A stretch of DNA of 51,759 bases from a virus. The notes beneath the pieces are model-generated. The model worked only from the letters and a program-made list of their open reading frames with translations, was not told the origin of the DNA and searched no databases. A program made the translations under genes and the position numbers. This document shows positions 1-51,759 of this stretch, piece after piece; within the stretch, counting starts at the first letter, position 1, and every line of letters begins with the position of its first letter. The DNA is taken from IMG/VR virus record IMGVR_UViG_3300023109_000035, positions 1 to 51,759 of that record. One strand, given 5' to 3'.

Positions 1-3
1 ATT

Positions 4-96
4 ATGAATAACTGTGAAATATGTGGTAATGAAATGACCACAATAGATTATGAATTCTGCGACATATGTCCAGACTGCTTAGACGAAGAAATATGA
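4..96 (+). CDS. 30-residue zinc-knuckle microprotein
   Basis: A 30-codon frame from ATG to TGA encodes a peptide with two Cys pairs, CEIC at residues 4-7 and CDIC at 19-22, followed by C25. This layout resembles a minimal zinc ribbon. The rest is acidic (ending DEEI). The stop overlaps the next start as ATGA, the same coupling seen between other genes of this arm, which supports it being real. Function is unknown; small Cys-pair proteins of early phage regions often bind host proteins or nucleic acid, but that is inference. The start may lie further upstream, outside the window. Confidence 0.5.
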   Translation: MNNCEICGNEMTTIDYEFCDICPDCLDEEI

Positions 97-212
97 GAAG
101 ATTAATATATGATATGTTTTACGCTGACGAAATAAGTGAAGACGTTGCTTACAAGCTAATTGATAAGCTAAATAAAATAAGAGACAAAACTAAATATAGT
201 TGGGAAAAATAA
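93..212 (+). CDS. 39-residue hypothetical early protein
   Basis: Short frame that starts inside the stop of the preceding microprotein (ATGA) and ends with TAA. The product is predicted to be mostly helical and mixed-charge, with an acidic N-terminal half (DEISED) and a basic C-terminal half (KLNKIRDKTK). No family is recognised. The evidence is the translational coupling and the lack of any competing frame; it could also be a chance ORF. Confidence 0.4.
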   Translation: MRRLIYDMFYADEISEDVAYKLIDKLNKIRDKTKYSWEK

Positions 213-217
213 AACAA

Positions 218-240
218 GCTCGCACTCACAAGGTGCGGGC
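218..240 (+). other. Hairpin upstream of the HELLH gene
   Basis: GCTCGCAC and GTGCGGGC can pair as an 8-bp stem with one G-T wobble around a loop of about seven bases. It is GC-rich in an otherwise AT-rich stretch. It is followed by ATTTGT rather than a clear T-run, so it is a weak terminator at best. It ends 10 bases before the ATG at 251, so it may instead shape translation of the next gene. Confidence 0.4.
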
Positions 241-250
241 ATTTGTAGGT

Positions 251-529
251 ATGATAGAAAAATGGAAAACAATACTAGAACTTAATGATTGGTCATTTAA
301 TACTGAGGCTATTAGGAAAGATCAGGTGCAATACCCTGATGATCTTGAACTAAAAGAATTTGTAGGTATTAGTATTGACCATGAACAAAAATATGGTTTA
401 ATAAACCATACACGACCTCTAACTGACTTTGATGTAATACACGAGCTGTTACATTGTAAATGGCCAACTATGTCAGAAGATGCGGTAAATCATGCTACTA
501 ATACTATATTATTTAATCACACTAAATGA
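251..529 (+). CDS. Small putative zincin-like protein (HELLH motif)
   Basis: A 92-residue protein from ATG 251; a TTG at 200 in the same frame would add 17 residues, but that extension crosses the previous stop and the hairpin at 218-240, so 251 is preferred. HELLH lies at residues 64-68 and fits the HExxH zinc-binding signature of metallopeptidases. A hydrophobic-acidic helix (DFDVIHELLH) carries it, as in SprT- or ImmA-type zincins. A third metal ligand cannot be placed with confidence. The stop overlaps the next ATG. It could be a small peptidase acting on a host factor, or a degenerate metal-binding protein; the motif alone does not prove activity. Confidence 0.55.
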   Translation: MIEKWKTILELNDWSFNTEAIRKDQVQYPDDLELKEFVGISIDHEQKYGLINHTRPLTDFDVIHELLHCKWPTMSEDAVNHATNTILFNHTK

Positions 530-696
530 AAAATATACTTAAAAAACGAAGATGTTTATCACATAGAAAATATGTAGAACATCGTATGGCACAGTTACAA
601 TCTGAAATATTTAATGACGCTATGGCAACAGGTGTAGTTAACTTAGAAAAAAGAAAACAACTATTAAAATATAGAACACATTTAAACAACTTATGA
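526..696 (+). CDS. 56-residue basic hypothetical protein
   Basis: Starts inside the preceding stop (ATGA) and ends in a TGA that again overlaps the next ATG. The product is strongly basic (KKRRC, HRKYVEHR, EKRKQ) and predicted helical. No family is recognised. The double ATGA coupling makes it a likely member of the early operon; the charge suggests nucleic-acid binding, which is inference only. Confidence 0.45.
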   Translation: MKNILKKRRCLSHRKYVEHRMAQLQSEIFNDAMATGVVNLEKRKQLLKYRTHLNNL

Positions 697-794
697 GAGA
701 AGAATTATTAAATAGAATTAAAGAACAAGTAAAATTAGAAATTTTATACTATGAGTGCCTTAGGGTGACACATGGTAGTAAAGATATAGAGTAA
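693..794 (+). CDS. 33-residue hypothetical protein
   Basis: Very short frame coupled by ATGA to the gene before it and followed, seven bases later, by the next start. The peptide is helical and charged (MREELLNRIKEQVK) with one Cys. The AAGGGG just after its stop doubles as a purine-rich ribosome-binding sequence for the next gene. Function unknown; it could be a chance frame. Confidence 0.35.
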   Translation: MREELLNRIKEQVKLEILYYECLRVTHGSKDIE

Positions 795-801
795 GGGGCA
801 A

Positions 802-1422
802 ATGTCACACCGTAATTTAACATATTTAAACAATAATAGAATAATATATCGAAGATATTCTTCAGATATACCTACCTATAGCTACAGCTGGGGTTGGTAC
901 TACGCTGATGGTACTTACGGGTATTATGCTTTATTCAATAATAAAGCTAAAATAAATACTATTAGATCTTTAAAATGGCATTTACTTACATTGTGGTACT
1001 TAAACCCTGAGCTTAATAAAACTAAATTTATAAAACTAGCTGAATATATAATATATAAAGAAAATGGATTTGTTACTTTTAATATTGGAAAAAAACTGAT
1101 AAAACAAGTTATTAATGATGTATTTAAACAAGATCTTGATACACCACCAAAGAATAGATTACGTAAAATAGTATTTAAAGATTCAAGCGGTTTGACTACT
1201 ATTGAAAAACTTAAAATTGTAGGTAAAATAATTGGTCAAGCTAAAGGAATTAAAGAAGATGATATTTATGAAGCTATGCTTTATATACATGAGCAAGGAA
1301 CTATAACAATACCTAAAATAGCAAAAGCTTTAAAATGCGCTAATAGAACAATTTATAGACACATGAGTGAGGAGCTTAAAGAAGAAAAACAATTACTAAA
1401 TAAATCGAATGAAAAAATATAA
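802..1422 (+). CDS. DNA-binding protein with C-terminal helix-turn-helix
   Basis: A 206-residue protein. The N-terminal third is rich in Tyr and Trp (SYSWGWYYADGTYGYYALF) and the middle is basic and helical. The C-terminal part, about residues 165-195, reads as a helix-turn-helix: IPKIAKALKCANRTIYRHM resembles the site-specific recognition unit that phages use in replication or transcription regulators. It is preceded by AAGGGG, one of the few convincing Shine-Dalgarno-like sites here. It overlaps the following sigma-factor gene by 14 bases, which suggests co-expression and a regulatory role. The target is unknown; an origin-binding or early-regulator function are both possible. Confidence 0.55.
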   Translation: MSHRNLTYLNNNRIIYRRYSSDIPTYSYSWGWYYADGTYGYYALFNNKAKINTIRSLKWHLLTLWYLNPELNKTKFIKLAEYIIYKENGFVTFNIGKKLIKQVINDVFKQDLDTPPKNRLRKIVFKDSSGLTTIEKLKIVGKIIGQAKGIKEDDIYEAMLYIHEQGTITIPKIAKALKCANRTIYRHMSEELKEEKQLLNKSNEKI

Positions 1423-2164
1423 TATAAAAAACTATGTTAGATACAAAGAGGACCTTAAAAGATCTAATGCTAAAATAACAAAGAAAAACTTCATTGACTA
1501 TACTCCTGAAGAACTTAAAGTATTATTTTTGCCTTTAGTAGAAAACATAGGTAGAAAATTTGCTACATCTCAAGAAGCTTCAGGTGTTATGTCTATTAAC
1601 GATATAATACAAGAAGGTAGTTTTCAGTTATGCAAAGCTGTAGACAAAATAGATAGAGCAAGATTAATAGAGTCTGAAGATATTGAACAAACTTTAAAGT
1701 CTTTTTTAGCTAAAAGAATTAGAGGCGGTATACGTAGAGAAATAGACAAAAATAGAGGTACAATGCGTATACCTGAGCACAAGCTAAACGAAATACGTAA
1801 AGACGGAGGTAAAGATAAGAAGATGGTTGCTATGTTTTTTAATAGTATATTCTTAAGTATAGATGCTAACCCCAATGATGACAATATGGTTTATCAAATA
1901 CCTGATAAATCTGATCCTTATAATGAAACGTTACTAAATTCTTATATTATGAGTTTATTAACTAAATACCTTGATTTTAATGAAATGTTAGTGTTAAGCA
2001 AAAGCTATGGTTTAGATGGGCCAAAATGGTCTGCTAACGAAATAGCAACAGCTCTAGAAATCAAAGGTGTCTCTGCATATGTAAGAGTGTCAGAGCTTAA
2101 AAAGCAAGCTGTACAAAAACTAATAGACAACGTAGATCACTCGCAAGTGCTTGACTACCTGTAA
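1409..2164 (+). CDS. Phage RNA polymerase sigma-70-like factor
   Basis: A 251-residue protein built like a short sigma-70. Residues about 40-124 resemble region 2: LVENIGRKFA, then SINDIIQEGSFQLCKAV (the -D-I-I-Q-E-G- stretch is typical of core-binding region 2), then RIRGGIRREIDK and RIPEH. Residues about 207-240 form a region-4-like HTH (WSANEIATALEIKG). No region 1.1 is seen and region 3 is reduced. It should bind host RNA polymerase core and direct it to phage promoters, most likely those of the minus-strand late block, because the window shows no single-subunit RNA polymerase. It overlaps the HTH gene upstream. Confidence 0.8.
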   Translation: MKKYNIKNYVRYKEDLKRSNAKITKKNFIDYTPEELKVLFLPLVENIGRKFATSQEASGVMSINDIIQEGSFQLCKAVDKIDRARLIESEDIEQTLKSFLAKRIRGGIRREIDKNRGTMRIPEHKLNEIRKDGGKDKKMVAMFFNSIFLSIDANPNDDNMVYQIPDKSDPYNETLLNSYIMSLLTKYLDFNEMLVLSKSYGLDGPKWSANEIATALEIKGVSAYVRVSELKKQAVQKLIDNVDHSQVLDYL

Positions 2165-2194
2165 ATTATAATATAAACCTGTAATTATAACTAT

Positions 2195-2752
2195 ATGACA
2201 ATATACCAAAAATTAACCACAATTCAAACAAAGTTTAAATCGAAGAAGAGTAGATTTAACTCATTCGGCAAGTACTATTTCAGGTCTGCCGAAGACATCC
2301 TAGAAGCTACAAAACCCTTTTTAAAGGAGCTAGACGTTGCAGTAACGATCACTGAAGAATTAATATCTTTTGATCCTGCTGTACTTAAAGTAACAGCTAA
2401 AATTATGAATGGCGAAGCCGATGCAGGTTTAGGTTCTCATAAACATGCTGAAGCTGTAGCTATTGTAGGTGTTGATTTAGATCAGAAAGGTATGCAGATG
2501 CCACAAAGATATGGTGCAGCTAGTTCTTATGGTAAGAAGTATGCGCTAGGCAATTTGTTCTTGATTGATGATACTCAAGATTCGGATGCCACTAATACAC
2601 ACGGTAAAAACCAAACCATTACTCAAGCAGCTATATCTACAGCTCAATTACTTAAAGCTAAAGAATATGTTAAAAGTGGCGGCAAATTAGATGCAATAAA
2701 ATCTAAATATAAGTTAACAAAAGAGCAAGAGAAAGAATTAACAACATTATGA
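2195..2752 (+). CDS. erf: ERF-family single-strand annealing recombinase
   Basis: A 185-residue protein with the hallmark ERF start, FGKYYFRSAEDILEATKPFL (residues 24-43), followed by the conserved core with HAEAVAIVGVD and the segment MPQRYGAASSYGKKYALGNLF. ERF/Sak-type proteins coat single-stranded DNA and anneal complementary strands during recombination-dependent replication and genome circularisation. It is directly followed (ATGA overlap) by a nuclease and then an SSB-like gene, the standard exonuclease-annealase-SSB recombination unit. The C-terminal 45 residues are variable and Lys-rich. Assignment from memory of the family pattern is strong. Confidence 0.88.
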   Translation: MTIYQKLTTIQTKFKSKKSRFNSFGKYYFRSAEDILEATKPFLKELDVAVTITEELISFDPAVLKVTAKIMNGEADAGLGSHKHAEAVAIVGVDLDQKGMQMPQRYGAASSYGKKYALGNLFLIDDTQDSDATNTHGKNQTITQAAISTAQLLKAKEYVKSGGKLDAIKSKYKLTKEQEKELTTL

Positions 2753-3483
2753 AAAACAAAAAAGAAATAATAGAGAAGCTTAAAGACGATGAGCATTACT
2801 ATGGTGAGTTTGGCAAGCAGTTTATATCTAATTCAGACATAAGAACGCTTATGACAAATCCACTAGCATTTAAAGAGGCATCTATTCAAGCTCCTCACTT
2901 TCTTATTGGTGGTTACTTTCACACTGCAATACTAGAACCTGAAAAAATAAAGAACTTCAAAATAGTTGAAGCTACGTCGCGTAATACAAAACTTTACAAA
3001 GAAATAACGAACGGAGAAGTTTGTTTATTACAGCACGAAGTTGATAAGACAGAAGCTTTGGTTGATAAGATGATGAATAATAAAATATGCAGAGATCTTA
3101 TTCACACTGAAGGTAATGATTTTGAAGTTCCAGGTATTACCGAAGCTTATGGTAATATGTGGAAAGGTAAAGCAGATATTGTTAACCACAAAGAAAAACT
3201 AGTTGTTGATCTTAAGACTACGTCAGACTTAGAAAAGTTTAATTGGTCTGCTAAGAAATACAATTATGATAGTCAAGCTTACATATACAGTCAATTATTT
3301 GGCTACGATATGTTATTTATAGCTATCGACAAAAACACGGGTCAAATAGGCATATTCGACTGTTCACAGGATTTTTATAAGACTGGAGCAGAGAAAGCCG
3401 AAAAAGCTTCTGAAATATATGATTTGTTTTTTAGAAACGATAATTTTAACCCTAATAATTATTTTATAAATAAAACCCTATAA
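2749..3483 (+). CDS. PD-(D/E)XK exonuclease (YqaJ/ExoVIII-like)
   Basis: A 244-residue protein. The N-terminal pattern FISNSDIRTLMTNPLAF and FLIGGYFHTAILEP matches the phage PDDEXK exonuclease family that includes exonuclease VIII-like proteins. The catalytic core is seen at about residues 138-160: KGKADIV supplies the Asp and LVVDLKTT the D-x-K pair, followed by the motif YDSQAYIYSQLF typical of lambda-exonuclease/YqaJ folds. It should resect double-stranded ends to give 3' single strands for the ERF protein just upstream, to which it is translationally coupled by an ATGA overlap. Confidence 0.85.
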   Translation: MKNKKEIIEKLKDDEHYYGEFGKQFISNSDIRTLMTNPLAFKEASIQAPHFLIGGYFHTAILEPEKIKNFKIVEATSRNTKLYKEITNGEVCLLQHEVDKTEALVDKMMNNKICRDLIHTEGNDFEVPGITEAYGNMWKGKADIVNHKEKLVVDLKTTSDLEKFNWSAKKYNYDSQAYIYSQLFGYDMLFIAIDKNTGQIGIFDCSQDFYKTGAEKAEKASEIYDLFFRNDNFNPNNYFINKTL

Positions 3484-3484
3484 T

Positions 3485-3799
3485 ATGGCAGGAATAATAA
3501 AAGCAAGTATCAATTTAAATGCAATTGATAAATCAAAAATAATCGAAGGCAAGAAAGGTAAATACCTACCTATTACGATTACAGTAAATGATGAGCCAGA
3601 TCAATTTGGTAATCAAGGACCTGTTATAATTGATCAGTCTAAAGAAGAAAGAGAAGCTAAGGTAGCTAAGACTTATCTTGGTAACTGCAAAGTAGTATGG
3701 ACAAACGGTGTTTTTCCAGACAAGATACCTTATGAAGGCGGTGGACAAGCTCCAGCACCTAAAGCACAACCAAAGGTAGAATCGGATCTACCATTTTAA
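3485..3799 (+). CDS. ssb: Single-stranded DNA-binding protein-like
   Basis: A 104-residue protein with a beta-rich N-terminal part (KASINLNAIDKSKII, KYLPITITVND), a flexible Pro/Ala/Lys-rich linker and the acidic, hydrophobic tip ESDLPF. That tip closely resembles the DDxPF end by which bacterial and phage SSBs recruit partners. It starts one base after the exonuclease stop and precedes the primase-helicase, the expected setting for an SSB. It is shorter than a full OB-fold SSB and has low similarity to E. coli SSB, so the fold is inferred from tail and context. Confidence 0.72.
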   Translation: MAGIIKASINLNAIDKSKIIEGKKGKYLPITITVNDEPDQFGNQGPVIIDQSKEEREAKVAKTYLGNCKVVWTNGVFPDKIPYEGGGQAPAPKAQPKVESDLPF

Positions 3800-3812
3800 T
3801 TAAATCAAATAA

Positions 3813-5525
3813 ATGCAAGTCGAAGATAAAGAAATAAACGGATTCTTAATTGAGTCTTTTAATCAGCACGGCTTAGAAGTAGGGAAAACGCAGGGGATTT
3901 GTCCCCTGTGTTCTATTGATAGGAAACCTGAGAACAAGAAAGCTAAATGCTCTTCTTATGATTGGGAGCGTGGGATCGGTACTTGCCATAACTGTGACAA
4001 ATCTTACCAATTACATACATTCAAACGTAAAGGCAAAGCTGAACGTGAATATGTCATGCCTGAGCCTTATAAGTTAGAAGAGCCTGGTATGAAAGTTGAA
4101 GACTGGTTTAAAACAAGAGGAATATCCAAAAACACACTAAATGAATTAAAAGTCAGTGTTGGTAAAGAGTTTATGCCACAGACCGGTAAACCCGAGAATA
4201 CTATTCAATTTAATTATTACGTAGGTGGAAACCTAACTAATATTAAATATAGAGATGGACGTAAAAACTTTAAGCTATACAAAGGAGCTGAAAAAGTATT
4301 TTACAATATAGATAATACTGTAGGACATGATACATGTGTTATAGTTGAAGGCGAAATGGATGTGTTAGCTTTATATGAAGCAGGTATAACAAATGCTATA
4401 TCAGTTCCAAACGGCGCTACACTAAACAGTAACAACTTAGATTACTTAGATAATTGTATTGATTACTTTGATGATAAAGAAAAGATAATCATTGCAGTAG
4501 ATAATGATCCACCAGGTTTAGCCTTACAATCAGAGCTTGTAAGACGTCTTGGTGCTGAAGTTTGTTATCTAGCGTCGTTTGATGACTGCAAAGATGCAAA
4601 TGAATATCTAATTAAATATAATGCGTCAGAGCTCAAGTCTAGGGTTTTAGATGCAAGACCTGTGCCATTAGAAAACGTTACAACATTTAAAGACATTGAA
4701 GATGAAGTTACAGACTTTGTTCGTAATGGTTTTAAACGTGGTTTTCAAATCGGTCTACCAAACTTTGATAATATTTTTTCTACTTATACTAAACAGTTTA
4801 TAACTGTAACAGGTATACCTAGTTCAGGTAAGTCAGACTTTGTAGATCAAATGGTTGTAGGTTATAACAGAGAGTATAAATGGAAGACAGCGTTTGCATC
4901 TCCTGAAAATGCTCCTACGTTTCTACATGCGCATAAGCTTATGCGTAAAGTTTGGGGTGATATGCCTAACAAAGGCGATATTGGCGGAGATAAATGGAAT
5001 CAAGTAGCTGATCATGTTAATAAGAACTTTTTCTTTATTGATATGGAACGTTATACTCTTGAATCTGTTTTACGTAAAGGCGCTGAGCTAGTTAAACGTA
5101 AAGGTATTAAGTGTTTAGTTATTGATCCATATAATAAGGTTAGAGACGTCGATTCACATACTGAAGACGTTAACCGATACACAATGGAATACTTAACTAA
5201 GATTGAAACATTTGCTAAGAAATATGATGTACTAGTATTTATAGTAGCACATCCTACTAAAATGTATAAGACACAAGATGGTAAGATTGAAGAACCAACT
5301 ATGTATAACATTAAAGGTGGTGGTGAATGGTACGATGCTAGTTACCATGGTCTACTTGTTCATCGGGACTATGATGCTAAAACAACTAAAGTTAAAGTGC
5401 TTAAATGTAAGTTTCAAAACTTAGGTGAAAACGGCGCTGAAGCTTATTTTACTTGGGAACCTAGATCAGGCTGCTTTGTACCACACGAAACACCTGACCT
5501 TGATGAAGCAATGCCCTGGGAATGA
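3813..5525 (+). CDS. Bifunctional DNA primase-helicase (T7 gp4/Twinkle type)
   Basis: A 570-residue replicative enzyme. The N-terminus has a zinc-binding domain with CPLC (30-33), C46 and CHNC (58-61). A TOPRIM primase domain follows: VIVEGEMDVLALYEAG near 176 and IIAVDNDPPG further on. The C-terminal RecA-like helicase has Walker A GIPSSGKS near residues 335-342, Walker B CLVIDPYN and the sensor-like FIVAHPTK. It is close to T7 gp4 in length and arrangement and should prime lagging strands and unwind the fork as a hexamer. No DNA polymerase gene is visible in the window, so the polymerase must lie outside it or come from the host. The stop overlaps the next ATG. Confidence 0.92.
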   Translation: MQVEDKEINGFLIESFNQHGLEVGKTQGICPLCSIDRKPENKKAKCSSYDWERGIGTCHNCDKSYQLHTFKRKGKAEREYVMPEPYKLEEPGMKVEDWFKTRGISKNTLNELKVSVGKEFMPQTGKPENTIQFNYYVGGNLTNIKYRDGRKNFKLYKGAEKVFYNIDNTVGHDTCVIVEGEMDVLALYEAGITNAISVPNGATLNSNNLDYLDNCIDYFDDKEKIIIAVDNDPPGLALQSELVRRLGAEVCYLASFDDCKDANEYLIKYNASELKSRVLDARPVPLENVTTFKDIEDEVTDFVRNGFKRGFQIGLPNFDNIFSTYTKQFITVTGIPSSGKSDFVDQMVVGYNREYKWKTAFASPENAPTFLHAHKLMRKVWGDMPNKGDIGGDKWNQVADHVNKNFFFIDMERYTLESVLRKGAELVKRKGIKCLVIDPYNKVRDVDSHTEDVNRYTMEYLTKIETFAKKYDVLVFIVAHPTKMYKTQDGKIEEPTMYNIKGGGEWYDASYHGLLVHRDYDAKTTKVKVLKCKFQNLGENGAEAYFTWEPRSGCFVPHETPDLDEAMPWE

Positions 5526-5773
5526 TAAAGAAAGTTGAATGGAAACCACCTATGTGGAATAAAGAGCTTAGAAAGATCTACTCATGGTGCTTAAAGCACG
5601 GAATAAAAATATACCCTATAGCTGCGGCTAAAGGAGAAAAAAATAAAAACTGTTATATAGAAGTAAGTGTAAATGGTAAAACAACTTTATCACCTAAGCA
5701 TTACGGTGTTAGTGAACTATGGCCTAAAATATTTGAGCTATACAAGTTTTACTATGACAAACATACAAACTAA
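5522..5773 (+). CDS. 83-residue hypothetical protein
   Basis: Starts in the stop of the primase-helicase (ATGA). The protein is rich in Trp, Tyr and Lys (KKVEWKPPMWNKELRKIYSWC) and could fold as a small alpha/beta domain; no known motif was found. Co-transcription with the replication genes suggests an accessory replication or nucleotide role, but this is only context. Confidence 0.55.
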   Translation: MIKKVEWKPPMWNKELRKIYSWCLKHGIKIYPIAAAKGEKNKNCYIEVSVNGKTTLSPKHYGVSELWPKIFELYKFYYDKHTN

Positions 5774-5800
5774 ATACGATACAATTCGGATAATAAATAT

Positions 5801-6487
5801 ATGAGAGAATATAAATTTAAAAATGCTAGTGAAGCTTTTGATTTTTATTATGGTACAATACCATATGAAGGCAAAAACTTTGGTAATACTAAAGCTATGT
5901 TTAACCAAGGCTTTACTATACTAAACCCAGTTGATCGCATAATAACTAATGAAGCTAGAAACTTTAATGTTGAATATGCAGAAGCTGAATGGCAATGGTA
6001 TTTGTCAGGTGATCCATCTACAGCTAAGCTTGGAGAAATATATGGTAAGATACCTAAGATATGGCAAGACATGACTGATGGCAATGGTAGAGTTAATTCT
6101 AACTATGGTTATCAATGGGAAAGAGGTTATCAACTAGATAAAGTTGTAGCTATGTTAAAAGAAAATCCTGATACAAGACAAGCCTGTGTATCTATATATG
6201 ATGGTAAAGAAATTACCAGATACAGACACGATACACCTTGTACCTATGCTATACAGTTTACAGTTATAGATAACAAGCTTGATATGTGTGTTACGATGCG
6301 TTCTAACGATCTTTGGTTCGGCTTTTGTAATGATCAATATCAATTCAGTAAACTGCAAGAAATGGTCTCAGAACGTACAGGGTATGACGCTGGTGTATAT
6401 TATCATTTTGCACATAACCTACATATATATGATGATCAGCTACCAGAACAAAATACACTAACATCTAGAGCTAAGCAATATGGATAA
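5801..6487 (+). CDS. Thymidylate synthase-family enzyme, probable nucleotide hydroxymethylase
   Basis: A 228-residue member of the thymidylate synthase fold. It aligns with E. coli TS at a constant offset of one: the catalytic Cys is C147 in DTPCTYAIQF, the RSND motif is at 167-170, and HIY at 208-210 matches the H207/Y209 site. At the position of TS Asn177, which binds the uracil ring, this protein has Asp178 (GFCND). In T4 dCMP hydroxymethylase an Asp at the equivalent position selects cytosine, so the product may be 5-hydroxymethyl-dCMP or another modified nucleotide rather than dTMP. It sits directly upstream of two MazG-like proteins. Its stop overlaps the next gene by eight bases. Plain TS activity is not excluded. 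Confidence 0.82.
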   Translation: MREYKFKNASEAFDFYYGTIPYEGKNFGNTKAMFNQGFTILNPVDRIITNEARNFNVEYAEAEWQWYLSGDPSTAKLGEIYGKIPKIWQDMTDGNGRVNSNYGYQWERGYQLDKVVAMLKENPDTRQACVSIYDGKEITRYRHDTPCTYAIQFTVIDNKLDMCVTMRSNDLWFGFCNDQYQFSKLQEMVSERTGYDAGVYYHFAHNLHIYDDQLPEQNTLTSRAKQYG

Positions 6488-7343
6488 AATAAATTATTAT
6501 TTATACCATATACCGGGTAAAAAAATAGGTGTTACACGTGATCTTATAAGCAGAGTCGTAGAACAACAAGGTTACGACTTAGACGAAGTAGAAGTTCTAG
6601 ATCAAAGTACAGATATAAATTATATATCTGACCGCGAGTTAGAACTTCAACAGTCTTACGGCTATAGGGTTGACAGACAAAAATACAAAGACTTGTATAT
6701 TAATAAACCAAAAACCAAAAACAAAATGCACATAAACGTAACAGAGCAGACAAGCACATTTCCAGTACCAACATCTAAACTTAAAGGTAGATTAATGGAT
6801 AACATGGGTATGACATGGTTAACATCTCACGGCAAGTTTGAGATTAACATGGATACAATAGCTTGGATAATGAAAAACGTAACTACTTCTATGTATACAG
6901 CTGAAAGATGTTATATATATAATAAGTCTTTTGCTAAGTACTTTAAAACAGTTGAATTTCCTTTTGGTGATGATGCTTATCAAGCTTATCACGATACTTT
7001 AACTGAAAGAGTTAAACCAAGCAATGGTAGAGCTAAACTAAAGACAGACACTAGGTTTCAATTAATAAGAGACTGGGCTGGTACAAGAGGCTTATATAGT
7101 AAAGGCGATACTAAAACTCAGTTCTGTAAGCTAATGGAAGAAGCTGGCGAACTAGGTAGAGCTATACTAAAAGATGATAATCCTGAATTTAGAGATGCTA
7201 TTGGTGATATGGTTGTAGTTCTTACAAACCTAGCTCATATGGGCGGAACAACTATTGAAGATTGTATAGATGAAGCTTACGATGTTATCTCTAAGAGAAC
7301 TGGTAAAATGGTTAACGGAACATTTGTTAAAGATGAAAAGTAA
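6480..7343 (+). CDS. GIY-YIG-like plus MazG-like fusion protein
   Basis: A 287-residue protein of three parts. Residues 5-75 carry a GIY-YIG-like pattern (YYLYHIPGKKIGVTRDLISR, then ELELQQSYGYRVD). A middle linker contains a conserved-looking segment (SKLKGRLMDNMGMTWLTSHG). Residues about 215-262 show MazG-type nucleotide pyrophosphohydrolase features: KLMEEAGELGRAI and RDAIGDMVVVLTNL, giving the EExxE and ExxD metal-binding signature. The MazG part should hydrolyse a (d)NTP to the monophosphate. The GIY-YIG catalytic Tyr/Arg pattern is imperfect, so nuclease activity is uncertain. It overlaps the TS-family gene and the next MazG-like gene, so the three are probably made together. Confidence 0.72.
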   Translation: MDKINYYLYHIPGKKIGVTRDLISRVVEQQGYDLDEVEVLDQSTDINYISDRELELQQSYGYRVDRQKYKDLYINKPKTKNKMHINVTEQTSTFPVPTSKLKGRLMDNMGMTWLTSHGKFEINMDTIAWIMKNVTTSMYTAERCYIYNKSFAKYFKTVEFPFGDDAYQAYHDTLTERVKPSNGRAKLKTDTRFQLIRDWAGTRGLYSKGDTKTQFCKLMEEAGELGRAILKDDNPEFRDAIGDMVVVLTNLAHMGGTTIEDCIDEAYDVISKRTGKMVNGTFVKDEK

Positions 7344-7686
7344 GACTATTAAATTCAGAGATCCAGTCGTTGAGAACGTTGTGGATAAGTTTATATCAAG
7401 ATCTGATTTTGGTTTTGAGAAGTACGGGCAATCAATGCATAATGAAAGAATAACTAAGCAAAAAGATCTAGCAGGTTATCTCAACGATATACAAGAAGAG
7501 CTTATGGATGCTATACTTTATATTCAAGCTGCGCGTGAAGAGTTAAATGATAACTTAGTTAGTGAAACAATAGCTGAAGTTAACAAAGCTAGTTTTAGGC
7601 CTCCACACCCTAGTGATGCTGAGAATATATTAGGTGTTAACTCGCCATTATCAGGCGAAGAATTAGATTATGGTACGCCGGTTTAA
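7333..7686 (+). CDS. Second MazG-like nucleotide pyrophosphohydrolase
   Basis: The protein is taken from ATG 7333 (117 residues), overlapping the previous gene by 11 bases; a longer frame from 7270 would overlap 74 bases and has no better start. The helix DLAGYLNDIQEELMDAILYI contains the EExxD metal-binding pattern of all-alpha NTP pyrophosphatases, and FGFEKYG resembles the substrate-side segment of phage MazG-like proteins. It may hydrolyse a deoxynucleoside triphosphate, supplying the monophosphate substrate for the TS-family enzyme. The C-terminal 40 residues are low-complexity (RPPHPSDAENILG). Confidence 0.6.
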   Translation: MKSKTIKFRDPVVENVVDKFISRSDFGFEKYGQSMHNERITKQKDLAGYLNDIQEELMDAILYIQAAREELNDNLVSETIAEVNKASFRPPHPSDAENILGVNSPLSGEELDYGTPV

Positions 7687-8119
7687 AAGAAAAAAAGGAC
7701 CAGTAAGATCAAAAAAAGTAGAGTATGATGGAATTAAATTTGCATCAGGTCTTGAAAAAAATATGTATGTAGCTTTAAAAAAAGCAAATATTAAAGCCGA
7801 ATATGAGGGACAAACTTACGAGCTTGTCTCCTCTTTCGGATTTAAAAATAATTCTTATGAAAGGCAAGGAAACGGAAAAGGAGAATATAAAAATAGGGGT
7901 AATAAAAAAATACTTAATATCAAGTATACGCCTGATTTTATTGGAACTGGATTCATCATTGAATGCAAAGGGAGAGCTAATGAAAGTTTTCCTATACGTT
8001 GGAAATTATTTAAAGCTTATGTACATAAGAACTTACCGGAAGTTACGTTATATAAACCACAAACTACAAAAGAATGCGAAGAAACCGTAAGCTTAATTCT
8101 TTCGAGCAGAAAGACTTAG
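7670..8119 (+). CDS. PD-(D/E)XK endonuclease (DUF1064/T7 gp3-like)
   Basis: A 149-residue basic protein. The pattern FASGLEKNMYVALKKANI (residues 24-41, with E29), YTPDF (D89) and FIIECKG (E98, K100) gives the E...D...ExK catalytic set of phage endonuclease I-like and DUF1064 nucleases, which resolve branched DNA or act as recombination nucleases. The N-terminus is highly basic (RRFKRKKGPVRSKK), suited to DNA binding. It overlaps the MazG-like gene by 17 bases. Junction resolution before packaging is the most likely role; a host-DNA-degrading nuclease is the alternative. Confidence 0.78.
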   Translation: MVRRFKRKKGPVRSKKVEYDGIKFASGLEKNMYVALKKANIKAEYEGQTYELVSSFGFKNNSYERQGNGKGEYKNRGNKKILNIKYTPDFIGTGFIIECKGRANESFPIRWKLFKAYVHKNLPEVTLYKPQTTKECEETVSLILSSRKT

Positions 8120-8247
8120 CTAGAAGAAAATATGCTGAAAGACAATTGCAAAAGTTTATAGACTGGAGTATTGAGTCTAAAGGTTATTTAAAATATAAAG
8201 ACTTAATTAAATACTCAGAAAAATATGGCACGTCAACAATTAAGTAG
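8074..8247 (+). CDS. 57-residue basic hypothetical protein
   Basis: This frame begins inside the end of the endonuclease gene in another frame (46-base overlap) and ends TAG inside the start of the next small gene. It is basic and helical (RRNRKLNSFEQKDLARRKYA, then WSIESKGYLKYKDL). The overlaps at both ends follow the packing style of the arm. No family is recognised. Confidence 0.45.
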   Translation: MRRNRKLNSFEQKDLARRKYAERQLQKFIDWSIESKGYLKYKDLIKYSEKYGTSTIK

Positions 8248-8359
8248 TAAAATAGATAGAGTTAAAGTTAAAAGAAAAGGTGTTCATGCTAAGACTAAAA
8301 CATCTAGCTCTACTTCTAGCATACTATACAAAAAAAAATACAAAGGACAAGGAAGATGA
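8225..8359 (+). CDS. Small conserved basic phage protein (44 aa)
   Basis: A Lys/Ser-rich 44-residue protein whose core, VKRKGVHAKTKTSSSTSS, and end, YKGQGR, match a small conserved protein I recall from marine T7-like and T4-like phages of cyanobacteria and other marine bacteria. Its function is unknown there too. It overlaps the gene before by 23 bases and couples to the next by an ATGA overlap. The extreme basic composition suggests DNA or RNA contact. Confidence 0.62.
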   Translation: MARQQLSSKIDRVKVKRKGVHAKTKTSSSTSSILYKKKYKGQGR

Positions 8360-8583
8360 AAGAAAGCACATTATTAGAAATGCAAAATAAAATTGCGGCA
8401 TTAACAAGAGTTGTGCAACAAATGATAAATGAAATGAATATACTTAGTACTACTGCAATGGGTACTTTAGAAACTGTAAAATTAATACCAGGTTACGATA
8501 GAGCTATAGAGTTCTTAAAAAAAGAAGCTGAAAAAATAGAAAAAGAAAAACAAGATGGAGTTAAGCAACAAGATACTAAGTGA
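8356..8583 (+). CDS. 75-residue coiled-coil protein
   Basis: The protein is nearly all helix, with Met/Leu/Ile heptad-like spacing (LLEMQNKIAALTRVVQQMIN) and a Lys/Glu-rich tail (KKEAEKIEKEKQ), so it probably oligomerises. It starts in the stop of the preceding gene and overlaps the reductase by 29 bases. Function unknown; close coupling to the reductase could mean a regulatory or scaffold role, but there is no direct sign of one. Confidence 0.55.
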   Translation: MKESTLLEMQNKIAALTRVVQQMINEMNILSTTAMGTLETVKLIPGYDRAIEFLKKEAEKIEKEKQDGVKQQDTK

Positions 8584-10417
8584 TATAACAGTGTACATGA
8601 AGTACGCTAAGTTCGTGCCTGAGTTAAATCGTAGAGAAACTTGGGTGGAACTAGTAGATAGAAATAAAGCTATGCATATTAAGAAATATCCTAATCTTGC
8701 TGATAAAATTAACGAAGCTTATAAATTAGTATATGAGAAAAAGATTTTACCAAGTATGCGTTCGTTACAATTCGGAGGTAAACCGATTGAAATTAGTCCT
8801 AATCGCGTGTATAATTGCGCTTATTTACCAATTGATCATATTGATTCGTTCCACGAGACTATGTTCTTACTTCTTGGAGGAACAGGTGTTGGATACTCTG
8901 TTCAAAATCATCACGTAAAACAGATGCCACCAGTTAATCAACCTTATGCTAAAAGAACTAGAAGGTTTTTGATTGGTGATAGTATTGAAGGTTGGGCTGA
9001 CGCAATTAAAGTTCTTATGAAGTCCTATATGGGTGATAAGAGAAGTTCTACTGTAGAGTTTGATTACTCAGATATTAGAGCTAAAGGTGCACAGCTAGTT
9101 ACATCAGGTGGTAAAGCACCAGGACCTCAGCCACTTAAAGAGTGTATACTAAAGATTAAAGGTATATTCGATGCTAAAGATGATGGTACACCACTAACAA
9201 CTGTTGAAGCTCATGATATTGTTTGTCATATAGCTGACTCAGTTTTAGCTGGTGGTATACGTAGAGCTGCTTTAATTAGTTTATTCTCTGCTGAAGATAA
9301 CGAAATGATTAGTTGTAAGTCAGGTAATTGGTGGGAAACAAATCCACAAAGAGGTAGAGCTAACAACTCAGCCGTACTTATGAGACATAAAGTAACTCAA
9401 GAGTTTTTTATGGACTTGTGGAAACGTGTAGAGCTATCAGGGTCAGGTGAACCTGGTATATATCTTAACAATGACAAAGACTGGGGTACAAACCCTTGTT
9501 GTGAAATAGCATTAAGACCTTTTCAGTTTTGTAACCTATGTGAAGTAAATGCTAGTGATATAGAATCACAAGATGATTTTAATGAGAGAGTTAAACACGC
9601 TAGCTTTATAGGTACACTACAAGCTGGGTACACTGACTTTCATTATTTAAGAGATGTATGGAGAGATACGACAGAGAAGGACGCCCTTATCGGTGTGTCA
9701 ATGACAGGAATCGCGAGTGCCGCTGTGCTGCCGTTGGATATGAAGGCCGCTGCAAGTATAGTAAAAAGAGAAAACTCAAAGACAGCTAAAGCAATTGGTA
9801 TTAATCCAGCTGCAAGATGTACAACCGTGAAGCCTGCTGGGACTACATCTCTTGCATTAGGAACTTCATCTGGTATTCATGCATGGCATGCTGATTATTA
9901 CACGCGTAGGATCAGAGTTGGTAAAAACGAATCTATGTATAAATACTTAGCAGCTAATCATCCTGAGTTAATTGAAGATGAGTTTTTTAGACCTCATGAT
10001 ACTGCAGTAATTAGCATACCACAAAAAGCTCCTAAAGGTTCTATACTTAGAACTGAATCACCATTTGATTTACTTGAACGTATAAAGAAAGTAGCTCAAG
10101 AGTGGGTTAAGCCTGGTCACAGAAAAGGATCTAACACTCACAACGTTTCAGCTACTGTTAGTTTAAAACAAGAAGAATGGGATCAAGCTGGTAAATGGAT
10201 GTGGGAAAATAGAGATCATTACAATGGGCTGTCTGTATTGCCATACGATGGAGGTACATATACTCAAGCTCCATTTGAAGATATAAGTAAAGTAAATTAT
10301 GATATGGCTATGAAACATTTAAAAGATATTGATCTTAGCAAAATTGTAGAAACAGAAGATGAAACAGATCTTGCAGGGGAATTAGCTTGTGCAGGTGATA
10401 ATTGTGAAATTAAATGA
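8555..10417 (+). CDS. nrdJ: Adenosylcobalamin-dependent (class II) ribonucleotide reductase
   Basis: A 620-residue monomeric class II reductase of the Lactobacillus leichmannii type, which makes deoxyribonucleotides from ribonucleoside triphosphates using B12. It keeps all key elements: C88 in VYNCAYLP (one partner of the redox pair), N313-P-C315-C-E317 (thiyl-radical Cys with its Asn and Glu), the CNLCEVNASD loop, and the C-terminal shuttle pair C612/C617. The glycine-rich FLLLGGTGVGYS lies in the allosteric region. It is shorter than the bacterial enzyme (about 740). ATG 8555 overlaps the coiled-coil gene; a second ATG at 8597 is possible. The enzyme works with or without oxygen, but needs cobalamin from the host. 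Confidence 0.93.
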   Translation: MELSNKILSDITVYMKYAKFVPELNRRETWVELVDRNKAMHIKKYPNLADKINEAYKLVYEKKILPSMRSLQFGGKPIEISPNRVYNCAYLPIDHIDSFHETMFLLLGGTGVGYSVQNHHVKQMPPVNQPYAKRTRRFLIGDSIEGWADAIKVLMKSYMGDKRSSTVEFDYSDIRAKGAQLVTSGGKAPGPQPLKECILKIKGIFDAKDDGTPLTTVEAHDIVCHIADSVLAGGIRRAALISLFSAEDNEMISCKSGNWWETNPQRGRANNSAVLMRHKVTQEFFMDLWKRVELSGSGEPGIYLNNDKDWGTNPCCEIALRPFQFCNLCEVNASDIESQDDFNERVKHASFIGTLQAGYTDFHYLRDVWRDTTEKDALIGVSMTGIASAAVLPLDMKAAASIVKRENSKTAKAIGINPAARCTTVKPAGTTSLALGTSSGIHAWHADYYTRRIRVGKNESMYKYLAANHPELIEDEFFRPHDTAVISIPQKAPKGSILRTESPFDLLERIKKVAQEWVKPGHRKGSNTHNVSATVSLKQEEWDQAGKWMWENRDHYNGLSVLPYDGGTYTQAPFEDISKVNYDMAMKHLKDIDLSKIVETEDETDLAGELACAGDNCEIK

Positions 10418-10575
10418 AAAAGTTAGCAATAATTGGAGGTCTCAGTTTAATGACAGCTGGGACTTCATATATGTTGTGGCATCCACACGCACCACAGTTT
10501 GATTTTAATCCTAACACTTTAGCAATAGCTAGTGGCGGATTTTTTGTAGCTGTTGGAATTAGTTTTAAATTTTAA
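10414..10575 (+). CDS. 53-residue two-segment membrane protein
   Basis: Begins inside the reductase stop (ATGA overlap). Two hydrophobic stretches (LAIIGGLSLMTAGTSYM and LAIASGGFFVAVGISF) flank a short polar loop with WHPHAPQFDFNPN. It looks like a small inner-membrane protein, possibly a holin-like or superinfection-type protein, though no family is recognised. It is the last sizeable gene of the plus-strand arm before the tRNA. Confidence 0.55.
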   Translation: MKKLAIIGGLSLMTAGTSYMLWHPHAPQFDFNPNTLAIASGGFFVAVGISFKF

Positions 10576-10586
10576 ATAAATAATAT

Positions 10587-10631
10587 ATGTGTCCATTATG
10601 TTTAGGCGGTATTTGCGAATACTGTAAATAG
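10587..10631 (+). CDS. 14-residue double CxxC micro-ORF
   Basis: ATG to TAG, encoding a 14-residue peptide with CPLC at 2-5 and CEYC at 10-13, a C-x2-C-x4-C-x2-C spacing that could chelate one metal ion. Four Cys in 14 residues is far above expectation for this AT-rich DNA, and the 30-residue protein at 4-96 uses the same type of knuckle. It is too short to be sure it is translated. Confidence 0.3.
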   Translation: MCPLCLGGICEYCK

Positions 10632-10638
10632 TTATGTT

Positions 10639-10712
10639 GGGGGATTAGCTCAGCTGGCTAGAGCGCCTGCCTTGCACGCAGGAGGTCATCAGTTCGACTC
10701 TGATATTCTCCA
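10639..10712 (+). tRNA. tRNA-Ala (anticodon TGC)
   Basis: A complete cloverleaf can be drawn. The acceptor stem GGGGGAT pairs with ATTCTCC (with G-U pairs). The D arm is GCTC...GAGC. The anticodon arm CCTGC-CTTGCAC-GCAGG carries TGC (Ala). The T arm ATCAG-TTCGACT-CTGAT keeps the TTCGA core. The discriminator is A, and CCA is not encoded (CAA follows), so the host CCA-adding enzyme is needed. It is the only tRNA recognised. It lies between the end of the early arm and the terminator, so it could be cut from the early transcript. It may supplement decoding of GCA/GCT codons, which are common in the structural genes. Confidence 0.95.
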
Positions 10713-10715
10713 CAA

Positions 10716-10751
10716 ATAAAAAGGGGACCTCGTAATGAGATCCCCTTTTTT
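10716..10751. terminator. Bidirectional hairpin terminator between convergent arms
   Basis: AAAAAGGGGACCTC and GAGATCCCCTTTTT form a stem of about 14 pairs with one mismatch around a short loop (about GTAAT). The plus-strand T-run reaches 10751; the A-run upstream gives a T-run on the minus strand. It sits exactly where the plus-strand early block and the minus-strand late block converge and should stop both. The flanks 10752-10795 hold nothing else recognisable. Confidence 0.85.
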
Positions 10752-10795
10752 GGTTACAGGAACTTTGGGTATGGTGCCCAGTATTTTATTGTTCC

Positions 10796-11041
10796 TTATT
10801 TTTTACCACAAGGCTCACCCGTGGCAACATTTATCCAGTTTTCTTTTTCAAACCAGTCTTTCAAAGTTGCTCCTTTTTTACGAGCTCCTTTAATATTACT
10901 TTTAGAACTACGTCTATACTTACCTCTTGATGCCGCATTCTTTTTAGCATTAACAACTGCTTTCTTTTCTTCGTCAGACATTGAGTCTACTTTAGACTTA
11001 GGTAGACATACTTTTCTAGTTCCTCCTCCCTTAATAGCCAT
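10796..11041 (-). CDS. Small basic protein with DUF5872-like C-terminus
   Basis: An 81-residue, very basic protein ending in LKDWFEKENWINVATGEPCG, a pattern I recall as the C-terminal half of DUF5872-type proteins of phages and algal viruses (Trp-Phe ... W-hydrophobic ... PCG). The middle is Lys/Ser/Arg-rich and likely disordered. It overlaps the gene upstream by one base and is the last gene of the late block before the terminator. Role unknown; these basic Cys-containing proteins may be virion DNA-associated, which is inference. Confidence 0.6.
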   Translation of the reverse strand: MAIKGGGTRKVCLPKSKVDSMSDEEKKAVVNAKKNAASRGKYRRSSKSNIKGARKKGATLKDWFEKENWINVATGEPCGKK

Positions 11042-11196
11042 TACTTATTGTCTTTACTTTTACCCCAATTAGCTGCTCCTTTTTTTCTACATTGTACTAA
11101 CTGGCCAGATGCATAAGCGCTAGGCCAAACTTTAGCTGAAGCTTTTACTTTCTTATAACAAGCATCTTTAACTACTTTTTTTGTTCGTTTTGCCAT
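11041..11196 (-). CDS. 51-residue basic protein with SAYASG...CRKKGA motif
   Basis: The product reads CYKKVKASAKVWPSAYASGQ, followed by a CRKKGAANWG stretch. This is a conserved viral motif I recall fused, in other viruses, to the DUF5872-like half now encoded by the neighbour. It starts inside the stop of the 2990-residue gene (one-base overlap, TAATG) and ends with a one-base overlap into the next gene. Two Cys could bind a metal. The two small genes may be a split version of one ancestral protein. Confidence 0.62.
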   Translation of the reverse strand: MAKRTKKVVKDACYKKVKASAKVWPSAYASGQLVQCRKKGAANWGKSKDNK

Positions 11197-14100
11197 TATT
11201 TCCTTTTATTATATTTTCTTTTATTTTTTCTTTTATTTAAACTTTTTTTAGAACGAGAACTTTTGGATTTAGAACTAGATTCTTTCATTATGTCCCAAGA
11301 AGACCAACCACCTATCATAGCTAATCTTTGCCACCAGTCAGCTTCTTCATTCATAGATCCTTCTATATTTTCCATTTTAAGTAAAACCCTATCTAATGGC
11401 ACATTTGTTGTAGCTGAAATAACTTTGGCCGCAGACATCAAGCCAGGATTATCTAAACTAAATCCTTTATCTAGTATTTCTTGTCTTCTTTTTTTACTAT
11501 CAAAAGCCCAACCTGCAGCTCTTAACCTAGCTATCTTAGAGCCTATAGGTGGAGAAAACTGTAGTAACTTCCACACAGAATCAGTGTACTCTGGCCTAGA
11601 TCTTCCAGATCTTTCGTAAATATCCATTAAAAAGTTTTTAGCTACAGAAACAGTTGCTCCTCCAATGCCTAAACCTCTTAACAACGAATCAGCCATTCCA
11701 TTTATAGTTCTATAAGTTCTTTTCTTTTCATCTTCTTCATCATCTTCAAAACCTAATTTAAACAAAGCTTGTTGTAAAGCGTTGAATATTAAATTCTGTA
11801 CAAAAGCATAATAAACTATTTTACTCATATTAGATTTAGAACTACCTCTTCCATTTACTAAGTCTTGAAAAGCTCTTTTCATTAACCTAGAATACTGCAT
11901 AGGTGTATTAGCAAACATCAATATTAAACGACCAACATCACTTGATTGTTGTTGAGATATTTTATCAGGTCTAGCAGACTGTTGAGATTCTTCAGCTATT
12001 TCTCTAAACTCTCTCATTGCTACTTCTTCAGCTTCTTTTTTAGACATGCCGTCTTTTATTAAAGCATCTATTTTATTTCTATAAAAAGTAGCACCACCTA
12101 AAGCTATTGCAAAACTATCAGCAAATTGAGTAGGTAAATAACCTTTTTCAAGTATATAGGCCATAACAGCTTTAGCTTTGTTTTTAGATGTCTTAGCTAA
12201 GTCAGCTATTTCAGATTCATTTATATTTATTCTAAGACCATTACGTCTATCTCTTAAAAAATCTGAATTCATAAGCGACATAAAATCTTTCCAATACTGA
12301 GGTTGATTTGCAAAAGCTTTACCAGCTTTTAAAGGGTTATTAAAATCCCAATTTATAAAGTTAATAGCAGATATAGTTTGTAATATTGCAGACCTGGTAT
12401 TAAAGAACATAATAGCAGCATTAGAACCATTTATATAATTTAATATTCTATTGCTTAATCTATTACCTGTTTGCAATCTATTGCTACCAGCTTTCATTCT
12501 TGAAAGTACATTCTCTAAAGCTTCTCTATATTTTGCACCATGTATAGCTTCTAGTTTATTTAAGTTTTTATTACTAAATATAATATCTGCATTAGCTTGC
12601 CATTCAGCCAGTAATTCAGATCTTTTTACTTTTAAACCTTGTATTAAGTCAGACGTTATACTACCAGTTAGCCATCCTTCAGCAGGTGCAGGATAAGCTC
12701 TTTTGTTTATTTGTACTAACTTATCTGCAAATATTTTTAATTTTTCATTATTTTCTACAGCATTTACTAGTTCTTTGGTATCTGCTTTAGAAAGACCAGG
12801 TATATCTAAACCTTGTTTATTCCATAAATAAACTCTTACAGCTTGCTCATTAGTAAAACCATCCACAGATTCTTTACTTAATTCTTTAGGAACATCTAAA
12901 TCTTTTTTAAGAGCTTTAAAATCGTTCATTAAATTTAATCTAGCTTGTGACAAAGCTTGATTAGCTTTAGCAAAAGGATCAAATAAATGCTTTTTAAACC
13001 AAGCCATTTGGTTATCGCCTAACTTACCTTTGCTTAACAATGGATATATTAATCCCATAAAATCTTCGGCAGATGGAGGTATCCAAAACTTAAATTTACC
13101 TTTATTAGCGCCTCTAACTTTAGCTTTAGCTTCTGAATATTCCTTTTCAGATGCTATACCTGATTTTTGTTCTATTATATCATTAAAATCTTTATCAACA
13201 TTTAGTGAAAACTTTAATTTAGCTTGTTGAACTTTAGATTTAACATCTACAACTTCTAGCGCATCTCTTACTGCTTGCACATTTTGAATAGCATCATCAG
13301 CAAAGTAAAAATCATTATAACCTTTAGCTGCTTGATCTATTATCCAATTCGCTTTAGATGCTCCTGTTGATTTACCTAAACCTATTATGTTTTCTTTTTT
13401 AAACTCAACACCTTGTGATTTTAAAAATTCATATATAGCTTGCTGTGATTGTGGCGCTCTAGCCGTTAAAACAAATAAATCTTCATTACCTCTAGCGTCT
13501 TTTATTTTTTTAGCTATTTTAAGCAATGGACCTTCTTTGCCTTTAGTTACTTTATTAAACTCACTAAAATCAAACTTATATCCTTGATCTAATAAAGATT
13601 TACCTTGCTCTGCAAACTCTTCTGCATTTAATGTAATGCTTTCATCTCCACGATTAGCTATTACATTTGATTCAGTAGTTGCTAGCGTATCATCAAAATC
13701 AAATACTCTAATTTTTTTAACAGGAGCGTTTAATTTTTTAGCTTGTTTTAAGGCTTCATCAATAGTTTTAGCCTTGTTTAACACGTCGTCCATAGACATG
13801 TTGTCATCCATGTCTAATACTTTAGATTCTTTAAAAACAACTACATTTTCGTCTTTAGCAGAATTTTGGCTTTTATCAAGAATTTCTATATCTTCTATAA
13901 GCTTTTCTACATTACCTAATTCAATAAAAGCTTTTTCACCACTTTTAGCATATAAATTTTTACTAAACTTAGGATTGTTTTTTAAGAATTTAGTTAATCT
14001 AAAAATACCTTCTTTACTTGTTGCACCAGTTTTTGCTCCTCCTTCTACTCCCTTAGCATCTATAACATCCATTAAATATGTTGGTCCAAAAAGCTGTGTA

Positions 14101-17100
14101 TGTTCTACAAACATTTCTTCTAACATTGCGTCTGTTAAATTACCTTCTGCTATACCTAAAAATATTTTAGCCATAGTATTTGCATTAGCTCCTAAGTGTT
14201 CTCCTTTTATAGTTAAATCTTTGTAAGCTGATACAGTACCAAAAGCAGCTTGCCACTGAGCATTAATTAAGTCAAGTTTACCTGCTTCTAAATTATTTTT
14301 TAAATGAAGATCATATCTTTCTTTAAAATCATTTACTGTATTAAAATCTTCTAATAACTCTGCTCTTTGAGCATCTGTCATTTCTAACCACCTACTTATA
14401 GAAGGTTTTGTTTTACCTTCTACGTATTGATTACCTTCTTGAAGATACATAAAGTCAAAACCACTAAGAGATCTAAAGCCTAAAGATATGTTTGTTTGAG
14501 TTTGAAGCATTTGAAAAACATATTCTAAATCTACATCTCCTTTTTTATAAGCTTCATTTAATTTATTAGCTATATACTTAAATAATAGTTTATTAGCTGT
14601 ATTAGCTTTTTCTATTTTTGGTCTTGCTTCTTCTAGTAATTGTTTTTTTCTTTCTAAATTAGTAGTTTCAAATATAGGCTTTAGTATATTTTTTAATTTA
14701 GTAGAGTCTTTATTCATTAATATAGAGTCACTAAGTTTTATACCTAACTTATCTAAATCTTCAACATACTTTACAAAAAGATCATCTGTGTACTCTAAAT
14801 CTTTTAATGCTTGAGCATCATTGTAGTACATTCCCTCTATGAAGTTGCCATCTTCGTCAGTTTGATAAACAGTTTTACCTTGCTCTTTTGATGCTTGTTT
14901 ATCTTTTTTTCTACCTGCAGGGTCTAGTATACCATTTTTATATCCTAAAAAGTCAAATCCTAAAGCTCCAAATACCCTATTGTCAATAGTTTTACCAAGA
15001 GCTTGGCTACCAGCATTCATTCTGTCAGTTACAACTTTATTGTAATTCTTTACACCTTTTACTATAGATCTTAATACTGTTCCTTTACTTTTAATTTTAT
15101 CATATAAAGCTGGATCAATAAGTTTTATAGCTTCTAATACTTCACTTTTAAATCCTTTAGCATCTACATTTAAATCTGGATTTTCTTTATATAAATAATT
15201 TATAAGCTCTCTAAGTTTAGGACTAGATTTTTCTAGTGCTTCTGCAACTTCAGGAACTAAATTACCGTCGCCATCTTCAAAGCCTTTATCTAGTACAAGT
15301 TTATTAAAAGTATCTAAATCTTTTTGTAGATTAGGAGCATCTTCTTGATTTATTGAACCTGCAGAACCATCGTCTAAACTAAACTTAAACGTCATACCTC
15401 TAGCAGTTTGATTAGCTATATCATTAGATACAACCTCTAATTCTGCCATAGTTTTATTCCTATCAGTTAAGTTAGCTAATGTCTCTGGATCTTGTAAAGC
15501 TTGCTGAGATGCATCGAAACCAATAATCTCAGCTACAGACTCTGCTAAAGCAGTTTGCTTAGACGCTGGTCTTCCTGTAGTAGGATTTAAATGCTCTTGC
15601 TTAAATTGGTTTTCATCAAAAGCTTTCTTTTTAAATATAGGATTACCAGCTTTTTTATCTGATACTTGTGTACCAATAGCTTGTGACTCGCCAACAGTCA
15701 TACGTTTTTGTTTTCCAGTAGCTGGATCTATAACAGGTTCTTTAGCAAAAGCAAATCTTTTGTTTACCTGTCTTTGAGTAAGCTTATCGTATATGGCTTC
15801 ACTAAAGTTGTTTAAGAAATCAGTATACTGTTGAGAATTGGGAGTGCCCATTAAATCTTTAACATCATCAACAAATCTTTTAGTTTTAAATTCATTTGTT
15901 AAATAATCAACTATTTGTTTAGGACTTACTAAAACACCTTTTTGTACTTGATTTTTTACCTTGTTGAAAAATCCATCTATAACTTCACCATAAGTTTTAC
16001 CTTGATTAGGACCTTTTTTAATTACTTGTTGTTGAGAAGATTTTAAAAGCTTATCATATTGAGGTTTGTTTATTTCTCTATCAGCAAGCATTTGATCTAG
16101 TTCTTTAGTAGTAAAAAATCCCATAGTTCTTCTAAGACTCTCTCCTTCTTGCCTACCTTCTGGTATTGGTGATTTTTTAGGACCAGTTTTTGGAGCTGCA
16201 TATCCTAATACTTCTGCAGCTATTTGTTTTGATCTTTGTCTTATACCACCTTTTTGATTGTTAATAAACTGGCCAGCTGTTCCATCAAACTCTTGATCTG
16301 TTTTTGCTTGGTAGTCTCTATAAAGTCCTAGTATACCTCTTTCGTCTGTTAATATAGAATCAATTAATGCTTTTCTATTGGCCTGGTATTTAGCGTTGCC
16401 TATGTACTGACTAGCTATAAAAGTAGCTAGTGGTTTAAATTGTTTTAAAACTTCTTCTTCAGTAGCTGTCTTGTCTAATTCTTTATCTATTACTTCTTGC
16501 GGTATTGCTTTAGTAATTTCATCCATTTCATCTATACGAGAAGTTTCTATTTCTTCATCTATTTCTTGACCAGTCTCATCTTGTATAGACAAACCTTCTT
16601 CTTGCAAAGCAGACTCATCTATAGATTCTTTAACAGATATATCTTGCTTTTGTAAAGGACCTTTTGGTGTAATATCTTCAGATATTTCAATACCTTTATC
16701 TAAAACATTTTTTTGAGCTTTAGTTAATTTACCTTTTGCAAAAGACTTATTATAATCTTTTATAAATCTATATACATCTTCTGCTGTATCAAATTTTATT
16801 TTACCTAATTTACTTTCAGGGGCTATTTGTTGAAAAACTCTTCTAACAAAATCACCAAGCTTTGTAAAAACACCTTCGTCAAAAGTAACTTCACCATTTG
16901 TCAGTGCTTCTGATAGTAAAGTAATTTTTTCTTCAGCTCTAATAGATTCAGGTTTGTTTTTGTAAGCATCTAATCTCTCTTTAAAGTTAGCATTACTTTT
17001 ACCATCAACATTCTTTAAAACATTATCTACAGCGTTGCCCATAGCAAAAACAGCTCTATCGTTACCTTCTAATGCAACGCTTAAGACATCATGTAAAACC

Positions 17101-20100
17101 TCATGCTGAGCAGTTGTCCATTTTTTTGAATTATTAATTGCTTCCTCGTTCAGTACAATACTCCTTTTACCATCCTTGCCGTCAACAACGTGTATGCCAA
17201 AGTTTTTAGAAGCGGCTTTGCTTTGCTTATTATTTAGCTTAAACTTTCTTAATTCTTTTTGGGTTTCTTTAGTAGTCTTTTTTCTAATAATGCTAACGTC
17301 AAGTCCAGCGTCTTTAGTTAGTTTTATAGCATTATTAATAGCATTCTCACTATTAGATAAATCTGTTAATTCTTGATTTACTTCTGCTAAAGCTATTTTA
17401 TCTTTACCACTAAATTCATCTAACTGTTCTTTAGCTTTCTCTTGCAATTTTTTCTGCTTAACCATTAGGTCTAGTGCTTTAGATCTGGCTTCATTAGAGA
17501 ACTCCTTAGGTATCTTTAAAGACGAGTTTCTAAGATTAGATATAGCATCAACCTCTTCTTGGTATTGTTCAGGAGTAATTTGTTTTTTATCTAACTTAGT
17601 TTTTAAAGCATTTTGAGCATTTTGAAAAAACTTTGTTTGTTGCTTAAAGTTTTCAGCGTTTTTTAAGTTTAAAGTAATAGCTGCTTGTCTAGATGCTTTT
17701 CTAATTAAACTAAAACTACCTCTAGACATTGAGCCTGCACTAGGAAGTATAGCACCTACTATACCACCACCAGTACCAGCTTGGTGAGCTGAATTTAAAT
17801 CTATTCTTTTGAGTATGTCATTGTCTAGTTGTTGACCAACAGAAGCTTGGCCAGCTAATTCTTGAGCGGCTTCAGTAAAATATTCTTTAATATAACCTTT
17901 ACCACCATTAACCAAAAAAGACTTACTGTTTTTAACAGCGTTTCTTAACTCTCCGTTCATAACTTTAGTTACAAAGTCTTTAGTACCTTTAAACCCCATT
18001 GAAGAAGCTGTAGTTTTTAAAGCTTTATTTATACTACCAAAAGTACCTAACTCTAAACCAGTACTTAAAGCAGCCCAACCAGCTGCTGTTCCTTGATCAG
18101 AATATTTGCCTTCAGCTAAAGCATCTACAATCTCTTCATTGCTAGGTTCTCTTCCTAATTCTTCTCTTAATCCAGTTTCTAAAGCAGTCCAATAATTATC
18201 TCCATATTCTTGACCTCCTATCAACAAAGAACTACCAAGTAGAGACAAACCACCAGTAGCAGGAGCAGCAACAGTACCTACAATTCCTGTAACTATATTA
18301 GGCAATACTTGGCCCACCGTACCTACTACATCTTTAAAAGTTGTACCATCTTCATCTTCAAAATCTATTGTGTCAGCAAGCTCTGCAACTTCTGAATATT
18401 TCTGTAATTCTTCTAAATCGCTTAGTATTATCTCTTCACTTTTAGCATTTTTAGCTTCTCTATTTGCTATATACTCTTCTGGATTAACAACACTAGACTT
18501 CCACTCATTACCACTTACTGAATACTTTTGTTTAGGTTTTTGACCTTCTGTTAAGCCTCCTGGATCTCCTTGACCAATAGTACCTATGTCCATTCTACTA
18601 TAATCTAAAGTTCCATCAGGGTAAGCATATATTTCTTTACCTGGATGAGCAGCTTGTATATTTTTTATTTCATTTATCTGGCTTGTTCTTTCTTCTAAAC
18701 CTAGTTGTTGTTGAGATATTTGAGAAGAGTTAAAGCTTTTTGCTTGATTTTGTATAGCACTATAACCTTGTTCTAAAAGAGTACCTGCTATTCCTGTAAA
18801 ACCGTTAAATCCTTTTGCAACTGCAGCCATTTTATATATTGGGTTATCCATTTTATCAATAAACCTACTAGTCTCTTCAGCTGAAACACCTATTGCATTG
18901 TTAATATCTGACACAACATGTTGGTATATTGGAGACTTTGACATTTTGCTTTGAAACAATTCACTAGTTAGTTTGTTGTATTCTTTTTCAGCCGCTTCAA
19001 TACTTGACTCTGAAGAATCAAGAGTTAAATTATATTTTTTTTCAATGCTTTTTCTTATTGCCTCGTATTTAGGTTTTAAAATGTTTTGAATAGACAAAGC
19101 TTTGTTCTGTAATATAGGATCATTAGTAACTAATTCAGAACTTACTTCCTGTATTCTTTTTGCATAATTTTTAGACACCTCAGGATTTGACATATCTTGA
19201 TTAATAAATTCTTTTTGAATATCACCTAGATAAGTATTTACTTTTTCTTGAAACTCAGGTTTAATTGCGTATTGCATTTTACCATCAATTTCTTTTAACG
19301 TACTATAAGTAGGTTTGTGAAGGTTATTTATTTTTATGTTTTTATCTTTTTCACTTAAGTTGCTACCTTTTATAGCTTTTACTGACTCGTTATAATCTGC
19401 TGTTTGATCCTCAATAGACCTGTCATCATAATAAGCAGGACCTCTACCATTAAAAAGTTTTTCAATTACAACCTGTTCTTCAGTGGGCTTTACTTTGTTT
19501 TCTTCATAAATCTTGTTAGCTTCTTCGTTACTAACTTGAGTATATATTTTTTTAGTTATACCAGTTGATTCAGCATAGGTAGGATCTGGTATTTCTTTTA
19601 CAGTTACTAAAGGTGTGTTTTTAAGCTCTTCTACATGTGATACATTGTTTTGCAAAACTTGATCCATTTTAGGCAAGCTGTTTACAGCAAGCTTATCATA
19701 TATTGTATCTACAAACTGATCATCTTCATCATCACTATCTGTTGCATTTATATTTAAAGCTTTTCCTCTTTTTACTATATCACCTATAGTTCTAGATACT
19801 TCTGATTGATACTCTTCTTCTGACATTTCATCACTTTCACCGCGAATCTTGTTTAATTCTTCTAAAGTTTTTAATGGTTTTTCCTTTGGAACATCTATCT
19901 TTACTTCTGTCTCTACCTCAGGTGGCGCTGTTAACTCTTCTTCTAATGAACCTTCTTTATCTGCTTCCATACCAAACTCTTGAAAAGCAGGATTTATTTT
20001 TTCATAATCGTATCCATTAGCTTCAGCAGTACTAACGTAATCTAGTAAGACATTTTTACCATATCCAGATAGTTCTGGAAAAGCATCTATTGTCTTATCA

Positions 20101-20168
20101 AAATCATATTCAGCACCTTGAAAAGTTGTTATAAAATCTTTTAAAACACTTTGTAAAGATTCGTCCAT
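11196..20168 (-). CDS. Giant multidomain virion protein (2990 aa)
   Basis: The largest gene in the window. The N-terminal 600 residues are mostly acidic and helical. A hydrophobic Gly/Ala-rich segment lies near 615-660 (NIVTGIVGTVAAPATGGLSL). HEVLH at about 1022-1026 is a zincin-type signature. Around 2157 DFDDTLA, later VLTARAP and FADDA match the HAD motifs I, II and IV. The last 650 residues are helical and end in a basic tail (KRKNKRKYNKRK). It fits the polyvalent, or cargo, proteins that tailed phages inject with their DNA, or a structural tail-channel protein. Its gene follows the ejection-type proteins, which fits internal virion use. Enzymatic activity of either domain is unproven. 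Confidence 0.8.
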   Translation of the reverse strand: MDESLQSVLKDFITTFQGAEYDFDKTIDAFPELSGYGKNVLLDYVSTAEANGYDYEKINPAFQEFGMEADKEGSLEEELTAPPEVETEVKIDVPKEKPLKTLEELNKIRGESDEMSEEEYQSEVSRTIGDIVKRGKALNINATDSDDEDDQFVDTIYDKLAVNSLPKMDQVLQNNVSHVEELKNTPLVTVKEIPDPTYAESTGITKKIYTQVSNEEANKIYEENKVKPTEEQVVIEKLFNGRGPAYYDDRSIEDQTADYNESVKAIKGSNLSEKDKNIKINNLHKPTYSTLKEIDGKMQYAIKPEFQEKVNTYLGDIQKEFINQDMSNPEVSKNYAKRIQEVSSELVTNDPILQNKALSIQNILKPKYEAIRKSIEKKYNLTLDSSESSIEAAEKEYNKLTSELFQSKMSKSPIYQHVVSDINNAIGVSAEETSRFIDKMDNPIYKMAAVAKGFNGFTGIAGTLLEQGYSAIQNQAKSFNSSQISQQQLGLEERTSQINEIKNIQAAHPGKEIYAYPDGTLDYSRMDIGTIGQGDPGGLTEGQKPKQKYSVSGNEWKSSVVNPEEYIANREAKNAKSEEIILSDLEELQKYSEVAELADTIDFEDEDGTTFKDVVGTVGQVLPNIVTGIVGTVAAPATGGLSLLGSSLLIGGQEYGDNYWTALETGLREELGREPSNEEIVDALAEGKYSDQGTAAGWAALSTGLELGTFGSINKALKTTASSMGFKGTKDFVTKVMNGELRNAVKNSKSFLVNGGKGYIKEYFTEAAQELAGQASVGQQLDNDILKRIDLNSAHQAGTGGGIVGAILPSAGSMSRGSFSLIRKASRQAAITLNLKNAENFKQQTKFFQNAQNALKTKLDKKQITPEQYQEEVDAISNLRNSSLKIPKEFSNEARSKALDLMVKQKKLQEKAKEQLDEFSGKDKIALAEVNQELTDLSNSENAINNAIKLTKDAGLDVSIIRKKTTKETQKELRKFKLNNKQSKAASKNFGIHVVDGKDGKRSIVLNEEAINNSKKWTTAQHEVLHDVLSVALEGNDRAVFAMGNAVDNVLKNVDGKSNANFKERLDAYKNKPESIRAEEKITLLSEALTNGEVTFDEGVFTKLGDFVRRVFQQIAPESKLGKIKFDTAEDVYRFIKDYNKSFAKGKLTKAQKNVLDKGIEISEDITPKGPLQKQDISVKESIDESALQEEGLSIQDETGQEIDEEIETSRIDEMDEITKAIPQEVIDKELDKTATEEEVLKQFKPLATFIASQYIGNAKYQANRKALIDSILTDERGILGLYRDYQAKTDQEFDGTAGQFINNQKGGIRQRSKQIAAEVLGYAAPKTGPKKSPIPEGRQEGESLRRTMGFFTTKELDQMLADREINKPQYDKLLKSSQQQVIKKGPNQGKTYGEVIDGFFNKVKNQVQKGVLVSPKQIVDYLTNEFKTKRFVDDVKDLMGTPNSQQYTDFLNNFSEAIYDKLTQRQVNKRFAFAKEPVIDPATGKQKRMTVGESQAIGTQVSDKKAGNPIFKKKAFDENQFKQEHLNPTTGRPASKQTALAESVAEIIGFDASQQALQDPETLANLTDRNKTMAELEVVSNDIANQTARGMTFKFSLDDGSAGSINQEDAPNLQKDLDTFNKLVLDKGFEDGDGNLVPEVAEALEKSSPKLRELINYLYKENPDLNVDAKGFKSEVLEAIKLIDPALYDKIKSKGTVLRSIVKGVKNYNKVVTDRMNAGSQALGKTIDNRVFGALGFDFLGYKNGILDPAGRKKDKQASKEQGKTVYQTDEDGNFIEGMYYNDAQALKDLEYTDDLFVKYVEDLDKLGIKLSDSILMNKDSTKLKNILKPIFETTNLERKKQLLEEARPKIEKANTANKLLFKYIANKLNEAYKKGDVDLEYVFQMLQTQTNISLGFRSLSGFDFMYLQEGNQYVEGKTKPSISRWLEMTDAQRAELLEDFNTVNDFKERYDLHLKNNLEAGKLDLINAQWQAAFGTVSAYKDLTIKGEHLGANANTMAKIFLGIAEGNLTDAMLEEMFVEHTQLFGPTYLMDVIDAKGVEGGAKTGATSKEGIFRLTKFLKNNPKFSKNLYAKSGEKAFIELGNVEKLIEDIEILDKSQNSAKDENVVVFKESKVLDMDDNMSMDDVLNKAKTIDEALKQAKKLNAPVKKIRVFDFDDTLATTESNVIANRGDESITLNAEEFAEQGKSLLDQGYKFDFSEFNKVTKGKEGPLLKIAKKIKDARGNEDLFVLTARAPQSQQAIYEFLKSQGVEFKKENIIGLGKSTGASKANWIIDQAAKGYNDFYFADDAIQNVQAVRDALEVVDVKSKVQQAKLKFSLNVDKDFNDIIEQKSGIASEKEYSEAKAKVRGANKGKFKFWIPPSAEDFMGLIYPLLSKGKLGDNQMAWFKKHLFDPFAKANQALSQARLNLMNDFKALKKDLDVPKELSKESVDGFTNEQAVRVYLWNKQGLDIPGLSKADTKELVNAVENNEKLKIFADKLVQINKRAYPAPAEGWLTGSITSDLIQGLKVKRSELLAEWQANADIIFSNKNLNKLEAIHGAKYREALENVLSRMKAGSNRLQTGNRLSNRILNYINGSNAAIMFFNTRSAILQTISAINFINWDFNNPLKAGKAFANQPQYWKDFMSLMNSDFLRDRRNGLRININESEIADLAKTSKNKAKAVMAYILEKGYLPTQFADSFAIALGGATFYRNKIDALIKDGMSKKEAEEVAMREFREIAEESQQSARPDKISQQQSSDVGRLILMFANTPMQYSRLMKRAFQDLVNGRGSSKSNMSKIVYYAFVQNLIFNALQQALFKLGFEDDEEDEKKRTYRTINGMADSLLRGLGIGGATVSVAKNFLMDIYERSGRSRPEYTDSVWKLLQFSPPIGSKIARLRAAGWAFDSKKRRQEILDKGFSLDNPGLMSAAKVISATTNVPLDRVLLKMENIEGSMNEEADWWQRLAMIGGWSSWDIMKESSSKSKSSRSKKSLNKRKNKRKYNKRK

Positions 20169-20172
20169 TTTA

Positions 20173-21807
20173 TTAAGATTTTAGTCTATTATTCCCTCCA
20201 GCTGCGTTAGTTGTAGCTGGTTTATTAACTTTAGTAGTAGTTGTTTTATTGTTAATACCTTGCTCTTTATTATATCCTTCTTCCAATTGTAAAAAATTAG
20301 CATCAACACCTATTTGTTCTAGTAAAAACTTTTCAAATTCTTCTTTACTTCTACCTTCTTGATCAGAAAAACTACCTTCATCAAACCCCATCTCAGCTTC
20401 AACTTTTTCTATTGCATTGGCATCTATTACTTGAGGTAGAAATTTAAATTTAGAAGTAATATCTTCTTTTTTAGCTCTGACTTCTTCAAAATTTTCTCTT
20501 GCTTTTAAATTATTTTTAGAAAGCTCCCATAAAGATTTTGTAGGTTTTCCAGTGTTTTTAACATCTGGTGAATCTATTTTTTGATCTGGCTTTTTCCTTT
20601 TACCTATAGTTTTGCTAGCTCCAGGACTTAAAGAATTTTCATCCCAACTATTATTAGCTAAATACCTCTTAGCAGCTTTAGCTTGGTTTGTTTGTATTAA
20701 AGTTTTTTGTTCTTCAGTTATATCAGTAGGATATTCACCATAAGCAGAGTTTTGCCACTCTTCCATAGTTAAACCCATAGCATCTAGGTCTATGTCAAGC
20801 TCATTACCTGGTTGCGCAAAAGAACCTAAAGTATTTGGAGGATAAGTACCATCCTCTTGTTCTTCTCCATCGGCTATATTATCTTGCCAAACACTTAACA
20901 TAGCTTTTTGATCACCTAACATACCATCTAACATACCACTAGCTTCAACTTCTTCAATAAAATTTTGTTTCTTTCCTGTATTAGGCATTTGTATGACTTG
21001 CACATATCCATCTTCTAGTCCTTCAATAGGTTTACCAGAGGTAGGATGTATATCTCCATTTTCAAATGATTTAGTTATAGTGTATTCGCCTAAACCAGTT
21101 TCTTCACCACTAAGCTTATCCCATATAGTCTTTGTTAAACCACCAGTATCTGTTTTTAAATCAAACAAGTCTTCACCAGATTGAGATCTTTCTGCTAATT
21201 TAGTACCGTTTAAAGACCCTTCATTTTCAGGCCAAGGTAAATTTTTACCATCTTTATCTTTTTTAGGTATATAATAAAAGAATTCACCATTTTCTCTAGC
21301 TATTTCAACATCCCTATCATTATACATTGCATCTAAAACAGCTTTATTAGTTGGTGACCCAATAGAAGACATGGTTCCGTTTTTTAATGCATCGCCATAC
21401 TTTTGAACTTCAATCTCTAAATATCCAGCTTGCTCTTGAAACTGTTTAGGTGTTTGCTCTATTTCTCTTCTTCTTAAATTAGCTTCGGTTTTAGATATTC
21501 CTTCAGGTGGTCCTAAAGCTGCTAATCTATTTATTTCTACATAATCCTTTGTTAAGCCTTCAAACGTATTTGCTACTTTAGAGTCTAAATGTTGATGACC
21601 TTTTGTAGAATTTTGAACGCTGTCAAAAAAGTTGTTTTCTCTTTCTATGTTTTCTTCTTCTAACTGCGCTAATTGTTTCTTTTGTATTTGACTAGCTTTG
21701 GCTATCTCTGCACTAGTTGTTAATAGTTGGTCTTGCATTCGCTGACCACCTTTTTGAACTTCCTGTGCTGTTTTATTTATTATTCTTGATGGGTTAGTAT
21801 AACTCAT
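20173..21807 (-). CDS. Putative internal virion/ejection protein (544 aa)
   Basis: A mostly helical, acidic protein with a coiled-coil-like N-terminus rich in Gln, Glu and Lys (KKQLAQLEEENIERENNF). A folded middle contains Trp and Tyr (FFYYIPKKDKDGKNLPWPEN), and the C-terminus is low-complexity (Thr/Asn/Lys-rich). It ends four bases before the giant gene and starts 23 bases after the small ejection-type gene. By position and composition it resembles phage internal proteins delivered with DNA. No named family is recognised. Confidence 0.6.
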   Translation of the reverse strand: MSYTNPSRIINKTAQEVQKGGQRMQDQLLTTSAEIAKASQIQKKQLAQLEEENIERENNFFDSVQNSTKGHQHLDSKVANTFEGLTKDYVEINRLAALGPPEGISKTEANLRRREIEQTPKQFQEQAGYLEIEVQKYGDALKNGTMSSIGSPTNKAVLDAMYNDRDVEIARENGEFFYYIPKKDKDGKNLPWPENEGSLNGTKLAERSQSGEDLFDLKTDTGGLTKTIWDKLSGEETGLGEYTITKSFENGDIHPTSGKPIEGLEDGYVQVIQMPNTGKKQNFIEEVEASGMLDGMLGDQKAMLSVWQDNIADGEEQEDGTYPPNTLGSFAQPGNELDIDLDAMGLTMEEWQNSAYGEYPTDITEEQKTLIQTNQAKAAKRYLANNSWDENSLSPGASKTIGKRKKPDQKIDSPDVKNTGKPTKSLWELSKNNLKARENFEEVRAKKEDITSKFKFLPQVIDANAIEKVEAEMGFDEGSFSDQEGRSKEEFEKFLLEQIGVDANFLQLEEGYNKEQGINNKTTTTKVNKPATTNAAGGNNRLKS

Positions 21808-21830
21808 GTTTTATAACTTTTTAAAATTTA

Positions 21831-22523
21831 TTAACCTGCTCCAGCTTTTATTTTAGCCGCTCCAGATAAGCCAGCCATCATGCTAGTTCCTACTCCCATT
21901 ATTCCAGCTGTTCTGGCTGCTCTAGCATCTTGCTCGTTTTGAGCGGCATTATCTAACAATTTAGCAGTTCTATCCATTTTGTTTTCATGGAATTTTATTG
22001 CGTCTTCTTGAGCAGCTAGATCTCCATCACCTTTAAGCTTATCTAAATCAGCTTGACCTTGAGCTTTTAACTTGGCTACGTTAGCTGCACCTTCTGCTGC
22101 TAGCTTAGCATTTGCACTTTCTTGAGCATTTATACTAGCTGCAATACCTTGTTTACTTTGTAAAGCCATTTGAGCTAAAGCAGTTGCACCACCAGCGGCT
22201 TGGCCAGTTTCCATCATAACATCTAAACTGTTAGCTAAAGCTTGATCAGCAGCTTTTGCTTGCATATTAAAAGCTTGTGTTGCTACTGTTAAGTTCGCAT
22301 ATGGGTTGTCTAATTCTGCAAAAGCATTTTGCGTATTTTCGTAAGGGTTTTGTAAAACAGGTCTAGACGCTTCTAAAGCATCTAATGCAGCTTGTTGCCT
22401 CTCAGCTTCTCTTTTTTGCCTCTCAGCTTCTTTTCTACTTTGTCGAGCTGCTATTCCTGATGTTACAGCGCCTGTTATTCCTCCTAGAACACTCATTCCG
22501 GCACCTGCTGCTTTTTCTCCCAT
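21831..22523 (-). CDS. Small internal/ejection protein with amphipathic ends (230 aa)
   Basis: An Ala/Gln-rich helical protein. The N-terminus is hydrophobic and glycine-rich (AGMSVLGGITGAVTSGIAAR), then a long coiled coil (RKEAERQKREAERQQAALDA), and the C-terminus is again a glycine-rich hydrophobic stretch (GIMGVGTSMMAGLSGAAK). This pattern resembles phage internal virion protein gp14-type proteins that cross the host envelope during DNA entry. Neighbours are the 544-residue protein and the GNAT-like gene. The family match is by composition only. Confidence 0.6.
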   Translation of the reverse strand: MGEKAAGAGMSVLGGITGAVTSGIAARQSRKEAERQKREAERQQAALDALEASRPVLQNPYENTQNAFAELDNPYANLTVATQAFNMQAKAADQALANSLDVMMETGQAAGGATALAQMALQSKQGIAASINAQESANAKLAAEGAANVAKLKAQGQADLDKLKGDGDLAAQEDAIKFHENKMDRTAKLLDNAAQNEQDARAARTAGIMGVGTSMMAGLSGAAKIKAGAG

Positions 22524-22527
22524 AGTT

Positions 22528-22923
22528 TTAATTTATTATTTTTAACATATTAGTTGATTTTTCTTTTACATTCCAACCTAATTTTTCATATCTCTTTGTA
22601 CTACCTTGGCCTTGAAAAGTAGCCATTACTTTTGACCCGGCATCTTTACACACTTGCTCCGAACACATTATCAACATATCTATAGCTTCACTTTTATTGC
22701 TTTCTTTATAGTCTGGATCTGATATAGGAAAACCAAACCAAGCTATTTTTGAATTAGTAAACCACAAAAACCCGGCAACTATATCTATATTATTGTGGCT
22801 AATAATTAATCCACTTTCACCGTTATCTGGTAAAAAATCTTTACTCATTAAAGGCCATTCTCTTTTTTTATACCAAGACATTATTGTGTCAAGATCTTTT
22901 TTTGTTATTTTTCTTGCTTCCAT
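22528..22923 (-). CDS. GNAT-like acyltransferase-fold protein
   Basis: A 131-residue protein with a pattern like a GNAT N-acetyltransferase: an N-terminal helix-rich start (MEARKITKKDLDTIMSWYKK), a beta segment IVAGFLWFTNSKIAWFGF, and a C-terminal RYEKLGWNVKEKS that matches the conserved end of GNATs. The acetyl-CoA loop (Q/R-x-x-G-x-G/A) is not clear. Such genes occur inside phage tail regions, perhaps modifying a host or virion protein. It sits between two tail genes; its stop is four bases before the next gene. Confidence 0.55.
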   Translation of the reverse strand: MEARKITKKDLDTIMSWYKKREWPLMSKDFLPDNGESGLIISHNNIDIVAGFLWFTNSKIAWFGFPISDPDYKESNKSEAIDMLIMCSEQVCKDAGSKVMATFQGQGSTKRYEKLGWNVKEKSTNMLKIIN

Positions 22924-24878
22924 TAAAAATTAGATACATTATAATTTAAATTAACTGCGTAAAGCTCTTTCATTGCTCCTGGATCTGTAGTAGCATCTGT
23001 AGACATTGTAACATCTAAATAAAAACCTTTTAATCCAGACACTTGGTTACCAAATAAAACCTCACCTGCATTTGGTGTAGAGTTATTAGTAAAATTGGCT
23101 ACGTAGTGATTTTCCTTTCTATCAAAGCCAGCTCTAAGAGGAATGTTACTTCCTGGGTTATTATACAAACCTTCGTAATAACTATAAACTAAAGAACTAC
23201 TATCAAAAAAGCTAGACCAGACACCTGTTTGTGATGAAAAATTACTACCAGTATTGTCAGAATCTGCAGAAGTTACTTTCCAGCCACTAGAACCTTCATA
23301 ACCTATAGTCAAAAACACTTTTTGAGTAGATGGTAAAGAATTAGCAACAAACTTTATTGTAGATGGATTATTTACATTATAAAAATTACCTCTTGAAACT
23401 GAATCATCGTAATGTTTGTACAGGCCAGTTTGTAATACAACAGATCCATTCCAAACAGAATTATTAGTAGTAAAAAAATTTGACTTTAAACTACCTAATT
23501 GACCTGGTTTAAAGGTATAAAAACTAGGCCAACCATTTATAGCTTCATCAAAACCTAAAGTAAAATAAGTTGTATCTCTTCTTAAGGGTCCGTTTGTATC
23601 TTCTGACACAGTTAAATTTGGTTGTATTGATACTATGTATTGTTTATTATAAGCATCCCAACCTCCTAAAACATAACTCCTATAGTTACTAACTAATTTT
23701 AATGTTCCATTGTTTACTCCAAAAAACGAAGAAGCTAAGTTTTTAGAAACATATATATAACCACTAGTTGCGTTAACGCCAGTTGTTTCTACATCAGTAA
23801 CATAAGCACCAGTATCTACATACGTAGCACCAGAGTCATCAGACCAAAATACTTTAGATCCTATAGAGTATTGAGAAAGTAGCCCTATTTCTGAAGATAG
23901 AGTTACTCTAAATAAACTTCCAGACTGTTCTGCACTTCCAGCTAAAACTATAGTAGATGGATCTGGCAGCGCTTGGATCAAACTAAGCTCTTTAGTGTAT
24001 GTATTTGTGAAATTATCGTTTAATGGTGCTAGACGATCTCTAAAGTAATCTCTCATTCCATATTCTGATACTTCTGTTATACCATTACCAGATAATCTAA
24101 GAACAGCATTTCTATGTCTATCAACAAAATATTTTCTATTTGCGTATATAGCAAAACTTTCTGGGTTTTTGCTTATGCCGTATTCCCCAGAGTAAGGAAC
24201 TATTTCACCTAAAACTTGATTAGTAGTAACTACATTTCCTCCACCTTCAGCGTTATAAATAGCATTTTTGTCTATTAAAGCTCTACTACATTTATCTTCT
24301 TGTAGCACCTGCAACTGGTTTTCTTCAGCATATATTTTCTGTATAGTATTGTACTGAGGATTAGCTGATCTAGTTATGTTTGTCCCTACTGGAAATTCAT
24401 TAGTTCTATTTAACCCAGTTCTTGAGTTGTATATACCAGAATATATTAATGTATTAAATCTATGTTGTTGTATTGGATCTTCTTCGTCTAAATAAGCTCT
24501 AACTCCTAAACTCATACCAGCATTGCTAAAACCTCCTCTTATTCTAGACTCTTCAATATAAAAGTTTTCTTTTGTTACTGATTCAGTTTTATTAATTACA
24601 CTATATTGGCCGTCTGATTGAGGAACTGTTTGATTAACTGACTGTAAATTCCAACCATTACTTTGAAAAGCTGGAGCAAGTGGTGGAGCGTAAACACTAC
24701 CTATTGGATACACATTTTGAGCAGCCACTCCAGTACCTCCTTGAATGTTTGCAGTACTACTCGGCGAGCCATAACCATCGTTATTACATTGATAAACACT
24801 TTGTGGCGTCATAATTCTTTTATTCCACATACAATTGTAAAAATCTATTTCAATTAAAGGTAATACATTTAAAGCCAT
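22923..24878 (-). CDS. Tail/virion surface protein (651 aa)
   Basis: A Ser/Thr/Asn-rich beta protein. The conserved-looking N-terminal block (FYIEESRIRGGFSN, then LIYSGIYNSRTGLNRTNEF, LQVLQEDKC and EYGISKNPESFA) reads like a phage tail-hub or fibre attachment domain that I recall from uncultured marine and crAss-like phages. The C-terminal half is variable and beta-rich, as in receptor-binding or decoration proteins. It is next to the 1689-residue tail protein. The 16-base repeat at 24882-24897 lies just before its start. It probably sits at the tail or baseplate; the exact part is not known. Confidence 0.65.
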   Translation of the reverse strand: MALNVLPLIEIDFYNCMWNKRIMTPQSVYQCNNDGYGSPSSTANIQGGTGVAAQNVYPIGSVYAPPLAPAFQSNGWNLQSVNQTVPQSDGQYSVINKTESVTKENFYIEESRIRGGFSNAGMSLGVRAYLDEEDPIQQHRFNTLIYSGIYNSRTGLNRTNEFPVGTNITRSANPQYNTIQKIYAEENQLQVLQEDKCSRALIDKNAIYNAEGGGNVVTTNQVLGEIVPYSGEYGISKNPESFAIYANRKYFVDRHRNAVLRLSGNGITEVSEYGMRDYFRDRLAPLNDNFTNTYTKELSLIQALPDPSTIVLAGSAEQSGSLFRVTLSSEIGLLSQYSIGSKVFWSDDSGATYVDTGAYVTDVETTGVNATSGYIYVSKNLASSFFGVNNGTLKLVSNYRSYVLGGWDAYNKQYIVSIQPNLTVSEDTNGPLRRDTTYFTLGFDEAINGWPSFYTFKPGQLGSLKSNFFTTNNSVWNGSVVLQTGLYKHYDDSVSRGNFYNVNNPSTIKFVANSLPSTQKVFLTIGYEGSSGWKVTSADSDNTGSNFSSQTGVWSSFFDSSSLVYSYYEGLYNNPGSNIPLRAGFDRKENHYVANFTNNSTPNAGEVLFGNQVSGLKGFYLDVTMSTDATTDPGAMKELYAVNLNYNVSNF

Positions 24879-24911
24879 AACTTATAATCACTTGTTAATT
24901 AATACTATTTA

Positions 24912-27900
24912 CTAAGATGGAGCAACTCCGTTACTTCCATACAAAGATGGTGTTACAATACAAAAAGAATTTTCTTTTCCAGGCGCATTTACTATATAAC
25001 TGGTTGAATTGCCAGTTGTAATTTGCTGTAAACCTATACGTACTAGGCTACCAGCCGCGTAGTTACTTCCGTTTTGTATTACTGACATTTGACCTTGATT
25101 ACCTATAACCCTACCAGTCATGCCAGATCCTGTGCTGTTGGTAGCTACTGTTCCGCTTGGAAAACCAGCATCTATCATGTCTTGATCTGTAGGTGAAGGA
25201 TTTGGGTTTGGCATACTACTAGTACGGTTCTGAATCATAAAACTACTGCTTCTAAGCGTCCAGTTATCACCGTTTGAAATTGCCGCTGGGTAATAGTCTT
25301 GTGTTCCAGCATTTTGTCTAGCTAATATACTAACAGCATTATAGTTTCTTAATATATTTGGTCTATTAACAACTGCAAATTTAAAACTTCCTATTGTTGT
25401 GGATATTCCATTACCGTTTTGATCTACAACTCTTACTTGTACATAAAAATCATTACTACTACCAAGCAATTCACCACTAAAATTACCTATATTTATCCTT
25501 TTACCACTTCCATAATTTGATAAGCTTAATCCAAATCCAGACACTGGTGTTGCAGTTATGTTTTGATAATTAACACCGTTATCAAAAGAAACCCAAATTT
25601 GCCATGCTAGCTCTGCAGTGGCATTTATATTTCCACTGTTGCTTCCATTTGTGGCAATCATTTCACTAGTGTTTGTACTTCCAGTTGAATTCCATCCAGT
25701 GCTTAAAAACTCCCAAGGATCAGGTTCACTTGATCCAAAACTTGTATTAGGTATCTTTGGCTTCGGATCATTGCCTTCACTATTCCAAAAATAATAAGTT
25801 GTAGCTTCAAGATTTATTCCTTTTAATATCTGTGGAGCAACATTCTGAATTGTAGTAGTTACAGGTATTGTGTATACTATTGGAAGTACATTAAACTGTA
25901 AAAAAGTAAAGTTAATATTAAATGATACACTGTTTAAAAGAGAATTACTACTACTGTACATAGGGTTTGTAGAAGTTGTTGTTAATTTATACTCATTATT
26001 AGTAGTTGCTACAACAACAAAAGGAGCTGGATTTATTAAGGTTCCATTACTATATTGAGATGTTGAAATATTGAAACCTTCAGCTTGTTGATATGTTAAT
26101 ATATTTCCGTCTTGATCTACTATTTTAAAATTAGCAACTGTGCTTCCTGATGCGAAGTTTAAACTTTCAGATAAACTTATTGATGATAAAATCAACCCAG
26201 AGGTAGAATCTATTAATCCACTAGGTATAACTAAGTTATCTCTAACAAGTTGATTAAGCTGCTTAACAGTTCCTGAAGTACTTGATTCATAATATATCTC
26301 TAATTCAGATTTTACTGGTGTGGTTTCATAACCAGCTGCAATCATAGGAGCTTCATTGGCTGGTTTAACGGTGTTAGCATTTTGACCAATATTAAATTTA
26401 TCTTCTATTATTCCAGAAGGGGGATCTGTGTCAGCATTATATAACCCAAAATAAGTACCTCTTGGAAATAAGTTTTCAAAATTACCAATAGACTGCACTT
26501 TAAGATTTTGCTTGCCTGGAAATATTGGCATTGCAGCATGGTTTGTTAAATTAAAATCACTTCCATCGTTTGTCCATTTGTTGTATAAAGCATATCTAGG
26601 TATTAACTCAACGTTACTTGTAGAAAAATTTTGTTGAACTGGACTAGCTTCGTTTAGCGCTGGTGGAACTTTATTTGCGTTATCAGTTAGTAAAGTTGTA
26701 GTATTTAATATACCAATAGAAGAGGAAGTACTAAATTCAAATTCTGTAGCACTAAAAGTTTGTGAAGCAATTTTTGTTGTTTCAAACTGAGTGTAATTTA
26801 ATATATTAGATATAAAATAATTAGCACTACCAAACCTTAACTTCATGCCTCTTAACAAAGGAAAAGTTAAGTATTCCATAGTTCCTATAGGGTCTACAGT
26901 AAAAATATTACTACCTGACGCAACAGAACATTTAAGTTTAAAAGGTTTTATTACAGGAGTACCACTAAGTAAACTAGGTAAGTACACGTTGTAATAATCT
27001 TGCTCTTGTTGCTTAACAACTACTTTGTAAGAATACCAACCTAAAGGGTTATCAGCTTCTATAAATTGAAGTGGAGTTGGTGTACTATCTACAACTGGAG
27101 TCCCTGGAACATATCTAGGAGGTAGTTCACCTATAGTAACATAGTTTCCGTCAGCATCAGTTAATTCTATTTGATTATAATAAATATAATTAGGATTAGT
27201 TCCTTTATAAGTAGCATTTACTACAACTGATTTTACTAATAAAGTTTTTATAGTAGTGTCTGTAAAGCTTGTAGCCCATTGAACCTGCATGCCAGGTTGT
27301 ACGTTGTCTGTAAAGCCAGCTAGAAGTTCTATATAAGAAACACCACTACTTGTAACATTAGGTACTAGTACCATTTCAGCTGATGTAAATGGATCTTCAT
27401 ATAGACCAGGATAACCATTCGCGTAGGATATTCTTCTAGGTAATTCTTCTGTAAAAAGCATTTTTAAAGAGTCTCCTGGCCAATTAACTATACCTGCATA
27501 TATTTTGGCATGTTCAGCAGATGAGGTTTGATCAGTCAAAGGAGTTGTTACAGAATTTAAGTACTCATGAAAAAATGTAGATCCAAAAAATACTAAAGGA
27601 TCATCTGCATAAACACCGTCTCTTAATGTAAAGTTTGTTTTAGTGAACTTTGATAATATAACATCTGAAGATCTACCATATCTGTCTTGAAGAATTAAAC
27701 CAACTTGATAAGTTCTATTTTGTTTTAAACTATGATTAGGATATGATACATTTGCAAATCTATTAGGTAAGTAAGGAGATACATTATTTTTAGGTGTACC
27801 TATTATTACATCTTTAGTTTGAGTTATACTACCTGGCGTCATTTTTTGATTAGCACAAACAAAATAACCCAATCCTTCTGGAGAAGTGTGTTTATCAAAA

Positions 27901-29981
27901 AAGTTACCATATATTATTCTATTACCGGATGCAGACAAGGTTTTTGCTCTAACCGGTGCTAAGTCATAAACTCGTGTAGTCTCTGCTTCTCTAAGAGTTT
28001 TTATTGGAGATTTTGATTGATAAGTATATTGAAAAGTATTTGTAGAATTAGTTGTTATACTTTCATCGGTTATAGATATAGTATCTATTACATTTATGTT
28101 ATTAGTATCTGAAGATTTATATAAAATATCTATTTCATCAATTTTTAACTTATTAGCTAATTCGTTTATTTTATATTCATTTGTTATGTTTAAAACAATA
28201 TTAGTAACTTCATTTTCCATAAAGTCATTAATGGTTCTTTCTCCTGCTAAGTCTTCTTGATTTATAAATGAATTATTTCTTTGTAAATCAATATTTTCAT
28301 TGTATTCTCTTGCGCCTATGTCTTTTAAAAAATAACCTTTTTGTTTAGGAATAAAAGTTGCTTGAGTAAAAGGAGCTATTAAAGAATATTGCCCATCATC
28401 AAACTTAAACCTATAACTAAATCTAACAAACTTGTCTTGTAAAAAGTTTGGATCTCCAGGAAACTCGTAGTCGTAAAAAGAATTAGGCCAATGAAAAGAA
28501 AGCTGATCACCAAGGGTAAGATTTAAAGAATTTGGATCAATAACGCTTGACAATGTGCCATTAACAAAACCAGATAATTCTCTTATTTTAATAAATTGAA
28601 AAGGGGCAGTTGTAGCTCCTGGATCACTAGCTTCTGTTACTACATAATATTTAAGAGGATCTAATTTAGGATGTGTAACTCTTATGTATCCAACAGATGA
28701 GTCTGGCGTTAAAGGAGTTCCTGATTGCGGTATGTTTTTAGGGAAATGATCAGGTATTTCATAAACTCCTTTACTTATTTCTCCAGTTGCTCCACCTTTA
28801 TTTAAAGAATTAAATACTAAAGCAGTTCCTAAGTCATATAGCACGTTTAAATAAACCTTACCACCTACACCACTAACAGGCGCAAATTCAATTGTATTAC
28901 TTTGCGAATCAACATCTTTAACAGTTACTCTAGCTTGAGATTCTCTTAACCAAGGAGAGCTAACGTCCTTAGATGTTTGATCAACAAAAAACACAGGACT
29001 AACTTCAGTAGATGCTGAAGGGCTAGCAGGATTTGTAAAACCTAAAGTATTAGCCATGTTAGCATTAAGATTTCTGTCTATAAAAACCATTAAAGCATTT
29101 TCAAGCTTTTGACCATTAGCATCTGCGAACTTAGATATAGCTGTTGCTGCTATTTTAAATTCAAATAGTTCAAAATTTGGAGTTGTAAATGCATCAGATT
29201 TCAAATATCCTTGACAACCTATGTTATTTCTTAAAGCAGCTACAGTATCACTATCTTTAGCAACAGAAGGACTAACACCTTGTGCTATTTGATATTCTTT
29301 TGTAGGATTATATACTGGATCTAGTACAATAAAACTATATATACTATTCCAATCATAATCTGTGTATTGCTCTATATTAAAATTAAAATACCAAACTCTT
29401 GGATTATATTCAGAGTTTAGTGAAATTGGTTTAAAAGGATTATATTTAGCAACTGAAACATGATCTTCATTGAAATAATAATTTGGATTTGACTCAGCGG
29501 TTTTAACATTTATCATTCTTGGCTGATTTCTATTGTCTGTCCAAAACATTAAATCTTCAAGTATAACAACATCATTTATAGGATTATTCCAAGAAAAATT
29601 TAAAAATCTACCAGTCACTATAGTAGAAACTACTTGAGAATCTATATCTACAACTAATATTCTATTTTCAGTACCTACAGGACAAAAATTACTTATTTGG
29701 TCAACAGAGTTATCTTGATAATTTGTATCAAATATATAAACCTTATTAGTGTCTTGATTAAAATACCAGCCAATAATTTGTGTTAAAAAAGGAGAAGAAG
29801 AATTAAGTGAAGATAGCAAGGAATTACCTAATATATTTTCTAATGCACCAACATCATCGGCTTCAGCTCTTGAAACAGATATGTTAACACCTTCCCTGTA
29901 CTCGTCAGAAGACAGCAGCCTAGCGTCTAAATCTTGATTCATTTTAGATTTAGTAAATGTATGTTGAAATTTTCTTTGCAT
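24912..29981 (-). CDS. Large tail hub/tubular protein (1689 aa)
   Basis: The N-terminal block KMNQDLDARLLSSDEYREGV followed by DVGALENILGN is a signature I recall from tail tubular/hub proteins of crAss-like and similar podoviruses. The first half is beta-propeller-like (IIGWYFNQDTNKVYIFDTN, MFWTDNRNQPRMI). The C-terminal 600 residues are Ser/Thr/Asn-rich and beta-stranded, suited to receptor contact or fibre attachment. It follows directly after the ring/adaptor genes and precedes the surface protein, the expected order for the tail tube or nozzle. Role by pattern and position only. Confidence 0.7.
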   Translation of the reverse strand: MQRKFQHTFTKSKMNQDLDARLLSSDEYREGVNISVSRAEADDVGALENILGNSLLSSLNSSSPFLTQIIGWYFNQDTNKVYIFDTNYQDNSVDQISNFCPVGTENRILVVDIDSQVVSTIVTGRFLNFSWNNPINDVVILEDLMFWTDNRNQPRMINVKTAESNPNYYFNEDHVSVAKYNPFKPISLNSEYNPRVWYFNFNIEQYTDYDWNSIYSFIVLDPVYNPTKEYQIAQGVSPSVAKDSDTVAALRNNIGCQGYLKSDAFTTPNFELFEFKIAATAISKFADANGQKLENALMVFIDRNLNANMANTLGFTNPASPSASTEVSPVFFVDQTSKDVSSPWLRESQARVTVKDVDSQSNTIEFAPVSGVGGKVYLNVLYDLGTALVFNSLNKGGATGEISKGVYEIPDHFPKNIPQSGTPLTPDSSVGYIRVTHPKLDPLKYYVVTEASDPGATTAPFQFIKIRELSGFVNGTLSSVIDPNSLNLTLGDQLSFHWPNSFYDYEFPGDPNFLQDKFVRFSYRFKFDDGQYSLIAPFTQATFIPKQKGYFLKDIGAREYNENIDLQRNNSFINQEDLAGERTINDFMENEVTNIVLNITNEYKINELANKLKIDEIDILYKSSDTNNINVIDTISITDESITTNSTNTFQYTYQSKSPIKTLREAETTRVYDLAPVRAKTLSASGNRIIYGNFFDKHTSPEGLGYFVCANQKMTPGSITQTKDVIIGTPKNNVSPYLPNRFANVSYPNHSLKQNRTYQVGLILQDRYGRSSDVILSKFTKTNFTLRDGVYADDPLVFFGSTFFHEYLNSVTTPLTDQTSSAEHAKIYAGIVNWPGDSLKMLFTEELPRRISYANGYPGLYEDPFTSAEMVLVPNVTSSGVSYIELLAGFTDNVQPGMQVQWATSFTDTTIKTLLVKSVVVNATYKGTNPNYIYYNQIELTDADGNYVTIGELPPRYVPGTPVVDSTPTPLQFIEADNPLGWYSYKVVVKQQEQDYYNVYLPSLLSGTPVIKPFKLKCSVASGSNIFTVDPIGTMEYLTFPLLRGMKLRFGSANYFISNILNYTQFETTKIASQTFSATEFEFSTSSSIGILNTTTLLTDNANKVPPALNEASPVQQNFSTSNVELIPRYALYNKWTNDGSDFNLTNHAAMPIFPGKQNLKVQSIGNFENLFPRGTYFGLYNADTDPPSGIIEDKFNIGQNANTVKPANEAPMIAAGYETTPVKSELEIYYESSTSGTVKQLNQLVRDNLVIPSGLIDSTSGLILSSISLSESLNFASGSTVANFKIVDQDGNILTYQQAEGFNISTSQYSNGTLINPAPFVVVATTNNEYKLTTTSTNPMYSSSNSLLNSVSFNINFTFLQFNVLPIVYTIPVTTTIQNVAPQILKGINLEATTYYFWNSEGNDPKPKIPNTSFGSSEPDPWEFLSTGWNSTGSTNTSEMIATNGSNSGNINATAELAWQIWVSFDNGVNYQNITATPVSGFGLSLSNYGSGKRINIGNFSGELLGSSNDFYVQVRVVDQNGNGISTTIGSFKFAVVNRPNILRNYNAVSILARQNAGTQDYYPAAISNGDNWTLRSSSFMIQNRTSSMPNPNPSPTDQDMIDAGFPSGTVATNSTGSGMTGRVIGNQGQMSVIQNGSNYAAGSLVRIGLQQITTGNSTSYIVNAPGKENSFCIVTPSLYGSNGVAPS

Positions 29982-29985
29982 TTAA

Positions 29986-31200
29986 TTAGTGTTTAATCCA
30001 CTTTGATTGTCCTCTAAAGACTTGTACGATCTCATCTAATTTTAAGTTAGATAATCTTATTTTAGCATTACGAGTTTTTACATATGCATCTCTTTTCCAA
30101 AAAGCTTTAGTACCTGGATCAACATCTCTTCTTGGCATTATCATCATAGCCATTATCTTTGAATATAAAGCATCTTCCACCATTTTAGGTACTAAAGAGT
30201 TTAAATCTAAAGACAAGCCATCAGATATGTAGTCTACGTTTATTAATCTACCTGATAAGTTGCTAGAAAAAGATATAACTCCTAATCTTTCGTTTATACT
30301 AAAATAACCATTATTTTGTGATAGCTCAGGACTTAAACCATATCTTTGCCCATATGCTTGTTTCCACCAGTCATGATCGTAAATATTTGCCTGATCAAAT
30401 TTAGAACCACTTATATTTTTTTGATTAGCTTTAGCCCATCTTTCTTCTGTTAATGATTGAGATGCTTGAAGATTATTTCCAAAAAAACTTTGCAAAGGAA
30501 TACCGTCTCCATCGTCTATTGTTAAGTCTGTTGGATTAGAGCTTAGTCCATTTAATGGGTAAATAATATGTAACACACCATTGTCGTCTATGTAAGACAT
30601 TTTAACATAGTTAACATAATCTTTAGGTATAGGTATTGTTAAGTTTATAGGAACAGTAGCTTCTATAGATTTAGCAGAAGGAAGTGTATCATATGACAGC
30701 TCTTGCATAGCTCTTCTAGCGGTAAATAACACATCTGTTCTTTTAACCTTTGTTAAAGTTTTTTCATCTCCAACATACATTATTAAGAAATTATTTATAA
30801 CATCGTCTAAAGAAGTATATCTATAACTACCATAGTTATCTCCAATGGCTTGATTACTTAATTGTAAGAAAACATATTCATTTGCAGATAGTGCAGTTTG
30901 AAGTCCTACAGTGTTGTTAATAGGATTCTTTACGTAAAAAGTTCCGTCTGCTAGTATGTTACTTACATCAGGTATTGTTGTAGCATTAGGAAGTACATGC
31001 AAATTAAAATTACCTGTATCCGTAACATATTGAAAAGCTGAGTTATAGTTTGATATTAAAGTAGTGTTAAGTGGACCACCATCACCTGGGTTAAAAGTTA
31101 TTTCAGTAGTGCCAGCTGAAAAAGGACCTAACCTCATTTGACCCGCGTAGTACACAGCGTCATTTTCTTGTATTGGAATATTTGCTACTGTTTTAGTCAT
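29986..31200 (-). CDS. Ring/adaptor protein B1 (404 aa)
   Basis: The middle segment YTSLDDVINNFLIMYVGDEK, then RTDVLFTARRAMQELSYDTL, is clearly homologous to the 195-residue protein at 31928-32515 (SLNDIINNFLISYTG; RTEVVFHARRCLQEFAYETI). B1 carries an extra N-terminal beta-rich part of about 130 residues and a larger insert before the C-terminal helix. It begins four bases after gene A1. I read it as a head-to-tail ring or adaptor subunit, by analogy with ring proteins of crAss-like phages. Confidence 0.68.
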   Translation of the reverse strand: MTKTVANIPIQENDAVYYAGQMRLGPFSAGTTEITFNPGDGGPLNTTLISNYNSAFQYVTDTGNFNLHVLPNATTIPDVSNILADGTFYVKNPINNTVGLQTALSANEYVFLQLSNQAIGDNYGSYRYTSLDDVINNFLIMYVGDEKTLTKVKRTDVLFTARRAMQELSYDTLPSAKSIEATVPINLTIPIPKDYVNYVKMSYIDDNGVLHIIYPLNGLSSNPTDLTIDDGDGIPLQSFFGNNLQASQSLTEERWAKANQKNISGSKFDQANIYDHDWWKQAYGQRYGLSPELSQNNGYFSINERLGVISFSSNLSGRLINVDYISDGLSLDLNSLVPKMVEDALYSKIMAMMIMPRRDVDPGTKAFWKRDAYVKTRNAKIRLSNLKLDEIVQVFRGQSKWIKH

Positions 31201-31203
31201 ATC

Positions 31204-31917
31204 TTATTGTTTTGAATTATTTTCTTCTTTAGCTAATTGTGAGGAAGCAGCTTGAACTATCTCCGTGTCTCTTACTATAACTCCTGAATATTTTAATATT
31301 TCTAATATAACTTCAGTTTGCTGGCTATCGCTTATTTCAAAATCTACAGAGCCTACACTATCATAAACATATTGTCCTACGTTACCCGTTGTAAAAGCCC
31401 AGTCTGGGTCTATTGGTTTTCTAATATAATTAAAGACAACATCAGTGTCGGCATAAACTCCTGGATCTGGAAAAACTGTTAATTTATTTTGATTATACTT
31501 AGCTACAGGAAGATTTTTAGAAGGTTGTGTAAGATCAGATAGTTTTATCTGATTGTATACTTTATTACTTATTATCTCTATAGGCGGTGAGTTTGTGCCA
31601 ACAGTCCAAGAAGCAGATCCAAATCTATGTAGATCAGTTGGTTGGTTATATACATTTGTTGTTGGAGTATTAGAAGCGTTAGCACTTTTTTCAAATACTT
31701 GAAACTCTTCCATTATATGGTCCATTCTTGAAGCAAACTCTACATCTGTTTGCGGCATTCGTATATACTGATTGTAGTCTTGAAAAAACTTTTCAAATAT
31801 ATCTAATTGAACTTGAGTAGCTACTTGGTTAAATTCAAAAGGTGTTAAATAGCCACGCTGCTCTTTGTTTAATATACTTAATACCGTAATATATACTGTG
31901 TTTACATTTATAGCCAT
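31204..31917 (-). CDS. Ring/adaptor protein A1 (237 aa)
   Basis: The start MAINVNTVYITVLSILNKEQ and the segments RGYLTPFEFNQVATQVQLDI and SVDFEISDSQ are shared with A2 (32522-33241). The fold is helical at the N-terminus, then beta-rich in the middle, then helical. A1 and B1 follow A2 and B2 in the same order, so a two-gene unit has been duplicated. Likely a head-tail connector component. Confidence 0.7.
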   Translation of the reverse strand: MAINVNTVYITVLSILNKEQRGYLTPFEFNQVATQVQLDIFEKFFQDYNQYIRMPQTDVEFASRMDHIMEEFQVFEKSANASNTPTTNVYNQPTDLHRFGSASWTVGTNSPPIEIISNKVYNQIKLSDLTQPSKNLPVAKYNQNKLTVFPDPGVYADTDVVFNYIRKPIDPDWAFTTGNVGQYVYDSVGSVDFEISDSQQTEVILEILKYSGVIVRDTEIVQAASSQLAKEENNSKQ

Positions 31918-31927
31918 ATTGTTTTTT

Positions 31928-32515
31928 TTAATCGAAGTTAGTAAATACTAGTCTTGACTTGGCTTTTTCTAGTTTGTCAGTTTTTTCTATAAGTAACCTT
32001 TGTAATACATCTGGCCTAGTGCTTTCTCTATTGGCAAGTATAGCATAAATCATACAAGCATATAAAGCTTGTTCTGCTAATTTAGGTATTGCAGCTGATT
32101 CATCTGTTGTAAGTGCATTTGATAAATACGTTAATGTCGCATCACCACTGTCACCATAAACAATAGTTTTAGCCACATAGTTTATAAAAAAAGTTTCAGT
32201 TGTAAGATCAACTAATTTTGAAACCTCTGTAAGAGGCGTGTTTGGCACTGGTACTGTGTTTGTTGCTGATATGACAGCAACAAAATCTGTTGGTAAAGCC
32301 CTAGCTACACCTGATACAACAGCGGTAGGTCCTTCTACGAATTGACTTTTTATAGTCTCATATGCAAATTCTTGTAAGCATCTACGCGCGTGGAATACAA
32401 CTTCTGTTCTTATGGCATCTGGAATTAACTTTCCCATGCCAGTATAAGAAATTAAAAAGTTGTTTATAATATCATTAAGTGATATAAAAGCGTTTGATAA
32501 AGGTGTTGTTGCCAT
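31928..32515 (-). CDS. Ring/adaptor protein B2 (195 aa)
   Basis: The shorter of the two B paralogues. It has SLNDIINNFLISYTGMGKLI and RTEVVFHARRCLQEFAYETI, then a beta-rich middle and a helical, Lys-rich C-terminus (IEKTDKLEKAKSRL). It lies between A2 and A1. It resembles small ring proteins between portal and tail; no enzyme motif is seen. Confidence 0.68.
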   Translation of the reverse strand: MATTPLSNAFISLNDIINNFLISYTGMGKLIPDAIRTEVVFHARRCLQEFAYETIKSQFVEGPTAVVSGVARALPTDFVAVISATNTVPVPNTPLTEVSKLVDLTTETFFINYVAKTIVYGDSGDATLTYLSNALTTDESAAIPKLAEQALYACMIYAILANRESTRPDVLQRLLIEKTDKLEKAKSRLVFTNFD

Positions 32516-32521
32516 AATTTT

Positions 32522-33241
32522 TTATTTTTGTCCGTCAATATCTATTTGTTGTTCTTTACCAGCTGCAAATTGCATAGCTACTTGATCTCTAGTCATGACG
32601 CCTGCATACCCTAGTATTTTATCTATTACCATTGGTTGATCTGATTGATGGAGTTCAAAGTCTACAGAACTTTGCTCATTGTAAATATAATTACCTAATT
32701 CTGTATCTATGGTAAATCCCCATTTAACATCTGATGGATATTTTAAAAAGTTTAGTTGAATATCATTTGTTCCATTAACGATAGTTGACGGATACAGTTG
32801 TATAACATTGTTTTCATATGTATATACAGGGTAAGTTGTTGTTGGCTTAGTTAGTGGAGATTGATTAGTAGTATATACTTCATGTTTTTGTATTCTTTGA
32901 ACTTCTCTACCTGGACTGGCATTACTCTCAAAATAAACAACATCACCTAGTTCTTGCACTGAAACAGTTGGAGTTACAGTTCCAGTTGCAGAAGTACTTA
33001 AAGTTTCTACTCTTTTAAATATTTGTATTTTTTCATCTAATAAAGCATATCTATCAGCGTATGCTAAACTCGTCTGTGGTTGTCTAAGTAACTGGTTTAG
33101 TTCATCAAAATATTCAATGAATATTTCTTGCTGCGCTTGTGTAGCAACTTTGTTAAATTCAGTGGGCGTAAGCACACCTCTTTTTTCTTGTTGTAATACT
33201 ACAAGTACAGATTTATATACCTGATTTATGTTTATAGCCAT
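32522..33241 (-). CDS. Ring/adaptor protein A2 (239 aa)
   Basis: The first of the four-gene series on the minus strand. The N-terminus MAININQVYKSVLVVLQQEK and RGVLTPTEFNKVATQAQQEI align with A1 almost residue by residue, and SVDFELHQSDQ is shared near the C-terminus. The leader carries the hairpin at 33256-33286, about 15 bases before the ATG, so expression may be tuned independently of upstream genes. Role as a connector/ring protein is inferred from context and duplication. Confidence 0.7.
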   Translation of the reverse strand: MAININQVYKSVLVVLQQEKRGVLTPTEFNKVATQAQQEIFIEYFDELNQLLRQPQTSLAYADRYALLDEKIQIFKRVETLSTSATGTVTPTVSVQELGDVVYFESNASPGREVQRIQKHEVYTTNQSPLTKPTTTYPVYTYENNVIQLYPSTIVNGTNDIQLNFLKYPSDVKWGFTIDTELGNYIYNEQSSVDFELHQSDQPMVIDKILGYAGVMTRDQVAMQFAAGKEQQIDIDGQK

Positions 33242-33255
33242 TTTGTTTTATTTTT

Positions 33256-33286
33256 AAAAAAAAAAGGTGGTGATTAAACCACCTTT
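33256..33286 (-). terminator. Hairpin terminator in the leader of gene A2
   Basis: On the minus strand AAAGGTGGT pairs with ACCACCTTT as a 9-bp stem around a 6-base loop, and a run of Ts follows. It lies directly after the stop of the 264-residue gene and about 15 bases before the A2 start codon. It has the form of an intrinsic terminator but leaves almost no room for a promoter after it, so partial read-through or attenuation is likely. Confidence 0.75.
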
Positions 33287-33300
33287 ATTATAATCACTTG

Positions 33301-34095
33301 TTATTGGAACTTTTTCTCTATTGATCTAAAAACCTCTAAACCTTCATCTGTCTTAAACCAAGCAGCCATTGCTGAATACGGGTTTTCGTCAAATGGTACG
33401 CTCATTAGTTTTCTGCCATTACTTTTCCAAGTAAAAGATCTATTGTCATCAGATAATCCAATTATGTTTTCTTCGACAGCTCTTATAGCAAAATTCCTTA
33501 GTTGTACATTTTCGTCTTCTGCTAGATCTATAAATAAAGCTGGATTTGATTTAGCAAACAATATTAAATCTCTTCTTATTTCTTTGCTACTCATTTTAGC
33601 AACTCCAGATCCTTTTTCAACCCTTAGTATAGCTTCACAATGATCTATGTCCATTTCGTAAGCCATATTCATAGCTTCTATTTCTTCTTCTAAATGTTCA
33701 AAATCATTTTCAGCTATAACAACTTTGTCATGTTCTTTAAAAACAACGTTTCTATGAGGGTGTTTAAGCAAAAACTCTTGTAAATTTCTTTTTTCTTTTT
33801 TAACTATTAAAACACCTTTGTCAAATACAATATGTTTTAATGTTACCTGGCCTTCTTGTTCTTCAACAAATATACTTTTTTGATTAGTAGCATATCTCAT
33901 TTCTCTTTCATAACCTTTTTCTGAATCAAACCAAACTAAAGGGTATCTTGTTGAGTGTCTACTAGGTATAGTATAAGTTAAAGGCGTTTTATTACCTATT
34001 AAAAAATAAGTTCTATCTTTATATTCCCAAGTGTCTTTTTTTACTTCAGGAGTTTTTACAGCTTTAGCTGTAGTTTTCTTTTCTTTTGTTTCCAT
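33301..34095 (-). CDS. Conserved phage structural-region protein (264 aa)
   Basis: An acidic and basic mixed protein with a Lys/Thr-rich N-terminus (KEKKTTAKAVKTPEVKKDTW), a beta-rich middle (YPLVWFDSEKGYEREMRYA and LKHIVFDKGVLIV) and a helical C-terminus (SAMAAWFKTDEGLEVF). I recall similar proteins next to the capsid gene in uncultured marine phages, with no known function. A hairpin precedes it and another follows it, so it may be expressed on its own. A head-completion or scaffold role is possible; no fold is recognised. Confidence 0.62.
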   Translation of the reverse strand: METKEKKTTAKAVKTPEVKKDTWEYKDRTYFLIGNKTPLTYTIPSRHSTRYPLVWFDSEKGYEREMRYATNQKSIFVEEQEGQVTLKHIVFDKGVLIVKKEKRNLQEFLLKHPHRNVVFKEHDKVVIAENDFEHLEEEIEAMNMAYEMDIDHCEAILRVEKGSGVAKMSSKEIRRDLILFAKSNPALFIDLAEDENVQLRNFAIRAVEENIIGLSDDNRSFTWKSNGRKLMSVPFDENPYSAMAAWFKTDEGLEVFRSIEKKFQ

Positions 34096-34112
34096 AATAT
34101 AATATAATATAA
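34096..34112 (-). promoter_or_regulatory. AT-repeat leader shared with the scaffold gene
   Basis: The bases just before the ATG, read on the minus strand, are repeats of TATTA ending in the start codon. The same 20-base string, including the start codon, occurs before the gene at 35963-37111. It may serve as a -10-like promoter element or an unstructured ribosome-loading leader; which of these cannot be told from sequence alone. Confidence 0.4.
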
Positions 34113-34116
34113 TAAT

Positions 34117-34146
34117 TTAAAAAAGACCCCGCCGAAGCGGGATCTT
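34117..34146 (-). terminator. GC-rich intrinsic terminator with TTCG loop
   Basis: On the minus strand AAGATCCCGC pairs with GCGGGGTCTT (10 bp with one G-U) around a TTCG tetraloop, followed by six Ts. This is a near-ideal intrinsic terminator. It follows the 90-residue gene after the capsid gene and should limit transcription from the capsid region into the 264-residue gene, giving high capsid mRNA relative to what follows. Confidence 0.9.
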
Positions 34147-34159
34147 GTTATTTTGTTAA

Positions 34160-34432
34160 CTAGCTTACTGCAGCTACATCTGTACCCGCAATTAATCCAC
34201 TTAATGCTGCTGGGAAAATACCTGGGCCAGAAGCTCCATTTATTTTATCCATAGCATCGATTATTAAATCAACGTCTTTCTGTACTAAAGTACCAGCTCC
34301 ATCAATAGTTACTTTAAATCCCGAAAGATATTCAACTATAATGTCACCACCAGTTACTTTAACTGAACCTACGTTGTCAGCTGATAGCAAATCAAATTTT
34401 GCGTCAGCTTTTAACAATTTTACATATCCCAT
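34160..34432 (-). CDS. Small post-capsid protein (90 aa)
   Basis: A 90-residue protein with a beta-rich first half (VKVTGGDIIVEYLSGFKVTI) and a hydrophobic, Gly/Ala-rich second half (GIFPAALSGLIAG). It lies between the capsid gene and the strong terminator, so it is probably made at a similar high level. By position and size it could be a capsid decoration or stabilising protein. No family is recognised. Confidence 0.6.
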   Translation of the reverse strand: MGYVKLLKADAKFDLLSADNVGSVKVTGGDIIVEYLSGFKVTIDGAGTLVQKDVDLIIDAMDKINGASGPGIFPAALSGLIAGTDVAAVS

Positions 34433-34461
34433 TTTCTTATTTTTTAAATGTTAATAATTAA

Positions 34462-35946
34462 TTATGCTCCTTTGAATAACACGAAGTTATTAGCAGCTTG
34501 TGTAACTAAACATCTTTCAGATAAGAAATTAACTCTCATTGTATCTAAATCAGTAGTATAAGCACCACCAACAGATCCAGTGATCCATGCTTTGAATCTT
34601 CGATCTTCAGTTTCAGAAGCTCTAAATCTTACGTGTAAGAAAGGACGTCTGATATTTGATCCTAACATTTGATCGTATACTGTAGATGTACCAGCTGGTA
34701 TCATAACACCATCAATGGAGTTAGATAAACCTCTTGTAGTAGCATCATTTAAGTATTTCCAATCAGTTTTATAGAAGTCATAAGAACCTCTTCTAAAACC
34801 TGAAAAACCAAAGTTAAGTGCCATTTCAGCTTCATTATCAAATAAACCGTAAGAAGCAGCTTGAGATGAAGCAAATCCACCATTAACAGCAGCTAACATG
34901 TCATCAAAATCAAGAGCCGTAGATCTTGATAAAAATAACATATTTTCTTCAATCGCACCTTGCTTGTCTAGTTGTTTTAAGATTGTATCGAAATCAGCTA
35001 AAGCACCAGAACCAGGAGCAGCCGCACCAGCAAAACCAGAGTATACATTACCTCTTGCTTCAATAGCAGCGAATAAACCTTCAGTACCTTTAATGTTTTG
35101 AGCAGCACCACCTGGGGTGAATCCAGCTCCAAAAGCAGTAGCAGCGTTAGTCATTAACTCTCCTTCAACCATTGACATTTCCATATAATCTTCAAATCTT
35201 AATCTAGTTTCAGACTCAGCTTTTAGATACCATAAGTATCCAGAAGTACCGTCTTCAGTAGCAACTTCGATCCATCCAATTTGTGCAGCATCAGAACCAC
35301 TTAATTCGTAGTTATCTTTTAAGATAATTGGTGAATTAGTAAAAGTAGTTACACCTGGTTCAATTGCTCCACTCATTCCGTTACTTCCTTTTGGAAATTC
35401 AGAACCGTAAACAAATAAACTATTTGAAGCAGCACCTGTTATAATAGTAGCAGCAGCAGTTAAAGCGGCAGCAGTAACTTCATATAACTCACAAGTTAAA
35501 GTATAACCTGAAGCATTTGAAGCAGTAACTAAAGCTTTAGTAGTAACTAACCCAGTAGCATTATCAGAAATTAAAATTGTGTTACCAACTCTAATACCTG
35601 AAGTAGATGGGTTACCAGCACCTGGAGTTATTGTTACTGTAATATCAGCAGCACCACCAACAGCAGCAACTTGTACTGTGTTATAAGCAATGTGTAATCT
35701 GTTTTGTTCAGTCCAAATAACTTGATCAGATGTCATAGGCATTTCAGCTCCTACCATTCTCAAGAAACCAGACAAAGTCCTGTTTCCGTATCTTTCTACC
35801 TCTTGCTCATAAAGCTCTGGTAGATATTGTTGTGCCCATTGTCCACCAGCAACCGTGTTGAAGTCGATATAATTATCTTGTACAACTACTTGGTTTGGCA
35901 TAGGAACTATCGATGCAGGAAAACTCCCACCTGTGTTAAAACTCAT
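34462..35946 (-). CDS. Major capsid protein
   Basis: A 494-residue protein, Ala/Gly/Thr-rich, with the expected HK97-type length. The N-terminal part (NYIDFNTVAGGQWAQQYLPE, then NRTLSGFLRMVGAEMPM) looks like an N-arm and E-loop region. Residues about 95-175 are an Ala/Thr/Val-rich beta insertion. The helical core and GLFDNEAEMALNFGFSGFRR follow. It lies directly after the scaffold-like gene and before a strong terminator, both typical for the most abundant virion protein. The fold is inferred by position, length and composition. Confidence 0.8.
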   Translation of the reverse strand: MSFNTGGSFPASIVPMPNQVVVQDNYIDFNTVAGGQWAQQYLPELYEQEVERYGNRTLSGFLRMVGAEMPMTSDQVIWTEQNRLHIAYNTVQVAAVGGAADITVTITPGAGNPSTSGIRVGNTILISDNATGLVTTKALVTASNASGYTLTCELYEVTAAALTAAATIITGAASNSLFVYGSEFPKGSNGMSGAIEPGVTTFTNSPIILKDNYELSGSDAAQIGWIEVATEDGTSGYLWYLKAESETRLRFEDYMEMSMVEGELMTNAATAFGAGFTPGGAAQNIKGTEGLFAAIEARGNVYSGFAGAAAPGSGALADFDTILKQLDKQGAIEENMLFLSRSTALDFDDMLAAVNGGFASSQAASYGLFDNEAEMALNFGFSGFRRGSYDFYKTDWKYLNDATTRGLSNSIDGVMIPAGTSTVYDQMLGSNIRRPFLHVRFRASETEDRRFKAWITGSVGGAYTTDLDTMRVNFLSERCLVTQAANNFVLFKGA

Positions 35947-35962
35947 GTTTTTATTTTTTTTA

Positions 35963-37111
35963 TTATGATTTTTTCTTAATTTTCAATCTAGAACTATCAA
36001 CACCACTTATTGCTTTAACTTTCCAACCATTACTCATTGTTTCAGTAGCCATTGGCTTTGGATCATTATCAATGTTTTTAGACTTTGCTATAATATCTCT
36101 AGTAGCGTCGGCTTTACCTTGCTCATAAAAATGTTCAACTAATCTATCTGCATTTCTAGCAGCATACAAAGCTTTATGATAACCACTCATATCGTTAATA
36201 TTACCTTCTTTATCTGTAAACTTACTTATAATTTTAGTAACATCACTTTGAGCATTAGTCATTTCAGTAGGATTTGATACTTGGTACTTGAATCTTTGAT
36301 CTCCTACCTCAAAATTGAAACCTTCAAATTTGTTGTGGAAAAAATCTTCAGTACTTTTAACAAACTCCTGTCTTGCTTGTATTAGTGCTTCTTGTTCTTT
36401 ATTGTATCGCTGGAAAAACTCATTAGCTTTTTTCTGCTCATTAGTAACAGATGGCCTCAACTTGATTTCATCATAATATTTACTTTTCATTTGCTCTAAA
36501 AAGTTTTTGGCTTTCGCAACTTCTTCTTTGTACGCTAGCTTTTGCTTACGTACAAATCTTTCTTCGTCCGCTTCTTCGTCATATGTAAAATTATCTTCCA
36601 TTAAGAAGCTAACTTCATCATCGTTAAGATGCGGTCTAGTTTTTTTATAAAATTCTCTAACAAGTAGTTTGTCATCATACTTGGTATAGTCTTTATTTAA
36701 AGTAACATAATCTTCTACAGTACCACCAGTTTCTTCCATAAAATTAACTAGCTTTTCCACGTTTTCAGGTAGTTTAATACCAGATACTCTCTCGTCTCTA
36801 ATAGCTTCTTTAGTTTCAGCTTTTAAATCTTCAACTGCTTTTTCTTTTATTATTGTTACTTCTTTTTCTTTTTCAATAGGGTTTTCAGATTTTGGTTCGG
36901 GTGCTCTTTCCTCCACCTTTTCCAAAGTTGAGGTTTGTTTATTTTCATCCACTTTGACTGGGCTTTGCTCTTGAATGGCATCTTCTTGTTTTTTTACTAA
37001 ATCTACTTTATTTATAGATTCTTCTTTTATCATTTTTCTTGGTCTACCAGGCTTTTTTTTAATCTTCAAAGATTCTTTGCTGGCAGATTCGTTTTCTATT
37101 TTATCTGACAT
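35963..37111 (-). CDS. Scaffold-like protein with N-terminal AT-hook
   Basis: A 382-residue, highly charged, helical protein between portal and capsid genes, which is the standard scaffold position. Residues about 18-27 read KKKPGRPRKM, an exact AT-hook core (GRPRK) that binds the minor groove of AT-rich DNA. The middle is Glu/Lys-rich and coiled (EEVAKAKNFLEQMKSKYYDE). A basic tail (SRLKIKKKS) closes the protein, as in scaffolds that dock on the capsid. It may organise prohead assembly; the AT-hook could also tether it to DNA. The leader carries the TATTA repeat. Confidence 0.68.
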   Translation of the reverse strand: MSDKIENESASKESLKIKKKPGRPRKMIKEESINKVDLVKKQEDAIQEQSPVKVDENKQTSTLEKVEERAPEPKSENPIEKEKEVTIIKEKAVEDLKAETKEAIRDERVSGIKLPENVEKLVNFMEETGGTVEDYVTLNKDYTKYDDKLLVREFYKKTRPHLNDDEVSFLMEDNFTYDEEADEERFVRKQKLAYKEEVAKAKNFLEQMKSKYYDEIKLRPSVTNEQKKANEFFQRYNKEQEALIQARQEFVKSTEDFFHNKFEGFNFEVGDQRFKYQVSNPTEMTNAQSDVTKIISKFTDKEGNINDMSGYHKALYAARNADRLVEHFYEQGKADATRDIIAKSKNIDNDPKPMATETMSNGWKVKAISGVDSSRLKIKKKS

Positions 37112-37128
37112 AATATAATATAATATAA
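37112..37128 (-). promoter_or_regulatory. AT-repeat leader of the scaffold gene
   Basis: The 20 bases ending in the scaffold start codon (37109-37128) are identical to those of the 264-residue gene (34093-34112): a repeat of TATTA on the minus strand. The rest of the short gap to the portal stop is AT-rich with no other signal. Possibly a promoter element or a translation leader for middle or late capsid genes. Confidence 0.4.
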
Positions 37129-37140
37129 ATTAATAAATGT

Positions 37141-39528
37141 TTAAATTTCTAAACCTTGGCTTTCGTCATTGTTTTCAAAATTTATTGGTAATAAATCATT
37201 TTTCTTTTGATCTATCATTGCACTCTGTTGAGTACCTACTATTCTAGCTCTCTTATCTTTTCTTTCTTCTATTTCAGTTTCTTTTTGACTTTCTTTATTT
37301 ACTCTTTGCTGACCAAGTTGCATGTTGTAATTAAACTCAAGCTCCATTAATTCTCTTTTTATTTGAGAATCAACTCTCATTCTTTCTATTTCAAAACCTG
37401 ATTTACCTTTTTCAAACTTAAGTTTAGTGTCTAGTATAGCTTGCTGTTTTTGAACTTCAGCAGTTGCAGCTGCATTACTTGCTTCTGCGTTAGCAGCTCC
37501 TTGCGCAGCTATATTAGCTTCACTAGCTTTTTGAGCAGCTTCTGCTGCTTTTTTACGCTTTAACTTTATCATTTGATTAGCTAGCTTAAGATTGTTTATT
37601 TGTCTAATATCTATAGCATCTTCTAGGTTTATACTACCACTTTGTAAAGCTGCTTGTATATTAGCTTCTAACATTTCTTTTTCTCTTTCGTCAGGAACTA
37701 AGTCAAAAAATATACCAAAATCAGCTAGATGAACTAACTTTAAATCTTCTAATTGACCTACATTCCATGTTGATATGCTATTTTTTAAAGCTTCTTCTGT
37801 TAAAGCAAACTCTATGCTATCAGAAGTTCTTAAAACTATGTTTTCACAAGTTTTTATAGTTAAATATAGATAGCTGTTAAGTATATGCTTAGTTGCTGTA
37901 TTTGAATTTGCAGCAGCTAGTTTTTGTAAACCAACTAATGAATCTGAGTTAGGAACACTCCCGTCTCTAGCTTCATTAAGTCCAGTAACATCTCTAATCA
38001 TTTGTAAGTAATATTGGTAAGTAGATATTAAAGATTGTATCTTACTACCACCATCGCTTTTGACTAATTCTTGTATAGGTATTCTACCATTGTTTGGATC
38101 TCCCTCTGTAGTCATAGATCTACCTAGTATACTACCAGTTTGAAAATACATATTTAAAGCTTCTTTAGCGTTATAGTTGGTTCCATTACCTAAATCTACT
38201 TCGGCTAAACCATCAACGTCTAAGTAAACACCGTCTGGTATTACTTTAGATATTACTTGTTGGATTTTTAAATGAGTCAATTGAATCATATCTGCAAAAC
38301 CCATCATTCTACTAACTAAAGATTCTACTCTACCATTATATAATCTAGGTGCACATAAACTATAATTCATGTTTACTTTAACTAAATTAGATTTAGGTCT
38401 AGTCATATTTTTTGCCATTTCCCATTTAAGCATCATGTCATATCCTAAAACTTTTGCTCCACTATACAAAACTTCTATTGACCTACTAACTCTATCAAAA
38501 TTATCATTAGATTCTGGATTAAAAGTATCTGGCTTTTCTAAGGATTTATCTAAACCAGTAGCTGTTTTTTTAATTTTAAATACTTGTTCGCTGTATGTTT
38601 TGTACTCAAAATACAGTATGTATATAGAATTACCATCTCTTCTACCGTTGTAGTTATATAAAAAACTACTATTACCTTGATACTGTTCTAACTTTTCTAA
38701 CTCTGAATTTGTTAAATTAGGAAACTGCTTTTTGCAATCAGCAAGTGATATTGGTTTAATTTCACCAACATACCATAAATCTTCAAAATTAGGATCTTCG
38801 CTATATGAATGAACAACTCTAGTAGGGTCTACATATTCTACTGTAACTCCTTCTGCTTTGTTCCAGTCGGTTTTACAAACTCCTATGCCTAAGACAACTA
38901 AATCCTCTATAACTCTTCTTTTTGTTAAATGATATTTATTATAATCTAAAGTATTATTAATAGCTTCTTCACAAGCTATCTCAGAAGCTTGTTTATAACT
39001 AAGTTGCATGTGTAAATCTAGTTCTTCTTTGTTTTCTGGAAGTTCTTCTGGATTATCACTATTGTACATGTTTAAATTAAGTGTGCCTTGTATTTCATTT
39101 AAAAAAGACTTAGCTTCCATATCTCTTAATATGTCTTCAGCATATTTAGATCTTTTTTTTCTTGACTCTGGATCTTGCGCATAAGCTTTTATATCATATA
39201 GCTTATCATCCATACCATTAACAACTATATCAACAAATTTTGGTATTATAGGTACTGGCTTCCAATCTAAATTCAAATAAGACAAATCGCCATTTATAGC
39301 CATTTCATCTTTATATTTTTGTACTGGTTGCTCTGCCCTAGCATATAGTCTACGGTTTCTAAAGTTATTGAAGTTTGTATTAAATCTATTTTCCATTCCT
39401 GATCTAGTACCACTAAACCAATCGCCTTCAATAGCTTGACCAACCTGCTTGCCATATTCCATGCTTTGTTTTACTTCATCAGGTACAACCTGATCAGGGA
39501 AAGAGCTATAAGTGTTGTTAATCTTCAT
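37141..39528 (-). CDS. Portal protein (795 aa)
   Basis: A large portal-like protein between the terminase and scaffold genes. The N-terminal two thirds contain typical portal features: WKPVPIIPKFVDIVVNGMDD, a stem/wing region with EYVDPTRVVHSYSEDPNF, and long helices (LVSRMMGFADMIQLTHLKIQ) that may form the crown. The C-terminus is an Ala/Gln-rich coiled coil (AAQKASEANIAAQGAANAEA) followed by a charged tail. At about 800 residues it is larger than most podovirus portals and close to the crAss-like ones that I recall. It ends 12 bases before the TATTA-type leader. Confidence 0.82.
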   Translation of the reverse strand: MKINNTYSSFPDQVVPDEVKQSMEYGKQVGQAIEGDWFSGTRSGMENRFNTNFNNFRNRRLYARAEQPVQKYKDEMAINGDLSYLNLDWKPVPIIPKFVDIVVNGMDDKLYDIKAYAQDPESRKKRSKYAEDILRDMEAKSFLNEIQGTLNLNMYNSDNPEELPENKEELDLHMQLSYKQASEIACEEAINNTLDYNKYHLTKRRVIEDLVVLGIGVCKTDWNKAEGVTVEYVDPTRVVHSYSEDPNFEDLWYVGEIKPISLADCKKQFPNLTNSELEKLEQYQGNSSFLYNYNGRRDGNSIYILYFEYKTYSEQVFKIKKTATGLDKSLEKPDTFNPESNDNFDRVSRSIEVLYSGAKVLGYDMMLKWEMAKNMTRPKSNLVKVNMNYSLCAPRLYNGRVESLVSRMMGFADMIQLTHLKIQQVISKVIPDGVYLDVDGLAEVDLGNGTNYNAKEALNMYFQTGSILGRSMTTEGDPNNGRIPIQELVKSDGGSKIQSLISTYQYYLQMIRDVTGLNEARDGSVPNSDSLVGLQKLAAANSNTATKHILNSYLYLTIKTCENIVLRTSDSIEFALTEEALKNSISTWNVGQLEDLKLVHLADFGIFFDLVPDEREKEMLEANIQAALQSGSINLEDAIDIRQINNLKLANQMIKLKRKKAAEAAQKASEANIAAQGAANAEASNAAATAEVQKQQAILDTKLKFEKGKSGFEIERMRVDSQIKRELMELEFNYNMQLGQQRVNKESQKETEIEERKDKRARIVGTQQSAMIDQKKNDLLPINFENNDESQGLEI

Positions 39529-41754
39529 TTATTTTATTATTTGTGAAATAGATCCTTCGTTGTTATACCTTCGGATTCCTAAATTAATATCTTTTTGTTT
39601 CTTAATGGGTGTTGGTCTATATTTATTTTTGTTACAAGCCATAATTGCTAAACCAGAACTAATAGAAGCATCATACTTAGTTCTTGCATTAATATTAAAC
39701 CTAGACCAGTCTTCTAAAGTTCTTTGAAAGTACATATCTCCGTATCCATTTTGAAGTGCTCCAACATAAGTTTCTATATAATACTCTATAGCAGCTGCGT
39801 GAGCTTGTTTAATATCTTCACTAGTGTTAGGTATACCACCTATTTCTTTTTCTGTAGGAGAAAGTTTATTATAAAGCTTGTCAGGTCTATTGATACTAAA
39901 CCCTCTATAGCCTCTACGTTTGAAATAGTACAATAGTCTTGGTTTATTATTTTCAGCTAGTATTGGCATACTATAAAAAACACACGCCATTAGTATGTCT
40001 TCAAAAAAAGTTTCAGCAGTGTCTGGACGAGCTATATATTCTAAAAAAAAATGATTCGGTGGTGCATCTTCCATGGAAAACTTAGTTAATCCATGTAGTG
40101 CTCCTTTACTACCTTTACCATCCACAGTACCGCTAATGTCGTAACTGTCACAGCCAAAAGCTCCAATATGTTCGTTACCTGGATACTTAACTCCATTTCT
40201 TAATATTACTTTGTTTTGTAAACTAACAGGTGGTACCCAAGAAACCTTAAACCTACCTTTGGTATTTGGATAAAAAATAACTTGAGTATCTTTTACACCG
40301 TTAACCCACTGAAAATTACCAGAAGTAACACCAACACTTTGATTTAATTCTTCATTATAATCTATTTGTTGATATATTCTTGTTAAATTAAATAAGCTAT
40401 CTTTTGTTTCATCTCTAAATGCATGTTTTTCAGTTCTTGGAAACTGTCTATAATACTCGTTTAACGCGTCTTGATCATGTTTTAATCCTTCAACTTCGTT
40501 GTCCCAGTGTTGGATAACTCCTGTTGTAATTGTAGAACCATCAATTGATTTGATTGGATTTTTCCCTCCAACGAAGATAGGCAGTCCGTGAGTATCCATG
40601 AATCCTTCGTAGTTCCACTCCATAGGAATGAAAAAAGAATAGAGTCCAGAAGAAGTTTGTCCGTTTTTATTTCTTTTTTTAACGTCTGAATTGTCGTATA
40701 GTTTTTTGAAGTTGTCTCCACCTTTGTCTAATGCGTTTGAAGTTGAGCCCATCATACACTTACCTACGATCCTTGATCCTAGTCTTAATGTAGTTTTTGT
40801 AACTCTCCAGTTGTTTAATATGTTATCAGGTCTTTCCCATTTACCGCTTTCATCGTGTGCTAATAATTTTAGCTTTTCACCATCATAAGAGTTGTCACCA
40901 GTGTTTTTCCAGTCAATAGTTGTATCAAGTCCATCTAACTCTCTTAGTTGCTCATTACTTTCAAGCTTTCTTCTAGTAAGTTTTGAAGCTGGAACCCTAT
41001 ATGCCAGTTCCGTCTTAGGACGATCCATACCGTCTTGGATCGGCTTGAAGAAAAACGGATAGTTAACGGATATTGGTACAACTTTATCTGTGAACATTTT
41101 TTTAGCATCTGCTCCAGATTTAGAGAGTATACCAAATCTGGCATCACTAGATATTGTTGCTTGGTTAACAAGTTCGGCCGAGGACATAAATGAAAATCCA
41201 GACCTTCTGTTTTTAAGGTAGCACATCCCGTAAGATCTGTGATCTGCCTTACATGCTTCCCAAAATATAAAGAATAATCTATTTGATTCCCTATACTCTG
41301 GTGACCCAATGTCGATTTTTGACCACTGCAAGTACATATAATGAGTACCAGTAATGTAAGTATTAATACCATTGTTGTAAAACCAAAATCCTTGCTCTCT
41401 TCTAGTAAATTCATTATCGATATAGTCGTACCATTTTTCTTTAAAGTCTGATGGGTATTCTTCCCAATCAAACCTACTTTTAATTCTACTTAATTCTTTT
41501 GGGTATTCTGCTTTTTGCCAGTATTGTTCCTCTTTTTTTTCACTTCGTTTAAACGATTCATCTGCTGCTGGTAAAGCAATCCTGAGATTCTGTATTTCAA
41601 TGATTTGTCCAATTTTTCCGGTTTTACTTATTACTATAAAATCATATTCAACATTGTATCCATAATCCCATTTTTTAAAACGATTTTGTTTTTTTAGAAT
41701 TTTGCCATTAACAACGTCTTTTACTTCTTTCCAAAGTGTTTGTTTATAACTCAT
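39529..41754 (-). CDS. terL: Terminase large subunit (TerL)
   Basis: A 741-residue packaging ATPase/nuclease. The conserved N-terminal region FWFYNNGINTYITGTHYMYL leads to a degenerate Walker A-like loop KNRRSGFS (181-188), the Walker B end LLAHDE (D301, E302) and the coupling-type motif MMGSTSN near 335-340. The C-terminal RuvC-like nuclease begins with FGCDSYD (Asp536 and Asp539). The loop lacks the classical GKS/T, a variant seen in some tailed phages. It cleaves concatemers and pumps DNA into the prohead through the portal. It begins inside the end of the small helical protein (ATGA-type overlap). Confidence 0.88.
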   Translation of the reverse strand: MSYKQTLWKEVKDVVNGKILKKQNRFKKWDYGYNVEYDFIVISKTGKIGQIIEIQNLRIALPAADESFKRSEKKEEQYWQKAEYPKELSRIKSRFDWEEYPSDFKEKWYDYIDNEFTRREQGFWFYNNGINTYITGTHYMYLQWSKIDIGSPEYRESNRLFFIFWEACKADHRSYGMCYLKNRRSGFSFMSSAELVNQATISSDARFGILSKSGADAKKMFTDKVVPISVNYPFFFKPIQDGMDRPKTELAYRVPASKLTRRKLESNEQLRELDGLDTTIDWKNTGDNSYDGEKLKLLAHDESGKWERPDNILNNWRVTKTTLRLGSRIVGKCMMGSTSNALDKGGDNFKKLYDNSDVKKRNKNGQTSSGLYSFFIPMEWNYEGFMDTHGLPIFVGGKNPIKSIDGSTITTGVIQHWDNEVEGLKHDQDALNEYYRQFPRTEKHAFRDETKDSLFNLTRIYQQIDYNEELNQSVGVTSGNFQWVNGVKDTQVIFYPNTKGRFKVSWVPPVSLQNKVILRNGVKYPGNEHIGAFGCDSYDISGTVDGKGSKGALHGLTKFSMEDAPPNHFFLEYIARPDTAETFFEDILMACVFYSMPILAENNKPRLLYYFKRRGYRGFSINRPDKLYNKLSPTEKEIGGIPNTSEDIKQAHAAAIEYYIETYVGALQNGYGDMYFQRTLEDWSRFNINARTKYDASISSGLAIMACNKNKYRPTPIKKQKDINLGIRRYNNEGSISQIIK

Positions 41755-42026
41755 TTACTTCTCCCCTCTGCAAAGCCTTTAAAAGTTTTTTGATCTTTAA
41801 CTTCTTTAGGTTTTTCGTTTAAAATATCTTCCTCTTCTTGTATTCTATTCAGTATTTCAAAAGCATCGAATATAGCTAATTTTTTAGTAGCGGCAGCATT
41901 TTTTAATCTATCAGCGCTTACATCGTCGTCTGAGTCTACAATTTTTTCTTTTGCTACCTTAATCAACTCCTCAACTGCTTTTTGCCCAGCTTGGATTATT
42001 TTCAATTTCGTTTCCTTCGTATTCAT
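41751..42026 (-). CDS. Small helical protein upstream of terL; possible small terminase
   Basis: A 91-residue helical protein (KIIQAGQKAVEELIKVAKEK, then RLKNAAATKKLAIFDAFEIL). It overlaps the tandem GroES-like gene by 56 bases and couples to terL by four. Its position just before terL and its small helical form fit a small terminase that recognises the packaging site, although no HTH is visible. Alternative: a terminase accessory protein. The long overlap is unusual and has no shorter alternative start near it. Confidence 0.55.
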   Translation of the reverse strand: MNTKETKLKIIQAGQKAVEELIKVAKEKIVDSDDDVSADRLKNAAATKKLAIFDAFEILNRIQEEEDILNEKPKEVKDQKTFKGFAEGRSK

Positions 42027-42564
42027 GTATTAAGGCTATATCATTTGATTTCATACAATAAAGTAATTCACCTTCTATAATAAACTCAAATTCAGAGTCT
42101 GGGGTGAATGTAACAAGCTCTTCAGGTGTTATTCCAGCGGCTTCTAAGGAGGTATTATTATATTTTAATATACCAACATTTTTTTCTGTTTTTAAGCCGT
42201 TTAAATTGTTTTTATTATTTATAGGCTTTACAAAACAATAGTCTAAGTGTGCTTTTAAATTATACATATATATTTGATCTGGTGAAGCAAAATATAAGTC
42301 TTCTTTAAAATAACTGGAACTATTACGTTCTCTACCCTTTTGGTCATACCATCTTCTAAATAAGTTATGATGAATATAAACTATATCTCCTTTTTTTATT
42401 GGAGTTTTAAAAGCAGCTGGTATTGCGCAAACAACTGCTTTTTTACTCACAAATTGGTGGTGTGATATTTGGGTATTAACAATAAGCGTTTTTTCACCTA
42501 TTGATACTTTATTGTTATATCTTTCATTAAAAGGTTTAACAATAAAATTATATAAACTATTCAT
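41971..42564 (-). CDS. Tandem GroES-fold protein (197 aa)
   Basis: A 197-residue protein that seems to hold two Hsp10-like domains. The first (about 6-101) has IKKGDIVYIHHN and ends SPDQIYMYN. The second (about 108-182) ends GELLYCMKSNDIALIHEY, which aligns with the E. coli GroES end EEVLIMSESDILAIVEA, including the M-x-x-x-D-I-x-x-I core. Each also carries the expected beta strand before a turn. A tandem design would put two lids or mobile loops on one chain. It lies just upstream of the terminase genes, far from groEL and groES. Fold by pattern; a chaperonin role is inferred. Confidence 0.55.
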   Translation of the reverse strand: MNSLYNFIVKPFNERYNNKVSIGEKTLIVNTQISHHQFVSKKAVVCAIPAAFKTPIKKGDIVYIHHNLFRRWYDQKGRERNSSSYFKEDLYFASPDQIYMYNLKAHLDYCFVKPINNKNNLNGLKTEKNVGILKYNNTSLEAAGITPEELVTFTPDSEFEFIIEGELLYCMKSNDIALIHEYEGNEIENNPSWAKSS

Positions 42565-42788
42565 TAATAATTAAGATCGTACTCTACAGATACAGCCATA
42601 TTAGAATTAAACTTTTTCCAAGGTAAAACTTCATTATTTTTAATAATAAAAATATTATAAGAGTTGTCATCTTGTTCAAAAAGTATATCATTAATAATAT
42701 GACCACCGTAAACCTCTTGACCTAAGGAATAATGCATTGCATCATTCTTATAGTCAGAACCTATACTAATTTTTCTTATCTTCGACAC
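42564..42788 (-). CDS. Conserved small phage protein (74 aa)
   Basis: The pattern KISIGSDYKNDAMHYSLGQE resembles a small conserved protein I recall from marine phages. A beta-rich middle with GGHIINDILFEQDDNSYNIF and the segment VLPWKKFN follow. It overlaps the coiled-coil gene upstream by 23 bases and the next by one. It could be a small beta-barrel adaptor; function unknown. Confidence 0.55.
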   Translation of the reverse strand: MSKIRKISIGSDYKNDAMHYSLGQEVYGGHIINDILFEQDDNSYNIFIIKNNEVLPWKKFNSNMAVSVEYDLNY

Positions 42789-43029
42789 TTTCTTTTTCTA
42801 TAGGTTTAAAAGAACCATCTTGAAGATTGATAGTTACACTACCGTATTTTTCTTCTAAAGATTTTTTAAATTCATTTATTTCTTCATTAGTATTAGCTAC
42901 ATCATGAAGAAAAGCATGTTTTTTAGTTTCTAAAACACCTATCTCTTGCAATATAGTGTTTAATTTCATTTGTTGATCTTGTACTGATTTTAACTCTTCA
43001 TCAGTTATTTTGTCTATTTTTTTACTCAT
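42766..43029 (-). CDS. Coiled-coil phage protein (87 aa)
   Basis: A mainly helical protein (LNTILQEIGVLETKKHAFLH, then INEFKKSLEEKYGSVTINLQ) of a type common near structural genes of uncultured marine phages. It resembles a small prefoldin-like helical hairpin followed by a short beta tail. The leader is A-rich with no Shine-Dalgarno site. Possible roles are assembly or chaperone-like; no specific evidence. Confidence 0.58.
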   Translation of the reverse strand: MSKKIDKITDEELKSVQDQQMKLNTILQEIGVLETKKHAFLHDVANTNEEINEFKKSLEEKYGSVTINLQDGSFKPIEKESVEDKKN

Positions 43030-43061
43030 TTTATTTGATTTGATTTTATTGTTTATTTGTT

Positions 43062-43577
43062 TTAGTATATAGCTACTAAATCGCTACCTGCTGTTACTCT
43101 TCTAACTAATAGTGGACATTGATGACCTACTACATCTTCAGCTTTAACTCTTACAGTTATAGGGTTACCTGATTCCATTATTAAACTAACTTCAGCACTG
43201 CTATTTGAAGTGTGAAGAATTACACAACCTCTTTCTTCTGTGTTTGGTATATCTATATTTGTTATGGTGAACGTAGCACCTGTGCCACCAGATATTGTTA
43301 TTGTTTCTCCAACAACATATCCTGACCCTACAGCGTTTACTGTAAATGAAGTAACAATATCACCGTCAACAACAGTATCAACTGTTAATCCAGTGCCACT
43401 GCCACTTGACGTTGTAACAACTCCAGTTCCAGTTGTGTAACCTGAGCCTCCATTTGTTAAAGCAGAAACTCCTCCATCTACTGACCAAGTAGTATTTACA
43501 GCACCTATAACTATATCTACAGCGTCGTGGCCAAAAACTCTAGGCTCTGCAGCCGTGTTTCCTATTAATCCTCGCAT
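43062..43577 (-). CDS. Virion protein with inserted Gly/Thr-rich beta repeats (171 aa)
   Basis: The ends (GLIGNTAAEPRVFGHDAVDI and PLLVRRVTAGSDLVAIY) look like one small beta domain, as in phage decoration proteins. Between them, at about residues 40-105, are two copies of a GSGY-x2-G repeat (GGSGYTTGTGVV and GSGYVVGETITI) typical of phage surface Ig-like or adhesion repeats. The repeats are probably an insertion exposed on the virion. It lies beside the holin gene; the role is inferred from composition. Confidence 0.55.
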   Translation of the reverse strand: MRGLIGNTAAEPRVFGHDAVDIVIGAVNTTWSVDGGVSALTNGGSGYTTGTGVVTTSSGSGTGLTVDTVVDGDIVTSFTVNAVGSGYVVGETITISGGTGATFTITNIDIPNTEERGCVILHTSNSSAEVSLIMESGNPITVRVKAEDVVGHQCPLLVRRVTAGSDLVAIY

Positions 43578-43578
43578 T

Positions 43579-44046
43579 TTATTTATTTATTTTTGTTATT
43601 TTCTCAGCACCACGACTTCCGAAGTATGCTACATAAACTGTTACCAGTAATGTTTTTAATAAGTTTATCCAAGCTTCATCAACATCAAATTGCAAATGAA
43701 AAGAATCTACAGCCATCATAAATACAGCTGATCCAGTTAGGAACATTAAAGCTAGTGGTCTAGTATTTTTACTTAACCAAGAGTCAGACTTCATATCTGC
43801 TCTCCATCTACTTGATACCTCTTTCATTTCAGCTATATCTTGCTCTATAAGCTTCATAGCTTGCTCTTTGTCAACTGCCTTAATCTTATTATCACTTGAT
43901 ATAAGATTTTTTACTACACCAAGTGTTCCTTGATTAGGCAGTACATCTCCAAGAGCTTGTAGTACCTTAGGGGCTTTACTTGATAGAAAAGCACCTATTT
44001 TAGTTTCTTTAAATGACTTTTTTGACATATTAGCATTTTTGACCAA
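43579..44046 (-). CDS. Holin (GTA_holin_3TM-like)
   Basis: The C-terminal half carries hydrophobic helices at about 97-113 (RPLALMFLTGSAVFMMA) and 126-143 (WINLLKTLLVTVYVAYFG), after the motif WLSKNTRPL typical of the three-TM holins of gene-transfer-agent type. The N-terminal half is a charged helix that may be a regulatory cytoplasmic part. It should form lesions in the inner membrane so the amidase nearby can reach the cell wall. The first ATG overlaps the upstream gene by 17 bases; the Met at 44028 (149 residues, TAATATG context) is equally possible. Confidence 0.75.
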   Translation of the reverse strand: MVKNANMSKKSFKETKIGAFLSSKAPKVLQALGDVLPNQGTLGVVKNLISSDNKIKAVDKEQAMKLIEQDIAEMKEVSSRWRADMKSDSWLSKNTRPLALMFLTGSAVFMMAVDSFHLQFDVDEAWINLLKTLLVTVYVAYFGSRGAEKITKINK

Positions 44047-45151
44047 ATACGCATTCGGTTGATTTTTTAGTAGAGCTTAACTTTTGTTTAAGTTTTTTGT
44101 ACCTCTTTTTTCCTTTTTGTTTTGGCATTTTAACGCATCCTCTACTTCCTGCAAACGCAAAACCAGGAGGACACTTTTTCTTTGGTTTTGGATCTGGTGT
44201 TGTTTTTGTTGGTGGTGGTATTTTTTTCGTAGGAGTTTCGTAATATTCATCACTAGCAGTTGCTGTTTCTTTGCTAGAAGGGAATAAATCGTAATACTTT
44301 GAGCTAGTTAAACTACCTGCCATAACTTCTTCTCTTGTTTTTCCAGAGTCTATTAATTTTTTTAAATAACCTTCTGGATCTGTAGTTCTTTTACTAGGAG
44401 GAACTACTTTTGCATCGCTTCCAGGAACTATATCGTCTTCGCCACTAGCGCTTCCTTCTGCCGATTTTGAAAACTTAATTCTACCGTCAGGCATAACTTC
44501 TTGATTATAATTCTTTTTAGCTAACTCAGCTTCTGCATTTGCTTTTGCTTGAGCTTTTAGCTTTTCTTTTTCCTTTTCACCTTCATCACCTGTATCATCT
44601 AGGTTTACTTCTAAATTTAAGCCTTTACCAAATTTCTTAACCATAGCTGTTCCAAATCTCTCGTTCATTGAAACTTTATCCATGTCAGCGCTTCTTTTTC
44701 TTTTACCCATTTGCTTAACAAAAGCAAGTGGTGTATCATCATACATATTTGGAGGTCCATCTAGTTTTTCTGTATTTGGCCTCATGTCTTTCTGTTCCAT
44801 CTTTTCACCGGCGGCATAAGCTGGAGCTTCCCAAGGTAAACTTTTATCACTTTCATTAAATTTAGATCTTGGAGTTCTTTTCATACCTTTACCATCCATA
44901 TTGTGGTAAACAGCTTTATCATCATAAGCTAATTTTCCATCCATTATATCTCTTAAATGATGGTCCTCATGAGACTCTGCAACCTTTCTTAGCTTAGAAT
45001 CTTTTGGAATATTCTTATTTACAATCATATTACCATTGTCATTAGCTCTAGCTACTAACCCAGTTTTATCTTCAAAGTTGTCTGGTTGAAAAGGTACTTC
45101 ATACCTAGCAACTGGATCTATTTTTATTGGTTGTCTTAATTTAAAAGCCAT
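44030..45151 (-). CDS. Zincin-like virion/lysis-region protein (373 aa)
   Basis: HEDHH at residues 61-65 sits in a helix (KVAESHEDHHLRDIMDGK) and is followed by PWEAPAYAAGEKME (E108/E116), giving an HExxH plus downstream Glu layout like DUF4157-type zincins. The middle is low-complexity Lys/Glu, with KFS at 226-228 (DGRIKFSKS). The C-terminal CPPGFAFAGSRGCVK has two Cys and resembles short phage tail-tip motifs. It may be a peptidase that processes virion proteins or breaks down host envelope. It overlaps the holin start. Confidence 0.55.
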   Translation of the reverse strand: MAFKLRQPIKIDPVARYEVPFQPDNFEDKTGLVARANDNGNMIVNKNIPKDSKLRKVAESHEDHHLRDIMDGKLAYDDKAVYHNMDGKGMKRTPRSKFNESDKSLPWEAPAYAAGEKMEQKDMRPNTEKLDGPPNMYDDTPLAFVKQMGKRKRSADMDKVSMNERFGTAMVKKFGKGLNLEVNLDDTGDEGEKEKEKLKAQAKANAEAELAKKNYNQEVMPDGRIKFSKSAEGSASGEDDIVPGSDAKVVPPSKRTTDPEGYLKKLIDSGKTREEVMAGSLTSSKYYDLFPSSKETATASDEYYETPTKKIPPPTKTTPDPKPKKKCPPGFAFAGSRGCVKMPKQKGKKRYKKLKQKLSSTKKSTECVFGQKC

Positions 45152-45161
45152 ATCTTATTTT

Positions 45162-45305
45162 TTATATTTTAGGAACTTTAATTTTATTAAAAAATTCTTT
45201 ACGTTCTCTGCATCCACACCCTCCAGGAATTTTATCAGCTAATTTTTTAATACCTGTGACAGTAGTAAATCTTTCAATCATATCTCCTAATCCTTGAGTT
45301 TCCAT
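45162..45305 (-). CDS. Small conserved Cys-rich protein (47 aa)
   Basis: A 47-residue protein with DMIERFTTVTGIKKLADKI and the motif GGCGCRERKEFFN, which I recall from small proteins in Bacteroidetes phages next to the lysis genes. The Cys pair may bind a metal or form a disulphide. It lies between the zincin-like protein and DUF6321. Function unknown. Confidence 0.6.
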   Translation of the reverse strand: METQGLGDMIERFTTVTGIKKLADKIPGGCGCRERKEFFNKIKVPKI

Positions 45306-45309
45306 AATT

Positions 45310-45651
45310 TTACCATTTAACTTTATCTGCCCAGTAGGCGGCAGACATTTTGCCTTTTGCTATATTTTTACCGTGTCTTGATTTAAAACTTTTTCTTCTA
45401 GCTTTTTGCTTTGATGATTCACCTGATTTAGGTTTGCCAGCAGTACTAACACCTTGTTGTCCAAATCTAATAATTTTTTCTTTACCACCTTCACAAGCTT
45501 TTACTATATGAGACTTTGTTCTGTGCGTAGGTGTTTTTCTAGGTTTATTACAAGCCATTGCTTTTTTATCCACCTTTTCTGACATAGCTAAACCTTTTTC
45601 GTTCTTACTAGCCCATACTGCTTTTCTCTGTGCTGCGCTTACAAAACCCAC
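45310..45651 (-). CDS. DUF6321-like conserved phage protein (113 aa)
   Basis: A highly basic protein of 113 residues with the conserved block KEKIIRFGQQGVSTAG, then KARRKSFKSRHGKNIAKGKM and the end MSAAYWADKVKW. This block is one of the most conserved small-protein patterns I recall from cyanophages and other marine phages (DUF6321). The basic charge suggests nucleic-acid binding or capsid interior. It overlaps the preceding TM-coil protein by a single base. Confidence 0.75.
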   Translation of the reverse strand: MGFVSAAQRKAVWASKNEKGLAMSEKVDKKAMACNKPRKTPTHRTKSHIVKACEGGKEKIIRFGQQGVSTAGKPKSGESSKQKARRKSFKSRHGKNIAKGKMSAAYWADKVKW

Positions 45652-46007
45652 TACTTGCGTTTTTTTGATTTCAATGCTAGAATTTGTTTAGCTAATTCAT
45701 CTAGCTTTCCATCAGTCTTTGTACCATCTTTAACTAATGTAGAAAGTACTTTAATTTCTTCAGATAATATATCGCCCATCTGTTCCATCATATCAACTCT
45801 TTCTTTTAGATTTTCTATATTAGCGTGATTCCATTTTTCTTTAAGATCATACTCTAATCTTTTCACTTCTGTAGGTGGTAAATTTTTTGCTTCTTCTATA
45901 TCTTCTTGCAAAGTATAATACATACCTACTATTGTAGTAGTAAACATTATTATTCCAATTACAGTTTTTATATCAATTTTAAACTCAGTGTTCTCAGATA
46001 TTTTCAT
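45651..46007 (-). CDS. Membrane-anchored coiled-coil protein, possible spanin-like (118 aa)
   Basis: Taken from Met at 46007; a longer frame from 46055 would overlap the amidase by 62 bases. It has an N-terminal hydrophobic segment (TVIGIIMFTTTIVGMYY), then a long charged coiled coil (KEKWNHANIENLKERVDMME) to the end (LALKSKKRK). A single N-terminal anchor with a periplasmic coiled coil next to an amidase and holin is the layout of an inner-membrane spanin. No outer-membrane partner is identified. Confidence 0.55.
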   Translation of the reverse strand: MKISENTEFKIDIKTVIGIIMFTTTIVGMYYTLQEDIEEAKNLPPTEVKRLEYDLKEKWNHANIENLKERVDMMEQMGDILSEEIKVLSTLVKDGTKTDGKLDELAKQILALKSKKRK

Positions 46008-46407
46008 ACTCCTCTGTAGCATTAAATGATGGGCATGCTTTGTTAGCAAACTCATTGTGTGAATAAATAACAGCGTCTGGATACATTGCCTTTAACGTTT
46101 TAAGGACATGTAACAGGCTTTCTTTTTGGTCTTGTGTTCTAGTATCCTTCGGAGTCTTACCATCTGCTTCAACGCCTCCGCAATAGCATATACCTATACT
46201 ATTTCTATTATGTGATTTGCAATGAGCTCCGATTCGGTCTATATCTCTACCTTTCTTTATAGTTCCATCTAGTTCGATGTAGAAATGATAACCGATGTCA
46301 CTCCAGCCACGAGAATTAATATGCCAGTCTTTTATAGTTTCAACCGGTATATCTTGTCCTTCCCTAGTAGCGGAGCAATGTATGATAATTTCTTTTACTA
46401 ATCTCAT
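45994..46407 (-). CDS. N-acetylmuramoyl-L-alanine amidase (T7 lysozyme type)
   Basis: A 137-residue amidase of the Amidase_2/PGRP family. Zinc ligands H10 (IIIHCSAT), H117 (YSHNEF) and C125 match T7 lysozyme H17, H122 and C130, with the same spacing of eight between the last two. K123, two residues before the Cys, matches T7 K128, and Y40 in IGYHFYI matches T7 Y46. It cuts the amide bond between muramic acid and the stem peptide. T7 lysozyme also inhibits T7 RNA polymerase, but no such polymerase is seen here. It lies in the lysis cluster, next to holin and spanin-like genes. Start codon overlaps the next stop by one base. Confidence 0.93.
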   Translation of the reverse strand: MRLVKEIIIHCSATREGQDIPVETIKDWHINSRGWSDIGYHFYIELDGTIKKGRDIDRIGAHCKSHNRNSIGICYCGGVEADGKTPKDTRTQDQKESLLHVLKTLKAMYPDAVIYSHNEFANKACPSFNATEEYENI

Positions 46408-46562
46408 TATTTATTTTTTAATAAGTACCACTTATGTGCAGTATAACCTAATGTCGTTAACAACAATAGTATAGACAATAAAGGCTCTAGCCATCCTAGA
46501 CTAACAACCGTAGCTGATGTTATATTTAAACAGTACAGCTTTAAATCTTCTAATGTATTCAT
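46407..46562 (-). CDS. Small single-span membrane protein (51 aa)
   Basis: A 51-residue protein with a helical N-terminus (MNTLEDLKLYCLNITSATVV) and one hydrophobic segment (WLEPLLSILLLLTTLGYT), ending in a basic tail (KWYLLKNK). I recall this type beside amidases in Bacteroidetes-type phages, where it could be a holin or pinholin. It shares its stop with the amidase start (TAATG). Function is inferred. Confidence 0.6.
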   Translation of the reverse strand: MNTLEDLKLYCLNITSATVVSLGWLEPLLSILLLLTTLGYTAHKWYLLKNK

Positions 46563-46729
46563 CTTTGTGCTAACAAAACTGGATTACCTTTATAAGGTAC
46601 GTTATCAATTTTCTTAAGTGTAGGCGTAATTGTAGAGTTGTTTGATTTCATAACTCTAGTACCGTATGGCTTGCACTTAGGACTAATGTCTTTACCTGCA
46701 GGTTTTTGTTTTTCTCCGTAACTTGGCAT
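46559..46729 (-). CDS. 56-residue basic hypothetical protein
   Basis: Taken from Met at 46729 (MPSYGEKQKPAGKD), because a longer frame to 46792 has a weak start and runs into the intergenic hairpin. It is Lys/Pro/Thr-rich and probably disordered (KKIDNVPYKGNPVLLAQR). Its TGA overlaps the next ATG. No family is recognised. Confidence 0.5.
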   Translation of the reverse strand: MPSYGEKQKPAGKDISPKCKPYGTRVMKSNNSTITPTLKKIDNVPYKGNPVLLAQR

Positions 46730-46794
46730 AATTATTTTTTTTAATGTTTGTAATATCCGTGTACTATATATAATTACGCGGATTATTTTCACTT
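46730..46794. other. Intergenic stretch with hairpin-like inverted repeat
   Basis: Inside this gap, ATCCGTGT and ACGCGGAT pair (8 bp with one G-U on the plus strand; one mismatch on the minus strand) around a 13-base AT loop. There is no T-run after it on the minus strand, so it is a weak terminator at best. The AT-rich loop, TATATAATT, may hold a promoter. Function undecided. Confidence 0.35.
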
Positions 46795-47775
46795 TTACAC
46801 GTTATCGTATTTTCTTTTTTTGTGAGTGTCATATTTAATATCACCTGCTAGTTTAGAAATGTGTTTTTCATCTGCTGTCATATTCTTGTCACTACCACCA
46901 TGTTTTGAGTCATAATTTATATCTCTTTTTAAATAGTCAATATGAGCTTTATCATCTTTTCTAGCAGCATTAACATTACCTTTAGTTATTTTAGTGTGTT
47001 TACCATACATTCCAGGAGCAGCAGCAACCATGTCAGCAAATTCACCTGTTTTACCTTCCATTGCATTTTTTATACCAGCATTAAATCCTGGACCTTCGTC
47101 ATACATCGCTGACTCAATTTTTTCACCCATACCACTAGCTTCACTTGCTCCGCCTGTAGCAATTCCAGCTATTAATCTTTTTGCTTTACCTTCTTTTTCT
47201 TCTCCTGATTTTGACATAGATTCACCAGCTTCCTGCATTGATTCTTGAATGTCTTTACCGCCTTTTGCTATAATATCAGCACTTTGATTACCTATTGTCC
47301 TGTTTGGAGCACCGTAAGCTGCCATACCTTGTTGGTTTGGAAACACTGGATCTTGTGGCGTGTTTGTGGCTTGATCAAAAGGCTGTCCAGCAGAGCTTGC
47401 TATTCTACTATTAAACATCTCGTTTTGAAATTGAGAAGCAGGCACTTTATTCATTGGTTGTGTAGGATTTGGATTAGCTTGTAACACATTTCTATCTACA
47501 GCTCCTGCAGCTCTATTTTTATCAACCTCAGCTGCTCCAATAGGATTTAACGTTGGGTCTGGCTTTATCATTGGAAATGATTTACCAAAGTTATTCACTT
47601 GTTTCATTTTAGGGGGATTTTGTTTAAACATACTTATAGCTGTATTAGGTTTTTGTTCAAAATAGTAATTAGTTTCTCCTCCATCAGCAGTAGGCATACC
47701 TACGATAGAATCTATAGTAGGAGGTGTAAACTCTTTTTTATCTAATTTTTTATTATATTCACTTTTTAAGGTCAT
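46795..47775 (-). CDS. Low-complexity virion-region protein (326 aa)
   Basis: Rich in Asn, Pro, Lys and Gly with repeated motifs (PNPTQPMNKVPASQFQNEMF), likely flexible; a glycine-rich segment (LIAGIATGGASEASGMG) is in the middle. The C-terminus is His/Lys/Asp-rich (KHISKLAGDIKYDTHKKRKY). By neighbours (structural and lysis genes) it may be a minor virion or tail protein. No family is recognised. Four-base overlap with the winged-helix gene. Confidence 0.5.
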   Translation of the reverse strand: MTLKSEYNKKLDKKEFTPPTIDSIVGMPTADGGETNYYFEQKPNTAISMFKQNPPKMKQVNNFGKSFPMIKPDPTLNPIGAAEVDKNRAAGAVDRNVLQANPNPTQPMNKVPASQFQNEMFNSRIASSAGQPFDQATNTPQDPVFPNQQGMAAYGAPNRTIGNQSADIIAKGGKDIQESMQEAGESMSKSGEEKEGKAKRLIAGIATGGASEASGMGEKIESAMYDEGPGFNAGIKNAMEGKTGEFADMVAAAPGMYGKHTKITKGNVNAARKDDKAHIDYLKRDINYDSKHGGSDKNMTADEKHISKLAGDIKYDTHKKRKYDNV

Positions 47776-48206
47776 CTTGTTTTATCTTTATTAACGAAAG
47801 ATATAGCTCTTGCTGTAACCTTCCATGAGTATTTATTATTATTTTCTAGTTTTTTAGTAGGCATATCTTCTTCACCTAACATTATACGGTACATACGACT
47901 TATTAGTTGCTTACACTTGTATGAAACTTTATATATATGATATTTTTGAGTGGTGTGGTTTCTCTCTCTCCACACTGTAATCCACCCTTGTTTCAATAAT
48001 CTGTTCCAGCGTCTATTATCCCAACTATAGGAGTACGTACCTTTTTTATAATCATCTTTTGTAAAGTGTTCTATAGCGTCTAAGTATACTAACAGCTCTA
48101 AGTCTGCATCTTTTAAGTTACTTATTTTACAAGCCCACTTTCTAATTATTCTATAATGTTTTAGTAAATTTAAATCCTTTAGATCACTAGATTTTATTTT
48201 TTTCAT
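47772..48206 (-). CDS. Winged-helix DNA-binding protein (144 aa)
   Basis: A compact basic protein with a winged-helix pattern: helix LKDADLELLVYLDAIEHF, a second helix SYSWDNRRWNRLLKQGWI and a wing-like strand pair (ITVWRERNHTTQKYHIYKVS). The layout fits MarR-like phage regulators. It is embedded in the late structural block, so it could be a late-expression regulator or modulate packaging. It overlaps the next gene by four bases and starts in the stop of the charged protein. Confidence 0.58.
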   Translation of the reverse strand: MKKIKSSDLKDLNLLKHYRIIRKWACKISNLKDADLELLVYLDAIEHFTKDDYKKGTYSYSWDNRRWNRLLKQGWITVWRERNHTTQKYHIYKVSYKCKQLISRMYRIMLGEEDMPTKKLENNNKYSWKVTARAISFVNKDKTR

Positions 48207-48838
48207 TATTTACCTTTAGAGGCTCTTCTAGCGGCTCTATTAGATTGTCTGTTAGATTTTTTAGCACTTCTTTTATCTTTTCTAGCACTTCTTTTACATT
48301 GTCTTTTTGCTCTACCTCTTTTGCCCGAGCACGCATCTTTCGCAGCTCTAAAATTTTCTTTAATTTCACGTTTATTAGATTTCTTTTCTGCTCTTCTATC
48401 TCCTTTAGACATATCAGGATCGTACTCGTCAGTGTACTGAACATTCCCATCAGAATCTTTAACAACATTAGGATTTTCTTCTTCTTCGCCTTCTTCTTCT
48501 TCTTTCTTTTTAGCATCGAATTCAGCTTGTTCTTCTGCTAATTTTTTTCTTTGGAAGAAACTATCTACTTCTTCTCTTCCATAGTTCATTTTTTTATCAT
48601 CGATCTCGTCTACAGGTCTATCAGATGGAGATGCTGTTGCTTTATCTTTAGCGGCTTTAGCTTCTGCCGCAGCTGAAGCTTCTTCTTCTTTCTTTGCAGC
48701 AATAAACTCTTGGCCCTTTCTCACCATTTCCTTTGTCATACCAGCTATGTTAAGCGCAACTCCACCCTTAAATTTATTTGTATAGTCTGGTTGCAAATAA
48801 CCTTTTGTTTTTCTACCTGATTTCCTTAATCTACTCAT
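48206..48838 (-). CDS. Highly charged low-complexity protein (210 aa)
   Basis: The N-terminus is basic (SRLRKSGRKTKGYLQPDYTN), a Glu/Ala-rich helical middle (AAKKEEEASAAAEAKAAKDK) follows, then a strong Glu run and a very basic C-terminus (RSARKDKRSAKKSNRQSNRA). Such acidic-then-basic proteins may bind nucleic acid or act as assembly tethers. No family is recognised. Its stop is one base into the winged-helix start. Confidence 0.5.
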   Translation of the reverse strand: MSRLRKSGRKTKGYLQPDYTNKFKGGVALNIAGMTKEMVRKGQEFIAAKKEEEASAAAEAKAAKDKATASPSDRPVDEIDDKKMNYGREEVDSFFQRKKLAEEQAEFDAKKKEEEEGEEEENPNVVKDSDGNVQYTDEYDPDMSKGDRRAEKKSNKREIKENFRAAKDACSGKRGRAKRQCKRSARKDKRSAKKSNRQSNRAARRASKGK

Positions 48839-48840
48839 TG

Positions 48841-49101
48841 TTATATTATTAGTACGACATCAAATTCTTTTATAACTTTGTATTTTTTATTTTTTATTTC
48901 TATACCAAAACCAGCATTTTGATCGTAGTATATTTTATCTTTTCTTTTTAATACTTTAACTTCAGACCCAGGCTCTATAACTATAGCTTGCCTAAACCTT
49001 ATATCTTCTCTTTGTTTGTCACTTAGTATTAAACCACCTTCAGTTTTTATATTTTTTTCTTCTAAAGGCTCTATAACTATATACTTACCTACTGCTTTCA
49101 T
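48841..49101 (-). CDS. groES: GroES-type co-chaperonin (Hsp10)
   Basis: An 86-residue Hsp10. The N-terminus (VGKYIVIEPLEEK) is the usual first strand, the mobile loop KTEGGLILS at about 19-27 carries the GGLIL form of the GroEL-binding GG-I-V/I-L motif, and EFDVVLII at the C-terminus matches the GroES end. It starts inside the stop of groEL (four-base overlap), so its ratio to GroEL is set by translational coupling. It should cap the chaperonin and may let the phage tune its cage for capsid folding. Confidence 0.85.
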   Translation of the reverse strand: MKAVGKYIVIEPLEEKNIKTEGGLILSDKQREDIRFRQAIVIEPGSEVKVLKRKDKIYYDQNAGFGIEIKNKKYKVIKEFDVVLII

Positions 49102-50642
49102 GCTCTTATATTATTAATTACACAATCAGTTGATAATATAGTTGTAGCTACTGAAGCTGCATTAACTAAAGCGCTTTTAGTAACCAATAAAGGATCTATA
49201 ATTCCGGCTTTTACCATATCCACCGTATTTCCTGTAACCACGTCTAATCCTTTACCTTCTTCAAGCTTTTCTAACTCATCAATACCCGCATTTTCTAATA
49301 TTAACTCATAAGGTCTTCTTATTGCTTGGTAAAGTATTTCTTCACCTATAGAATCAGGTTTTAAGTTAAAACTAGCGTTTAATAAAGCTATACCACCACC
49401 TGGTAATATACCTTCTTTTATAGCAGCTCTAGTAGCACAAATAGCATCTTCTACTCTATCTTTTTTTTCTTTTAATTCTATATCTGAATTTGCACCAACC
49501 TTAACTGTAGCTACTTTAGCTTTTAACATTGCTAATCTTTTTTCTGTTTTAATAGCTATATTAGGGTTTTTTTGCTTTTTTAATACTTTTTCTAACATTT
49601 TAATAGTTTCTTCTACTTCCTCATTGTCAGTTAAATCAACTTTTAATATTGTATCTTCTCTGCCTGATATAGATTTTAAACATCTACCTAAATGTTCAGG
49701 TTGTATAATATCCATATCATCACCTAAATCTTCATTTATTAAAGTAGCTCCTGTCAAAGTACATAAATCACTTAATATATCTTTTTTGCTTAATCCAAAA
49801 GCAGGAGAGCCTATTATATTGATTTTAATATTACCCTTTACTTTATTCATAGCTAAAGCATTCATAACTTGAGTATCTACATCGGCTATAACTAATAAAC
49901 TTTCGTTATTTTTTATACAGTACTCTAATATAGGTTGTATTTTCCTAATGCTATCTATATTAGACTCAACTATTAAAACTAAAGGATTGTCTAATTCTGC
50001 TGTTCCCTGTTCTTTGTTTGTTATAAAATGATTGTTTAACAATGGCTTGTGGTATTGTACTCCTTCTATTAAACTTACATTTGTTTCAGAATCTTCACTA
50101 ACTTCCATTATGACTACACCTGTTTCATCAACCAGCTTAAAAGCTTCACCTATAACTTTACCTAATTCTTTATCATTATTTGAAGATATAGTAGCAACTT
50201 GATATATTTTGTCTCCTGTAATATTTTCTTTTATTTTTTCTAAATATGAAATAACTTTTTTAACACCAGAGTTTATACCTTCTCTAATAGACCTTGTGTT
50301 ATCTAATAGCTCATGTTCATTAGCTTGTTTTAATATAGCATGAGCCAAAACAGTTGCAGTAGTAGTTCCATCTCCTGCTTCTTTTACTGTTCTTTGTGCT
50401 GCCTGTTTTATTAAAGTAGCTCCAATATTCTCTAAAGGATCTTGTAGTATAACTGAATTAGCTACTGTTACTCCATCTTTTGTTATTTGGGGCATGCCAT
50501 TGCTGTCTTCTAATATGACACATTTACCACTTGCACCTAACGTTGAACCCACTGCATTAGTAAGTTTCTCAACGCCAGTTAATACTTGACTTTTAGCATG
50601 ATCGCCAAAAGCCAAGTTTTTAACTAACTTTATTTCTTCCAT
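49098..50642 (-). CDS. groEL: Phage GroEL chaperonin
   Basis: A full-length 514-residue GroEL. Equatorial landmarks align with E. coli: ITKDG (D56; E. coli D52), AGDGTTTATVLA (D91; E. coli D87) and RVEDA (D399; E. coli D398, the catalytic Asp). The intermediate and apical domains are present (e.g. EGVQYHKPLLNNHFI). It lacks the C-terminal GGM repeats and ends CVINNIRA. The gene order is groEL then groES, the reverse of bacteria. It should fold phage proteins such as the capsid protein. Nothing suggests it is broken. Confidence 0.95.
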   Translation of the reverse strand: MEEIKLVKNLAFGDHAKSQVLTGVEKLTNAVGSTLGASGKCVILEDSNGMPQITKDGVTVANSVILQDPLENIGATLIKQAAQRTVKEAGDGTTTATVLAHAILKQANEHELLDNTRSIREGINSGVKKVISYLEKIKENITGDKIYQVATISSNNDKELGKVIGEAFKLVDETGVVIMEVSEDSETNVSLIEGVQYHKPLLNNHFITNKEQGTAELDNPLVLIVESNIDSIRKIQPILEYCIKNNESLLVIADVDTQVMNALAMNKVKGNIKINIIGSPAFGLSKKDILSDLCTLTGATLINEDLGDDMDIIQPEHLGRCLKSISGREDTILKVDLTDNEEVEETIKMLEKVLKKQKNPNIAIKTEKRLAMLKAKVATVKVGANSDIELKEKKDRVEDAICATRAAIKEGILPGGGIALLNASFNLKPDSIGEEILYQAIRRPYELILENAGIDELEKLEEGKGLDVVTGNTVDMVKAGIIDPLLVTKSALVNAASVATTILSTDCVINNIRA

Positions 50643-50674
50643 TTGATTTGATTAAATTTTATTTGTTTTGAATA

Positions 50675-50965
50675 TTACTTAAAGGTTTTAACTACTTTAG
50701 GCCCTTGGTTAAACTCTAGCTTTTTAGAATAATGTTCAATAGAAGCATCTATTGCTTGTTCTGCTCCAGCTATTGTTTCTCTTCTGGTAACATCGATCCA
50801 GTCGTCTGAGTCAATGCACTTATATTCGGTTTGTAAAAATCCATTTGGTAATTGAACTATTCTCCAGTTTTTCTTCTGTGAGATATGTTTCCAGTACTTA
50901 ATGGTATCTTCTGTCGGTTGTGGTGCACTATTCCACGTGTTAGTGCGGGTGTATAAAAACGTCAT
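50675..50965 (-). CDS. Conserved small phage protein (96 aa)
   Basis: A 96-residue protein with WRIVQLPNGFLQTEYKCIDS and the block DDWIDVTRRETIAGAEQAID, ending LEFNQGPKVVKTF. I recall similar small proteins in marine phages (conserved hypothetical, with the pattern W-x-x-VTRRET ... AxxAID). The Trp-rich beta and helical arrangement resembles a small alpha/beta adaptor. It lies upstream of groEL in the same direction. Confidence 0.6.
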   Translation of the reverse strand: MTFLYTRTNTWNSAPQPTEDTIKYWKHISQKKNWRIVQLPNGFLQTEYKCIDSDDWIDVTRRETIAGAEQAIDASIEHYSKKLEFNQGPKVVKTFK

Positions 50966-50983
50966 GGTTTTTAGTTTTAGTTA

Positions 50984-51115
50984 TTATTGGTTATTATATA
51001 TGTATTTGTGTATTAATAAAATGAACAAAGCTCCTAAAGCAAATCCAAATATATATGGATCTAGTGAGGTTGGTTGCTCAAGTATTAATGGGTCTATATC
51101 GTCGTAATAGTTCAT
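50984..51115 (-). CDS. 43-residue single-span membrane protein
   Basis: A short protein with an acidic N-terminus (MNYYDDIDPLILEQ), one hydrophobic helix (YIFGFALGALFILLI) and a basic tail (HKYIYNNQ), giving an N-out type of orientation by charge. No family is recognised. It lies 42 bases after the fibre-like gene. Confidence 0.5.
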   Translation of the reverse strand: MNYYDDIDPLILEQPTSLDPYIFGFALGALFILLIHKYIYNNQ

Positions 51116-51121
51116 ATATAT

Positions 51122-51137
51122 ACTATCACTTGATAGT
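51122..51137. other. Perfect inverted repeat after the fibre-like gene
   Basis: ACTATCA and TGATAGT form a perfect 7-bp inverted repeat with a 2-base spacer. It lies between the fibre-like gene and the small membrane gene. There is no T-run after it on the minus strand. It could be a small operator-like site or a weak hairpin. Confidence 0.35.
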
Positions 51138-51157
51138 TCGGTTATTTAATGTTTTTA

Positions 51158-51759
51158 CTATTTTTTATAAAAATGTAAAGCAACTCCAACTTCTATAGGT
51201 TCACTGGCGCCAGTTTCATCTAATAATTGATTTAAATCACTAGGTGGTGGATTTGGATTGGGAAGATGAATTGGAACGAAGAAGTCAAGATTATATCTTG
51301 AAATCAAAGGGTCACTAATTAAATTTTTTGCACCAGCTAATTGTACTCCAGTATTACTTGAACCAAAAGAAACAACTACTACAATATCATCTCCTGCTGA
51401 AAAAGTGTATGGGGTTGGATTTCCTTCCGAGTTTGTAAAAACAATAGTTTGTACTCCAGGTAGTGCTGCTCCACCCGATTGGCTTCCTGACAGTACTAAA
51501 GTACCACCAGTAACTATAGAACCAAGATAAACAAATACACTTACAGGGTCTGAACCACCAAATCTAAAAAAATCTACATTACTAATTTCACAATCCCTGT
51601 CACATACACTTTGCCTTATAACTGTAAGTTTTGATTCACCTTCTGAAGGTCCTATAATGGCAGTAGAATCGTATATAGTAAATGTATTAAAACCTTCTAA
51701 CGCCCCTGCTGGAGTTGAAGATGAGTATTGGGGTATATTAAGTGTCGTGCCATTCCAAG
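51158..51759 (-). CDS. Fibre-like structural protein, 3' end only
   Basis: An open frame runs from the window edge to TAG at 51158 with no start seen, so only the C-terminal 200 residues are present. The sequence is beta-rich and Ser/Thr/Gly-rich (e.g. GSIVTGGTLVLSGSQSGGAA), with an acidic segment near the end (DLNQLLDETGASEPIEVGVA). It resembles the C-terminal part of tail-fibre or structural surface proteins. Identity cannot be fixed without the N-terminus. Confidence 0.65.
   Translation of the reverse strand, partial: WNGTTLNIPQYSSSTPAGALEGFNTFTIYDSTAIIGPSEGESKLTVIRQSVCDRDCEISNVDFFRFGGSDPVSVFVYLGSIVTGGTLVLSGSQSGGAALPGVQTIVFTNSEGNPTPYTFSAGDDIVVVVSFGSSNTGVQLAGAKNLISDPLISRYNLDFFVPIHLPNPNPPPSDLNQLLDETGASEPIEVGVALHFYKK

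Follow-up and report, generated by a model that had tools for sequence, protein, structure and literature searches.

A complete chaperonin pair in reversed, groEL-first order is widespread in a group of phages

The virus record analysed here (the window; 51,759 bases) encodes a complete chaperonin pair in which groEL precedes groES, and this reversed arrangement is real and widespread in the phage group to which the window belongs. Our overall account, which we consider probable, is that of an old, vertically inherited phage chaperonin, paired with its own co-chaperonin and devoted to virion proteins, whose gene order was reversed once. The complete pair has been stably maintained in a widespread group of marine phages and is not stray host cargo. 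The features of the pair are as follows:

49098..50642, minus strand: groEL, a group I chaperonin of 514 aa without a GGM tail and with intact ATP-site residues
48841..49101, minus strand: groES, the co-chaperonin, 86 aa; by alignment, the roof hairpin is lost and the mobile loop has 2 more residues than bacterial GroES
49098..49101, minus strand: ATGA overlap of the groEL stop and the groES start; of 114 distinct viral contigs, 76 share it

The open reading frames, their lengths, and their family assignments all agree with the original prediction of a complete phage groEL and groES. In Pfam, the groEL product matches Cpn60_TCP1 over residues 27–511 (E 2.4e-57, 195 bits versus a cut-off of 34.3) and the groES product matches Cpn10 over residues 2–85 (E 3.5e-11, 43.4 bits versus a cut-off of 21.1), while PHROG assigns them to groEL (E 1.3e-128) and GroES (E 5.2e-11), respectively. 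Alignment to Salmonella GroEL bears out the claims that D56, D91, and D399, which correspond to D52, D87, and D398 in E. coli numbering, are kept and that the GGM tail is absent, the C-terminus being ...STDCVINNIRA. The three aspartates and the GDGTTT motif, all of which serve ATP binding or hydrolysis, show no variation across the clade (30/30 members), and D483 of the window GroEL is likewise intact. The AF2 model of the window GroEL (pLDDT 78.4) matches GroEL with a Z score of 38.8 over 505 residues (rmsd 3.9), and its closest sequence match among solved or reconstructed GroEL proteins is the one reconstructed for the Fibrobacteres-Chlorobi-Bacteroidetes ancestor. For GroES, the AF2 model has an overall pLDDT of 85.9, with the lowest values in the mobile loop, and its fold is that of Cpn10 from T. 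thermophilus (Z 11.6, 75 residues, rmsd 1.2); in a viral structure library, the nearest models are "uncultured virus" entries with 37–40% identity. Both genes are under purifying selection, with dN/dS values of approximately 0.13–0.21 for groEL and 0.13–0.38 for groES, each calculated versus up to five relatives, and the conservation of both is far beyond chance.

The predicted arrangement, groEL first with a four-base overlap, is confirmed by the ATGA at 49098–49101. To see how general this is, IMG/VR was scanned twice, with a GroEL and with a GroES query, and the best 80 matches per scan were kept, giving approximately 160 loci. Among these, both genes are present on 114 non-redundant viral contigs, and the order is groEL-groES in every one (114/114); as the contigs were retrieved for their resemblance to the window, this shows that the order is fixed in the clade and does not measure its frequency among all phages. 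Beside the 76 contigs with ATGA, 36 have overlaps of 17 to 20 bases and two have a frame-broken groEL. At these two loci, L136 (4459–6017) and L150 (2314–3851), genes inserted between groEL and groES were considered and ruled out, given that groEL itself is split into two or three frames with groES intact, either through assembly errors or because the genes are decaying. Among annotated phages, groEL is also first in Elemovirus isolates, in a circular podovirus from Manatee Spring, and in Maribacter phage Panino, where a short gap separates the two genes, while groES is first in Flavobacterium phage immuto, Bacteroides phage DAC22, and Cellulophaga phi40:1, the last with one gene in between. 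All Bacteroidota host loci used in our tree have groES first, in line with the claim that the phage order is opposite to the bacterial one.

In the GroEL tree, the window clade has a support of 100/99 and joins Elemovirus, Panino, the Manatee Spring podovirus, and cr108_1 in a larger group (93/70), the inner arrangement of which is unsure because the deep branches are long. Phi40:1 and then immuto lie outside this group (98/89 and 99/99), with the hosts beyond them. The member cr108_1 is a gut crAss-like phage, and downstream of its groEL (L166, 2992–4476), no ORF matching a hidden groES was present at that site. GroES is too short to give a firm tree but splits broadly like GroEL, the groEL-first phages grouping together with weak support. 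The fixed order and the phylogeny together point to an old phage gene pair.

Only one change of gene order is needed on the GroEL tree, which bears on how the reversed order came about. The original prediction favoured separate acquisition or rearrangement over capture of a host operon. Independent gain of groEL and groES by the phage lineage, followed by their placement side by side with groEL first, would account for an order unlike that of every bacterial locus examined. It is also consistent with the existence of phages that have GroES only (PMC5852040) and with the intervening gene in phi40:1, which indicates that groES and groEL can move relative to each other. However, given the single order change and the similar, if weakly supported, clustering of GroES from the groEL-first phages, one ancient rearrangement of a co-inherited pair explains the order just as well. 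We therefore consider separate acquisition rather unlikely, an inherited pair with a single rearrangement being the simpler account, and the prediction is supported only in part.

The apical and ring-ring contact positions of the phage GroEL carry lineage-specific changes, while the ATP-site residues stay intact. The apical positions concerned are those at which E. coli GroEL binds GroES and substrates. In the alignment, L234Q, V263A, and V264M are each present in 29 of the 30 members, Y203H in 27, and Y199L in 24, so that each of these five positions is replaced in at least 24 members; the hydrophobic residues F204 and L237 are kept. At the contacts between rings, E434 is deleted throughout (30/30) and R452E is frequent (23/30); S463 and V464 are changed too, in a region that is gapped in the alignment. 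R452E is one of the changes that make up the single-ring SR1 mutant of GroEL, and alone it does not predict ring number. The phage GroES has a mobile loop with the hydrophobic tripeptide, in a GGLIL segment of which G22, G23, and L24 are invariant in 38 members, and its two additional residues lie C-terminal to the tripeptide within a near-invariant REDIRY segment. Loss of the roof is suggested by alignment: the hairpin region is approximately 9 residues shorter than in E. coli-type GroES but only approximately 4 residues shorter than in flavobacterial GroES, because the roof of the flavobacterial host protein is itself already shortened.

These data suggest how the pair may work. groEL and then groES would be read consecutively, in the same direction as the downstream lysis, terminase, portal, and structural genes, and the overlap between them suggests coupled translation. 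The phage GroEL ring would bind ATP and non-native phage proteins and would be capped by the phage GroES, not by that of the host; the near-fixed apical changes in GroEL and the gain of the REDIRY segment in GroES fit the expectation for such a co-adapted pair. By analogy with T4 gp31, its clients would be virion proteins, foremost the major capsid protein, the leading candidate being:

34462..35946, minus strand: virion structural protein of 52.8 kDa (PHROG label), located after the terminase and portal genes

The PHROG label and the position suggest that this product is the major capsid protein; it gave no sequence match in the PDB. The altered lid and chamber suggest that the pair may form a matched cage dedicated to the folding of phage virion proteins, and that this cage is perhaps enlarged. 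The reversed gene order would have arisen once in the phage lineage and then stayed fixed. A more specific proposal, which we put forward tentatively, is that the roof-less GroES and the tail-less GroEL, with its rewritten apical surface and R452E-type change, could constitute a self-contained gp31-like cage that is single-ring or easily separating, is reserved for virion proteins, and operates orthogonally to the host chaperonin.

The two proteins might instead work apart, with the phage GroEL acting alone and the adjacent GroES serving host GroEL. There are precedents for both halves of this arrangement, as the phage EL chaperonin functions without interaction with E. coli GroES (PMC7185714) and T4 gp31 works on host GroEL (PMC6318259). 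It is nonetheless improbable for the window, since the two genes overlap and are kept together in all 114 distinct contigs and since the near-fixed changes at GroES-binding apical residues occur alongside a lineage-specific mobile-loop segment.

The phage lineage is marine and podovirus-like and most likely has its host among the Flavobacteriia, as relatives with matching terminases have flavobacterial hosts. A Flavobacteriaceae MAG in GTDB (G001) contains, in addition to its own groES-groEL on one contig, three different contigs with phage-type groEL-groES (L176, L177, and L180), suggesting that phage contigs were binned with the bacterium; this possible host link, a weak one, agrees with the hosts of the terminase relatives. 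The ancestral Fibrobacteres-Chlorobi-Bacteroidetes protein as nearest GroEL makes a very old Bacteroidota origin possible, but we rule out that a flavobacterial host operon was recently captured and then reversed, since the best Bacteroidota host GroEL is only approximately 41% identical to that of the window, host GroES proteins are 20–30% identical, and the AU test on GroEL rejects a tree that unites the window group with Flavobacteriaceae hosts (p-AU 1.2e-8). The phylogeny thus lends no support to a placement of GroEL within a host clade, and the earlier view that no host operon was recently captured holds. Together with the one order change on the tree, the rejection of the host clade makes the reversal look like a single old event within phages.

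The pair is co-directional with the lysis, terminase, portal, and structural genes, and a further gene lies downstream of it:

47772..48206, minus strand: conserved gene of unknown function (PHROG 17028), downstream of groES and present in nearly all related contigs

Panino and the Manatee Spring podovirus also carry this gene close to groEL and groES, within a comparable gene neighbourhood. The motif of a Bacteroidetes-type promoter, TTTG-N17-23-TANNTTTG, is absent upstream of groEL and has six scattered matches elsewhere, as a raw count. The structural gene block ends with a gene (11196–20168, minus strand) whose 2990-aa product resembles a polynucleotide kinase family only weakly (E 1.6e-5, residues 2142–2320). 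A single tRNA-Ala (TGC) is located at 10639–10713 on the plus strand, beyond the block of early-direction genes, which includes a primase/helicase and a ribonucleotide reductase.

Several elements of this picture have been described before. According to a quotation in PMC9611531, Marine et al. 2017 found that gene order on viral contigs tracks GroEL phylogeny; this link is thus already reported, and the window adds a further example. GroEL was described in 36 putative flavobacterial marine phage genomes by Nishimura et al. 2017 (PMC5332604), and both GroEL and GroES have been noted in Panino (PMC11590407). In the Elemovirus isolates, the groEL-first order is already annotated; the 2020 paper on Baltic Flavobacterium phages makes no mention of a chaperonin. 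A limited literature search found no description of a roof-less lid combined with a phage's own tail-less GroEL. Cultured relatives such as Elemovirus allow a direct test of which clients the phage GroEL-GroES has and of whether its cage is enlarged like that of GroEL-gp31.

A parallel in design is T4 gp31, in which the roof loops are missing and the mobile loops are longer, so that the cage is enlarged for its client, the 56-kDa capsid protein gp23 (PMC6318259). The window GroES shares the missing roof loops and the longer mobile loop, as far as alignment can tell, and its model has the same beta-barrel fold as gp31 (Z 9.4 and 8.8). Ordinary Cpn10 is the better match both in fold (Z 11.6) and in sequence, and identity to gp31 is 11–15%, showing no close sequence relation; the likeness to gp31 is therefore one of design and not of descent. 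Moreover, T4 relies on host GroEL, whereas the window phage encodes its own GroEL beside GroES. Pseudomonas phage EL likewise encodes a GroEL-like chaperonin, with approximately 26% identity across 81% of the protein, but unlike the window has no annotated groES adjoining it. The GroEL and GroES of marine virioplankton (Marine et al. 2017) and the GroEL of Bacteroidetes phages (PMC5332604) come from the same habitat and host group as the window. The Manatee Spring podovirus ctfjg026 (MW202828) has the same groEL-groES order, co-directional with terminase and portal, and a terminase 63% identical to that of the window, while its GroEL and GroES are each only approximately 35% identical. Finally, Elemovirus (Flavobacterium phages vB_FspP_elemo, from the Baltic Sea), a flavobacterial podovirus with a terminase 46% identical to that of the window, also has groEL first and groES directly after it, with a 1-base overlap; its GroEL is only 36% identical to the window protein and, unlike in the window, its pair is encoded on the other strand from the adjacent genes.
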